Of a stretch of 64,000 nucleotides of DNA, positions 1 to 64,000 are shown piece by piece. The stretch's first letter is position 1; every line of letters begins with the position of its first letter. A program made the position numbers and the translations under genes. The DNA is from Halichoerus grypus (Eukaryota; Chordata; Mammalia; Carnivora; Phocidae): the NCBI RefSeq assembly GCF_964656455.1, contig NC_135716.1:106610389-106674388 (forward strand). The letters are read 5' to 3'. The notes under the pieces are model-generated. The model ran no database searches. It saw nothing but the letters and a program-made list of their open reading frames with translations, and was not told the DNA's origin.

Positions 1-56
1 AACTCTGGGCATTGAGGATTCACTGTATAAAATAGATGTGGGGGTAGGGGTAGGGG

Positions 57-232
57 GTGGACGCCTGGGTGGCCCAGTCAGTTAAGTGTCTGGCTGTTGG
101 TTTTGGCTCAGGGCATGATCTCAGGGTCCTAGATAGAGCCCCATGTCTGGCTCCATGCTCAGCAGGGAATCTATTTGAGGATTCTCTTACTCTTCCTCTG
201 CCCTTCCCTTTGCTCTCTTTCTCTCTCAAAAA

Positions 233-271
<39 letters not shown>

Positions 272-289
272 ATCTTAAAAAAAAAAGAT
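57..289 (+). mobile_element. Can-SINE, older subtype, with expanded (AAAT)n tail
   Basis: tRNA-derived carnivore SINE. The head is 'acgcctgggtggcccag', the body contains 'ggctcagggcatgatctca', then comes a CT-rich stretch, an (AAAT)n run at about 229-272 and a final 'tcttaaaaaaaaaa'. The body has many differences from the young consensus, so this is an older copy. A likely target duplication is 'aaatagatg' (about 31-39) against 'aaaagatg' after the tail, which would place the G-rich stretch 40-60 in the element's expanded 5' end. Any ORF across it is spurious. Confidence 0.92.
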
Positions 290-1040
290 GCCAGGGACCC
301 ATGACTATTTTCATGTAGAAGGAAGAGATACTACCCAGAAAATGACAAACAAACAAACAAAAAAAAAAACAGGATAAGTATCTTAAAAGGGTGTGTGAGT
401 AGATATTAATATGTAAATGTTGGTGTGAATATTGTATCCCTGGAATAGAAGTGATATATTTGATAAACTACTATGGTTATAAGCCTTTTTGTAGCCTTGA
501 ATTATAAGTTTACATTTTATGCCTCCTCCCCCCATAAATAAATGGCAATAATAAATATTTATAATTGAAGAGAAAAAGCTGGGCTCCAAAAAAAGGTAAA
601 TACACCTGGGATTCTAAAATGGGATAGGGGAATGAGCAGAGCTGAAGCTATAGGCCAGATCAATTTCTGATTCAGAAATAGACTGGGGCTAGAAGTTTCT
701 GAAGGGCAATGAGTATCAAAAGTGCCTGACGTTGAGAGAGTGACCAAGCTAACTGCTTAAAACCAGCGGCTGGGATAGAGTGTTCCCATTGTAGAAAGAA
801 ATCTAAAAAAAAAAAAAAAAAAATTGCTTCCTGGGTTAGATATTCCATGAATATGTGGCCTAGAGAAGTTGGAGGGCAACTAGAAATATTTCCATGACAG
901 AACCTAAAAAAAATATGCCTGTGAGCTTATGAACTAATGATACAAGATCTCCTTCTTAACCAGTGGCCCTCTGGAGGCAGGTCAAAGAATGGCTACCAGA
1001 AAGAGATACAGAGAGGGTAGTGAGAAGGAGTAAAGAGAAA
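290..1040. other. Unique or unrecognised sequence
   Basis: No gene or recognisable repeat family was seen, apart from a poly-A run near 806-823 and smaller A-rich patches. ORFs on both strands are short and lack coding character. Confidence 0.5.
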
Positions 1041-1271
1041 GAGAGAATTTCCTATTTAAATGAGCCTAAACCCCCACATTATATAAACAAAAAATGTAAT
1101 TCTTAGAAAGTCAACAAAATTAACGCAGACAAGAGGAAATAAAAATATTATAAAAGAGTTACAAAGTTTTTAAAATTAATAAGACAAAGAAATAAATGTA
1201 GGACTACATCTGAAAAAGAAACAAGGAATCCTGAAATCAATAAAAGAAAATGATGACATAAGAATTGATAA
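1041..1271 (+). mobile_element. L1/HAL1-type LINE fragment, 5' part (split by LTR)
   Basis: A-rich sequence resembling the ORF1 region of old L1/HAL1 elements (runs such as 'gaaacaaggaatcctgaaat' and 'aataaaagaaaatgatgaca'). It continues after the solo LTR at 1277-1827, so the LTR inserted into it. The left boundary is approximate. No intact frame remains. Confidence 0.55.
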
Positions 1272-1276
1272 ATATA

Positions 1277-1827
1277 TGTATCAGTTTTCTATTTCTGAAA
1301 ACAGATTACTACAACTTTATGGATAAAGACAACACAGACTTACTTTCTCACAGTTCCTGTGGGTCAGAAGGCCACGCACAGCTTATCTCAGTCCTCTGCT
1401 CAGGGTCTCCCAGGTTGTAATCGACGTGTCATCCTGGGCTATGATCTCATCTGAGGTTTGGGGGCCTCTTCGAAGTTCATGAAGTTGTTAAAATTCATTT
1501 CCGTGTGGCTGTAGCTTCTTCAAGGCCACGTGAAAGAGCATTTCTGCTGCTCCCATCTCTGACCTTTAGACCCTCTTTAAAATATCTTGACTGTTTAGGA
1601 CAGGCCCACCTGGTATAAACTCCTTTTTGATTACCCTGCTCTCAATGGACACAGACTTTGACTGCATCTGCAGAATCTCTTCAACTTTGCCATACAAGTA
1701 AACATAATAATGGGAATAATATTCCATCACCTTTGCCATATTTCATTGGTTAGATCCCACCTATACTCAAGGGAAGGAGCTTAGATAAGGACATAGTCAT
1801 TGAAGGATATCTTAGAATTCTATCACA
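1277..1827 (+). mobile_element. Solo LTR of an old endogenous retrovirus, 5-bp TSD
   Basis: This 551-bp element begins with TG ('tgtatcagttttc') and ends with CA ('tctatcaca'). It is flanked by the 5-bp direct repeat 'atata' (1272-1276 and 1828-1832). Internal stretches such as 'ctcacagttcctgtgggtca' and 'catatttcattggttaga' match a widespread ancient mammalian LTR consensus that I cannot name with certainty. A 5-bp duplication fits ERVL/class III elements. No internal viral genes remain, and it sits inside an L1/HAL1 fragment. Confidence 0.7.
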
Positions 1828-1832
1828 ATATA

Positions 1833-2478
1833 AAAATAAATAGATAAATAGAAATTTTGAATATAAAAATATAGCAATGGTGAGGAGATAAAAATCTAAA
1901 AAAGGATGGGATAAAACTTAGCCCAGACACAGGGGTAGACAGATGAGGAGAAAACAGGTGAAGTGGATGACAGTGCTAAAGTTTTCATCCAGAATGCCTC
2001 ACAGAGTCACAAAGTGATTAAAATAACAGCCCAGTGAAAGAGTAGTTAGGAGACATGGAGAATAGAAGAGTTCCAACATGAGAGCTCTGGGTTTTTTTAA
2101 AAAGTGATAGAGATACAAAATGTGAAGATTTAAAGTAGGTGGGCATTTTTCCAAATGGAAAACAGAAATGAAACATTAGTCCTCAAATTCAAAGTGTTCT
2201 TCACAAGATAAATGAAAATAAACCCAAACCTAAATGCATCAGTGTGAAATGTAAAAACATCAAGGATTTAAAGAAATAATCTCTAAAGCTATCCAAGGGG
2301 AAAGACAGATTATGAACAAAAGAATGAAGATTAATCTGACATAATATGTCTCATCAGCAGTAATATATAATAAAGTAATATTGTTAAAGTGATAAAGAAA
2401 AATAACTGTCTACTTCAAATTTTGAAGTTAGGTTATGAAAAACTTTTCAGACATTCAAAGACAACAAGAGTTTAAGCT
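1833..2478 (+). mobile_element. L1/HAL1-type LINE fragment, 3' part (ORF1 C-terminal region)
   Basis: Resumes the LINE interrupted by the LTR at 1277-1827. It follows the ORF1/HAL1 pattern: 'agcccagacacaggggtaga', then 'ctatccaaggggaaagacag', then 'aaataactgtctacttcaaa' and 'ttttcagacattcaaagac'. It is heavily mutated with no open frame. Confidence 0.6.
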
Positions 2479-2725
2479 ATAGATGCACACTGAAAGAGCT
2501 GCTGACGTGCCATTTCCCAAACTTTTTTACATAATGGCATCCTTAGAACATCTTAATAAGTTTATGTCATATGGGGGCAAACAAACAAGGCTACATTCAG
2601 CTTGGAACACCTGGTCCTCAGATCTATTGGGCTTGAAGACTAAGGAGATCCATACCACCAGTGTATTGAGGCACATCAATTTGGAACTATTAAGTTACAC
2701 GTAATCAAAATAAATTTTGCCCTGA
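2479..2725. other. Unrecognised sequence
   Basis: A short block between LINE fragments. 'atttcccaaacttttttaca' recalls hAT-type non-autonomous elements, but the match is too short to call. Confidence 0.35.
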
Positions 2726-2742
2726 AAAAAGGAGGAAATACC

Positions 2743-2936
2743 GAGGCGCCTGGGTGGCTCAGTCATTAAGCGTCTGCCTTCGGCTCGGGTCATGATGCCA
2801 GAGTCCTGGGATCGAGCCCCGCACCGGGCTCCTGGCTCAGCAGAAAGCCTGCTTCTCCCTCTCCCACTCCCCCTGCTTGCGTTTCCTCTCTCTCTGTGTC
2901 TCTCTCTGTCAGATAAATAAATAAAATCTTAAAAAA
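2743..2936 (+). mobile_element. Can-SINE, young subtype ('cgtctgccttcggctc')
   Basis: A complete element: head 'aggcgcctgggtggctcag', body 'gtcctgggatcgagccccg', CT-rich segment, (AAAT)n and poly-A. It is flanked by a near-perfect duplication, 'aaaaaaggaggaaatac' (about 2726-2742) and 'aaaaaaggaggagacac' after the tail. The SINE is close to the arctoid consensus and therefore relatively recent. Confidence 0.95.
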
Positions 2937-2954
2937 AAAAAAAAGGAGGAGACA

Positions 2955-3958
2955 CTAAAAATGAAAGTGAATGGATAAATTCACACATAAAAAATAAGCC
3001 TATAGCTTATTACTAGGAGAAAATATTTACAAACCATACATCTAACAAGTGACTTTTTTTTAGAATACACAATTAACTTTTAAAACTCAACAGTAGGAAA
3101 ACAAACACCCCTCCCTACCAAATAGGCAAATAGTTGAATATACATTTCCCCAAAGAAGATAGATGGATGGTAAACAAGCCCATGAAAAAAAACCTCAAAA
3201 TTATTAATCATTGAGAAAATACAAATTAAGATCAGAATGAGTTACTACTACAGTCCAATTAGAATGGCTAAAATTAGAAAGAAAGAAAAAAAGGAAGGGA
3301 GGGAGGGAGAAGGGGAGGGAGAGAGGGAGAGAGAAAGACCCAATGCGGACAAGGATGCAGAATGACTGGAATTTTCACATGTTGCAGAATGAAAACAGCC
3401 ACTCTGGAAACACTTTGGCAAATTCTTATAAAGTAAAACATTTATCCTTGGTATTTGCCCTAGAGAAATGAAAACATATGTTTCACACAAAAACCTGTTT
3501 AAGAATGTTTACAGCAGCATATTTGTAATCACCCCAAACTGGAAACAACCTAAATGTCTTTCGCTGGCTTAATGGATAAACAAAGTGTGGTACATCTATA
3601 CAACGGACTACTATTTGGCAATAAAAAGAACAAATTACTGACACATGCAACCACATGGCTGAATCTCAAATACATTAAGCTAAGTGAAAAAAATCAGACT
3701 CAAAGGTAACATATTGTATGATTCCATTTCTACGACTTTCCAGAAAAGGAAAAACTGTAGGAATAAAGAACACATCAGTGGTTGCCAGGAATGGATGGAG
3801 AAGGAGTACACGGGGGTAACATGAGGAGATTCTTGAGGTGATGGAACTGTTCTGTATCCTAATTGTGGTGGTGGTTACACAAATGTATGGATCTGTCAAA
3901 GTTCACAAAACTGTTCAGAAATAATTTTACTTTATGTAAATTAAAAAATACATTTAAC
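2955..3958 (+). mobile_element. L1 3' part (end of ORF2 plus 3' UTR), L1MA/L1MB type
   Basis: Classic old mammalian L1 3' end. It runs through 'atttccccaaagaagataga', 'ccaaactggaaacaacctaa', 'aatggataaacaaagtgtgg', 'ggtaacatattgtatgattc', 'cagtggttgccaggaatgg' and 'ttgtggtggtggttacac', and ends in 'tttatgtaaattaaaaaata'. The reverse-transcriptase frame is broken by many stops. It contains a purine-rich expansion (3278-3338). Confidence 0.88.
3278..3338 (+). repeat. Purine-rich (GGGA)n/(GAGA)n low-complexity tract
   Basis: About 60 nt of A/G only, with 'gggagggagggagaagggg' at its core, lying inside the L1 3' part. It probably expanded after L1 insertion, since the consensus has no such run here. 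Confidence 0.8.
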
Positions 3959-3961
3959 AAA

Positions 3962-4372
3962 AATTGTAGATGAACCAAAGACCTACATATTAAAATTGAT
4001 GCTAAACTTTTAGAAGAAAAATAAATAGGAGAATATCTTTATGATGTTATGGTTTTGATGATTCAATAATTCCAAACCCTAAAATCTAATTACATAATAT
4101 TTTAGAACTTTTGTGCACAAAAGAAAAAGTTAAAAGGCAAGTCACTCACTGAGGAAAGGCATCTGCAATATCTATAAACAAATAAAAGGTTAATATCCAA
4201 AATATTATAAAAGTATCTGCAAATCAATAAGGAAAAGCCAAAGAACCCAACAGGAAAAAAAAAAAAATGAACAAAAGAAATAAGTAGGCAGTTCAGTGAA
4301 AATGGAAACAAAGGTTCATAAACATAAAACTACAGCTATCCCACTAATTATGAGCTAAATACAATTTAAAGC
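3962..4372 (+). mobile_element. Older L1 3' part, left piece (split by SINE)
   Basis: A second L1 relic directly after the first. The pattern 'ggcatctgcaatatctataa' / 'ggttaatatccaaaatatta' / 'aatcaataaggaaaagccaa' is the end of ORF2. It is interrupted by the antisense SINE at 4381-4558 and resumes beyond it. Confidence 0.7.
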
Positions 4373-4380
4373 AAGACACA

Positions 4381-4558
4381 TTTTTTTAAGATTTTATTTA
4401 TTTATTTGAGAGAGATAGCAAGGGCAGCAGGAGGGGCAGGGCAGAGGGAGAGGGAGAAGCAGACTCCCTCTGGGCAGGGAGCATAATGTGGGACTCAATC
4501 CCAAGACCCTGAGACCATGACCAAACGCTCAACCGACTGAAAGACCCAGGTGCCCCCC
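4381..4558 (-). mobile_element. Can-SINE, antisense
   Basis: Begins with the T-run of the tail and 'aagattttatttatttattt', then a GA-rich segment, and ends with the complement of the head ('acccaggtgcccccc'). The target duplication is 'aagacacatttttt' (4373-4386, overlapping the tail) against 'aaaacacatttttt' (4559-4572). It is inserted into the L1 relic on both sides. Confidence 0.93.
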
Positions 4559-4572
4559 AAAACACATTTTTT

Positions 4573-5062
4573 ATACATTAATAACTGACCAAACTTAAGA
4601 TATCTGAAAATATGAAATTGTTGATTAAATAAATGTACAAGCCAAAAATTCCAGTTTTGTGTTTAAGAAAGACTTTCTCACATACGTACAATGATACATG
4701 TATTCATATAATGAAATATTACAGTAGTTAAACTAGTGTTAAATGTATCAGTATGTATAAATTTACTGAGCTAGTAAGCAAACACCTAAGGATGGAATCA
4801 CATAGGACAATGCTCTTGGAGAGACAGAGGGAGGGAAGAAGAGAATTGTTTGTAGACAAGTATCTATGCAGATACAGTGTGAAATCATAAATGAGAGGCG
4901 TACACTTACATTTCAGGATAACAGCTACTCTGCAGTTAAAAGGAAGGGACAAAGAACAGGGGTTTCATTATTTAAGAAATTCTGAAGTAAATTTGGCAAA
5001 ATGTTAAGATTCATTAAAGTTAGATGAGAGACAGGGGTTATATTATGTTTTACAATAGATAT
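4573..5062 (+). mobile_element. Older L1 3' part, right piece (3' UTR)
   Basis: Continues the L1 left of the SINE. It contains 'aatgaaatattacagtagtt' and ends with the old-L1 3' pattern 'gttagatgagagacaggggt' followed by 'tatattatgttttacaat'. It is strongly diverged, so it is older than the L1 at 2955-3958. Confidence 0.62.
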
Positions 5063-5414
5063 TTCTTAAATAAAGAAATAACCCCCAGAGCTGGATTTGT
5101 GTGCCCTATCTCTAATGCTTGTTATCCTCCACATATGTAAGTAATAACCTTTCCGTCAGAGATACAAAATATAATTCTTGCATCCCAGAGAGTTTGTATG
5201 GCCTGTATGAAAAAGAAAGAAAATATTTAACTTCCAATTATATTTATATTTTTAACCCTTAGTATATTTTTCAAATTTTGAGTATGTTTGACAATGTCTA
5301 TAATTGACAGTGAAGAAAACATAGATCACATGTGTGGGGGGATATCACAATTTTACTAAGTGGATGGCTGGTCAAATATTGGGAGACAGCTGCTCCAGGT
5401 CATAATTCTTCAGC
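5063..5414. other. Unrecognised sequence
   Basis: AT-rich sequence. I see no gene or repeat family here. Confidence 0.45.
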
Positions 5415-5612
5415 TTCAGGGTACAAATGTACCACTTGATGGGCAGGCTTGTTACACATGCAGTTCCTTCCGGGAGCTACCTACTGAAACACCCTATGTT
5501 TCCATTTCAGTCAATTTGCAGTTAGGCCCTAAATCTACATTTTCAACAAGCACCCCAGATAATTCTGAGGCAGGTTTCAAAGAATGATAGTTGGAAAACA
5601 ACTGCTCTAGAA
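5415..5612 (+). mobile_element. MER5-like hAT-Charlie non-autonomous DNA transposon
   Basis: The right half matches the MER5-type end: 'gccctaaatctacattttca', 'acaagcaccccagataattc' and 'ggaaaacaactgctctagaa'. The left half is diverged. Element boundaries and terminal inverted repeats are not clean. Confidence 0.5.
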
Positions 5613-5963
5613 CAATACTCTCATAAACAAGTATCACAAGTAAGAAATGTGGCAGCTTAATTTCCTTAAATTTCTGCAATAGAGCAAGCCGTATATGTTC
5701 TATATGATTTCAGTGACAGAATGTCACATTAGGCCACCTATTTTCCACTTCCACTGACGGCAAGAGAAAAAGATATAGCTTTTAAGATAATTTCCAGACA
5801 AAGAGATATGTTCTTTTCTTTCTTTTTTTTTTTTTCCCCTATTGTGGGGGAGTGGGGTGGAAATGAGTGGGACTTCCTGCTCTGTACATGTTCTTTTCAA
5901 ATATACACCATGGTCAGAAGGTATAATTGGCATTATCCTTATTCCCTCTCCACTATAGACCAT
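5613..5963. other. Unrecognised sequence with T-run
   Basis: No recognised feature except the pyrimidine run near 5817-5839. Confidence 0.4.
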
Positions 5964-6640
5964 TGTGAGCTTGTTAGGTAGAAGCTAGACAGAAGCAGTG
6001 GACGGAATGCCCCAAGGCAGAGTCCCAAGTCCTTGAAGGGGAATAATACAGACATGAGCTAGAAGCAAGGAAGGTGATAAATAAGCTACACATTAAAAGC
6101 CCAGAGACACAACATCCTGACCTATGGCTTCCAAGACCTTGGGGTTGACAGATCAAGAGCCACAGTGCAGGGCTAGTGTTCTCCTCTTCTACCTCTGCCC
6201 CAGGGTAACCCCTAGCCTCATTATGATGCATCTGCATTGCAGGTACCATTTCTCCCCACACCCCCAGAAGAAAGGCTCCCATGATGGTTCCAGTACAAAC
6301 CTTATGGGGTCAAAACTCCCCCTCCCAACCTGTGGGAGGAGTTCCCCCAAATGATTAGAAACAGCCTCCATTAGAGACAACCCACTGTACCTCCTAGCTC
6401 CTCCCAGCCCAGAGAGGTGCAACAAATATCCAATCCCAAAACAATTTAGGGCTGGTTCCACCTCACAGAACCTGCCTGATCTCCCACCCTGAGAGTGTAC
6501 TTTCTCTTTAATAAACTGCTTTATGCTTGCCACTTTTCTTCTAGTTGTCTTTATTCCAGTGTGAATCCCCACATAAATCTTCTCATGGGGAATCCAAGGA
6601 CCAAGACCTCCATTCACACAACACAGACTCTCACTGGTAA
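5964..6640 (+). mobile_element. Probable ERV1-type LTR with poly-A signal
   Basis: Begins 'tgtgagcttgttaggtag'. It contains an LTR-like R region with 'ctctttaataaactgctt' (AATAAA near 6510) followed by a U5-like stretch, 'tccaaggaccaagacctcc'. The GC content and layout resemble gammaretrovirus-derived LTRs. I could not find matching target duplications, so both ends are uncertain. A 202-codon minus-strand frame crosses it (6189-6797) but is a shadow with no recognisable product. Confidence 0.55.
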
Positions 6641-6649
6641 CAAACTTAT

Positions 6650-6770
6650 CTCTGTTGACCCTCACAACACTTTTGTGAGGCTCATATCCCCATCCCACTT
6701 TACAGGTGGGGATACAGAGTACCAAGTAACAAGAGACAGAGCAAGAAAGAACACAAACCTTGGCTGACCC
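6650..6770 (-). mobile_element. MIR SINE fragment, source of the inverted copies at 8385-8497
   Basis: Antisense MIR pattern: 'ccctcacaacacttttgtga', 'tccccatcccactttacagg', 'aagtaacaagagacagagc'. The segment 6675-6727 is repeated exactly, in inverse orientation, at 8445-8497. Confidence 0.6.
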
Positions 6771-7554
6771 GACCTTAAAGTCCTTACACTGCTCCATGCT
6801 CCCCCAGCACTTTCAACAGGTGTAAAAAAGTGGGAGCACTATCCCTCCCGAAGGATAATCCATATCCCCAAGGAAATCCATGCAGTGTGACATTTCTACA
6901 GAAATCTAAAATTCCTGCAGAAAGGGGTTCAATATGCCAGGTTCCATTTTGCAACTTGTTATTTCTAAAACTTTTGGGCATGCCTGGGGAGAGCACATTT
7001 TAGATCCCAAATCACAATTACGTTTATTGAGAATTAAGAATAAAGATTTGGAAGACAAAATCTTTCTCTGCATCCTCAAATCAGCCTGCCTCGAATCATA
7101 TGGTTTGATGACCTTTAGGGTTCAGCATGCTCTGTGGGGTAACCGACTCCTGCACTTTTTGAGTTTTCACTGTAGGATCTCTGAAGAGGACTAGATCTAT
7201 GCTTATGGGCCTCTAATTATCACCACATGGGAATTCAGAGAACAGAAGATGTGTTTATTACCAAGCATTATGAAGCTCTTAATCAGACAAGGTTTTAAAG
7301 CATTTATAAATGCCTCACTAGATAAGACTACTTTGCTAAATGCTGAAGAGATCATGGTAAACAATACATGATTTTAAAGAATTTCTTTCAGACTGTTGGT
7401 CATAATGAGTTAGAAAGATATTCAACCAGGATCCAGAATCCCTAAAATTCTTGACCTACTACTACCAATGGCTGCTTCTACCTAAGGCAGCAATTTGAAG
7501 GGGAAATGTTGAAAAAGTGCAGCTCAGATTACTACAAACTGTATCATTATTTTT
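6771..7554. other. Unique sequence, no recognised feature
   Basis: Moderately AT-rich. Frames at 6784-6996 and 6934-7194 have no recognisable domain and no splice or promoter context. Confidence 0.45.
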
Positions 7555-7571
7555 AAAAATATAATATTGGT

Positions 7572-7753
7572 GGGCGCCTGGGTGGCTCAGTTGGTTGAGC
7601 GACTGCCTTCGGCTCAGGTCATGATCCTGGAGTCCCTGGATCGAGTCCCACATCGGGTTCCCTGCTCAGCAGGGAGTCTGCTTCTCCCTCTGACCCTCCC
7701 CCCTCTCATGTGCTCTCTCTCTCATTCTCTCTCTCTCAAATAAATAAATAAAA

Positions 7754-7785
<32 letters not shown>

Positions 7786-7792
7786 TAAAAAT
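7572..7792 (+). mobile_element. Can-SINE, 'gcgactgcc' subtype, perfect 17-bp TSD
   Basis: Complete element with head 'gggcgcctgggtggctcag', body 'gtccctggatcgagtccca', CT-rich segment and a long poly-A/(AAAAT)n tail. It is flanked by the exact 17-bp duplication 'aaaaatataatattggt' at 7555-7571 and 7793-7809. This is a young insertion. Confidence 0.97.
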
Positions 7793-7884
7793 AAAAATAT
7801 AATATTGGTAAACTTCATTGCCTTATATCTGGTATCTGATTCAAAGTCTGAAAATAATCCCATGTTAAAATTGATTCTGAGAGG

Positions 7885-8091
7885 GATGCCTGGGTGGATC
7901 AGTTGGTTATGCATCCAACTCTTGGTTTCGGCTCAGGTTGTGGTATCAGGGTTGTGGGATCAAGCCCCTGTCTGACTCTCCATCAGCACAGACTCTGCTC
8001 AAGATTCTCGTCCTCTCCCTCTCCCGTTGCCCCTCCCCTACACGTGCACTTCTTTCTCAAATAAGTAAGTAAAATCTTAAAAAAAAAAAAT
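7885..8091 (+). mobile_element. Can-SINE, older subtype ('ccaactcttggtttcgg')
   Basis: Head 'gatgcctgggtggatcag', body 'ttgtgggatcaagcccctg', tail (AAGT)n and poly-A. Flanked by 'aattgattctgagagg' (7869-7884) and 'aattgatcctgagagg' (8092-8107), which differ at one base. Confidence 0.95.
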
Positions 8092-8359
8092 AATTGATCC
8101 TGAGAGGAAGAAAATACATATATGCATGTAAATATATTTTTATTAAAATGTGTACGTATATATTACATTATATATATAAAGCAAAGTCCTCTCTGATAGT
8201 ACCTTACCCTACGACTTAAGAAGACCTGGACTAAAAGCAGTTATTCTTGAATGCTTCTTCCTATTCCGACATATACAAAATGGATCATTTTAGCATCCAT
8301 GTTAAAAATGAGTATTTTCTTGTCTTGAATAAGATACAAGTCAAGGAGTTTTGCCATAA

Positions 8360-8550
8360 TTATACATTTAAAATATATATATATTTGGTACTCTGTATCC
8401 CCACCTGTAAAGTGGGATGGGGATATGGGGATATATATATATATACTTGGTACTCTGTATCCCCACCTGTAAAGTGGGATGGGGATATGAGCCTCACCCT
8501 CAACATATATATATTTTAAATGTATAAATATATATATATATATATATATT
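8360..8550. repeat. Palindromic (TA)n locus carrying two inverted copies of 6675-6727
   Basis: Outer arms 8360-8382 and 8505-8527 are perfect 23-bp inverted repeats of AT-rich sequence. Between them lie two tandem copies of a GC-richer unit: 8385-8427 (43 bp) and 8445-8497 (53 bp), with a period of about 62 bp. The 53-bp copy equals the reverse complement of 6675-6727 exactly, and the 43-bp copy equals its central part. The spacers are (TA)n, and 8527-8550 is pure (TA)n. Any frame across it (for example 8247-8519) simply reads through the inserted copies. Confidence 0.95.
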
Positions 8551-8845
8551 TCTCTACACCAAAGAAGTTGAAGACTCCTATCTAATAAAGAAAGTTTTAA
8601 GTCATCGAACTAAGTTAAAGCACTTTTGGGAAGAAATATGGAAGGCTCAACTTAAATTTATCAGCATATGCTCTTAAAGCTGTGGAATAAAGCTATAGAA
8701 TTTAATGGGTAACATTGCCCTTAATCAAACAAGTGAAGAGCTATCTGCACAGAGACAGAATGTGACTACATAATTTCATGGTCTTTGAGAGGAGAGAATC
8801 TTGCCTTCACCATCAAGCATACATACATACATACAAATATACATA

Positions 8846-8953
8846 TTTTTTTGTGAAGATTTTATTTTTAAGTAATCTCTATACCCAACGTGGGACTCAA
8901 ACTTACAACCCCAAAATCAAAAGTTGCATGCTACAGAGCCAGCCAGGCACCCC
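8846..8953 (-). mobile_element. Short Can-SINE variant, antisense
   Basis: About 108 bp: 'gaagattttatttttaagta', 'ctctatacccaacgtgggac', 'tcaaacttacaaccccaaaa', ending with the complement of the SINE head ('gccagccaggcacccc'). This is the short subfamily lacking the long CT-rich segment. The sequences 'aaatatacatattttttt' before it and 'aagcatacatgtatttttt' after it look like a diverged target duplication. Confidence 0.88.
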
Positions 8954-9839
8954 AAGCATACATGTATTTTTTTTTTCAAATGTCATATACGTAATAAGAC
9001 AAACAATATTCTTTTTTTAAAACTTAAGTTCCTTTGGGTCCCTTTTACTGAATTTCATGATATTATCACATGCTATTTTGGATTTGATCACTGGGAGAGA
9101 AATTTCTACTGGCAAAGAAATACAAAGTTTTAGAGTTAGGTCATTATGCTTTGTTTAAGCTTATTTTTAAATATGAGCTCTTTCTGGAGAAAAAAATGAA
9201 TTTATTTTATCTAAAATATGCATTTTAAGTGCCAGAAAAGAAAGCAAAGGCAGCAAAAAAGTCAAAATGTATTGTACCTGAGAGAAATTACATCCATGCA
9301 CTCAGTTTAGTTAAGTATATAGATTCTACTACTCACGTTTTTTAACAGATTAGTTATTTGAAATAACACTGAGTGTTCACTAAAATTGGGGCAGGAGAAA
9401 AAATGCTTTATAGTGTACAAAGATGACCTCAGTAATCCAGGGACTTATCTGTTGGGTACAGTCTAGGAGACAGAAATCCACTTGTCTCCCTGTTCCATTT
9501 TTTATTTCTATGCATTGTTGGGTACATCTATCTTCCCTACTGATTTTCATGTTTCTTTGCACGTTGGGACCACATCACACTCATACCACACACACTCTGT
9601 GTATGTGCAATAACACTTAGAAGAGTGATTTGTTGAAAAGCTTATGAATAGTATCATTAAGTTAAAAAAATTAAATGTATTAAATAGAAAACAAAATGAG
9701 ACCAAATTTTCTGTGATATTTAAAGCAGAACAGTATAAATGAACCTAGCAGATCTATTATTGGCATTATCTACATTTATGATATAAAAAATGAAATTCAA
9801 GTATACCATACAGCTAAAAATTATTCCTGAAGATATTTG
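8954..9839. other. Unique sequence
   Basis: No gene or repeat recognised, other than a weak CA-rich patch at about 9565-9600. Confidence 0.45.
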
Positions 9840-9843
9840 CAGT

Positions 9844-10322
9844 TGAAGGAGAGCACTTTTACCACCCCAAATTATGCCTCTTTGGCATATTCTGTTTAAG
9901 AAACAGAAGACAAATTAAACCTCTAAAAACTTACTAGGAATTACCCTTTTGTAAGAGATTTACATTTCTAAAGGCAATAACCATTTGTAAGAATGTGTCC
10001 TCAGCCATACCGGGAAGGCAAGGACTTAAATCTACATGGATAACAATCTTGTCCTTGTTTACTGTTCTCTTCCTGGTAACTTCCCATAACTGACTCTCCA
10101 CCCTCAACAGCTTTTGTCTTCAGAAGGTGGTATTTAAGATGAAGGCTTTGGCCACTGCTCTGAGAGTTCCCCAGTTTTCTTGGATGGGTCTTCCCCATGT
10201 ATACAGGAGGTATACGTTATTAAACTTTTGTTTTCTCCTGTTCATCTCTCTTACATCAATTTAACTATTAGATCATCCAAAGAACCTAGAAGAAAAGAAG
10301 GGAAAACTTTTCCACCCCTACA
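9844..10322 (+). mobile_element. Solo LTR (family A, copy 1), 4-bp TSD
   Basis: A 479-bp TG...CA element starting 'tgaaggagagcactttta' and ending 'ttttccacccctaca', flanked by 'cagt' (9840-9843 and 10323-10326). It shares 'ttctcctgtt...atctctc...atcaattt' and the opening 'caccccaa...gcc..tttggcat' with the LTR at 12848-13291. A 4-bp duplication fits ERV1-type integration. No internal viral sequence remains. Confidence 0.75.
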
Positions 10323-10326
10323 CAGT

Positions 10327-10790
10327 CAAAATTTTGGTAGATGTTTCTTGCCGGCTTTATAACCATGTAAATCAATGACAGTAAAAAATTCCATTTGGTA
10401 GTTATAGTTTGGCTCTTTGGGCTTGTAAAGATCTGAATATCCTGGATGTCTTATTCAAAATAGTGTTATTAAATGCTACCCAGTAAATGCCGATTTTGAT
10501 ATGCAAATGCATATCTTAAAGTATTAAATTATTAAATCATAAGTTGGAAATTTAAATCTTGCTTCTTGAAAAGATGCCTTCCTATGTGTTGATGACCACA
10601 TCAGTCTATATTATATGACAAGTAGATATTTAAATAGAGTGGGGAATTTTAAGAGATGCTTTTCATGTAAGCATTACTTCATGTAAGCATCCTATTTCTC
10701 AATGTTATTATGGATGTAGAACATGTGGAACGATGAAGAGGTTCAACAACCTTTTAGATGTTTATGAGAAAAAACGTAACTACGATTTCT
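10327..10790. other. Unique sequence
   Basis: AT-rich, with no recognised feature. Confidence 0.4.
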
Positions 10791-10794
10791 TACA

Positions 10795-10992
10795 ATCTCA
10801 TTATGTGCTATGTTGAATGTTTTATGTAAGGATCCATTATTAATTGCATCTTTACATGATCCCTGGAGATAATAATTATCATTCACCATTTTATAGATAC
10901 TAAAACTGAGATTCAAAGATGTAACATGAATAAACTAAGGCCACATAGTAAATCAGGGATTTGATTTCAAGAGTTGTGCTCTTAACCTTCCC
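10795..10992 (-). mobile_element. MIR SINE, antisense
   Basis: Nearly full antisense MIR: 'gtgctatgttgaatgtttta', 'ttcaccattttatagatact', 'aaaactgagattcaaagatg', 'gaataaactaaggccacata' and 'gagttgtgctcttaacc'. Confidence 0.8.
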
Positions 10993-12440
10993 AGGCAAAG
11001 GCAAAGTTGATGGTTGTTTTTTCTGAAATAACTAGAAAATTCAAAGGAATATGAGAAATGGAACAGGCAGAAAACTGAGCACTTTAGATGATATGTGTGG
11101 AAACACTAACAAGGGTTTCAGTTATGAATACAGAAGTCATACCAAATATAATAAAAAGCACAGCATACTCTGTATCCTTAAAACTGCTTGCATTGTTACT
11201 GTTTTAACATGGAGTACTAAGTACCAGAAGGCATCAAGTGAAGGATGTAACTTTTAATATGAAGTTAAAATCAAAGTAAACCTGTTATTACTGATCATAC
11301 CTGTCAGTCAGATTGTTGTTTTTTTTTTTCTTTAATTTTTGGTTTGAGGCTGATACATGAAAGATAAATAGCATTTTAAATTTATTCAGTGGTGTAGGTT
11401 CCTTACAGTGAAATAAAGGAAAGAACAGTAACATTTTCTAATTTGCATTCATTGAAAACTTATTTCTTTGTATTTACTCCTCCAGATATCTAATGAATAC
11501 CTATCTGTCCTCACTAGGTTTTTAACTTTGCAAAAACTAACAACTGAAAAGAATATCCAAAAGGAAGAAGAAAAAAAGGAGGCACTAATGTATACATGTA
11601 CCTGTATTTTTCAACCCTAATGAATGTTCACCTTGTAGATGTAATGTGTTCCATTATTTAAAAGAAAAAGATAATAAAAAGCATTTTTTCTCTGCTTTTA
11701 CCCATTTATGACAATATCGCTTGCTTGAGATTTCTTGATTCTTTACTTCAATTGACATTTCAATATAACATGAAAATTGTATATACAGTTTCCTCATAAC
11801 ATCTTTGGCCCTATTTTCCTGATGAGAAAATATTGGCAGACCTTGGTTCTACTGAATAGAACTTCCCCAATCCATGAATTTGTAATTATTTTAAAGCAAA
11901 GAACTTTGAAAGTATGCATTTTCTTGTTTACTGGCAAACTGGCTAATTAACACGTGAACTACAATGATCACTTGGCATTTACACAGAAAAGGGTTCCATC
12001 TTGAGCATTAACAGTTATCAGTTATGAATGGCCATTGGTTTCCATTAGAAAAGTATTGCAGTCAATAACAGATTTCATAATGGGCTTGAGAGGGAGGAAT
12101 CTCAGGAAGAGAAACTACCAATTTACATACAATTGTTAGGATGAATGGAGAAGTAGGGTGGGGGCTTAGAAGATGTAAGCATATACAGTTGCCCCAAAAA
12201 GGTGAGACTGAACAGTCCATTCCCTGTCAGCTTCAAACCATATCAAGGAGAAGCAAGGGGAGACAGTAACAAGGGGAAATCTGTAATATGTTATAAAACA
12301 TTAAAATTAGTGAAGACATCCTTGAGATACTACGAAAAAGAAACTAAAAAAGAAATCACTTTACTTGAAAAACGTATCGATTTTATTGTTGTTAGAATCT
12401 GAAGTTCATCCTTAATCTCTTCCTTAGAAATATCAACTAA
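10993..12440. other. Unique sequence, 1.4 kb
   Basis: No gene or repeat recognised. The frames at 11051-11257 and 12202-12402 are short and featureless. Confidence 0.4.
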
Positions 12441-12452
12441 GGCTCTTGGAAT

Positions 12453-12532
12453 ACTAGTACCATTACTACTATTATTACCACTACTATTTCTACTGCTACT
12501 ACTACTAGTATGACCACCACTACTACTAGCTC
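12453..12532 (+). repeat. Imperfect (ACT)n/(TAC)n triplet microsatellite
   Basis: About 80 bp of interrupted triplets, such as 'taccattactactattatta' and 'ctgctactactactagtatg'. It is likely length-variable between individuals. Confidence 0.85.
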
Positions 12533-12847
12533 TAATAAAATTACATTATAGCAACCAACTGTTGATTTCTTACATAACATTTATATTGAGCAAGCAGTAA
12601 TCTTGGGGTACAATTACAAATAAAATTTTTGTTTCCCTGTATTTCCATTTCACACTTATTCTTTGGAAGTAGTCCTTTTCCTATCTCTGTTAAACCCACA
12701 GAAATCCCCATGGCATTTCTGATCACTCTAAGATAATAAAAGCACTTTAAAAAATTAAATATTAGTACGTTTTAGTTTTCAATTAACTTTCACTTAGGTA
12801 CGAGAAAGGTCTCAGCTCATCAGGAGCTGAGTTGAATAGTTAGATAG

Positions 12848-13291
12848 TGTAGAGGCCAAGGGCAGTTCACCCCAAGTTGGGCCACTTTGGCATGAACATT
12901 ATTTTAAGTTAAACACAATCCAAACCCAGTAGATTCAGAAAAAGCTTCTTACCTTCTCAACTGTCTGCTTTACCAGGAAGAGAGCTATTAACAGAGATTC
13001 CTCTTTACCAAGAAAAGATATCTGAAGAGGGCACCTTTGTTTTCCAAACATCTCCTTTACCTTCCAGCTAATGGTCTTTCTCTCCTTTGTATCCCCAGAC
13101 CCCTACTCCTCTCCTTAGCTCCTATAAGCATCACGTTGCTTGACTGTCTTTGGAATTTCCATGTGTGTGTGAATTCCCCATACATACACTACTAAATTTG
13201 ATTTTCTCCTGTTAATCTGTCTCATATCAATTTGATTCTAAGTCCAGCTAGAAGCATGTTGAAGGTCTGAGGAAATTCTTCTTTCACAACA
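12848..13291 (+). mobile_element. Solo LTR (family A, copy 2), 4-bp TSD
   Basis: A 444-bp TG...CA element ('tgtagaggccaagggcag' to 'cttctttcacaaca') flanked by 'atag' (12844-12847 and 13292-13295). It is homologous to the LTR at 9844-10322, with the shared U5-like stretch 'attttctcctgttaatctg', and is in the same orientation. No internal viral sequence lies between the two that would make them a provirus; the 2.5-kb interval contains an unrelated MIR and unique DNA. Confidence 0.77.
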
Positions 13292-13295
13292 ATAG

Positions 13296-14145
13296 GAAAT
13301 TATATGCAAGGATTATTTTCTCTTATATCTTTAGCTTTTTTACATTTTCTTGGGTCTCTATTTTCTGGCATCAATTTAACTTTTTAGTAATTTCTCTATC
13401 AAGTTTACCTTACCAAATGCATAGGACTTAATCACCTGTATTGAATTTTATCTACCTGTAATTTATAATCCCATGCCAACACCAAGAGAGCAAAAGTAAT
13501 TTATGAAACCTAAAACTTAGCCCATTTCACAATGGAGAGATCATCAAACATGATTGGTGGTGGCATTTTTATCAAAGGTTTGTATATCATTGGACTTTCA
13601 CCATTAAGGTATAGTCTTATTTATTTATTTACTTACTTATTTTAGGTATAATCTCATTTAAAATTACCTTTAAGATTTGCCCACCCATGTGAGTTGTCAG
13701 ACCTAACTGGGAGCACTTTTCAATCCATAGTGCAAGAAGGTGATGCCCATGTAAGAGAGTAGTCTCGTTGAGCTGAGCAGGCAGAACTTCAGGGCTACTG
13801 AAATGACTGCAACTTGCAGGACAGGGCATCGGAGAGGCAGACTCTGTACAAAGGAGAACCTCAGAAGTTTGACTGAGGGTTTTTCACATGTCATTGACTG
13901 AGGAATGGGTGTGTTCTTAGCTGAGACCTAACACAAGACTACACAAAGTGTTAAGAGTGGCTGCTCTGAAACTAAGAGCTAAATGGAGTTATGGGAATTA
14001 TGAAGGGATGGAAAAAATGTATAGTTTAGGATCATCCAGACAGGCTTGAGAGCCTATTGGGCATTGCAGAAATTATTACTGATTTTTAAGCAGATTAAAA
14101 GAAATTATCTGATCTGAATATCATGGTGGAGAAAGATGATAAACA
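13296..14145. other. Unique sequence
   Basis: No gene or repeat recognised apart from a short (TTTA)n run near 13618-13640. The two overlapping minus frames at 13629-13894 have no recognisable domain. Confidence 0.4.
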
Positions 14146-14149
14146 AAAT

Positions 14150-15068
14150 AAACAGTTTCAGTACCTGTGGGATAATACTAATCAATGAACCCAAAGCTTA
14201 TAAATTCAAAGAAAACCACAGCTAGGTGCATCACTGTCAACTGATAAAAACCAAAGATGAAGAACAATCATAAAAGTAGCTAGAAAAGAAAGACATACTA
14301 TGTACAAGAATAATGATAAATCTAATAGGTAACTTCTTACTAAAAACAATGAAGCGTGAAGGATAATAAAGTGTTATCTTTAAATTACTGCAAGCAAACC
14401 AGATTTCTATATCCAGTGAAAATATTCTTCAAATATGCAGGAGAAATAAAGACATTTTTAGATAAACAAAAGCTTATTGTATTAGTTTCTAGGAAAGCTA
14501 TGCTACAAGAAACACTGGAGAAAGGGGGAAAAAATGATACAATATGGAAATCTATACTTATAAAAAGAATGAATAACACATGAAATGATAAATATGTAGG
14601 TAAATATTTTTAAAACTTATTTCTTTTTTTTAAAGGACATAAAGTTACTATTTAAACAAAACAATATTTTAGTGTGCAGTTTATAATATATGCAGAAGTA
14701 AAATATATGACTACTATAATACAATGAATAAGAGTAAACAGAATATATTATTGTTAGGTATTTATATTTTTCATAACTGGTATAATATTCATTCTAAACA
14801 CACCGGAGCAAGTTAAGAATATGTATTGTAACACTTAGAGCAGCCACTGGCTAAAAAGTTTTAAATAAGGAAACAGAATACAAAAAAAAAAAAAAAAAAA
14901 AAAAATCAATTTACACAAAGAGCAGGAAAAGATAAAATAGAGAGGACACACAGCAAAGACTGACTTAAACCCTCATATATTCGTAATTACATTAAATGTA
15001 AATGAACTAAACAATTCAATTAAAATCAGAGATTTTCAGAATGAATTAAAAGTTACTATACGTTTTTT
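14150..15068 (+). mobile_element. Old L1 fragment (ORF1 end to start of ORF2)
   Basis: Reads through the ORF1 C-terminal region ('ctatatccagtgaaaatatt', 'gaaataaagacatttttaga', 'ctacaagaaacactggagaa'). It continues across the inter-ORF spacer to 'attacattaaatgtaaatga' and 'attaaaatcagagattttca', which lie in the early ORF2 endonuclease region. A poly-A run sits at 14882-14904. All frames are broken. Confidence 0.75.
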
Positions 15069-15274
15069 AGGAGAGATATACTTTAAACGAACATTTATCA
15101 CACACCTATGATGTGTGGAGTACTCTGTAAATGAATTTATATCTCCAAAAAAAAAGTGTAATAATCTTATCACTCGGGGAATATAAAATGCAGCTGGGAA
15201 TTGGGTAAAGGAAGATACTATTTAGAAACACATGAAGCAACTAAACCAATCAGATCTTTCTTGAATGGAAGACA

Positions 15275-15475
15275 CTGCGTAGTTTTTTAAATTTCCTAAT
15301 GACAAATTACATTGAGCATCTTTTCATATGAACTTTTTGCCATCTCTATTCTTCTTTGGTGAAGTTTCTGTTTAGATCTTTGCCCATTTTTTAATTGGGT
15401 TGTTTTTTGTTTTGTTTTGTTTTGCTTTTTACTGTCTAGTTTTAAGAGTTCTTTGTAACAATTGCTGTTTTAATT
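15275..15475 (-). mobile_element. L1 ORF2 fragment, antisense
   Basis: Antisense of late ORF2: 'tgagcatcttttcatatgaa', 'tctttggtgaagtttctgtt', 'tttgcccattttttaattgg'. It contains a (TTTTG)n run at about 15402-15426. Confidence 0.8.
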
Positions 15476-16138
15476 TTAATGATATTTTAGTGCTTACTGG
15501 AGAAACTCACATTAATCATAGCCATCCATTCTTTATTTATATGTTGAGTTTTTTTTGCAGTATTAACTGCTTAATATGATGCACCTAACACCAAGAACCT
15601 TTTAGTAATACTTTCATACATACTAATAATAATTTCATTGCTAATCACCTAATCATGAAGCACCAAACAAACTCCCTAGCTTCTTTTAACAATTTTTCAC
15701 TTCTCCACTGAGGAAATACTGGTTAGCCTATATAATTTTGGCTGAACTGGTACTTGGATACTGCATACTTCCAGCCAAACTCCCCCAAAAGAAAAGCAGA
15801 GTAGAATTATGGGTTGTGTCTAGCAGCAGCAACCACAGGAGATTTTTTTTCTTATAAAAAAATCAAGAAAGAAAAAGGTTCACAAATGGAGTAGAAGGTT
15901 ATTCACCAAGTAGCTCTTCAGGCACACATAATCCATATTTTGATGATTTCCTATTTTACAATCCCCCAAAAAATACTTTAAAGTGCTTCAGTTTTTATCC
16001 ACATCCTCATAAATCACTCTTGCTTCAAACTGATAAAAGTGAAGGGGAAAAACACAGCAGTCGTTTTTCTGAAACTTTGCTTCTTTTTTCTAGTCTGTGA
16101 GAGACTGTGGGAACTTTTCTAGGTCTCTTTTACAAGGT
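15476..16138. other. Unique sequence
   Basis: AT-rich, with no recognised feature. Confidence 0.4.
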
Positions 16139-16139
16139 G

Positions 16140-16352
16140 TAAGAGGCAGTGCAGCAAAGTTGCTAGGAGTCTAGGCTTTGAGGCAGATTGCTTGGACTCT
16201 TACCAGCTATCTGACACTTGAGTATTGTAGCCTTGAGAAAATTCCTTAACTTCCTGTATCTCAGTTCCCTACTCTCTAAGATGGAGATAATAATGGTATC
16301 TACTTCACAGAGCTAATATGAAAAGAAAATTAGTTAACACTTTGTCATAGGG
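16140..16352 (+). mobile_element. MIR SINE
   Basis: Sense MIR pattern: 'gtctaggctttgaggcagat', 'ttaccagctatctgacactt', 'cttgagaaaattccttaact', 'tctaagatggagataataat'. Confidence 0.78.
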
Positions 16353-18960
16353 AGAGAACACCATTCAATATCAGAAATGGAAAAGCTTAGTAATGTATTC
16401 TATCCTGAAGTAAGGAAGGTCTACGTTGGTCAGGTGTAGACTCATTGAATAAAGCAAACTGCCAAACTGTTTAAGGATACTTGAAAAGTGCTTGACTTGA
16501 GGATGTTTTAGTTAAAGAGGCAAGAGTTATTAACATCAGCCTTGGAAACGTGGTTTGTGTTGTAAGAGTGAAGTTAATGTCCATGTTGGCTTTTATTCAC
16601 TGGAATAAGCCCACCACTGACTAACTTTGAAGTATGATGGTGTCACTAGTTTGTTGGCTTTCAGTGGCATGTTAAATGAAACAAATTGTCATTTATTGTT
16701 AAATAAGTTTAAAACCAGTTGTGGTATACTTATTTTCCTACAAGCTTGAGGAATTATTTTCTTAACTTAAATGCCATGCACACAGTAAGCACTCAATAGA
16801 CATTAGTTAACATTATGTGGGATTTTAATGTAATTTCGTTAACAATCAATAGTTGTGGATGATACACCTTTGGCACATTTTTACTTCCAGGTCACGAATT
16901 TCTAATTGCATAGGTAGTGTGAAGAATTTAGGAGCATGCCTTACAGGCTCTTCTATCTTTCTAGAAAGTACAGGAGTCCTATTATACATTGATATACCTA
17001 CTGTTTTTATGCAGAAGCATATGGCAATACAAATAAATGCGTAGGAAAGAGATGAAATATTGGCCTGACTAAAAATTATTATGGATTAAAACACGTCATA
17101 TCATACATTTATGTGATATGCTTTATATGAACTATGAGGAGAACAAGGAAGTGATTTCCTTTGGATAGTCTCCATATACAGTGTAGTCATTATAGACTTA
17201 TCCAAAGGAAAGGATTCTGTGAAGCCAGAACCCAAGCCAAAGCTATAGAAAATAGTGTGGCAAAGGTATTGGCTGTATTAATATGTACAATATATTGTAT
17301 ATACTGAATATTTAATTGTATTGTTGTATGTATTTAGTATATAATATTTACAGTAAACATCATTCTACAAATCACATGCAAATTGAGGCTTTCTTTTTCT
17401 TTTTTGTTTACAATTTTGCAAGAACACTTAGTATAACTCTTTGTTGGTTACAAAGGGGAGAAACAGGCAGAGGGGAGTTTACAAAATCTTTATCATATTC
17501 CAAATTCCTTAGAGCCCCTTATACAAACTGAGCACGATTTTTTCCTATTGATATTTGTTGTTCTCAAATATTTAAAGGTACTCTATGCATCTCTTTCAAT
17601 AATTTTCATTAATCATCATATAACCAATAAAATGTCCATTAATATTTCAATTTTTCAAATAGTAAGAAAGTTAAAGTCAAACAGATAGTGATGATCTTCT
17701 AATAAATACGTAAATCTGAAGAGAGTGCAGAATGTTTTTCTCTTAATGCTGTGAGGAAACCTACGCATTTCAATTTTTTCTTTGGAAGAACAGCCTCTGA
17801 AGAATTTCTTTAAAAATTGGGGGCTTCTATATTGCTCTGCACAATAAGATACATATAAAATTACAATTCAATATCACAAGTTGTTAGTCATCCAAAAATA
17901 ACAAGATTAAAAAAGAGAAAGAAATATCTTGACTCTGCAATACAAGGCAATTCTAAATAATTTTTCCCATTAACATATGTGTATGTGGTGAGTGATAATG
18001 AATGTCTAAGGTGATGAAACATAACTATGATGTAGTGAGGTGTTGTCAAGATTTTTTTTTTAATTTCCAATTAGTGTTTGGAGAGCTTTCACTACAATGT
18101 CATCAGCTACAGGCCCGTGTGAAGGCATTTTCACTGCTGACGAAACCAGGAAAATATCATGTCTTTCCAAGACTTACAGAAAGTGAGAAATGTAATGTTG
18201 CATGTAGACTTTCTCAGGATGGTAAATGACATTTTAAAAAATTAACTTTTGTTCCACTGACTTTGCATTAACTCTTATAGATCATCACTGTTGCTCATCA
18301 GTAAGGTAATTAATGAGAAAAAACATATTTTTCTGTCCTAAATTTAAACTGTTTACATGTTATTATATTTGGATTTTGCTAATGTTATAGATAATTTTTA
18401 GCTTGCCCCTAATGAGGAGACAATATGAGGAGTTGGTATCTCATAGGTCAAGAACAATTTCTTTCATTTCAGGAGAAGCTAGATTTCATGTATGTCTCTC
18501 TATAGTTCAAAAGCTTGCCTTGTTAACTAAATATTGGTGATTCCCCAAGTGTTACAAACCACAAACAAGACTTATAGAAAGAAAAAAAAATCTCTTATTT
18601 ACCAAAGGAATAATGACATAAATATGCATATACTAATATTTCCCCTTAACACAATAATATTAATCAAATATATAAAAAATGATTTTAAGGAAAATCCAAT
18701 AATTTGGCAAAACATGTCATCTTAATTTTATTTCAGGAATTATCTTTTAATAAGCAAACTGCAGTAAGGTACTTGGATTTATTTCTTAACCTAAATATCT
18801 GAATTCTACCTTCTAATACTATTCAATCTCCATTCCCTTTGCTTCATAACTTAGCTAAATGTTAAATATCTAAACAGTTTGTTATTCTTTAAGAATAAAA
18901 TATGATTTAATGTTCAACTGGAACACATTAGCAAAAAAACAGGGACCTCATTAGAATTTT
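16353..18960. other. Unique sequence, 2.6 kb
   Basis: AT-rich non-repetitive DNA. The only structure noted is the inverted repeat at 17155-17211. ORFs are short and random in character. Confidence 0.4.
17155..17211. repeat. Inverted repeat / hairpin
   Basis: Arms 'tttcctttggatagtct' (17155-17171) and 'agacttatccaaaggaaa' (17194-17211) pair along their whole length with a single one-base bulge, around a loop of about 22 nt. It could be a small structured RNA, a regulatory inverted repeat or a chance structure. No repeat family recognised. Confidence 0.7.
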
Positions 18961-18964
18961 AGAT

Positions 18965-19719
18965 CTAATTTTAAAGGGTACATTCAAGCCTTTCAAGCAC
19001 TAAGTATTTACAATTGCTTGAATATGCTTAGCACTGAATGGCATGTGATACACAATCCCTTATTTCTCAGAGCTTACAGAATAGAGAGCAAGAACAAACA
19101 CATACAGATAAAATAGTTCAGCAATAATGCAAGGCAATATATCCTTAATCACCAGACAGAGAGTATATAAATTTTAAACACCATCACCTCTTCAAAAAGG
19201 CTGGAAAGGCAATAAGATAAAATAGGAAGGAAAGCGAAAGGGCTCAAATCACAGGTTTGCTTCTAAGTAGGACTGCCTCTAACTGGGACTAACAATTTCT
19301 TCCTATGTACAATGCAGGGGTACATTTACATAGTTTCTGAGATTCATTTTAGCTTGACAAATTAATCAATTGGAGCTGGGAGACTTGGAGAAGCCACATA
19401 AAGAAGTTAGGATTTCAACTGAGTCATGAAAGTTGAGAAAAATCTGATGAGGGACAAGGACTAACAGGAAACAGGAACACTGAACAAAAATGCAATCAAA
19501 GCTGAAAATGCCATGGTCCAGATATGGTGACTAGATGGGCTAGAATGAAAATGCATGTGGATTAATAAACAAAAGTTGTATTCTGGAAGATATTAAAGGC
19601 CAGGAGAAGGGTTTGAACTTTTTCCTAGGTTATACAGAAACATTGAGCAGGGCAGTGATAAAATCTCTATCTTAGTAATATTAATCCTACATATTGGGTT
19701 GGTTAAAGAGGTGGAAGAC
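18965..19719 (-). mobile_element. L2 LINE, antisense, left part
   Basis: Antisense L2 reading from its 3' end inward: 'cttatttctcagagcttaca', 'gaacaaacacatacagataa', then 'ggatttcaactgagtcatga' and 'agaagggtttgaactttttc'. The SINE at 19720-19926 interrupts it. Confidence 0.6.
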
Positions 19720-19926
19720 TGGGGCGCCTGGGTGGCTCAGTCGTTAAGCATCTGCCTTCGGCTCAGGTCATGATCCCAGGGTCCTGGGATCGAGCCCTGC
19801 ATCGGGTTCCCTGCCCCGCGGGAAGCCTGCTTCTCTCTCTCTCCTGCTGCCCCGCTTGTGTTCCTGCTCTCGCTATCTCTCTCTCTGTCAAATGAATAAA
19901 TAAAATCTTTAAAAAAAAAAAAAAAA
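19720..19926 (+). mobile_element. Can-SINE, young subtype, 15-bp TSD
   Basis: Head 'ggggcgcctgggtggctcag', body 'gtcctgggatcgagccctg', CT-rich segment, (AAAT)n and poly-A. Flanked by the exact duplication 'aaagaggtggaagac' at 19705-19719 and 19927-19941. It is inserted into an antisense L2. Confidence 0.97.
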
Positions 19927-19941
19927 AAAGAGGTGGAAGAC

Positions 19942-20148
19942 CAGGGGATAAATGAAAAGGCAATTGCTCTCTCCTGGATTAGGGTGATAGAAATGAGAAT
20001 GAACAGAAAACACTGACATCAGAAAATATTGAAGAGAGTGGGAGGTGCTAAAAGAGAAGGAGGAGCCAAATACGCCTCCAAGTTTTCTTTATTTTAGGTG
20101 TATGAATGAAGGGTAATGGAACTGAAGAAATGGGGGAAAAAATCAGCA
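19942..20148 (-). mobile_element. L2 LINE, antisense, right part
   Basis: Continues the L2 interrupted by the SINE: 'aggagccaaatacgcctcca', 'agttttctttattttaggtg', 'ggtaatggaactgaagaaat'. This matches the internal antisense L2 pattern. Confidence 0.55.
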
Positions 20149-20149
20149 T

Positions 20150-20174
20150 GGGGAGGTGGGGGGGTAGGGTGGGG
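20150..20174 (+). other. Putative G-quadruplex motif
   Basis: Four G-runs (20150-20153, 20158-20164, 20167-20169, 20171-20174) separated by loops of 1-4 nt on the plus strand, fitting the canonical G3+N1-7 pattern. It lies at the edge of the L2 relic. Confidence 0.75.
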
Positions 20175-22188
20175 TGTCATCAAAAGACCATGAATTTCAC
20201 TGAGTTAACAATCTCTGTCCCCATACAATATATCATCATTCTAAGAAGTGGCTTAGAAAAAGTTGAATGCCAGTAGTTAGGGAGTAATTATGGAAATTCT
20301 AAGGAGTCTTGGCAGAGGCACAAGGCCAAACAAGGAGTTGTAATATCTTTAGCAAATTTCTGCTTACACATTGAAAAGAGGTCTTTATATACTTTCTTGA
20401 ACCACAAGAAGAGGTATTTTTCCAGTATAAAACCACTTTTGACAACAATTACACTGGTAAAGTTCATTAATTTAAATCATTCTTTCATGAGCATTTTCAC
20501 TGTAATAAAAAAAGAATATCAAGTTAAAACTTGGCTCATAGCTAACTACTTACTCTATATAGCATATATTTTGTTAAGCTAAAATAAATCTACATAATTA
20601 AGTTTACTAGTAACTTGTGCCATTATATTTTGTCAAAACCAAGAGGTGACATGCAATTAAACTTACTTGGCTTTGTAACTTTTCCTGTTAAAATGGGTCT
20701 TTTAAACATGTCACTGGCAACTCTTCTCCAAAGGAGCATTTTGATCTTGTAGAAGCAAATGCATACTTGAGAAAATGGTATTTGTTAGCAGAGAATCTTA
20801 TTACTTTGTCTTAATGAGGCTCATCCATGTTTACTAGGTAGAATTTATTCAATAAATGAACATGAATGCAATTATATTCTCTACTTATGACACTTAAATG
20901 ATCCCCTTACCCAAGGAGGCTTCTGACTTAGAGATCTTGCTATCATGAATGAACTAAATCTTAACACCTGCAATGAAGCTATTATTCCAAATTTTCACAT
21001 GGATACCTCAAAGTATAAAAAGGATGGCAAGATTTCAGTAAGAAAGTAAGTATCTTCTATCAGAACCTACTCAACAAAATAGAATAGGTCTTGAGACCTC
21101 CTTTCATGTCTTTTGTTTCTATACAACACCTAAGCATAATTCTAAATACACAGTGGATGCTTAATATTTAATTTGTGAATTGAGAAGTTCTGGAATTTGG
21201 TTTTTTTTTTTTTTGTTTGTTTGTTTGTTTTTGACATTGCCCTCTCTTTATATCCAGGGCCAAGTAGTGAGTACACAGTAGGTTAAGTAGGTACAAAAGA
21301 AATATTTCTGAGTATATCAATGAATGAATGAATGAATGAATAACTTTTTCTTCTAAGATTAATCTTTCTATCCTAACTCTGTGTAATGAGTATCTTAGCT
21401 CAAGAGAATGATTCTAATGGTGGACATTTAAGTATTTTTGGCCTTCTACTAGTTGCTATTCCCATCTCTATATATAGTAATGTCTGAATGTAGAATTTAA
21501 TATCAACCTTGGAATCAAAGCACCCCTTCAAAAGTTTGACACCCTATTTCCCAACCCTTTCCTCATTGCACATATATAACTAAATAGTCACAAAATAGCT
21601 GAAACTAGAATTTGGGACAAAACTTACATACCATCTCCTCCCTATCCCCTACATGCTAACTGGTTTCAACCCTCCAAGGATGAGACTCCAGCAAGATCAC
21701 TAGTTTATCTGGGGTCCTAAAATGAGCTCCAATCCACAAAATAATGAGAACACCAGGAATGCATGAGTAGGTTGACAGGGTAGGATTAAATGTGTCTAAT
21801 TGCAGGAGGGTCTGTTACCACCTAGACCTGCTCATTTGTTGAGGAATGACTGCCATTCTTTAGCCTCCCAGGCCATACTCTCACTCAGGAAGGACATTAG
21901 TCTGGAGGGAGGGTCACAGTACCAGGATTAGGGCTAAATGACAGATGGAACATTTTAAAGGGAGCACACCAAAGTTCATTCATTTTTGTCTTCTGGAACA
22001 AATCTTTAGGAATTATTACATCAAGAGAAGAAGGAATGTAATGAACTGAAAAAGCCACACATCTAGAGGTACAACAAAATAATAATTGCCAAAAATGAGT
22101 TTCTCTTGCTCAAAGGATGTGCAAGATAATCCACTGGAATGTTAAGATAATATGTTAGAATTTCTATTTATAGTTTTTAGATAAAAAT
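20175..22188. other. Unique sequence with two simple repeats
   Basis: No gene seen. There is a T-run followed by (TTTG)n at about 21201-21232, and (TGAA)n at 21322-21342. The rest is unrecognised AT-rich DNA. Confidence 0.45.
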
Positions 22189-22202
22189 AAGAAAAACTAT
22201 TT

Positions 22203-22381
22203 TTAAAGATTTGTGTATTTATTTTAGAGAAACAGAGAGCCAAGGGAGAAGGAGAGAGAATCTCAAGTAGACTCCGCACTGAGCAGAGCCCAATGCGGGG
22301 CTCGATCTCATGACCCTGAGATCACAACTGAAGCTGAAACCAAGAGTTGGATGCTTAATGACTGTGCCACCCATGCGCCCC
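22203..22381 (-). mobile_element. Can-SINE, antisense
   Basis: Tail complement 'aaagatttgtgtatttattt', GA-rich segment, 'aatgcggggctcgatctcat', and head complement 'gccacccatgcgcccc'. The exact duplication 'aagaaaaactattttta' flanks it (22189-22205, overlapping the tail, and 22382-22398). Confidence 0.95.
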
Positions 22382-22397
22382 AAGAAAAACTATTTTT

Positions 22398-22910
22398 AGG
22401 AATTTTTATTGCAGATACTGATACCCACACCAGGGTCATATGTCATCAGCCTCATACCACATACAATATGCCAATAGTCCAACATTTGTTAACTTTCAGC
22501 ACATTGTGATTCACTACACTTTAAAGTGATTTATGGGTTACACTGTCTTCTATAATGGATGTTCACAATTATTTGAAATAGGATGGAAACTGTATGTAAA
22601 AATGTTATCTACTATGTTTATGTACACTAAATATCTTGAGTCAATGTATTTAAAAGAATTATCAAAATTAAAGGTTATTTATATACTTACCTGAATATAT
22701 TCACATCCATTTATCCTCATTACTCTATTTTCATTAATCTGTCCACATCTATCTATGTATCTATCTATGCATCTATCTACCTATCTACAAAGGAGTGTTA
22801 TAAAAAATGTATAAATGAGGTACACACCCAAAATGTTTGAAGACCATTGCTATAGAAAACAAACAGCACAAACTTATTCTGCCTGCAGCCTCAAGCTGAT
22901 CTTTCATTTC
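22398..22910. other. Unique sequence with (ATCT)n
   Basis: Contains an interrupted (ATCT)n microsatellite at about 22746-22790. The rest is not recognised. Confidence 0.5.
22746..22790 (+). repeat. (ATCT)n microsatellite
   Basis: Interrupted tetranucleotide run of about 45 bp ('atctatgtatctatctatgc'). Confidence 0.9.
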
Positions 22911-23125
22911 TTTTTTTAATTTTTTTAAAGATTTTTATGTATTTATTTTAGAGAAGTATGTGTGAACGGGGGGAGGAACAGAGGGAGAAGGAGAGGGAGA
23001 AAATCTCCACCAGACTCCATGCTGAGTGAGGAGCTCAATCTGGGGTTTGATGCCACCCCTTAGATCATGACCCAAGCTAAAACTGAGTCAGATGCTCAAC
23101 AGACTCAGGCACCCAGGCACCCCCC
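22911..23125 (-). mobile_element. Can-SINE, antisense, diverged
   Basis: T-rich tail complement, 'aagatttttatgtatttatt', GA-rich segment, 'agactccatgctgagtgagg', ending in 'cacccaggcacccccc'. The target duplication is short or eroded ('tgatctt' on both sides). Confidence 0.92.
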
Positions 23126-24190
23126 ATGATGATCTTGCAAACAAATGAATGGGGCCTATTTTCCTTACTTCAGGACGATGGCAGCATCCATTGTCAGGAG
23201 ATGTGATTTCAATACAGAGAAAGTAATACCTTCCTCCAGGAAAAGTAAGACCATTCAGTGGGCCTAACAGCTATGTGCTAAGTGGGGATGGAGAAAGATA
23301 AGACATCTCACAGCTGAGATGGTGAAGATGCTTGTGCTGGCTGATTATGCCAGTAGCATACAGATAATTATTTATCCATTCCATAATCAACTCACCCAAA
23401 ATGTACTCATTTTGCTAATCCTTGAAATGTGAAAATGAAGATGATACATCCTTACCTCCAAAATGCTCATGGTCAATAAAGTTTATTCATCTAAATAAAA
23501 TCATGTTATAATATCAAAATATGTCTATTACTTTAAAACCAAAGTAAAAAGGTAAAAAAAAAAATGATCATTCATTTTGCCTTTTCCTTTATAAGATTAC
23601 ACACATACATACTGTGCTATTTTTGTTAAAGTGCTTGCAAATAGAAGCCTGAGACCTTTCTTATTTCATTAGTCAGAAAACAAACGTTAAATAACAAAAA
23701 AGTACATCATATAATACTTAATAATAGATACCTAAGTTTATATTAAAACATTTAAACTTATATAAGATATATAAAATAATGAAATTGTGAAACACATTTT
23801 TAAACACAAAGTGTAAGAACATCAAACATCAGCTCATAAAAGCAATCACTGCCTATGTTTAATATTATAAATACACAGTTAAATTCCCATATACCTTTTA
23901 ATATACTTTTGGTCCTCAACCGATATTCTAAAGTGTATTTGTCCATGAGTCATGCTTTTCCTAGCAAAAGTTATCTAAAGTAAATGAAACAACCATGTTT
24001 GACATTTAATTGAGAAAAAAATCAAAATGTCTTTAATGTTTTGACTATTATTAGAGTATATTAAAATGCACTTTATAAAGGAATCTCTGAAAGACACTGA
24101 TCTGACATAAAATATTTTAAAGTCACTTCTTGTTATACACTGAGAAAATTAGGGAGTGAGTGAAATAGTCATAAGGAATGGTAAAAGTTA
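23126..24190. other. Mostly unique sequence; weak L2 trace
   Basis: A weak antisense L2 3'-end pattern may cover 23375-23475 ('aatgtgaaaatgaagatgat'). Nothing else was recognised. Confidence 0.35.
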
Positions 24191-24198
24191 TTGCAGAT

Positions 24199-24487
<289 letters not shown>

Positions 24488-24609
24488 CGATGAATCACTG
24501 CACTGTAACGTGTTAGAAAGGGTTACTTGAATGTAATATTTATTGAGCACTTGCTAAAAAGCCAAACTCTGCAATATAGACCTTCTCCTAAAGTGATGGT
24601 TCCATCTTT

Positions 24610-24915
24610 GCTCTATGTCAGAAGTAGGTAAGCTTTTCCCCTAGAGGACCAGATGCTAAATATTTTAGGTTTATGGTAGCCCGACTACCCCACTCTGCCA
24701 TGGTGATGTGAAAGCAACCACAGACAATTTGTAAAAGATGGGTATGGTTGTTTTCCAATAAAACTGTATTGATGGATATGGAAATTAAATTTTTCACAGC
24801 ACAAAATATTCTTTTGATTTTTTCCCCCAACCATTTAATAACATAAAATACAATTAGCTGGCAGTCCATACAAATATAAGCATCAGGACAAATTTGACTC
24901 CCAGGCCACAATTGT
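24610..24915 (+). mobile_element. Non-autonomous hAT-like DNA transposon, long variant
   Basis: Matches the abundant mammalian element with consensus 'gtaaagggccagat...': here 'gaggaccagatgctaaatat', 'tgtgaaagcaaccacagaca', 'gttttccaataaaactgtat', and the far end 'acaaatttgactcccaggcc'. It includes the extra central segment ('ttcttttgattttttccccc') found in the longer version. I do not assign a family name. Confidence 0.7.
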
Positions 24916-25645
24916 TACCTCTTTTCTATGTTATATCTACTTTTAAATTGTTCTGTCTGATGAAATGAGGCTATCCTCCAGAATTTTACTTGCATAAGGT
25001 ATTGATAAGTCTTATCAGGGGAAATTTCTCTCCAAGGTTAAAAAAAAAAAAAAAAAAGAAAGAGTTGGACAGACAAGCTTAGTCTAAGGGTAGAGGGGGA
25101 ATGGAGTTCAACATATTTGCCAATATTTATTCACATAGCTTTGCTTCACAGGTTAGCTTCCATGAACTTGGGTCTGAATTCTCAGGAAGAGTTTAAGTTT
25201 AAATGTTTAAAAGAGCTTTTCTTTGCACTGAGGAACTCTATCAGACATCAGAGTGGGAACAGCACCATTCTGCTGCCTAAGAGTGGTACACAAAAAGGTG
25301 AGAGCAACATTCACCTCCACTTCCACCAAATACCTCTATGCTTTGGCACTTAAAGGACTCTAGAATAGTTGTGGCCCAACAAAAACAACAGCCCACAGTG
25401 GGTAGGGCTCAGAACAAAGAGGAAGTGGCAGAACAGGAAACAAAGAACAAAAGGAAAGATCTTGCTTACAGCCATAAATGAAAGAGAGTCATAAATGATG
25501 GAAATGATTGTGCTGGCATAGAAACACATATGAGGACTCCCAAAAGAGTACATTTGCCTTATAAGGTGAGGAAAGGGGGAGGCCCTAGGTATTGGCAGTT
25601 AGGGCACTAAAAGAAAAAAAAAGCAGGAAAAAAAATGGCTATTAT
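24916..25645. other. Unique sequence with a poly-A run
   Basis: A poly-A run lies at 25040-25057. No gene or repeat recognised. Frames at 25117-25353 and 25350-25553 lack recognisable domains. Confidence 0.4.
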
Positions 25646-25660
25646 CAAAATAATCCCACT

Positions 25661-25861
25661 TTTTTTTTTTTTTTTAAGATTTGTTTATTTATTTGAGAGA
25701 GAGAGAATGAGAGACAGAGAGCATGAGAGGGAGGAGGGTCAGAGGGAGAAGCAGACTCCCTGCCGAGCAGGGAGCCCGATGCGGGACTCGATCCCGGGAC
25801 TCCAGGATCATGACCTGAGCCGAAGGCAGTCGCTTAACCAACTGAGCCACCCAGGCGTCCC
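25661..25861 (-). mobile_element. Can-SINE, antisense, 'gcgactgcc' subtype, 17-bp TSD
   Basis: Near-consensus young copy: 'aagatttgtttatttatttg', 'gcgggactcgatcccgggac', 'ccgaaggcagtcgcttaacc', head complement 'gagccacccaggcgtccc'. The exact duplication 'aaaataatcccactttt' lies at 25647-25663 (overlapping the tail) and 25862-25878. Confidence 0.97.
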
Positions 25862-25878
25862 AAAATAATCCCACTTTT

Positions 25879-27780
25879 AACTCAAGCTTGCCTAAGGAAA
25901 TTTGGGATTTCTCACTTAATTTAATCTTTGTAATATTCAAGGGAGGACAGGGTTCTTATTCCTCTTTTCAGCCCTAAACTAACTCTCATAGAAAGCAGGC
26001 CTAAAGGAAATGGCAGTAGGTCTAAAGGGAATGCATCCTGCCCCCACCTTTTTTGTCCATTTTTGGTATAGTTTTTGCAGGGATTTTTATATGTGTAACT
26101 AAGTGTATCTGCTCCAAGAATATGCTTGGGTTTTTATCATTTTTTAACCTAGTTTAACTGAGGAAGTAACAATCTAATAATCTGAACAAATGTTTGAAGT
26201 CCCAATCATTATGGAAAAAACCTACTTTCAAGATTGATCTTGATCTTTGTATAAAAATTTTTACAGTATGGGTTGGTTACTGAGCCCTTACAACTCAGTA
26301 CTTACCTCATCAATAAAAATGTATCTCTAAACACATTAATAATTGCATTTAACAATTGGTTTTTGGAACTCATTCCCATTGGATCATCATCTGGCATTAC
26401 CTTGCAGCATAGAATGCAACACTGCCATCTTTGAAGCTGTCACTCATGGGTGGCTTTCATGAACACAGCACAAAGAAAAGTTTCAGAGAATCATTTTAAA
26501 ATAATTATTGAAGTCATGGAAATAATGCAGATATGTGTCATTGTTTCCCAATGCTATGAGTAAATATATTGTTCTCAGGTCTATAGGGCAGGCTTTAACA
26601 GAACACAGCCACAGACAGAGCTTTCTCCTAGTGGTGTGGTGAGAAGATCCTATTGTGCCCAAGTCACTGATCAAAACCCTTATTTATTTTCCAGTTTACA
26701 GCAATCTCCACTGCTGCAGCAATGACATCTTTGTCCATCCCACTTGATTCTTAGCTTCCTGCATCTGAACTCAGATTTCTAGATCCCAACAATGTAAAAC
26801 AAAAACAAACAAGGACATTCTTGAGTGATAAAAAAATGTGGGCTTAGAGTAAGCCCACTCTTTCTATGAAGGAGACCATTCATGTTCACAGATTTCAGTC
26901 TGGTGGCTATTAACATCAATCACTGTTTTCTTTCGACCAAGACCCACTGTGATACTCTCAAACTCTCTGAATTTATGGTTAACACATACAATCATGGGAT
27001 TACAAACCACTTCATCCATAACAAATTTTCAATCAAAAAAACACCTAACTTATTAAGTTGCATCTCCAGCTGACTTTGTATTCCATTTTCTTCCTTCATT
27101 CAGCTGGAAGCGTTCACAAATAGCAAAGTATAATACTTCCCATGTTATGTGTTGCCAGGCAATCAGGGCAGAAATAATTAACACGGAAAGTGGACTGCCA
27201 GTATCCTGCCGAATGGCTCTGGAAAGAGCTCAAATATGACAAACATTCTTAGCTGTCCCTTCTGGGACACGTGCTCTGAAATCACAGTTTGAAAGGACAA
27301 CTGCCAACTCTAGTTCCAAACAGTTTGACAGCACTACAGAATTTCATTCTAAAATCTGACTCAGTTTTTATTTAAAGGAGAATTCATCTATGCACACTGT
27401 CTTTCTGTGCCCATTCCTAAAAGAGTCTTTCCTGCTGATCTCCTGCCGTTCTGTTAAAGTCCAACTGCCTAATGAAGCTAATTCTGAGCACTAGATCTTT
27501 CTAAAAATGTAGAATTCACACAGAATTCAAAAGCATACCTGGGTCTGTGAAAGGCCCTGTGTCAGGTAGGCCAAGGGGATCACAGATTTCTTTTTAATGC
27601 CTGATACCACTTTCTACCTAACTGTTCAAATAAAAACCAAGTTGGAAAGCTAATCAATTGAATAAACACTTTCCCACAGAGAAATCTTCAACCAGAAGTA
27701 CTTAACACACAAAGCAATGTGATAGATATCTAAATATATTCTAAGGATTCTAGTTGAATTTATTGCAATTCAGGTCAATG
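25879..27780. other. Unique sequence; includes a candidate conserved block
   Basis: No repeat family or gene recognised. The sub-block 27090-27500 has higher complexity and transcription-factor-like motifs and is treated separately. Confidence 0.4.
27090..27500. promoter_or_regulatory. Candidate conserved non-coding element with X-box-like motif
   Basis: Complex, repeat-free sequence with 'gttgccaggcaat' (27151-27163), close to the RFX X-box palindrome, and a nearby homeobox-type 'ataattaaca'. No ORF is sustained. Function is an inference from sequence character only. Confidence 0.3.
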
Positions 27781-28300
27781 AAGATTTGGTGAGTACTCAA
27801 GTTAAGTGGTGGAAACTATTGTAAGGACACAGTCAGCCCCGACTCATGCATAATTTTCATCTAGTAGGAAAGATAGAGATGTAAATGGTTTTATCAGTGC
27901 ACTGTGGTAAATGCTAAAATAGAAATCTAGATAGGATGCAGCAGACAGAGAGATCGGGAATTCCTAAGCTGATTCAGTTTTATAGATGCTGGTACTGGAA
28001 AGGACTATAGTAACTATCTGGTACAACTCATTTCTAACACAGAACACCACTGATAAATTGTCACAAACTCTCTGTTTAAATACTTCAGCTGAAAAAAACC
28101 TAAATTCAAGTTCTGATTCCATTCATTCATTTGTTCATTCTTTCATTCAATGTTTGTTAAATCCTGTTATGGATGCTAAGCCTGGGATATGAAAAAAGTA
28201 AGACCATCAAGACCCCTGACTTTATGGATAGAATTTATTATTTGGTGTAGAAGATAGATATTTGGTAAACAGTCAAAAGTGTTTTGGGGGTCATACAAAA
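27781..28300 (-). mobile_element. L2 LINE fragments, antisense
   Basis: The best part is 28112-28300: 'attcattcatttgttcattc', 'tgtttgttaaatcctgttat', 'ctgactttatggatagaatt', the antisense L2 3' end. Sequence at 27780-27960 ('gtgcactgtggtaaatgcta') looks like a further diverged L2 segment. The part between them is uncertain. Confidence 0.5.
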
Positions 28301-28317
28301 GGAGGTACAGCTTTATG

Positions 28318-28458
28318 TTGCCCCATTCTTGCTGTGCATTTGGGCATGTCTCCTTACTTCTCTTGGCTTCAATCCCTCACCCATAGCATGAAGGAGATGG
28401 AGAATTCCATCTCTAAAAATCCCTTCCAACACTAAAGATACTATAATTTCTAGAGACA
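28318..28458 (+). mobile_element. MIR/MIR3-like SINE fragment
   Basis: 'tccttacttctcttggcttc', 'gcatgaaggagatggagaat', 'ctctaaaaatcccttccaac' resemble the 3' part of tRNA-SINE relics of the MIR group. Confidence 0.45.
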
Positions 28459-28517
28459 GAGAGCTAGCTGCGTTGTGAGGAAATCTGATCTATTTTGAAA
28501 TCGCTCGGCTCTTCTGA

Positions 28518-28670
28518 CAACTTAGTGTAGTGGCAAGAATATGTACCTTTGGAACCCAAAAGATATGGTTTAAAATTGTAACACTACTACTTACTAGCAA
28601 TGTAACCTTGGGATAATTTGTAATATCCCTGAGCCCTCCTCTGTAAAGTGGGAATAATAAGAGACCGAGG
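28518..28670 (+). mobile_element. MIR SINE
   Basis: Sense MIR: 'cttagtgtagtggcaagaat', 'ctacttactagcaatgtaac', 'cttgggataatttgtaatat', 'ctctgtaaagtgggaataat'. Confidence 0.75.
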
Positions 28671-28799
28671 TTTGCCAAGTTGATTTAAAAAAAAAAAAGA
28701 AAAGAAAAGAAAAAGGTATGTGAAACAAGTAGGACAATGTAGTGGTGGAATATAGGTACAAAATGAGGCTAGTTACCCTTCTCTGCATTTCTTTCCATC

Positions 28800-28832
28800 A
28801 GACCAAATTCTCTCTCTCTCTTTCTCTCTTTC
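28800..28832 (+). repeat. (CT)n run
   Basis: Pyrimidine run 'tctctctctctttctctctt', followed by an acceptor-like 'tttcag' at about 28829-28834. No matching donor was found to support an exon. Confidence 0.85.
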
Positions 28833-28849
28833 AGTGAAATTCGATATTT

Positions 28850-28963
28850 ACTGAATTTATTAAACACTGGCATTTACTGAATGCCTATTTATTTGCCAGG
28901 CATTGTACTAGGTGATGGGAATACACTGGAGAACAAGATAGTCAATCAATTTCTACTCTCATT
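28850..28963 (-). mobile_element. L2 LINE 3' end, antisense
   Basis: 'ggcatttactgaatgcctat', 'gccaggcattgtactaggtg', 'gggaatacactggagaacaa' match the antisense L2 3' end. It runs directly into the (GAA)n tract. Confidence 0.75.
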
Positions 28964-29040
28964 AGAAGAAGAAGAAGAAGAAGAAGAAGAAGAAGAAGAA
29001 GAAGAAGAAGAAGAAGAAGAAGAAGAAGGAGAAGAAGAAG
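28964..29040 (+). repeat. (GAA)n triplet repeat, about 25 units
   Basis: 77 bp of almost pure AGA/GAA triplets with one 'gga' interruption near its right end. Long GAA tracts can form triplex DNA and are often length-polymorphic. Confidence 0.98.
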
Positions 29041-31286
29041 CCGCTGCCTAGTTTCTCTCTAGCTGTATACCTTTTCTAAGGTAAAGCTCTGTGGTCCTGA
29101 CCTGCTTCTCTGGGGCGTTTCCAGTCTTTCTTGGACTCTGACCAACATCCTCACTGACCATTAGCCACTTGCTAAGGCTGTGCTCCTACAGCAGCTCCTC
29201 CCTACAAGGGTCAGAAGCCTTAAACTATTTGGAAAAAGATATCAAGCCAACTCCTGCTTTATGCAATCACAAATAAACCCTGGCTAGATTTTGTAACCTG
29301 ATAACTTAAAATGAACCTGATTGAACAAAGTTCCCACTCTTGGAAAACTCCCATTATTTGAGTGTGTCTCCTTTTGATAATTGATAACTAAAACAGAATT
29401 GCCTCCCTGAGAAATTGAAAAAAAGAAAAAATTCTGTCCAAGCACTTAGAATTTTCAAGTCCATATAGGACTCACATCTGCTCACTAAAGAGTCCACCTT
29501 CAAAGTTTCTTGGTCCAAAGCTCCATTCCTTCACTTAGTTCTCAAACAGACAAAATTATTGGAGCTACCTTTAACTTTTCTAGATCAGCTATCTTCAGTT
29601 ATAACATTTCTAACTTCCTGAAAGATTCTAGGAAAAAATATTTGTCCTGATGGGCTCTCTCAAGCTATTTTCAATTCTTAAATGGATTTTTTTGACCTGA
29701 GATTTAAAATTGGGTATCCTTCTTTCTAAAATACCTAAGGTTATGGGTATCTTTCCCTATTTTAGAACCTCAAAAGTCCAACTGGCTATCTGAAATTGAT
29801 TCATCATTTCCCTCTAATGACTTATGTCTTTTGCTTTTGTTTTATTGTTTGTATGTTTTGTGATTTGTTTGTTTTTTTAAGAATACCTATGTTGAGTATG
29901 TTGGCTACCATTTGAGTCCTTTTCTTCAGGAAATACTATTCCCACTGCTTGTGGATTAATAGAGAGAGTTGCTTCCCCCTGCCCCTGTAGACCAGACAAT
30001 CAGTGAGCTAAGCTGGTCAATGAACCCTGATGAAGTGTGATCAGTAAATTCTCTTATCACCATGGTAACCGGTATACTCCTTAGACAGTGCCCTATTGGT
30101 ACATTGGGGAGAGAGCTTGATGACACATCACTATGATCTCCCTCTACATTAACCTTGTTTTTTGATTCACAGTCTTTGGGGACACTGACCAATTATAAAT
30201 CCATAAAACTGTACACACCTATAGTTCTGCATCTTATCTGCAGTGATATCATAAGAAAATTTACCCTATGTTTCACTGAAGTCAATGTAGGTGATGTACA
30301 AATCTATCAATTTAATAATTATTTACAAAAAGAAAGGAAGTGGTTTAGCTGAATTGTTCTTTAAAACCTCAAGCTGGGTCTTAGTGTTCTTTCTTTTCCT
30401 AAAGGCTCACAGAACATTGGTTTAATTTATATCAGAGTTTTCAGTTTCTGGTTTAATCTTGACACAAGACAGGCTTTCCTTGATTTGATTTAAAGCTTTT
30501 CTTTCTCTATTTTCCCTGAAATAATCAATATAGTTAGCCCATTTTCCAATTTTATATAGAAGCTGGTTTTCCATGTCAGTTTCCATGTCGGTTCCTATCT
30601 TTGTGTGATATGACCCACTTAGAATTCTCCATCCCAAGCTTTTAGAAACACAATAATTTACAAAAGAATTTAGTAGTTTAGTTGTAAGGCTATTTGCTGA
30701 TTTATATGGGGGAGGGCACTAATTGGCTTTTAATTAGCTAATACAGTAAGGTTCTATGCCTCCAATCCATTGTTTCTCAAATGATTAGTTGCCTCCTAAA
30801 ACCATATCTGTTTCTGAGACAGTGACTTTATCCAGGCTCTTTCTTAAAGGCATATCTCTACTGGATGCTAAACACCCCACAGGTCTTGGGAGTTCACATT
30901 TTGCATGCACGGTAATGTACGAAGTGATATACCTAGCCAAGACTAATGGCTTATCTACTATAAACCATAAATGTGCATTGGCAGGTTTTCAGGTTTCCAC
31001 TCAACATTTTCACAATTTAAAGCAGACTCTCAGCATCACTTGAATGCACTTTTTGCAGTTTACTTTATCATTATGCAATGCCATGTGATTTCATGTCACA
31101 GCCAAACAAAGTGAATAATGGAACTTTTGCATTATTACTGGCCACAAGCATAACTCAAAAGTTCTGGAACTTCACCTGCCTATGGTGGGTGCCAAATGGG
31201 TTGGTTTACAATCCCAACTTCAGCCACCATAACAGTTATTTCTATGGGTCTGGGATAGTTCATGAATGCTAATGTCATCAATCCTC
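29041..31286. other. Unique sequence, 2.2 kb
   Basis: No gene or repeat family recognised. Frames such as 29956-30192 (minus) and 30789-31043 (plus) show no recognisable domain and no splice framework. Confidence 0.4.
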
Positions 31287-31298
31287 TTGATGTTCCTT

Positions 31299-31503
31299 TT
31301 TTTTTTTTTTTTAAGATTTTATTTATTTATTTAGAGAAAGAGAGAGAGTGGGGGGAGGGGCAAAGAGAGAGGGGGAGAATCTCAAGTAGACTTCATGCTA
31401 AGTGCAGAGCCCAATGTGGGGCTCAATCTCACCACCCTGAGATCACGACCCGAGCTGAAATCAAGAGTGGGCCACTTAATTGACTGAGCCACCCAGGCAC
31501 CCC
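31299..31503 (-). mobile_element. Can-SINE, antisense
   Basis: T-run, 'aagattttatttatttattt', GA-rich segment, 'caatgtggggctcaatctca', head complement 'gagccacccaggcacccc'. The exact duplication 'ttgatgttcctt' lies at 31287-31298 and 31504-31515. Confidence 0.96.
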
Positions 31504-31515
31504 TTGATGTTCCTT

Positions 31516-32757
31516 ATCTATGGACTGTTGCCCTAAGAAGTCACCTTGCCACTGATGAAGTCTCTGGTATTCCCTGTGAGAAACCACTTTTTTGCAATAC
31601 CTTTACCAAGTGTTTCCCAACACTTGAAAAAACAAACAAAACAAAACAAAACAAAACAAAAATACCCCACAATACTCTAATGGTACTAAACAACACTGAG
31701 TTATTTTCATACCTCACTCCAATGGTGCCAACTGATATCTCACATTTGACTGACAGCCAAAAGCTCTGCTCCACATCCTGGGTCCAGAATGGGGAGAAAA
31801 AACACTCCATCTTATACATCTCTCCAGACTCTGAACCCCCAAAGCTTCTACGCAAAAACAACTTTTTAAACATTTATCGACCCCATGCATATCCATGCAT
31901 CTAAGTGGGTGACAGCAGCCCAGAGGATCATTTAGACACAATTTCACTTTATGCTTTGTCAGGCCATCCTGCTTAAATGAATGGAAAGTACTCTTTAACA
32001 AAAAGGAATGCTGGAGGAGATGGCAAAAGGGACATCAGTCTACCTGTTTTTCCTTTTTTTTTTTCTTCCCAGCCAGGAGGAAGCAGCTTCCTTCCAAAAA
32101 TAGTTAAGGGACAGAGATGCTTGTGTCTGCGCTGAAGACAAGAGCACAGCTGGAACCATTACACAGACATCTCCTGTGACTGAATCACTGTTTAGTGCAG
32201 GTCTGCTTCTTTATTCCTAATGAATCCTAGCTTTAGAATTGCAGAAATTCATCCAACAGAAGAGAGGACTGCACTCATGTGTTATTTGCCCATGAGTGAA
32301 TCACCTTCGATAGAGTCTAAATTCCATAATTTTGCATGATGGATGCTTGAGTGTTTTGTGAGTGGGCCCTGAAAATCAGGTTCCAATTTGGAAACACTGG
32401 TAAGGACCCTACAAATGACTATTGTGTTACTAACCACACATTTGTATACTTTAAAGCAATCTCAATTACAAGGGATGACATATGCAGGATAAAGTGATAA
32501 CTGGCAAAATGACAAACATGAAGGCTTAAATCACTCAGGATTATTATTAGATATCTGAAATAGTGAATTTTCTAGAACAGGGTTGTAGAGATTTCTATGA
32601 AATATACCTTAGTAAAGGAGGGTAATTTTCTCACCATCAACGCATCTGTGGCACTGATGCCCTTGTTTTCAGAAGAGAGGATCAACAATAATATATCTTA
32701 GAATGCTATGAGACTAGTTTTCTTCAAGGCAGACTCCTTTGTTTTCTGATCACTATT
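31516..32757. other. Unique sequence with (AAAAC)n
   Basis: (AAAAC)n at about 31628-31661. A strong acceptor-like pyrimidine tract ends at 32072 without a matching donor. No repeat family otherwise. Confidence 0.4.
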
Positions 32758-32773
32758 TAAATAAAGGATAGCC

Positions 32774-32991
32774 GGGGCGCCTGGGTGGCTCAGTTGGTTA
32801 AGCGACTGCCTTCGGCTCAGGTCATGATCCTGGAGTCCTGGGATCGAGTCCCACATCGGGCTCCCTGCTCAGCAGGGGGTCTGCTTCTCCCTCTGCCCTC
32901 TTCCCTCTCGTGCTCTCTGTCTCTCATTCTCTCTCTCAAATAAATAAATAAAATCTTTAAAAAAAAAAAAAATAAAAATAAATAAATAAAT
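32774..32991 (+). mobile_element. Can-SINE, 'gcgactgcc' subtype, 15-bp TSD
   Basis: Head 'ggggcgcctgggtggctcag', body 'gtcctgggatcgagtccca', CT-rich segment, (AAAT)n, poly-A and then a second (AAAT)n run. The exact duplication 'aaataaaggatagcc' lies at 32759-32773 and 32992-33006. Near-consensus, so young. Confidence 0.97.
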
Positions 32992-33006
32992 AAATAAAGG
33001 ATAGCC

Positions 33007-35130
33007 AAGCCAAATGGCAACCAGACAGGTGCCATAAATGAGTGGAAATGATAAGGAGGGGAAGACACTCTAGTGAACCTGAGATGGAGTCCCGTCCACT
33101 CCAGCCCTTTCAGGGTGCATTAAAAAAAAGAAGAAGAAGAAGAAAAGGAAGGAGAAGGAGACGACTAAAAGACTGTGTAAGCCCAAATAAGTTACATCTG
33201 CAGGCTGCATCTCAGGGCTGCTGCTAGCCTCCTGGGCGCTATCCCACATGGCAGTCACTGGCCCTGTGTCAAGCCCCACCATACCTGTTTGCAACTTCTA
33301 AATTAAATTCATTCATACTTACTTTTTCTGAGCCAGAGACACTCCCAGAAGACAAATTACATTCTTTCCATTCATTCATTCACACCCATGAGCCAAAATT
33401 CCATTACATTCTTTTTTTGTAAGATTGTTTTGGGGAAAAATGATAAAAATAGTAATCAAATAAAACTATTTAATCTATAACTCAGGGTCATTTACTCTTT
33501 TAATCTCAAAAATGAACTCCTTCATTATGTGTCTGTGCAAAACTTTTAGTCATTGATAAATTCAGATGTCTAGATTTACCTTGTCCAGAAAATGCAAATA
33601 CTACAGTTAAAGCAGTTTGCTAGTAAGTATGGGTTACAGCTGCTAAACTGAAATTTCAGCAACCCTTTACAGTAGTAATAGCAAGTCAAATATTTTTTAA
33701 AAGCTGAAAAGGGTGAGGACTGTGTTAATGTACTTCCTAATTTGCACATTTCACAGATTTTAACTAGTTACTATAGCTATTGCATGTTTAAATAAATACA
33801 GTGAAGGGATGTACTCCAGGAACGGTCACTTGATTTCACAAATAATGTAAGATTCAGATACTGTTTTTCTGTTTCAAAGTTAAGCCTCTTAGAAAATAGT
33901 TAAGAATAATGAAATGGTTCAGATGGCAGGATGAATTTCCAAGAAATAAGTGAATCTACCATAAATATTCATAATCATGTTAGGTTCACTTTTTAAACAA
34001 TTTCCAAGATGTTAGCTTGCTATGGTGTAACTGCTGGTCAAATCAGTGGCATAAAGGTTAGGTTATGTTTCCTTCATTAATGATTTGGCTCAATGCACAC
34101 AGCAGTATAATGTATTTTATGAGTGAGGGAAATGATATTGGTTTGAGAGGTCTCATGTAACAGTCATATCCTGTCCAAATATAATTTTGAAAACAATCAG
34201 AGCCATTATGGCTCATACAGAAAGAAAGATAAAGACAGATAGCTGTATATGGGTTTTTAATAAGTAATTCACCCTGGGTCTTGAAACATCAGATTGCCAA
34301 GTAATGTTATTAATGTATAAGCATGTTGGTAAAATCATGTATTCTTTCCATTGGTTGGCTTCAGATATGTTTCCAATGCAAATATTGTGTAAATGTATTG
34401 AATCCAACTTATGCAAATCAGGAAAGTAATTCATCTTTCAAGAATTTTACTTGATTATTTCACATGCCAAGGAGCATTTTTCTGGCAACAGTCTACTGAC
34501 TATTTATATCTAACATTTTCCACTGGTGAGATTATGCATCTTTTGCTGAATGTTGGATATTAATTGTTTAACATATTGATCACCTCTCAGTCTTTGAGGT
34601 TAGTGTCTTGTGAAACTTCTTTATTTGAGTCTCCCATAATGAAAATGTGTGGTAAGAAACTATTGATATTATTGAATTGGTTTTTTGCAGCGAGGAGTGT
34701 GTATGTTCACAGATGAGAACCTAAAGCAAAGACAAAAATAAAATGTCTTACATCCAGAAGGTCTGACCATCAATCATGTTGATGGAGCAGATTTCAGAGA
34801 CACTCTTTCCATCTGGCCTGCTCTCCTCTCCTCATGCTCCCTAAGACACAGGGGGTCTCGTATATACAGCTTTTCCTCATCTTAACACCAACATTCCAAT
34901 TTGGAAACTTAACATGGGTATTCTCAAATGTAGCATGTACTCAGCATCTACTCTGAGAATCACCTTCAAACACAGAACTACATAGATTAATAACTTACAT
35001 TATTTGTGCACATGTTTATTTTCCTCATGAAATTGCAAGCACCCTTGAGGACCTTTCTGTGTCATACTTATCTTTGATACTTTGCTTCTACCTTGCCTCA
35101 ACTTAATATGGTCATTATTACATAGCTAGT
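33007..35130. other. Unique sequence, 2.1 kb, with (GAA)n patch
   Basis: Purine-rich GAA/AGG patch at about 33121-33168. The remainder is AT-rich DNA with no recognised gene or repeat. Confidence 0.4.
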
Positions 35131-35134
35131 AATC

Positions 35135-35365
35135 ATAATGCAGTGATGTTTATTGAGTACTTATTATGTGCCAAATATTGTTCTGAGGACTTTATATTAT
35201 TATTTCATTGAATACTTACAACTACCTTCTGAGGTAAGTACTATTATTATCCCCATATCTACAGAGGAAGATACTGAGGCACTGAAGTTAGAGTCCCACA
35301 GTTAGTAAATGACAGAGCCAAGGTTTGAAAGTTTGAGTCTAGCCCCTTCACTCTAAGTCAGTAAA
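35135..35365 (-). mobile_element. MIR SINE, antisense, nearly full length
   Basis: 'gatgtttattgagtacttat', 'tatgtgccaaatattgttct', 'ctattattatccccatatct', 'gaggaagatactgaggcact', 'gttagtaaatgacagagcca'. One of the best-preserved MIR copies in the window. Confidence 0.88.
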
Positions 35366-35404
35366 CCTGACTGCACTCACTACATTCTAAATATGTTTAA
35401 GTAT

Positions 35405-35440
35405 ATAATAATAATGGTAATAACAATAATAATAATAACT
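35405..35440 (+). repeat. (AAT)n run
   Basis: Interrupted AAT triplets. The last part also forms the left target duplication of the adjacent SINE. Confidence 0.85.
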
Positions 35441-35449
35441 AAATCTTTT

Positions 35450-35647
35450 TTTTTTTTTTAAGATTTTATTTATTTATTTGACAGAGAGAGACACAGCGAG
35501 AGAGGGAATACAAGCAGGGGGAGTGGGAGAGGGAGAAGCAGGCTTTCCGCTGAGCAGGGAGCCCGATGCGGGGCTCGATCCCAGGACCCTGAGACCATGA
35601 CCTGAGCCGAAGGTAGACGCTTAACGACTGAGCCACCCAGGCGCCCC
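35450..35647 (-). mobile_element. Can-SINE, antisense, young subtype, 19-bp TSD
   Basis: Near-consensus: 'aagattttatttatttattt', 'cccgatgcggggctcgatcc', head complement 'gagccacccaggcgcccc'. The exact 19-bp duplication 'aataataactaaatctttt' lies at 35431-35449 and 35648-35666. Confidence 0.98.
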
Positions 35648-35744
35648 AATAATAACTAAATCTTTTAACACTTTGTATGTGTCCAGGACTTTTCTAAGAC
35701 ACCTTTCTAATAATTTAAATAGTAGTTAAAAACTCTGCTCAGGT

Positions 35745-35863
35745 GTGGGATAGCCTTGATTCAAAACTCAGCTCCACTTTTCACTAGAACTGTGACCTTG
35801 GTTAGTGCTAGTACTATCCCATTTTGCAGATGAGAAATCAAAAAGTTAAGTAACCATGGTCTA
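35745..35863. mobile_element. MIR SINE with internal segment in opposite orientation
   Basis: 35745-35805 reads as sense MIR ('tcaaaactcagctccacttt', 'cactagaactgtgaccttgg'). Directly adjoining, 35806-35863 reads as antisense MIR ('gtactatcccattttgcaga', 'gaaatcaaaaagttaagtaa') and covers just the part that should follow in the sense copy. This is either a micro-inversion within one MIR or two abutting fragments. Confidence 0.6.
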
Positions 35864-36173
35864 ATCAAAATTAAAGGTTGCATTACTTGACAACATCTTC
35901 CAACCATGGTTATTGAACCTAAAGCTGAATCTTTCTCCTGATAAGGGACTCCTAAGTTCTGGAAGTCGCACATGCCATCATTGGGAAGCAGGAACTTTTG
36001 GAAGGTTCCTGATTTGTTGAGCAGAAATCTCTTACTTATTGTTTCTTCCCATTAATTCTAGTTCTACTCTATTAGGTAATGACCAAGTTTTATGTATTGG
36101 AAATGAAAATCCCAGAACCCCCAGCCCAAGTTCTTCACTAGATTCCATAGGTTGTTAAAAATAGAGCAAAATT

Positions 36174-36326
36174 GGGGGATGGGGTAACTGGATGATGGGC
36201 ATTAAGAAGGGCATTTGAAGTAATGAGCACTGGGTGTTGTATGCAACAGATGAATCACTGAATTCTACCTCTGAAACTAATAATACAATATATGTTAATT
36301 AAATTGAATCTAAATTAAAAAATGAA
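36174..36326 (+). mobile_element. Carnivore L1 3' end, 5'-truncated, with TSD
   Basis: Carnivore L1 3' UTR: 'ggatgatgggcattaagaag', 'gtaatgagcactgggtgttg', 'gatgaatcactgaattctac', 'ctgaaactaataatacaata'. An approximate duplication, 'aaaaatagagcaaaatt' before and 'aaaaatatatagcaaaatt' after, marks the insertion. About 150 bp remain of the full element. Confidence 0.88.
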
Positions 36327-36343
36327 AAAATATATAGCAAAAT

Positions 36344-38180
36344 TAACATAATTTATTTTCCACTTCATGATTCTTTAGATATGTAATGATGGCCCCCATG
36401 GATGCTTACCTTTGCCAGGATAAACATCCTTCTTTCTTCAACCACACTTAATTGGGAGTCTGACTCCCCCAATGTATTCTATGTTCTATAATTATTTTCT
36501 ATTTACTAATCCTCAAATGACTTACTGTGTTTTTCTGGCACTGACGCTCTCCAACTTGAATACTCCCTGCCTCTGGCTACTGGCCACTTTGCCACTATGT
36601 TTAGCGACATGTATTATCTGATTCTCTCATGTGCTCTGTTCCTGATTAGGGTCTAAACCAAAAAATGATTTTTACATGGGGAGAAAAGTAGGGACTCTCT
36701 GATATTACTGGTGTAGTTTCATGCATCATCAACCCTGATGGCAGATAATTAAAAAGTTTTACAGTTTAACCATTTAGTTCATATACATAAATACATATGG
36801 TATGCATATGAATATATATATATATATATATATATGCACCAAGAAATACAGTTTAAAGATATGATGACAGGATGCAAAACTGACCTTCTATTCAACAATA
36901 TTTTTCATATATACTTGTCAACTTCGAGAATCTTTAGGTAGTTGCATTAGTCACTGGCCACCTCAGTCAACTGAATCTTTTTCCTATACTTGAAACCGCC
37001 TTTTTTCCTCTCCGTTTTGCTGGTGTCATCCATTCTGTCTCTTTACCAACCAACAATCCCGAAATCATTTCTACGCTATTTTTCAGCCAGTTTCTCTTTA
37101 ATTAATTTGCAGATTTCATTCCCTATAGTCTTCCCCACGATTAATTTTCAGCTTATTCCACGCATTCGCCATGAAGTCAGTTGTGCTACCTGAAATCCAT
37201 CATTATAAATTCTTTTTTTTTATTTTGAAGGCTTCTCATTTTCAAGAGTACTTTACTAAAATGAAAGTTTTTGAGAAAGAAGAAACTCTTTAAAAATCAT
37301 ACCAGCTGTGAATCAGGTCATAAGATAAGATATGATAACAGCTTATAAGAAGGGAAAAACAAATATGGACTGATTCACACCTCTGCCTATGGTTCTATTA
37401 TCATCACAAAACAAATAAAAAACAACCAAAAAAACATCTAAATGGTAATATAGTCCACCTGCATATGCAATGAATTCTGCTAAATTTACAACAGAATGTA
37501 TTTAACAAAAGATCTATATATCTTGACTCCTTACAACGGAACATAGTTACTAAAATTCTAGGAGGAGTCCATGGATCACAAGGATGGAACCAGAATTATG
37601 TCTTAGGGTGTTGGCGAAATGTGGGATTTACTTGGGACTGAGAAGCATAAGCAGGAGGAGCAACATTAAAAAAAAAAAAAAAAGTCAGTAAAATTTAGTT
37701 TTCCATTTAGGAAATGAATGAGCACATAATTTGTATATTTTACATGTGCATATTTAAGACTAGGTTTTAAATTTCCAACCATTCACTGTGCAACAGTGAG
37801 ATAGAGATTATGACAGACATGCTAAGGTCTAAAGAAACTCCAAAGCTGAGGCTGTAAATGCATGCATAGCTTTCATGTGTTAGGTGTTGTTGCTTTTTGG
37901 GGTTTTGTCTCATTTTGGTTTTTGTTTGTTTTTACAGTGCTCTCAATAGTGGATTATATGGTCCAAGAGAGGAGAAAATATCCACCCCAACATGCTATTT
38001 GTACTAGTAAAACACTCTCTTGAAATTTCAAATTTGATCACATCACACAAAGAATTTCAAGGTTTGAAAGCTTGGTAGGGAGGGATAGGGGAAAGAAAGA
38101 AAAGAAAAGTCATAAAAAAATCTTTAAGTTCAATTATTGAAAATAATTAGTACGGGAAATCTGCACACATAAACCTCATT
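36344..38180. other. Unique sequence with (TA)n
   Basis: (TA)n at 36812-36836. Poly-A at 37668-37683. No gene or repeat family otherwise. Confidence 0.4.
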
Positions 38181-38184
38181 TATG

Positions 38185-38270
38185 TGTTTGTTTATTCACT
38201 CATTCAGTCACCAATGAACTACTGATTGTCTATATTGTGCCAAGCACTATACATACATATCCATATTACA
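38185..38270 (-). mobile_element. L2 LINE 3' end, antisense
   Basis: 'tattcactcattcagtcacc', 'attgtgccaagcactataca' match the antisense L2 terminus. Confidence 0.5.
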
Positions 38271-38309
38271 AAAGGCAAACACTACCAAAGTAGTACAATC
38301 TTTTTCTTT

Positions 38310-38492
38310 CTTTAAAGTGTAGCTCCAAGGTTACCGCCTCTGGAAAGCCTCACTAACTCTTTTAAGCACCGACAGTTCAGGTTTCTTTTAGTAGCCATGG
38401 ATCTCTGTCTATATTATTATTACCAAGAGTACTTCCCACCACATGTTGTGATTTACCATAACTCTATGCACTTAATAGGTCTTTAATAAATG
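38310..38492 (+). mobile_element. L2 LINE 3' UTR, sense
   Basis: 'cctctggaaagcctcactaa', 'atctctgtctatattattat', 'cttaataggtctttaataaa' follow the sense L2 3' end. It lies in opposite orientation to the L2 piece immediately left. Confidence 0.6.
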
Positions 38493-38631
38493 ATTACTCA
38501 GTTTTGTGCTATGTTAGGCCTTCCATAATATCATACATTAGAACAATAACAACAACAAATGATTTTATCCAATAATTGGAAGTCTGTTGAGAAATTTCAA
38601 AGGAAATATTGACATAAAATATCAAAGCAAA

Positions 38632-38849
38632 GGGTGCCTGGGTGGCTCAGTCAGTTCAGGGGCTGACTCTTATTTTCAGCTCAGGTCATGATCTCAGGTT
38701 CCTGGGATAGAGCCCCATGGCAGACTCCAGGCTCAGTGGGGAGTCGGCCTCAGGATTCTCTCTCCCTCTCCCTCTGTCTCTCCTCCCCGCCCCCCAACTC
38801 ATGCTCTCTCTCTCTCTCTCAAATAAATAAATAAATCTTTAAAAAAAAT
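38632..38849 (+). mobile_element. Can-SINE, older subtype
   Basis: Head 'ggtgcctgggtggctcag', 'ctgactcttattttcagctc', 'cctgggatagagccccatgg', CT-rich segment, (AAAT)n tail. Flanked by 'atatcaaagcaa' on both sides (38619-38630 and 38850-38861). Confidence 0.95.
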
Positions 38850-38861
38850 ATATCAAAGCAA

Positions 38862-39829
38862 GCATTTGTGCTGATTTTTCCCCAAGATCAACCTCTTGGG
38901 AAAAACTCAATCATTTTTGCTTGTGTGCCCCACAGATGCCCTAACTAGTGTCCTAAATTGTACCTCTTTTGATAGGGACATGGATTCCAAAGGAGATGGG
39001 TTCTCACAGGAATGGAGGATGAAGAGACATGAGGAGTTTCAATGGCACATAGACTCAAAGAGATAATAAACAGTATTGGAAAAGAGAGAAACATAAACAC
39101 CTAATTTACTTCTCTCCTGGAGGCATTTAACTCATTATGCAAGGGTGGATAACAGACATATATGGATCTTAAAAGAGTTAGCAGAACTGCAAGGGTGCCC
39201 ACAGTCATCTCATCCCACTTACATGTCCAGGGTGCCCATAAAATGCAGAGATCAACTATCTACATACGCCCAGTGTGAAGCTGATCCCTATAGAGCCAAC
39301 CAACCATGGCTGACTTTGTAATCATGAATTTACGTAGCTCTTCAGATTTTACTGGCTTAATTTTTTCATGAAATCTAACTTCCCGTTACAGAACATGACA
39401 ATTTCTCCCATTTTTTAATTTTCTGGATCTGTCCTTGTGTTACGAGTATTATATTACCATTAACAACAGACTTACAAAACAAAAATGGACTTAGTTTCTT
39501 AACCAACATTATATTCTCTAACAAAAAATAATAGTTTCTTTCAAGTTGCATAAGGAATTATAGAATTTTTAAAAAGGATTATAAATGCTTGCATTACTGA
39601 CATTAATGTAGCAATTATGTTATAAGCACAAGCATAAAGACAAAAAGTACAATGAAGATTCTATAACTGCAGCTCCAAAATATCATTGGGAATTACTCAT
39701 TCTACAGAGAAAGCAAAACTCTTATACTCAAAATTTTTTAGAGAGAAATTCTAACCTGGAATCTACGAACTTAGGAAGGAATGGGCCTGAAATTGGTACA
39801 TCATGAAACACCATAAAGACAGCTCCTCA
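38862..39829. other. Unique sequence
   Basis: No recognised gene or repeat. Confidence 0.4.
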
Positions 39830-40024
39830 GAGGCGCCTGGGTGGCTCAGTCAGTTAAGCATCTGCCTTAGGCTCAGGTCATGATCTCAGGGTCCTGGGAT
39901 CGAGCCCCGTGTTATGCTCCCTGCTCAGTGGGGAGCCTGCTTCTCCCTCTTCCTCTACCCCTCCCTTCATGCTCTCTCCCTCTCTCTCTCTCAAATAAAT
40001 GAATAAAATCTTAAAAAAAAAAAA
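39830..40024 (+). mobile_element. Can-SINE, young-type
   Basis: Head 'gaggcgcctgggtggctcag', body 'gtcctgggatcgagccccg', CT-rich, 'aaataaatgaataaaatctt', poly-A. Flanks 'agacagctcctcag' and 'aaacagttcttcg' resemble a diverged target duplication. Confidence 0.94.
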
Positions 40025-41313
40025 AAACAGTTCTTCGTATTCAGCTTATGTTTCCTTCTTATATCATTCCTTTCTTGCTTATTTACCCCTAAACCAATAA
40101 ATTCCTTCCCCATATCACTGAAAAATCTTTGCTTCTCTTTATCTCTGTGTCTCCCTCTTTTACACTTACACACGTATTACACATACAGAGGTTTATGAGA
40201 ATTTGACATCTTGTCCTATAAACAAATGAAGTGATGTTTCTTGTATGGTTCATCATACAGGAGAACAAAAAGCAGTTATTGCTTATACTTTTAGATACAT
40301 AATACTTATGGGAACTCCAGCGTAGCACAAAGAGTGGGTGTCGAAGTTGGAATAGGGAATGGTACTTATGGTAACTCATCTGCCTAGACTACAAAGAACC
40401 TGGAATCTGAAGGTACCATTAATATCATCAAACCCAAACTTCTCATTTAAAGATAGGAAAGCTGAAGCCCATAAAGGTCATAGAGTATGACTAAGGTGAT
40501 GATATTTCATTATAGATTGTAGAGATGTGAATTCTGCCAGATTCCTTTAGCATAGGATTAATGACATGCCCTTGAGTCACCTCTTATGGATGGCTAGCCC
40601 AAGAGGTACTACCTTTTTGGATTCTCAGTATTATTAGAGCTATTCTTTAGGTTAGGTTAATACATCTTCCAAATTGTGGTTGTTACAGGTGTCACCTGGG
40701 TCTCAAACTCAGGAGGAAAAAAACAAAAACAAAAACAAAAAAACATCGCCCTAAGGCAGGCAAATGGTTCAGGACCATGGACAGTCACCAATTGGTGGTG
40801 GAGCCGCTGCTGCTGAGGCACCTTTTCTCTCTGACCCCATACCCCCCGCCCCTGCCAATGCAGTTCTCCAGGTTAACAAACACTTAGCAGTTTGCAGTCC
40901 ATTAGTATTGCTGTAGATGGCAACTCAGTGGTCCCAGGAGAGACAAGACCAACTGTCAACGTATGTTAACTTTAAAGATACTCTGAAAAGCAAGATTTTT
41001 AATCATCTGGACATTTGTATACTATCTTACTTGCATCTCCATAATATCTTACATGATAGCCTAAAGAAAAAGATTGGCTGCAGTTCCAGTAGAGTATAAA
41101 GGTAGCACCAAAAAATATATGTCTTTTCTGCTCTCCACAGACAAATGGAATTCCTAATTGAAATAATTAAATAATTCTTTTACATTCACTCTACAAGGTC
41201 TTTGCAAAGGAGCATTTCAGAACAAACAGCACCGAGCACTTAATTGCAAGGGAAAAATATTTAAACCAGTTCGTTTAAACTACATGATACAGATCAGATT
41301 TAGAAAAACTTAC
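40025..41313. other. Unique sequence
   Basis: A MIR-like antisense trace at 40425-40485 ('gaaagctgaagcccataaag') and an (AAAAAC)n patch at 40722-40745. No gene recognised. Confidence 0.4.
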
Positions 41314-41405
41314 CCCATTCTTTCAGGAGCACATGAGAAACTACTTCAGTTTGCCCGCTGGTCCTGGTGATGGTGGTGCAGATTACATTCCTGACAGAGC
41401 CTGAA
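41314..41405 (-). other. Candidate exon, minus strand, 92 nt
   Basis: On the minus strand a pyrimidine-rich 'atctcttatttcttgcacag' leads into 92 nt that end 'gaatggg' and are followed by an excellent donor, 'gtaagtttttct'. Only one frame is open (30 codons, one nucleotide of a split codon at each end). It starts Ser-Gly-Ser-Val-Arg-Asn and ends Leu-Lys-Glu-Trp. The other two frames stop early. I do not recognise the protein. No repeat family matches. An open frame of this length can occur by chance, so this could equally be a non-coding exon or a false positive. Confidence 0.35.
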
Positions 41406-42690
41406 CTGTGCAAGAAATAAGAGATTTCTATAATCTCACGTAAGATCCACAAATCTTGTGCAAAATTCAGCAACTAAAGACAAGCTAGGAGCTTTCTTTT
41501 TTTCTATTTTAAAAACAATACTTTATATATTTAAGTAACAAATACCAGATACAAATGAATCTCTAAACATACGGCTTCAATCATAGTAGCATTATTATTT
41601 CAGTCAATATATCCCTATTGCTGCACCAGAAAAAAATAAAGTCACTGGACATAAGCTTTCTAAACAAAACAAAAAAAATTACTTTCTTATAATTCTATGC
41701 TATATGAATATTGTTACAATAAAGGCTCCTTTTGGTTAACTTAAGAAGATATACTATTTTAGTCTTAATAATACTGAGGGTGAGTTCATTCCTGCTAATA
41801 TTTAAAAAAAAAAACAAAAACAAAGTGATTCTCTTCATTTTAGAGTAAAAGATCAATATGATTTATTTGCATTTTATTAATTAACTATTTGGACATTTGG
41901 CAGTCTATTCACTGTAGTTGAAAAAAAAAAGGGAGTGCTGAGGAAGTCAAGGATTTACTGCAGGCTTTGGGATATAGCATTACATGAGGGAGCCTGCCTT
42001 AATTCCTCCACCTCACTCTGTTTACCTTCTTCAGTGTTACCCAATCTACCCTAAATTAGAACAAGCTGAAACTGGAGAGGATCCTCCAAGCTGCCAATGT
42101 CTCCAAGAGCACTCCCTAGTTCCACATCAGCTTGAGAATTCCAGGAGACCTATGAGAGGATAAGCCAATTTTTAGGACCAGCTTTGGTTATAACTCACTT
42201 TGGAATTTGTCTCCTCTACAGGAAAACCTTGAACTAACGATTGTTCTCTAGCCAAAAGGGACATTATTTTTTGGAAGCGTAGGGATATTGTCTAATATTC
42301 CTGGAAGTTTCATCTCAACCTGAAGTCCCAGGGAGTTAAGTCAGGAATGGCTTGATTTAACTAAATGTGGGCCTTTCCATTCAGGCATGCCACATGACAC
42401 AGATCAACTGTGGCAACTTTGTATCACCTTTGCCCTTTCCTGTTTTGTTCATGAGAACTGATGAACTATTTTATATCCTATGAGTTTCCTCATAGGATGA
42501 GTGATAGGTTAGAGCAGGAGAAAAAGTTCATGTTTCCTAAACAGGACACATCATCTTCTTCCTTTTCTGCTCAGTTGGGATGATAATGATAACTTCTGTC
42601 TGATTCTCCTTGTCTTGTATAAATATTCCTTTGTCTTATATAAATATTCCTAATTTTTCTATTTGGTGATAATAGCCATCCAGTGTGCTA
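41406..42690. other. Unique sequence
   Basis: AT-rich with A-runs near 41802-41822 and 41921-41930. No recognised feature. Confidence 0.4.
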
Positions 42691-42694
42691 GTGG

Positions 42695-42812
42695 TACAGC
42701 TTTGAAACCATTCTGCCGATGAGAAAACTGAGCACAAGTGAAGCTCAATGCATGGGCCAAGGTTGATCAACTGGTAAATATCAGAGTCAGAACTTGAGCT
42801 CAGTGTAAGAGA
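42695..42812 (-). mobile_element. MIR SINE, antisense
   Basis: 'gccgatgagaaaactgagca', 'gccaaggttgatcaactggt', 'aaatatcagagtcagaactt'. Confidence 0.65.
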
Positions 42813-45555
42813 GATTTGCACTGTGTACATTCACTCACGTATCATCTGTTCTATATTCTGAAACTCATGGGACTGTCCTCAATGATAAAGTCTCATAACT
42901 TTAATTACACAAATATTTTTAAAGGGAGAAATACTGAGAAAATATTCACAGTATGCACTAGTGTAACAATAAAAAAATACAATGTAATTTAGTGCTGGGA
43001 CCTCCCAGACCTGCTAGCATGTGAATTACATAGCAGCAGGATTTATTTTGGGATAGCTGGCATATGATGTTAGTAGAACAAATACGTAGGTTTGATTTCT
43101 CACTTGGGCCAGCTGATGTAATTCAGGCTAAAGGTGTATTCTGTAGCTGCAGGACAGTCCCAGTCAGTCAATTTAAAGCTATGTGAGCACAGAGGAATTC
43201 AGGTGAGAGAATACTGTTCGCTCTATGAAGAGGACAGAAGTCAGCCATACTACAAACCAACTTCCAACTGACAATATCCTCTTTTGTTTTCTCTAAAAGT
43301 GTAGTGATTACTTCAGTCTGCAGATATTGGAATGATATTATCATGTGGCTTTAAGTACTTGAAGATTTTCACTTCTTGAATTCCAACTCCCAAGACTGAT
43401 AGTGATACCACCAAATTCACACCAGATCGTTTTTTCCAATGAGTATCAGAATCCCAAAGATGAAATGAATCATGATGTATAGCTTGTCTCCATTATCACA
43501 TTCTGCATGTTTCTTGATGATCCACGGCTAAGTTTGACAACATTATAGATAAAAATCTCTCTAATCATGCAAAATTAATGCTAGGAAGTTTGGAAAGAAG
43601 AAACTGTCACTATTTCTTGACCTTATGTTAATCTTAGTTTCTCAGATAAATTATGATAATTCATTTATTTCTTCACACCCTTCGGTTATCTCATTCATGT
43701 TTTTGCTCTGAGCCATGCTTACTCATACAGCTTTTGCAAGCTATTCTGTCCTGGGTTTTCAAAGAATACCAGGGGTAATAGGGAAGACTGAGGCCACATT
43801 TTTGCATTTGATGTATCAACCATAAACGTCAGGAGAATATAGTACTGGACATTGGGATTACAGGCCTCCTATAACTTTCCAGATTTGTGATTTATTTCTG
43901 GTCCTTCTGCAGGGAACCTCTTCTTAAATCTAGTAATTCTTATACTGTTACTTATGTAATTCTTCCTGCTGTTGGATATCAAGGAATCTCAAATCTTTTC
44001 AACACCTACCTCATATGAACATAGAGGCTTCCTGCTATCTAGAATTAGAAACTGATTTCTAAGATTCTGAGCATCTTCTGAATATGTCACTGTGCTTTGT
44101 GGAAATCTGTGCTCAGCTTAACTGTACCTGCAGGAAAATCTCCCTGTGTAAGAGATCTCCTTGACACCATAATCAAATGTCTAAATCCTTTATGCTTTGG
44201 GAATGACTGAGCTATCCAGAGAAAATCCCAGATGCTGTCTTTACACGAATTACCCTGGACTAATCAACTAGTAGAATCAAGTGAAACCAAAGAAAAGAGA
44301 ATCAAAGAGTTGTTTTGTTGTTTGTTTGCTTGTTTTTTTTAATGCCTACTGCATTGTTCAGTATTCTCAGAGAAATCTGTGCAGTCCTTTATTATCTAAA
44401 CTTGGTTAATACTAATTTATGACTATATAATTTAGCTCCATTTCTGAAATATAGGATTCATATCAAAATGTTTTCTGAGTAAAGAACATTTGCTTTCCCA
44501 AAAATAAAAAAATAGAAACATTGCTTTTGGTTAGTAAATAAATTTGCTTATTCACGACAGCCACAGCATCTTTTAAAGCATCACAGTAACATTCCCTAGT
44601 TTCTGTTTTAGAATAATGTTTGTTTTTTTCCCCTTTGACACCTCGTACCATGGCTTTATGACACAACAGGGTATGCTTGGTTGGTGTGTTAATATCACAG
44701 TTTGAATGCAGTAAGCCATGAATTCAAAAGAGAGAAACTACAAAGGACCAGAAAGTGTACTACTGGTTGAATAAAGCACATCCTGAAGTGGTAATTCAAG
44801 TTTTATTTTGTCACTTTATTAATGATACTCATTATATTATAGGGTATTACATTACATAAAAGGAATCATATGCCCCCAACTGTATATGGATAATGCTGTT
44901 AATTCCATCAAGGCATCCCAGCAATGCTGTAAACTACCTCAGCAGAGCTTGAATAGCTTGTTTATTAACACCAGAATCCAGAATGGAATAATAGCTCTGA
45001 TTTTATATACATTGGGGATACATTATATACCACAATATGTTTTTATATCAGCCAGGTATACTAAATGGACACAATTAAAGTGAAAATGTGCAATGAAATA
45101 ATCAATCATAGCCTTATAAAGAGAATTACCACACATCCCTTTGGAGCTCCAAATCCCTTCCCATTTCTGTCCATCCAAGAGTCAGGAATGTCAGGAAGAA
45201 GGAAAAATAAATGTATTTTGCTCAAATGGGAGAAGACTTGCTAACTTCCTTCCCCAAGTTAGCAATCGAAATGGCTGTTGGAGCTTACAATTTTCTGTGC
45301 TGCTTAGAGAGAACACCCAGGAGTGTGCTGGGTCTCTGCATGCCTGCTATGAGGCAAGGCAGAAGGGCTTGGCACAGTGTGTCTTCACTCCCTTCTGAGG
45401 GCCACAGACACTTTAATACTTTTTCCATGAAAATCTGAGACAGTTTTACTGCTTTGAAAAATAAATCATAGGACACCATTAGCAAGGATTGAGAAATGAC
45501 AGCAAAGCACTCTTTTAGTGTGGTCACAACCTGTGTTTATTATATAGGGAAAATG
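42813..45555. other. Unique sequence, 2.7 kb
   Basis: No gene or repeat family recognised. The overlapping frames 45141-45398 and 45211-45438 are short, with no known domain. Confidence 0.4.
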
Positions 45556-45557
45556 AT

Positions 45558-45768
45558 GGAAATAAAAGCTAACATTTATTGAATACATAGTATGTCCCAT
45601 ACTGGGCTGAGTGCTATATATGCTTCATCGGGCTTAATCCTACAGCTCTATGCATAGGCACTGTTATTAACGCCATATGCCAGAAGAAACTACTGCTTGC
45701 AGTGGTCACGTAGCCGGACCAGGATCCCCGTGCTTGTAAGCATCAGTCTGGTTTTCTAAGTCAGGCTG
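45558..45768 (-). mobile_element. MIR SINE, antisense
   Basis: 'gctaacatttattgaataca', 'gtcccatactgggctgagtg', 'ggcactgttattaacgccat', 'gtggtcacgtagccggacca'. Near full length. Confidence 0.8.
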
Positions 45769-46344
45769 GCTCTGAAACGACTGCAGACAAACAGTCCGTG
45801 CGGATAGCATGTCTTCCACTTTTCCCAGGTGAGGACTTGTACCAGGACAAGGCTGCTGAGCACTTTCATATCTCTACTTGTAAGCATCCCCCCCATACTT
45901 GAATGGAAGAAAAATTCCTGTCATTATGACATATTTTACTTTGTTCCAAGTTCCCCAAATTCTTGGTTCTTTGGAGAAGCTGTCCCGACCTCACAAAACT
46001 GAAAACAAACACTCCCTCATGGCATCTTTCTGGATGTGTTTGAGGGGAAAGATGGGTACTCTGACCTGGAAAATGGGGAAGATTTGGAATAGAGAAGCAA
46101 AAGTCAGGCAAAAGTTGGCAAAGCCCAAGATCTGTGCTGAAATTTCTGAATTTTTCAGTAAGATTAACTAAGAGGTATACAGTGCTTCATCCAAACACAG
46201 AATGGGCTTTAAGATACATACACCTTAATCTAAACCAACTGCAACAAATACTAGTTATATGGCTTTAGGAATATTATTGAATAATTCCAAATCTCAGTTT
46301 CCTCCTATCTGAACATTATCTACTTCAAAATGTTTGTGAGCAAG

Positions 46345-46425
46345 GATGAATTACTGAATTCTACATCTGAAACTAATAATGTACTATTTATCGGCGTATT
46401 GAATTTAAATTAAAAAAATAATATC
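46345..46425 (+). mobile_element. Carnivore L1 3' terminus, short fragment
   Basis: About 80 bp of the same L1 3' end as at 36174: 'gatgaattactgaattctac', 'atctgaaactaataatgtac', 'attgaatttaaattaaaaaa'. Very strong 5' truncation. Confidence 0.8.
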
Positions 46426-46881
46426 ATATAGGATAAGCTGTATAAAATAACTTGTGTATGTCTGGCATGCTAATGCATGCAATTCATTTCATCGTACAAA
46501 TGGAGAGATGATTATCACAGGAGTGCCTTTTATGATCTTTTCTTGTTTCCCCAAAATCAGAGTTATTTCTGCTGTATTATGATGTGGAAATTTTAGTGAG
46601 GATTCCAAGAGTAAGCGTGCAGTCTTGTGGACAATGAAAAAAGTGTAACCTTAGCGTGAAGTTTGTTTTGGGTACTCATCTTCTATAGACAGAGAGTGGA
46701 TTCTGACATTCTCTTGGTCTTGACCTTGAGCCATCTAGCTGTCAAGTAACAGCAGTCTGGGCAGTGGGTTTTCTGCTGGTCATCACATGGAAGGAGATGA
46801 CAAGCTTAGAAGAAAAGAAGAAGAAAGATGCTAGCAAACTTGGAATAGCAAGCTATACTTTTCTAACCCAGCTTATCCATA

Positions 46882-47183
46882 TCTGTACTGTCCAAGAGAA
46901 ATAGAACATGAGTCATAAATATGAGCCACACATGTAATTTTAAATTTTTAGTAGCCACATTAAAAAAAGATTAAATATTTCAATAATACATTTTATTTAG
47001 CCCCAAATCCAAAATAGTATCATTTCTACATGTAACCAATATAAAAGTTATTAATGAGATATTTTATATTCTTCTTTGTTACTGTGTCTTTGAAATCACA
47101 TCACATCTTCATTCTAGACTAGCCACATTCCAAATGCTCAGTAGCCACATGTGGCTAGCTGCTACCATATTGGGCAGCACAGA
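46882..47183 (+). mobile_element. Non-autonomous hAT-like DNA transposon with TIRs
   Basis: Near full-length copy of an abundant mammalian element ('ctgtccaagagaaatagaac', 'ttttagtagccacattaaaa', 'tattaatgagatattttata', 'cagtagccacatgtggctag'). Imperfect terminal inverted repeats: 'tctgtactgtccaa' (46882-46895) and 'ttgggcagcacaga' (47170-47183). Family name not assigned. Confidence 0.82.
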
Positions 47184-47506
47184 AATAGATAAATGTGCTT
47201 GCTTACCTCCTCTTTTTGCCAGTAGCCTCTCATGCAATCTAGTTATGGTGGCAGCAGCATCTTGGCTTGGGTCATAAGGTAACAGCACCCTCACCCACCA
47301 CCACTCACTGGTTTTGGAATAGTATTAGCAAAAAAGCTGTGTTCCCTGAGGCCAGTGGGATGATGTTGATATTCAGTCAAGAAGAAACCCTTAAGGGAAG
47401 ATGAATCTCAAAGTACAATATTAGATCCAAGGACCACACAACTCCTTCCCATCAAGAGATTCTCCTTCTACAACTTTCTCGGGCATTAGGGAGAGGGGGG
47501 TCTGTT

Positions 47507-47726
47507 TTTTTTTATTATTGTTATGTTAATCCCCATATATTACATCAGTAGTTTTTGATGTAGTGTTCCATGATTCATTGTTTGTGTATAACACCCAGTG
47601 CTCCATGCAGAACGTGCCCTCTTTAATACCCATCACCAGGCTAACCCATCCCCCCACCCCCCTCCCCTCTAGAACCCTCAGTTTGTTTCCCAGAGTCCGT
47701 TGTCTCTCATGGTTCGTCTCCCCCTC
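47507..47726 (-). mobile_element. Young carnivore L1 3' end, antisense, 5'-truncated, TSD
   Basis: About 220 bp of L1 3' UTR in reverse: 'gtagtttttgatgtagtgtt', 'acacccagtgctccatgcag', 'taatacccatcaccaggcta', 'agaaccctcagtttgtttcc', 'tctcatggttcgtctccccc'. Flanked by 'gggggtctgtttt' at 47496-47508 and 47727-47739. Near-consensus and so recent. ORFs on both strands of it are non-coding shadows. Confidence 0.93.
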
Positions 47727-47814
47727 GGGGGTCTGTTTTATTGTTCTTAAACGAAGTATATTTCTACAGAGTATCATTCCATTTTTCATGACACAAATAA
47801 TAATCTTCACATAG

Positions 47815-48005
47815 GGCTACTTACATGCCAAACACTGTTCTACATACACTGTATATATCAGCTCACTTACAATATTATTTTACGAACATTTTTCAGATGG
47901 CAAGCTACAGTGAGTTCCAGGAACTTGCCCAATATCCCATAGATAGTGAGAGGTAGATGTGGAAACTGAACCCTGGCGGTCTGGTTACTTACCATGGCTC
48001 TACTG
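47815..48005 (-). mobile_element. MIR SINE, antisense
   Basis: 'acttacatgccaaacactgt', 'tttttcagatggcaagctac', 'acttgcccaatatcccatag', 'ggaaactgaaccctggcggt'. Confidence 0.75.
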
Positions 48006-48750
48006 CCCCAGTGCCTTAGTCACATGCCTGACTCCCTAATAAACAGGAGTGATAGCAACAACAGCCACAGTGCATGCAGTTTTGGAATAAAAACCAGATC
48101 TCCTGATCCTCATCAGCCAGGGGTTCTAACAAGCATATTAACTTAAATAAAACCCCAAACCCTTCACCACATCAGCACTTTTGTAAGCTACTCATTCAGT
48201 TTAAACAGAATTGGCTTCCTAAATTTCTCTGCATATATTCAAGAAGAACACAGCTGTTACATTTGGAAGATACTTGGCAGTTAATGGACAATTCCATTAA
48301 AAAAAAAAATTGGCTGGGGTGAAATGTCTTTTGTTCCTTTTCCACTTCAGTTTTTTCCACTGCCTTTCTTATTCCTTTTCTACACTCACGCTGTATGACT
48401 TTAAATTTTTGGTAGAACAATTTCAAAGGCTTTGAAACTTTAAAAATATCCTTGCTCAAAGTTTTAGAGATTCCCCCAAATTGGACTGGAGAATAAGTGA
48501 GGAGTAAGTGAATGAGAGACTTCCCCCTCCCCATGATGCTCAATGAGATGCTGAGAAATTCACCTGCTTATCAGCATGCAATTCCCCCTTCCTTTCCAAC
48601 CTGCTCCAAACGTTCACCATTACAAAGATTGGGAAGGGTACTTACAGACAAAACAGCCCCTTTTCATCCACCTACCTAATCCTCAGGTTCCCTGGTGCCT
48701 ATTAGTGCTACTTGTCCTCTCCAAAGCTATTCCGGGTGCTCAGTAAGTGG
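48006..48750. other. Unique sequence
   Basis: No recognised feature. The 115-codon minus frame (48196-48543) has no recognisable domain. Confidence 0.4.
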
Positions 48751-48754
48751 AAAA

Positions 48755-48975
48755 GGAGTGAACTTTAGAATCGACTGACCTGATTTAAATCACTGTTACT
48801 TACTAATATTATGACGTTAGTCACTTCACTGAAACATTCCGAGGTTCAGTATGAATTGGCTACATATGGATAATAACACTGATTTCTCAGTTATTAGTAA
48901 AATTACATGTGTATAAAATGCCAAGCACAGTGCCTGGCACCTATAGCTCCTCTTTAAATGATAACCATTATTAAT
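48755..48975 (+). mobile_element. MIR SINE
   Basis: 'gtgaactttagaatcgactg', 'cactgttacttactaatatt', 'tacatatggataataacact', 'gccaagcacagtgcctggca'. Nearly complete, ending in the L2-like 3' tail. Confidence 0.82.
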
Positions 48976-50035
48976 ACGTTAAGGAGAGTAAGGGGAAGCA
49001 GCCCTCTCCCACAGATTCTTTTGGTCCCAGACTGATATTCTTAATTTATAGCATCCAGGTACTGTACAGACACCAAGAAATCAGATCAGGCACCGACCTC
49101 GGGGCAGCCCTCCTGGAGCATCCCTCCTGAACAGTGACCCTGCCGTTAGGGATGCATTCCTATGGCCTTCCAAATTAAGGCAGAAGACAAAGCAGGGAAG
49201 GAAATACAAAACCCATGTATCAGAGTCAATGAAGAGTTGATAGAGTTGTCTGCTACTCCCAGTATTCTTCCACTCCTTTCTAAGCGGATGTGAAATTCCT
49301 TTTTGTGAGGACCTAAAATAAGTACACCAAGGATACAGAAAACATCCTGTCCTATGGTCCCTCTCCATCCCCACAGGGTGTGCTAATTGCCTGACACAGC
49401 CACACAGCCAAGCAAGCATCTCTGCTCTCCAGGTCTATGTGCCCATAAATTATGTCCAGTTCTATCCCAGAACCGCTGAGTCACCATGGACGGCCCACAC
49501 AGGCCTGCCGATCACACATTCCTCTGATAAATGAGAGTAGAAATGATAGATCTGGAAGCTAGGGGTCATCACCCCTGCTTGAGCAAAAACAAGAGCAGTG
49601 TCCTACTCTCTCTGCTTTGATGATTCATAGGAATAGAGTGGTCATTTAGAGAGCTGGGTCCTCCTCCACTAAGTTGAGGAGGTGTGGGGCTTTTGGGCTT
49701 CTTGCCTGGGCAGAGTCACATGAGCCTAGTTGCTGACCACTGGAAGAAGAATTAAGCTGTAGGTCTTTTTCACAATAGATTTCATCCATCCTACAGTTAT
49801 CCACATTACTGGATATGGACACATCAGCATATGCGGCTCAAGATGTCCACACCAGAGCATGAAGCCCTGTTGATGAAATCCTGAGAACTAAAAGGACATA
49901 ATATTCAGTTCATATAAAAAATCCAGAATGAAGTATAATACCGTGACTTTTCCCCTATATCTTGCCTTGTGTTCTAAATATGTCAATTATAAAACCCCTT
50001 AATGTAAACCAGAGTAGAGATTGAATTTTATACAC
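48976..50035. other. Unique sequence with a 112-codon minus frame
   Basis: No repeat family recognised. The frame 49081-49419 (minus) is the longest open frame outside repeats but has no recognisable domain, no splice framework and stop-to-stop length near chance expectation. Confidence 0.35.
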
Positions 50036-50037
50036 CC

Positions 50038-50225
50038 TTTGTTCGCTCAGCAAACACTGATTGAAGATCATCTGTGGACCAAGGATGGAAATAAGACAAG
50101 GGTATTTCCTCAAAGTTTACTGTCCACTGGTGCAGGTGGATGCCTCTATGAACAAACACAGTGTGACGTGATATGTGCTATAATGTAGACAACTGCAAAG
50201 AGCACTGGGTTATTTGGGGAAAGTG
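50038..50225 (-). mobile_element. L2 LINE 3' end, antisense
   Basis: 'gttcgctcagcaaacactga', 'tttactgtccactggtgcag', 'gtgatatgtgctataatgta' follow the antisense L2 3' end. Confidence 0.55.
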
Positions 50226-50695
50226 TGAACCCTGGCAAATACCACAGATTAAGATAATGGATAACAGAAGAAGAGCCAACAACAAAAGCTGAAACAAGGA
50301 ACTCCTCAAGAGTCCTACTCCATTTTCAGTGGATCACTTTCCCTTCTACTTCATAGAGAAAATTGAGACCATCGACTTTTCAACCACACACAAAGAAACT
50401 CTTAGCTAGGTTTGCAGACCTTTATCTGCCTTCCTCCCACTTCAGAGGGTGAGTGTCCCTCCCACTCTCATGAATCCAGTTCTGGCTTCTGCTCGAAGCC
50501 CCTCCTGCCGTCTCAGAAATATATTTAAACCAATTATTCTTTCTCTCTTCTCTACTCCAGCCTCTTTCCCAGCATTTCCCCACAGCTTAATAAAATGCTC
50601 AAGATGCTCCTTGAATAAAAGCTCTCTCTTGGTGTCACATTTTCTTTTCTTCACCGATTTTCACCCAAAATACTCAAAAGTTTAGCCTACCCAGC
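50226..50695. other. Unrecognised sequence, possibly L2 5' extension
   Basis: Pyrimidine-rich stretch (50540-50660) preceding a sense L2 fragment. It may be part of the same element, but I cannot confirm it. Confidence 0.35.
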
Positions 50696-50699
50696 CAAC

Positions 50700-51110
50700 T
50701 CTCTTAGCTCCTCAATGAAACTTACCTTCTATCATCACTTTACTGAGAACACTCTTACCAAGTTCAAGTTCACCAATGACTGCCTAGTTTTGAAATGCAA
50801 TGGTCATTTTATAATCGCTGTCTTACTAAATGTCTGTTGCATCTGCCACCGTTCAGCATCCTCTTCTTAGAATTCTCTATTTCCTTAGTGTCTATGACTT
50901 TAAAACTGCTGTGGTTCTCCTCACGCCCCTCTGATGGCGCCTTCTCAGTTTTCCTTCCTGGGCTCCTTTCTTCCATCTGCCATTTAAATGTCGATGTTCC
51001 CCAGGGATTTGGCTGTGCTTCTAGCTGCCTGGCCTCTGCCTGCTCCTGTCTATTTTCTAAATTCCAGATTTCCAGTTGCATCTGTGAGCTACACAACACC
51101 TCTCGACAAC
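50700..51110 (+). mobile_element. L2 LINE ORF2 fragment (reverse transcriptase region), degraded
   Basis: 'caagttcaagttcaccaatg', 'ttgaaatgcaatggtcattt', 'ggcgccttctcagttttcct' and 'atgttccccagggatttggc' follow the L2 reverse-transcriptase domain, the last being the degraded PQG-SVLGPLL-type motif. Many stops. The 111-codon frame here (50795-51130) is a relic, not a gene. Confidence 0.68.
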
Positions 51111-51424
51111 TACTTTTATTTTCTGACTAAATTAGCCAGTGTCAGTTTTTTGTTGCTGGGAACTGAGAATGGAGAAATCTGGCTTAAAAGCAAAGTCTGG
51201 TGAAAAAGAACATGGAATGCAGTTGTGTATGAGCACAACATGAGTCAACTGGAGCTGCTGCACCAGCAAGCAAATGAATAAATAAGCACCTCAGTAGACA
51301 TACAGTGCTCAGACCAAGTAACGTGCCACCTTCCTCTGCAGCTGGAGTACGGTATGCAATGTGGGGCATCACACTTAAAAAAAAGAAAGAAAGAAAGATG
51401 CATTAAAAAAAAAAAAAAAAAAAC
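51111..51424. other. Unrecognised sequence with A-rich run
   Basis: (GAAA)n and poly-A at about 51378-51423. Confidence 0.4.
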
Positions 51425-51585
51425 ATTTACTGGATTCTACAGGAAGGATTATCCTAGGGAGTGGGAATACAAAGATGAATAAGATCACTGACTTTTAGAA
51501 GTTTCTCTAGTGGGAAAGAGAAATGTCAGTACTGTAATATAAAAGAAGTGCTGGTGGCACAAAGGACTGGTAGCCAAAGCTGCCT
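51425..51585 (-). mobile_element. L2 LINE 3' end, antisense
   Basis: 'gggagtgggaatacaaagat', 'gaataagatcactgactttt', 'gtcagtactgtaatataaaa' match the antisense L2 interior of the 3' end. Confidence 0.55.
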
Positions 51586-53435
51586 TGAGGAACAAGAACG
51601 GTTAACATCTGGGCTAGGTACTGAGTGATGAATAAGATGTCATCAAGAGAAGGATGAAAAGGTGACCACCAGGCAGAGTGGATGGCATTCAGAAGACACA
51701 GAGCTGAGAGAGACTCCAGGGTAAAAGAAACAGAGGTACCCCCAGATGAGAAGAGAGAGGAAATGTGGTGTCTGATCAAGAAAGACCAGTCTATAACTCA
51801 ATCCCTAAACCTTCACAATCTGGATATCCAAAAGCCTAGAAACCATATTTCGTAGGGATCAAATGAAGAAAATGGGTTTGTTTTATCCTGGAAAAAAAGG
51901 TGTAATGGACACAAAAACCTCTCCCCACAGTTCAAGAGCTGTCTTTTCAAAGTACAAATATGCCAACTTTTTGCCTATATGTTTACACAATTCGAGGAAG
52001 AAATTACTAATGATTGGATTGACTCCACAACAGAAGGGACTGTCTTACCGGGGAAGTGAGTTCTCTGCCACTTGCAGTATTCAAGCTGGTCAGGAAAATT
52101 ATAATTTGAATTAAGTGGGTAAGAATTCAGGTTATATGAACTTTAAGGTTACTACTAATTACAAGGTTTCAACTATTTGTCTGCATTAGTTTTGCTGCCA
52201 ACTTATTTATGTTCTTAAGCAGTTAGCTTTCCCGTGAAAAACCACTGTGCGTATCTTATGGCTCTGTCTCTTGAAGTGCTGGGTCAATAACAGTAGCCAC
52301 AGAGTACCACTCTTCTCCTTTTTAAGGAAACAGTCCTTTTAGGCCTCAGAACAAAATACAGACTTCCACTCAAGAGTTTTAGATAAAATCCGACTCCAGT
52401 GGCTTTTACTTTCATTCCATTTTAATAACCAGCTCCATTCAATTTTGTCATCTCCCATCATCACTTCAACTTCAAAGGAATAACAATCCATATATGAATG
52501 TCTGACCATAACTGGTTCTTCCATTTCAAAGTAAGTCCCTTTACATCTTCAATGTTTGTCTGGTATATTCTGACTTGCTTCCTTTCTTACCCAACTTTCT
52601 TAGCCAGAATTCCTCATTTTCAGAATGGAATCCCCATCCCCATCTTTAACTTTTTGGTGAAATGGTCTTTCAACCAAGCCTACATGATAAATTCTCAAAC
52701 CTAAGTTAATCCTAAATTTACTTTTATACTCCTGTATATTTATTGTCAAAAAGAAAAAAGAAGAGTTTTCTTTTCACAACTATATCAGTTCATGCTACCA
52801 GATTTTTTGTGGTCGTCAGTCTTAGCTGAGCCCTTATCATGGTAATTAATTTTCTTTGGCCAGCCAATACTTCTCTCAATAGATATTCTAAACCTTGAAG
52901 AGATTTCAAGAGCAAATTCAACATCTGCCTGGCAGATTATCTTGCCGTGTATTTCATAAGCAAACGTGAGGGCATTTAGTAATCTTCATTTTCTTTCCTC
53001 AACTTTCAAAATTATTTACCTGCATCTTCATCTTTATCTTTTTGCATTTGACCAAGGCTTTTACTCTAGATTACACTCTTAATTTCCTCCCATGTCATTT
53101 TGTATCTTATAACACTAATTAACACTTTCTTACACAGCATCTCTTTCCTCTGGACTGAGAAATTCTGGTGATTTTTTTTCTCATTTTATATGGATCACTT
53201 AATAAGTTATAGGTTATATAAAGAATAGATCTGAGGATATAAGGTGACAATTAAGAGACCTTTGTACTAGTTCAGGGAGATTATAAAGTTATAAACTAGA
53301 AAATGGCCGAGGTTGAAAAGGTTCAATAAATAATTAGGAAATAAACCCAGCATGGTGATTAATATTACTATACATGACAAGAAGCGTATTCTGTCACTGT
53401 CATCAGAACTGATGGGACCTACTGAAACCACTGAT
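51586..53435. other. Unique sequence, 1.8 kb
   Basis: No gene or repeat recognised. Confidence 0.4.
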
Positions 53436-53439
53436 GTTC

Positions 53440-53665
53440 TTTGTCCCAGATACTGCAACCTCCTACAGGATGAATCCTTCACTATCTTTCCTTCCTGAGT
53501 TGCTGATTTCAGATTCAAAGTCCTGGACTAGCACATCTGATTGGCCAAAACGAGGTCATATACCAACTTTTAAGCTGCTTGGGAACATTGCCCCAAGAAG
53601 GCAAGTGTTCGGCATTTTGAGCTTCTGGTTGGAGGAAAACTACCTCAACACTGGAAGAGAGATTA
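53440..53665 (+). mobile_element. Possible old LTR fragment
   Basis: 'catctgattggccaaaacga', 'ggtcatataccaacttttaa', 'gctgcttgggaacattgccc' recall an ancient mammalian LTR family whose name I cannot fix. Ends are undefined. The overlapping frames 53434-53718 (plus) and 53515-53730 (minus) are not judged coding. Confidence 0.3.
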
Positions 53666-54685
53666 GATCCCGGAGAGAAAATAAAAATGTGACTTGTGTT
53701 TGCACTATGGATTTTTGAACATAAAGGCAAATTTTTCTATCAATTCCTGTTAAGTAAATTTGTCAGTCTTTTAGTCCCAATTTTAACATTTTTACCTTTA
53801 TGCACCTTGAATATGTTCCAACATTTTAGTTATCCAACAATTTAGTTGTTAAATAAAATCACCTATCCTAACACAAGCTTCTGGCAAAATTGTACAGAAC
53901 AAGAAGAAGAACAAAGTTCTGCTAAATAAAGATAAAAATCCTCAAGTTCAAAGTTAATCTTAACCAATCCCACCGAGAGAGCTGCTGAATGGGCTGTAAA
54001 GATGCCTAACTAAGCTATTACACAGCCATTTCCATTCTCTTATTCTTAAACAAGTATCTAAAACTCCCTAGACATAGTCGCCAACAACTAAAACCCAGGT
54101 GCACCATGTTGGCAATGTTCTCTTGATTTACCGGGGTAGTAGAACTATCCAAAAAGGGAGGGGGGGGGGTTAGATAAATTTAACACAATATTTTTTTCTT
54201 TTTAGTAAACCAAGGATGGAAAAAACAAAAAAAGAAAGGAAAGATGGGAAAATGTTTCCTAGGGGAAATGGAACATAGGAACAATCCCATAGTAGCTATT
54301 AAAGGACACCGAACCCTGAAAAAATTGGACAACCCACCAACATATAAGCAAGAAGAGACTGCATGATCTGATGATCTACCACTTTACCTATTGGCATAAA
54401 GTGTCATGAAAGAAGATGTGTCAAATATGAAGTGTGACGAGGAGCCCTGGAGCAACATGTTCACCAGAAATAATTCTCCCCAAACTTACTGCTTTGAAAA
54501 CCAACAGGTGTCAACTAATTCATAACTTCAGAGGGGAACCCATAACTGCTGGCAAAAGGCCCTATACCTTTAGAATCACAATTCGTCCCAACTGGGGTCC
54601 CCTGCAGCTTCAGAACTGGCACACCAGGCGATGGCTCTGTAGCAAAAGGCTTTTTTGAACTGCATTTTTTTCAGCAGTTAAATCT
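53666..54685. other. Unique sequence
   Basis: G-run near 54160-54171. No recognised gene or repeat. Confidence 0.4.
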
Positions 54686-54776
54686 GAGCTGTAACATTTG
54701 GCAGGTTTCCTTGCTAACATTTGGCAATAATTGTTTATCAAATGCTAACAAGGAATGCTGCCAAATGTAACAGCTC
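54686..54776. repeat. Long imperfect hairpin (about 43-bp stem), MITE-like or pre-miRNA-like
   Basis: Left arm 54686-54728 and right arm 54734-54776 are inverted repeats pairing at about 36 of 43 positions, including blocks of 7, 11, 7 and 6 consecutive pairs, with a loop of about 5 nt. Outer ends are 'gagctgt' and 'acagctc', and inner blocks carry 'acatttggcag' and 'ctgccaaatgt'. Length and layout suit either a small palindromic DNA transposon (MITE) or a microRNA precursor. No family recognised. Confidence 0.85.
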
Positions 54777-55255
54777 CAACTGAACCATCTAAAATATAAT
54801 ATTGAGGCAAAAGTCTACAGACATGTGCTCAATCCTTTCTGACTAATCCTAGAAATAGGATTCTGTGCCCTTGGTCATCAGACCATGCTGCACCACAGCA
54901 GGGATGTGCAGGGACCAGATTCTCTTTCCTCTGCACAGTGTATTATTTCCCTTGATTTCTAAGGGAGTTCATGAGAGAAAGATGCCGGATAAACACAGAG
55001 ATGGAAATTTACAACAAGCTAGAGACTACATACATTATAACTTCATCAATTTAGATGCAAATTTGTGGAAGATCAGTCAGCAAAACCAAGGCTGAATTAC
55101 CTTTGGTGGGCAAATTATTTTTCAATCACACTGGTCCCCCAACGGGTCCTTGTTATCTCCAAGAAGGCCTCATGCTTGCACACATTTGGTTCCTTTCTCC
55201 TAGTGCTCAGTGCAGTGTAGATCTAACCTTCCTTGTCCTTGCTAATCCAAATCTT
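54777..55255. other. Unique sequence
   Basis: No recognised feature. The frames at 54865-55095 and 55055-55258 are short. Confidence 0.4.
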
Positions 55256-55259
55256 TAAA

Positions 55260-55512
55260 GGGATAGCTCAAATTCCACCTCCTCTAGGAAGCCTTCCCTA
55301 CTCTACCTTCCCATTATTCTCTTCCTGCATTCTTGAGTTACTTTTATATTAAACCTTTATTGCCTGAAGCTTTATTGGTCCCTGGATACTGTTCCTCGTT
55401 ACTAGCACATTCTCCAGGCAGTTCAAATAACTTACATCTTACCTTCCCCAGTCAGCCTACAAACCCACTGAGGGCAGGCTCTGACTGTTGTTCTCACAAC
55501 AATCCTAACATG
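55260..55512 (+). mobile_element. L2 LINE 3' UTR, sense
   Basis: 'gctcaaattccacctcctct', 'aggaagccttccctactcta', 'cccactgagggcaggctctg' are diagnostic of the sense L2 3' end. Confidence 0.8.
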
Positions 55513-55789
55513 GAACGGTATAAAATTCTGTAGTTAAGGATTTTGTGGCTAGTCTTAGAGTACAAGTTATAGAACAAATGCTTTTCAAGTGCTTTGGAAG
55601 TACTCATTTACATTCCGATACCTGATATGCTAACACTAAAGGATGCTCAACTATTCATCCAAATAGATCTTTTCAGAAACTTTCCCAGGTAATTTTAGCT
55701 TATGTGAGCTAAATTTGGGTAGCTAGGTATATTTGAAAAGAATCAAACTGCTCTTCTTCAGAAGAATTCTAAGATTCAAACTTTTAAAC

Positions 55790-55880
55790 ATTCAGTAATC
55801 TTTTATTGCTGCTTCACTAGGTCCTTGGAATACAAAAATAGGAAAGACATTGCCCTATTTTTTGCTGCCTTACTCTCATA
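55790..55880 (-). mobile_element. Possible L2 3' end, antisense
   Basis: 'cttttattgctgcttcacta', 'ggaatacaaaaataggaaag' resemble the antisense L2 terminus. Short and diverged. Confidence 0.35.
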
Positions 55881-55983
55881 TCCTCAAAAAGTATACTTGA
55901 CAATGTCAACATATTACTATAATACCTAAAAAATTTAGAGGAGGGGTAGAAATAAACAAATCATCCTTTTCTACATGTTTAGC

Positions 55984-56018
55984 AATAAATAAATAAATTA
56001 AATAAATAAATAAATAAT
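55984..56018 (+). repeat. (AAAT)n microsatellite
   Basis: About 35 bp of AAAT units. It may be the remnant of a SINE tail, but no SINE body is attached. Confidence 0.88.
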
Positions 56019-56640
56019 TCTTTTAAGATCTCCCCTAAGACTTTCGAGGACATTTCCCATTTAATGCAAATACACAATCACATCAGACATACACAAAAAT
56101 TGCACATAATACTACAAACCAAAGGACTTAGAAATGAGCTCATGGGGGCAGAACAGCCAGAACAATCAAAATCAACAATCTCATCTTTACTATAGATCTG
56201 TGGCAAAATATTTCCAACTGTAGGATTCTGATACTGTAGAAAAGGGATCTAGATTCTAAGTGTTTTCCACATAATAGCCAGGAATCATTAGATGATTTCA
56301 TTAGGTTTCCAGATATATGGATCCCTCTTATTTAAGATAAGGATATTAATGCCTTCTTTGATTTATGTCAAAGGCCTCTGCCAGATACTCTCTTAGACTC
56401 TCCATATAAGACCAATGGACCTCTTATTTAGGAAACTCAGTAACACGACAATAAATAACAAGAGTTATAAGCAGTTAAGAGTGAATGAAGGACACACAAT
56501 GATAGTCTTTAAATCTGAGGTTTTTCACTTAAAAAGCATATTTCTATTCCAGTCTTAAACCCTGCCCAGAGATAAGGGCCGTTTCCCCTCATCTACATAA
56601 AAGAAGACACAGGTTGAGTTTTTCTCATGGTATTCCTAAA
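56019..56640. other. Unique sequence
   Basis: No recognised feature. Confidence 0.4.
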
Positions 56641-56819
56641 GATTGTTAGACAGAAGTCGTCCAGGACCGCCAGCCCTCTTGGTGCCTGCCCTGTGCCTTC
56701 CTCAACCTTAATTCTCAATGTGAAAGACCTACTATAGTAACTGGGCGGAAAAGTGAACCTTCACACAAAGGTTTCCAGCCCCATAAAGCACTTAAGTGGG
56801 GCAAGTCTGTTTGGATCAT

Positions 56820-57480
56820 TGCCAACAGACTGATTCATAAACTTGTCAGGGCTTGGGCGGCCTCACAGGCCGCACGCGTGAAATCTTTTTAGTGCCTCTC
56901 TGGGCTATGTTTTCTTCCCGAACCCATGCAAATCCAGCTGCTGTTCAGCTGTGGGAGGGCATGCTGCCTTTCTGACTGAGGAGAGTGGAGTTTTTGTTAG
57001 CCAGAGGACACTTAGAAATTTGCCTTTTTACTATAAAAAGAGACCATCACAGCTTATACAGTGCCTCTGCTCAGAAGAGCACCTCCTCATTATTTTTTCA
57101 ACAGATGTCTTACTGAAGCATATTTTACTATTTATGTTAGCCTCCTGTAAAACATCTGAGAAAATTCAGAATAACAATGAAAAATGATTGTGTTCACAAA
57201 ATCAAGTAAATCCAATAATATTTCTGACAGAATTGATTACAATAATGTCAAACGCCCCTCTCCACTCTCTTTGAAAGTTATTTCAAACATAAAGATAATG
57301 AAATATGTTGCCTGTCACTTGTAAATTGTGTGCTGAAAGTCTAAAGAGATAATTTAAAGATTTCCAGGTAGAACAACACACTTGCTTTATTTTATTTGTC
57401 AAGGAAATATATTGGTTAGGAACTTTCTGCTATGGAAAGTTGGAAACCTCAAAAGAGGACCAGACGTTTAAACTACAGTC
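56820..57480. promoter_or_regulatory. Candidate conserved non-coding element (octamer plus E-boxes)
   Basis: Repeat-free complex sequence with several CpGs, a small GC hairpin 'gcggcctcacaggccgc' (near 56858-56874), the octamer 'atgcaaat' (56926-56933) and two 'cagctg' E-boxes (56935-56940, 56946-56951), followed by AT-rich homeobox-like sites ('gaattgattacaataatg'). POU factors bind the octamer and bHLH factors the E-boxes. Regulatory activity here is inferred only. Confidence 0.3.
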
Positions 57481-57607
57481 CGAGTGTCTTCACGGGTCAC
57501 AATTCCTGAATTGTAGAAGCTTCTTTATCTCTGTGGTATTGGTGAAAAGGGAGCAGAACAGATATTTAGGTGGTATTTCCCTAAAATTTAGTTTTTTTGT
57601 TGTTATG

Positions 57608-57872
57608 GTGGTATAGCACAGCAGTTAAGAGCATGAATGTTCAGGATTTAAAAAAACTGGGATCAGATTCCTAACTCCATCACTCCCTAGCTGCAGAACT
57701 TGAGAAAGTCACTTAACCTCTTGGAGCTTCCATTTTCTCCTCTGTAAAAAGAGCCAATGATTATTACCTCATGGGTGTGTAAAGTGGATAAAATGTCTGT
57801 AATATATGTAAATTACTTTCAGGGGATGCAGCACATAGTAATCATTCAATAATGGTAGCTATTATTGTTGCT
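57608..57872 (+). mobile_element. MIR SINE, near full length
   Basis: 'gtggtatagcacagcagtta', 'agagcatgaatgttcaggat', 'cactccctagctgcagaact', 'ttctcctctgtaaaaagagc', ending 'gcacatagtaatcattcaat'. The best-preserved sense MIR in the window. Confidence 0.9.
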
Positions 57873-58047
57873 GAATGCACAATATCATTGTTATCAGGTA
57901 TCTAAACATAAGCCTTCAACTCTCTTTTCTGTTTATTTCCATTTTATTATTTTAATCTCATAATTACATAATAGTCTCACAGTCCTTCCACTTTGAGTCC
58001 TCACTAAATTTTGTGAGGAGGGGCTTATTATCTTGTTTATCTCTTCA

Positions 58048-58186
58048 TTCTCTGTCTTCCCCACTATACGTAAACTCCACATGGGCAGGTCTTGATCATG
58101 ACTGGCTCCTCAGAACCCAGCACGTACCTGTCCCATAGCAAGTGCACGGTTCACTGCACAGTAGTTAAATAAATGAATGCACCATC
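58048..58186 (+). mobile_element. L2 LINE 3' end, sense
   Basis: 'gtaaactccacatgggcagg', 'ctcagaacccagcacgtacc', 'gttaaataaatgaatgcacc' match the sense L2 terminus. Confidence 0.8.
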
Positions 58187-58189
58187 ATG

Positions 58190-58335
58190 CTTTTTATACA
58201 GATAAGGAAACTGAGGCTCTCAATAATTCAATAATTTGCTTAAAATCAAAGTCATTTCCATAAATAAGTGGAGGAGCTATGTTCTGAACACGGGTCTTCA
58301 TTATTAGAGCTCCCATCCACTTCCTGCACCTAAGT
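58190..58335 (-). mobile_element. MIR SINE, antisense
   Basis: 'tttatacagataaggaaact', 'gaggctctcaataattcaat', 'gtggaggagctatgttctga'. It directly follows the sense L2 end. Confidence 0.7.
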
Positions 58336-58900
58336 TTCTTGTTGAGCCTCGAGCTGTATGTGGTAGGACTCTAGAAACCTAACCCACGGTTTTTCCTAAC
58401 AATTTTTTCAAAGCACACTTTCCCTCTACAATATTCTTAATGGAATATCAAAGGGGGCAACTTATAAATCTCCGTTAGTGGAGTCCTTTTGAACACCAAC
58501 CACTGACATTCAAGCAGTTAGGTAATTATTGCTGCTGGATATCCAAAGGTCCAACCTGCATGTTACCAGTACTTCCATTTCTAGTGGATTTACCACCAGG
58601 GACAATAAAAAGGAAAACAGTGAAATGGTAGAGTAAGTGTCTGATGGTTAAATGTCACAATAACAGATTTCTACAGCTTAATTTTTGTTACAGGGAGAAG
58701 GAGGGATGAAAGGGAATGTTCCTTGAGAAACAGTAGAGAACAGTTAGTAGTTAAGCCAATTTATGCTTGTATATTTTGCTGTCATCAATAAAAGACATTG
58801 CTTTGATCTGACTGAGAAGGTATTTTATTGCTTAGCTCTTTTAGATACATCAAATTAGATCTTTAACAGCTTTATTGCTGGATAATAATAATAGTACGTA
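58336..58900. other. Unique sequence
   Basis: No recognised feature. Confidence 0.4.
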
Positions 58901-58904
58901 TTTT

Positions 58905-59128
58905 ATAGTGTAAAATATGCTCCTCACTGCTAGTACCCATGGGTTATCTTGTTGGATGTTCGTAACATCGCCACATATGCAGAGGGAGGTATTATTCCCC
59001 CTATTTTCCAGATGAGGTCAATGAAATAAACAACAGGCTAAGTGACTTCCTTGAGATCACACAGACTATGAATGTACCAGGTCTGGGGCCGTTACCTGAC
59101 TTGCAGGCCAGTGCCCCTTCTCCAGTGC
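58905..59128 (-). mobile_element. MIR SINE, antisense
   Basis: 'ggtattattccccctatttt', 'ccagatgaggtcaatgaaat', 'gacttccttgagatcacaca', 'gaatgtaccaggtctggggc'. Confidence 0.78.
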
Positions 59129-59930
59129 ATCCACACCAAGTTTGTACAGGTAGGTTCGGTAGCTCCATTTAAATCCTGACTTAGTTCTAAGCTATTCCTA
59201 AAATGTCAAATGTTTGCTGTTTGTCAGTGTGTCCAGGGAACTGGACACAATGCTGATTTTGTACTAGCTTTTTTTTTTTTTTTTTTCCCCTGCAGTATAT
59301 TCTACAGTTAATATCAGAAGAGAGGCCACTTAATATCCTCCTCATGTTTATTTGGGAGTTTCAATTTTTCTCACTTTTAATAAAATTCTATAGATTTTTT
59401 AAAAGAAAAACACAATGCTGAGAATACTTTAAGGTCAGTCTCCAAATTTGATTAGTATCCCCAAAAGAATACTTAGACTTATTTCATAGCCCAGCCTTAA
59501 TTGTATTTACCTTTTTCAGAGCCAGAGTGTCAACATCACTCAGGTTGCTGATGTGTGGGGTATGCTATGAAATCACAATGGACCTTTGGGGGACTGATTA
59601 GTATGACCTGCTATTTATTAGGCAGCCACAGCATCTTGACATTGACCAGAACATAGAAAATAATTCCAAAGAAAATAGGTTTCTGGCCCTCTACTAATTA
59701 AAAAATAAAATATAGGCGGGGATTTCTTAGATAAATATCTGGTTTGTCAGAATATCTACAATTCATAGTCAAACATAAAACACGATATGTTTGTGATTTT
59801 TAAAACACCAAAATGCCATGCCTGTGAAATATAGTTAAGTGGCTCACGTTTATGACAAAGTAGAATTCTATTTGGATCTCTTTGTTCCATTCAAAGTAAG
59901 ACCGCACATGTTAACACAACCCTTCCCTTC
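59129..59930. other. Unique sequence with T-run
   Basis: T-run at 59270-59286. No recognised gene or repeat. Confidence 0.4.
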
Positions 59931-59934
59931 GTTA

Positions 59935-60080
59935 CCGATACTCGGCTAGGCACTATATGGGGAAACAAGATTAAGGTTCAAAGTCCTGGCCTGAAAGAAA
60001 TTGCAATGTCACCGAGGAGAAAACACTGCAACACAAAGTGTCCTCGGCAGATGTGCTCAAGGGAGGATGCATTTGATGAA
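59935..60080 (-). mobile_element. L2 LINE 3' end, antisense
   Basis: 'tcggctaggcactatatggg', 'aaagtcctggcctgaaagaa', 'acaaagtgtcctcggcagat' follow the antisense L2 pattern. Confidence 0.5.
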
Positions 60081-60209
60081 CAGTCTAAAAGGTTGCTTTG
60101 TCCCTGGCCACTCCCCCACCCCTCAACATAGGTGCTCAGTATTTCAAGGTACTTTTTGTTAATAAGTCTTGCCTTTCTTGCAGCCTAGAAGTCCCTTAAG
60201 GGAACCAAT

Positions 60210-60416
60210 ATGATCCAGAGGAAAGATCCTGAGTTTTAGGGTTTGAAAGTTCTAGGATTAAATCCTAGATTTTCCACGGTACAGGCTGAAATATTGGGCA
60301 AATTATCTAACTTCTCTGTGCCCAGGTTCCTCATCTTTAAAAAACTGTTGCAAGGGTATATGTAGGAGAGTGCCCTCCACGATATATGCACACCACAGGT
60401 GCCCACTGAATGTGAA
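60210..60416 (+). mobile_element. MIR SINE
   Basis: 'gatccagaggaaagatcctg', 'ggattaaatcctagattttc', 'ggcaaattatctaacttctc', 'gtgcccaggttcctcatctt'. Confidence 0.75.
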
Positions 60417-60539
60417 TTTCCCTACTTCCTTACACGACATTGTGTTTTTGTATCCTTAAATACTTTGCACCCTGTATTTGTATAGTTGTGGACCCTGATA
60501 TGAAGTAAAAGGACAAGAATGCCATTAGGTGTCCACAGA

Positions 60540-61480
60540 GTTAAGTGACAATTTTAACCCAAGGAGGAGGCCCTAATTAGATTAATTTGCAGATATAAAT
60601 GTAGGCCATTCAGTCGAGATGGTTGATTATTTCGAAAGAAGATCTTCCTTTGCAGAAGGACAGAACCCTACCAGAAAACAAACTCCCTTTCATGTTGTTC
60701 TTAGCCAAGAGCAGATGTCTGGCAATATGAAAACGGAGTGGTTACTTTCACAAATGAGATCTTTTTTTCTGCAGGCAGCATTGCAAAACTGACTCTGGTT
60801 CCTAGCTGAGGCTTGAAGATTCCTATCTGTGCAGTGTTTTTAGCAGTATTCCTGCAGTTGCATTAAAAGGCACCATGACCTCTTTAAGTGTGTGGAGGAT
60901 CTTCACTGTGCAGTTATAAGGGCTCAGAATTCATAGCTCTTAAACAACCAGCAGGTTCCCAACTCTACTCCTTTGGGAGGTCCAATTAGTCTCTGATTAT
61001 TTGCATATTGGTGTTCCCCTTGCCACCCCTTTTAACCCCATAGCCTTATTCTACTACTGTGAAACATATATTGAGTTTGTCAGGCCATTTTTCCTCCCGA
61101 TGTTTCACATTAGTATTTACTTGGAAAAGGCTCCAGTTTAGCTATACTCACTTGCTCCTAAAGGTAGTGAAGGACTGTTTTACCTAGCGTTGAATATACA
61201 GTAATTTCAGGTACTTTATTAGTATGCATTATTCAAAACTGCCTTTCTCATAGTTTTGCAGACTGAATTACCTATTGTCTGAGCTGGGAAAAGCAGCTCA
61301 AAGGCACCAGCCCTGAGTCGCAACCTATGGTGTAAGCTCAAGCAAGTTCACCAGCCTCCTTTTCAGACATTGACTGTGACTGCTGGTAGACACAATGCGA
61401 GTTTCTTTTTTTTTCCCCTTTCTCTCATTGGGCCCAGCCTTTGCCACAGTCTGGTTTGTTTAAAGCAACATAGCTGTGGA
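60540..61480. promoter_or_regulatory. Unique block, candidate conserved non-coding sequence
   Basis: About 940 bp of complex sequence without recognisable repeats, carrying an inverse octamer 'atttgcat' (60999-61006) and 'attagattaatttgcag' near 60577-60593. A strong acceptor-like 'gatctttttttctgcag' ends at about 60776, but no donor follows at exon distance. Function is inferred weakly. Confidence 0.25.
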
Positions 61481-61887
61481 AGAAACAAAGGAGCTCATAT
61501 TATATGGTCTTGATAGAAGGATCCAGATAATTTACACCAAAAATCTAAAACTGAGATAAAACCCAATTTTTAACTCTATCCATATTGTATTTCAGTTCAG
61601 AGTCCCTCAATTTACAATTCTTGACTAAGTGCCTTACCCATTACATTTCCTGACCTAATCTCAACTCCCCAATCTCCCACTGCCTAGTTTTCTACTTCTA
61701 GGTATGAGTTGCAGAAATGTTTAAATTTTTAAAACTCTGTGGGTTTTATCTTCAGAAATTTGAAAAGCAAAACACTCTAAGGAGCTGACCCTGAAGGTAG
61801 AGCCAGTATGTGTAAGATGCCACTCTTGTCTAAAAAAATTTTTTCCTGAATTGCACAATGTTCATTTTTTATACTGCCTAAGAGCCC

Positions 61888-61980
61888 AGCATCCATCCAT
61901 CCATCCATCCATTCATCATTCATTCAACAAATAATATTAAAAACATACACCAAGCCCTATGCAAGGTGCTCTTATTTCTT
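61888..61980 (-). mobile_element. (ATCC)n plus L2 3' end, antisense
   Basis: The tetranucleotide run 'atccatccatccatccattc' (about 61890-61912) passes into 'attcattcaacaaataatat' and 'ccaagccctatgcaaggtgc', the antisense L2 terminus. Confidence 0.7.
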
Positions 61981-63100
61981 CACAGGTTAAATTCATTTGG
62001 AATAATAAGCCTCTTTTTTTAAGATGCAAATACTAGATACCTGACAGGAATAAACTAGTCTCCAGCCATTTAAACACTGGTGTGAATTAACTCAATCAGA
62101 ACACTTCCTCCTATCTTCAGCTTATATCAGTGAGTGCTACTGATGTCAACTGTGATTATGAAAAGGGGAGGTGAATTAGGAACATAGAAAACTCTGAAAG
62201 GAAAACTTGGCTTAGGACTTGGAGAAAACAAGAATATAGGGTGAATAAATGAGCATAAGGAGACAGAAGAAAGGTATAAAAAAGAAGAGGCAAAAGAATA
62301 CCAAAGACAAACTGGCTGTTTAAATACTTTGTCCAACTCGGTCTAAGAAAGAAAGAGGAAAACAAAACAAAACAAAACAAAAACCTCTCCTTCTTCTCCT
62401 ACCCCTATCATAATGTCCCTCTAATTTTAGCATTTGGATTACAGGCTAGTACTTCCAGGGACATTACTGAATTCCACTAGGGCTAGCCTAGATACCTGAT
62501 TATTGTTAAATTCACTCATCAGACATTTAATGTGAACTACTTACCATGTTCTTTCTATGAGAAAACACCTTCCCAGTCCAAATAAACACATATGCTGTAT
62601 TTTGGAATCCAACCCATTCACTAGATAATTTTGGAAGAAAAATTAAGATTCGTTTGTTCACCTCTTCAGACACTAGGCCTACGAGCGTATCAAGACAAGA
62701 TCTGCATGAAGGGCATCAAGAATAATTAATTTATTTGTTACTTAGGGGCTCTTTAGAGATTATTAACCTAAATTGCCATCTAAGAGTCAATAATGCGTAT
62801 CAGCGAAGGACGATACATTCGAATTTCTACTTACTACTGTTCCGTGAATATTTACTTGAGTAATACAATTTTAATTTCTAGGTTTCACCTTAGACACCAT
62901 AGATACCATAAAGGATGCATTCCAAAGAAGCTGCCAGGCCATGAGCAGAATTTAAAAAGGAATGGTTGGAAAGTGGTTATAGGACCCTTGAAGATCCTCA
63001 CCCTCACCAGGGATATAAAATGGTCAGGTTTTCGAAGACTGAGAGAGGATTTGTGAGAAGGGTCATCGGTGCACTGTGACTGGATGGCAAAGGAGCTATA
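61981..63100. other. Unique sequence with (AAAAC)n
   Basis: (AAAAC)n at about 62360-62383. Frames at 62127-62380 (minus) and 62793-63056 (plus) have no recognisable domain. Confidence 0.4.
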
Positions 63101-63627
63101 TCTCCCTAAGCTCAAGCCTGAAGAGAGGGGCTAAAATGTGTGCTCTGATATGTGTCACCTGGAGTTTGGGAGGCACAGTGGCTAGTTATCTACACATGTC
63201 TGAGTAATCTGAGGGAAGAGACTCGGCTATCAATTAGAGATGGCCAGCAGTGAAAGATCACATGGGATACACCCAGTATGGCTCTGTTCTACTGTTCACA
63301 AGGGCATGGATTCATAAATGTGGATCAGGTAAGTAAGAGCCAATCTGGAACCTGTGAAAATACGGCTGAAGAGGACTGTCTGGAGGGGCAACGTAACCCC
63401 AACTGGGGCACACCTATGAGGGGCTGATGAGGAAAGAACGAGGCAAAGAAGAATGCATCATGTAAGACTCAAATTACCCACACCTTAGGAAGTGAGGTAA
63501 GAAGCTCCCAGAAAGAAACTAACAAAGAGTCCGTGACAGGAATAGCCAGATTTAAACCCCCAATGCCACCTTCCTGCAGCATCAGCCAAATAAGACCTCC
63601 TTGGCCTCTTTCCTACCCTCCCTCCAG

Positions 63628-63677
63628 AACTCTGAGGCTGGTAGCATCAAATACAGCAACGAGCAAGAGAGGAGGAG
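63628..63677 (+). other. Candidate internal exon, 50 nt
   Basis: Preceded by a long pyrimidine tract ending 'tcctaccctccctccag' and followed by a good donor ('gaggag' then 'gtaagaaaga'). Two of three frames are open, so coding status cannot be decided. Another strong donor ('gatcag' then 'gtaagtaaga') ends a possible upstream exon at 63328. This could belong to a long non-coding RNA or a gene whose body lies outside the window. Confidence 0.3.
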
Positions 63678-63807
63678 GTAAGAAAGAGGAGAATTCAAAG
63701 TGCTCTTCTGCAACCAGCCCTTGTGAAGACAGGGAGGACCTCTAACTGTGAAGGAAGGTGGAAGTTTTGATTCTTACGTGAGGCCCTAAGCCTTTCTGAT
63801 TATTCAG

Positions 63808-63985
63808 TGGAGACTGTTTTTGTGACTTAAAGTGGCTGCAGGCTTTTTGTTACTAAGAGTGAATAAAAAAACCTTTGGACTGCAAGAGTTTTTATTCAGG
63901 GTCAGAGGAGGAACTTCTCCCCACTGAATAAATTTTATCAGAGTAGTGGGAGACAAAATAAAGTTGCTTTTGATTACATCCCATG
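63808..63985 (+). other. Candidate terminal exon with poly-A signal
   Basis: An acceptor-like 'cctttctgattattcag' ends at 63807. 'aataaa' lies at 63957-63962, followed by the G/T-rich 'gttgcttttgatt'. A second AATAAA lies near 63926. Together with the 63628-63677 candidate this could be a transcript 3' end. It is based only on signals. Confidence 0.25.
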
Positions 63986-64000
63986 AGTCTTGCTCACTGA

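What the first reader, a model, noticed from the sequence alone, without database searches (positions are those of the whole stretch)
8360..8527. Inverted, duplicated templated insertion inside a palindromic (TA)n locus, copied from 1.7 kb upstream
The 53 bp at 8445-8497 are the exact reverse complement of 6675-6727. A second 43-bp copy (8385-8427) lies in tandem, about 62 bp away, and perfect 23-bp inverted arms (8360-8382, 8505-8527) enclose both. The source lies in an ancient MIR, so perfect identity means the copy is recent relative to the repeat. This looks like a serial template-switch event (fork stalling at the TA palindrome, invasion of a nearby strand, return and re-copying) followed by tandem duplication. 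It explains the same peptide string appearing in frames at both places. SINE or L1 insertion does not explain it, since there is no tail and no target duplication.
Basis: partly seen in the sequence, partly recalled or inferred. Interest (0 to 1): 0.75.

Follow-up and report, generated by a model that had tools for sequence, protein, structure and literature searches.

The report
Inverted copy-paste scar in TA-rich DNA
A 54-base piece of apparently non-coding mammalian DNA was copied backwards, in whole or part twice, into a TA-rich spot 1.7 kb away, most likely by a DNA polymerase that jumped templates; it is a clear example of a known kind of mutation.

Summary
It is the only arm pair of its size in the window; of 20 exact matches of 24 nt or more left after a low-complexity filter, 3 are this locus and the other 17 look like SINE pieces by eye. 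The source is MIR-like. Best reading: a fairly recent germline template-switch (FoSTeS/MMBIR-like) scar with several switches, some at TA microhomology. The copying leaves the source at predicted template hairpins, with 8-nt and 6-nt back-slips. Orthologue, population and read data were out of reach (genome search did not complete), so ancestral state, age and assembly correctness are untested. It is a new instance of a described class (complex germline templated insertions, PMC8421209).

The parts
6675..6728 (+). Source (template) of the inserted copies; overlaps an old MIR-like SINE (6646-6719, reverse orientation)
   Evidence: exact inverted match; MIR alignment with a recalled consensus
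6660..6680 (.). Predicted hairpin in the source (stem 6660-6667 / 6673-6680); copy 2 stops at 6675, inside its 3' stem arm
   Evidence: single-strand DNA fold of 6640-6760, z -3.98, 0 of 200 shuffles as stable; stop
6685..6714 (.). Second predicted hairpin in the source (stem 6685-6692 / 6707-6714); copy 1 stops just past it at 6683
   Evidence: stop
8360..8382 (+). Left inverted arm, running into (TA)n
   Evidence: 23 of 23 complementary to 8505-8527
8385..8427 (-). Copy 1: exact reverse complement of 6683-6725 (43 bp)
8425..8432 (.). 8-nt back-slip (re-copied ATGGGGAT) at the end of copy 1
   Evidence: segment parse; visible
8433..8443 (.). (TA)n stretch between the two copies
8444..8497 (-). 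Copy 2: exact reverse complement of 6675-6728 (54 bp)
8498..8504 (.). 7-nt filler CCTCAAC; CCTCA may be a 6-nt back-slip copy of the preceding CCTCAC
   Evidence: short, weak
8505..8527 (-). Right inverted arm, either pre-existing or copied from 8360-8382 in the event
8528..8549 (.). Outer (TA)n tract; in the one-event model, what is left of the original TA locus

Best explanation
A germline replication-repair scar. While the TA-rich locus was being copied, the nascent 3' end left its template at (TA)n, annealed by short TA homology to the opposite-sense strand 1.7 kb upstream at about 6725-6728, copied about 43 nt, slipped back 8 nt near a template hairpin and returned to the TA tract through ATAT. 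It made a second excursion over 6728 to 6675, stopped inside a template hairpin, added a short partly slipped filler and rejoined TA-rich DNA. The right arm is either the far half of an older palindrome or the left arm copied backwards during the same event. Shown: the copies, their extents, orientation and junction sequences. Inferred: the polymerase route, the direction of synthesis, the number of events, and germline origin. I infer no function; it is a neutral scar.
For: Exact inverted identity to a nearby source. Junction bases: TA (2 nt) at the entry of copy 2 and ATAT at the exit of copy 1, read. The segment parse reproduces 8350-8560 with 7-9 segments, including back-slips of 8 and 6 nt. 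Both exits from the source lie in or beside predicted template stems. AT-rich and poly(dA:dT) sequence is enriched around great-ape template-switch events (PMC7954356 section 11). Inverted templated insertions, including complex ones with several templates, are found as human germline variants: 33 of 103 and 26 of 99 curated calls were complex (PMC8421209 section 10 part 1).
Against: No orthologous empty site was seen, so insertion (rather than loss elsewhere) is inferred. The copy 1 entry junction has an extra mismatch (T for C at 8384) and no clean microhomology. The filler is only partly explained; its nearest 7-nt match (6658-6664) and the 6-nt slip are short and found after the fact. The template lies 1.7 kb away, beyond the 100 bp that MMBSearch scans (PMC8421209, passage). 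Repair of a double-strand break gives similar scars.
Confidence: 0.72

Rival explanations
1. Break repair rather than replication switching: a pre-existing TA palindrome extruded a cruciform, was cut at its centre, and end joining (for example by polymerase theta) filled the break with a patch copied from upstream; the patch was later duplicated in tandem.
For: The insert lies between the two arms, as central cleavage predicts. With the palindrome taken as given, the parse is 12.7 bits cheaper (68.1 against 80.8, or 76.9 against 89.6 without direct re-copying). Class 2 TSIPs show no TSD or tail but microhomology and added nucleotides (PMC5110952, passages).
Against: The palindrome's prior existence is not shown, and 0 of 5000 random AT-rich flank pairs gave such arms, which about cancels the 12.7 bits. 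Back-slips at template hairpins and two passes over one source fit repeated copying better than a single patch. TSIPs are described as coming from distant regions.
Confidence: 0.2
2. Artefact: an assembly or amplification chimera at a hairpin-prone TA locus.
For: Inverted chimeras with short homology are known from whole-genome amplification (recalled, no call), and the locus folds strongly (z -4.40, 0 of 200 shuffles).
Against: Two imperfectly matching copies with slips and filler would have to be consistent across reads; read evidence was not available.
Confidence: 0.07
3. A small transposon with 23-bp terminal inverted repeats that carries host sequence.
For: Perfect inverted arms flank the insert.
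Against: A search for the first 18 bases of the arm with up to 3 mismatches gives only the two arms themselves in the window (2 matches, both this locus); the cargo is a local MIR-containing sequence in two tandem copies. Genome-wide copies could not be sought.
Confidence: 0.01

Closest known systems
Complex germline MMBIR-type templated insertions (MMB-TI; PMC8421209: passages, section 10 part 1)
   Same: Inverted copy of a nearby template, short junction homology, several template switches, germline variants
   Different: Template 1.7 kb away (their tool searches within 100 bp) and the same source is used twice; here no unmutated reference allele is available
Short-range template switching, four-point model, great apes (PMC7954356: 12 of 13 passages, section 11)
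   Same: Reverse-complement copying, AT-rich setting, creation of perfect inverted repeats able to form hairpins
   Different: That model describes local mutation clusters with one excursion; here there are at least two excursions and a kilobase-range template
Templated sequence insertion polymorphisms, class 2 (PMC5110952: part 1 of 4, passages)
   Same: Templated insert, no TSD or poly(A), microhomology and added bases at junctions
   Different: TSIPs are described as templated from distant regions, often through RNA; polymorphism is untested here
Fold-back inverted insertions at breaks in yeast (PMC11724301: start of abstract only)
   Same: Templated inverted duplications by fold-back, the route that the right arm may have taken
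   Different: Most of those are about 5-34 bp, made at induced breaks in yeast

Membership tests
MMBIR/FoSTeS-type templated insertion | Insert identical to a template elsewhere nearby | tested here: met
   54 of 54 and 43 of 43 bases
MMBIR/FoSTeS-type templated insertion | Microhomology at junctions | tested here: inconclusive
   TA at copy 2 entry and ATAT at copy 1 exit; copy 1 entry has a mismatch, copy 2 exit has filler; no control for TA-rich chance homology was run
MMBIR/FoSTeS-type templated insertion | Several template switches | tested here: met
   7-9 segments in the four parses made
MMBIR/FoSTeS-type templated insertion | Ancestral allele without the insert | not testable with these tools
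   no carnivore genomes in the collections; the genome search unanswered
Class 2 TSIP | No TSD and no poly(A) | tested here: inconclusive
   no tail; a TA-only TSD cannot be recognised in (TA)n
Class 2 TSIP | Polymorphic, templated from a distant region | tested here: not met
   the source is 1.7 kb away, not distant; polymorphism not testable
SINE/L1 retrotransposition | 3' tail and target-site duplication | tested here: not met
   no tail and no direct duplication outside TA; by contrast the SINE at 7572-7791 has an 18-bp duplication, 7554-7571 / 7792-7809

The most novel reading that the evidence does not exclude
One mutational event made both the double inverted insert and the perfect 23-bp-armed hairpin: after two excursions to a source 1.7 kb away the polymerase copied the left arm backwards before rejoining the TA tract, so a fragile TA palindrome was born from template switching rather than being its cause. 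Stops at template hairpins would then record where the polymerase fell off.
Probability: 0.4. Interest if true: 0.4.

Novelty: new member of a known kind. Interest (0 to 1): 0.27.

Why it matters
It is an unusually legible scar: one source, two passes, slips and hairpin stops can be read from a single sequence. With orthologues it would show whether AT-rich palindromes cause such events or result from them, which bears on how fragile TA-rich palindromes arise. As a single non-coding case it changes no general view.

Tried and rejected
Looked for further copies of the 37-nt core in genome contigs and viral contigs: 0 matches in each; these are prokaryotic and viral collections, so this says nothing about carnivores. 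Looked for other local templated copies (16 nt or more, within 3 kb, complexity filter): 15 matches, 3 of them this locus, the other 12 SINE pieces, short repeats beside SINEs or AT-rich matches as judged by eye. Transposon reading: the arm occurs nowhere else in the window. Separate MIR insertions: the copies share an exact end-to-end piece of one diverged MIR rather than MIR-like divergence; the copies themselves do not beat shuffles against the MIR consensus (MIR+ 19.0 against a shuffle maximum of 19.0). A local source for the filler: only 7-8-nt matches, not decisive. Literature: a search for dinucleotide repeat + templated insertion + palindrom + inverted found 0 papers; with min_terms 3, 105 papers held three of TA repeat, templated insertion, replication fork, microhomology, and none of the 10 listed is about this arrangement by its title and abstract start. 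I make no claim that it is absent from print.

Full report
What is there. The sequence, repeat finder and exact extension agree. Reading left to right: left arm 8360-8382 running into (TA)n; copy 1 at 8385-8427, the exact reverse complement of 6683-6725; a short GGGAT plus (TA)n stretch; copy 2 at 8444-8497, the exact reverse complement of 6675-6728; the filler CCTCAAC at 8498-8504; right arm 8505-8527, exactly complementary to the left arm; then an outer (TA)n tract to 8549.

Is it chance? No. About 2e-22 exact inverted 54-mer pairs are expected in the window. Of 20 exact matches of 24 nt or more that passed the low-complexity filter, 3 belong here and 17 look like SINEC-type pieces by eye (family name recalled). 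The arm pair is the only one with arms of 16 nt or more in a span up to about 320 bp. Random flanks with the local composition reached 22 but not 23 in 5000 trials, so arm length alone is only moderately surprising in TA-rich DNA.

Source. The copies reproduce this individual diverged MIR piece and its flank, so they are copies of this place and not other MIR insertions.

Age. No substitution is seen in a crude 140 site-lineages (or one, if the base at 8384 is a later change). At assumed rates of 1e-9 to 2e-9 per site per year the 95% upper limit is about 11-21 Myr, or 16-32 Myr with one change (rates recalled). The event is young compared with a MIR, but whether it is polymorphic, species-specific or older is open.

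Mechanism. A dynamic-programming parse of 8350-8560 into copied pieces gives: left flank to 8384; source 6725 to 6686 inverted; an 8-nt back-slip; the TA tract; source 6728 to 6675 inverted; a 6-nt back-slip (CCTCA) and two unexplained bases; then the right arm. Folding the source as single-stranded DNA gives two stems, 6660-6667/6673-6680 and 6685-6692/6707-6714 (energy z -3.98, 0 of 200 shuffles as stable). Copy 2 ends inside the first stem and copy 1 just past the second, which suits a polymerase falling off at template hairpins. Two junctions are at TA or ATAT; the copy 1 entry is not clean. Synthesis could also have run in the opposite direction; the sequence does not tell.

Did the palindrome come first? 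If it did, the parse costs 68.1 bits; if only one TA tract existed and the right arm was copied backwards from the left, 80.8 bits (76.9 and 89.6 without direct re-copying). The difference, 12.7 bits, is one switch. It is about offset by the rarity of such arms in random AT-rich flanks (0 of 5000). I call it undecided. The one-event form also accounts for the outer TA tract as the remainder of the original locus.

Known kinds. Complex inverted templated insertions with several switches are described as human germline variants (PMC8421209: 33 of 103 and 26 of 99 curated calls), with junction microhomology. Great-ape template-switch events sit in AT-rich DNA and create perfect inverted repeats (PMC7954356). 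FoSTeS, MMBIR and serial replication slippage are held to be essentially indistinguishable from breakpoints (PMC4056370, passages); I therefore commit to template switching and not to one named pathway.

Limits. Orthologues, populations, reads and the rest of the genome could not be examined; the genome search was unanswered. That the window is from a carnivore rests on recalled SINE type. Absence of function is assumed: only 2 ORFs of 120 aa or more are listed in the window; one (6189-6797, minus strand) overlaps the source, the other lies at 24188-24550, and neither was followed up.

Noticed in passing
window 7554-7809: A SINE of carnivore tRNA-SINE type (name recalled) with a long A tail, flanked by an 18-bp perfect direct repeat (7554-7571 / 7792-7809), between source and target; a good marker for dating against orthologues.
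   Followed up: no
window 25646-25861 and 32758-32991: Further short direct repeats (18 and 16 bp) flanking what look like SINE insertions.
   Followed up: no
window 6189-6797, minus strand: A 202-aa open frame that runs across the source; no homology search was made, probably chance.
   Followed up: no
window 24188-24550, minus strand: A low-complexity open frame rich in Phe, Leu and Ser from a pyrimidine-rich (TTCC/TTTC-like) stretch.
   Followed up: no
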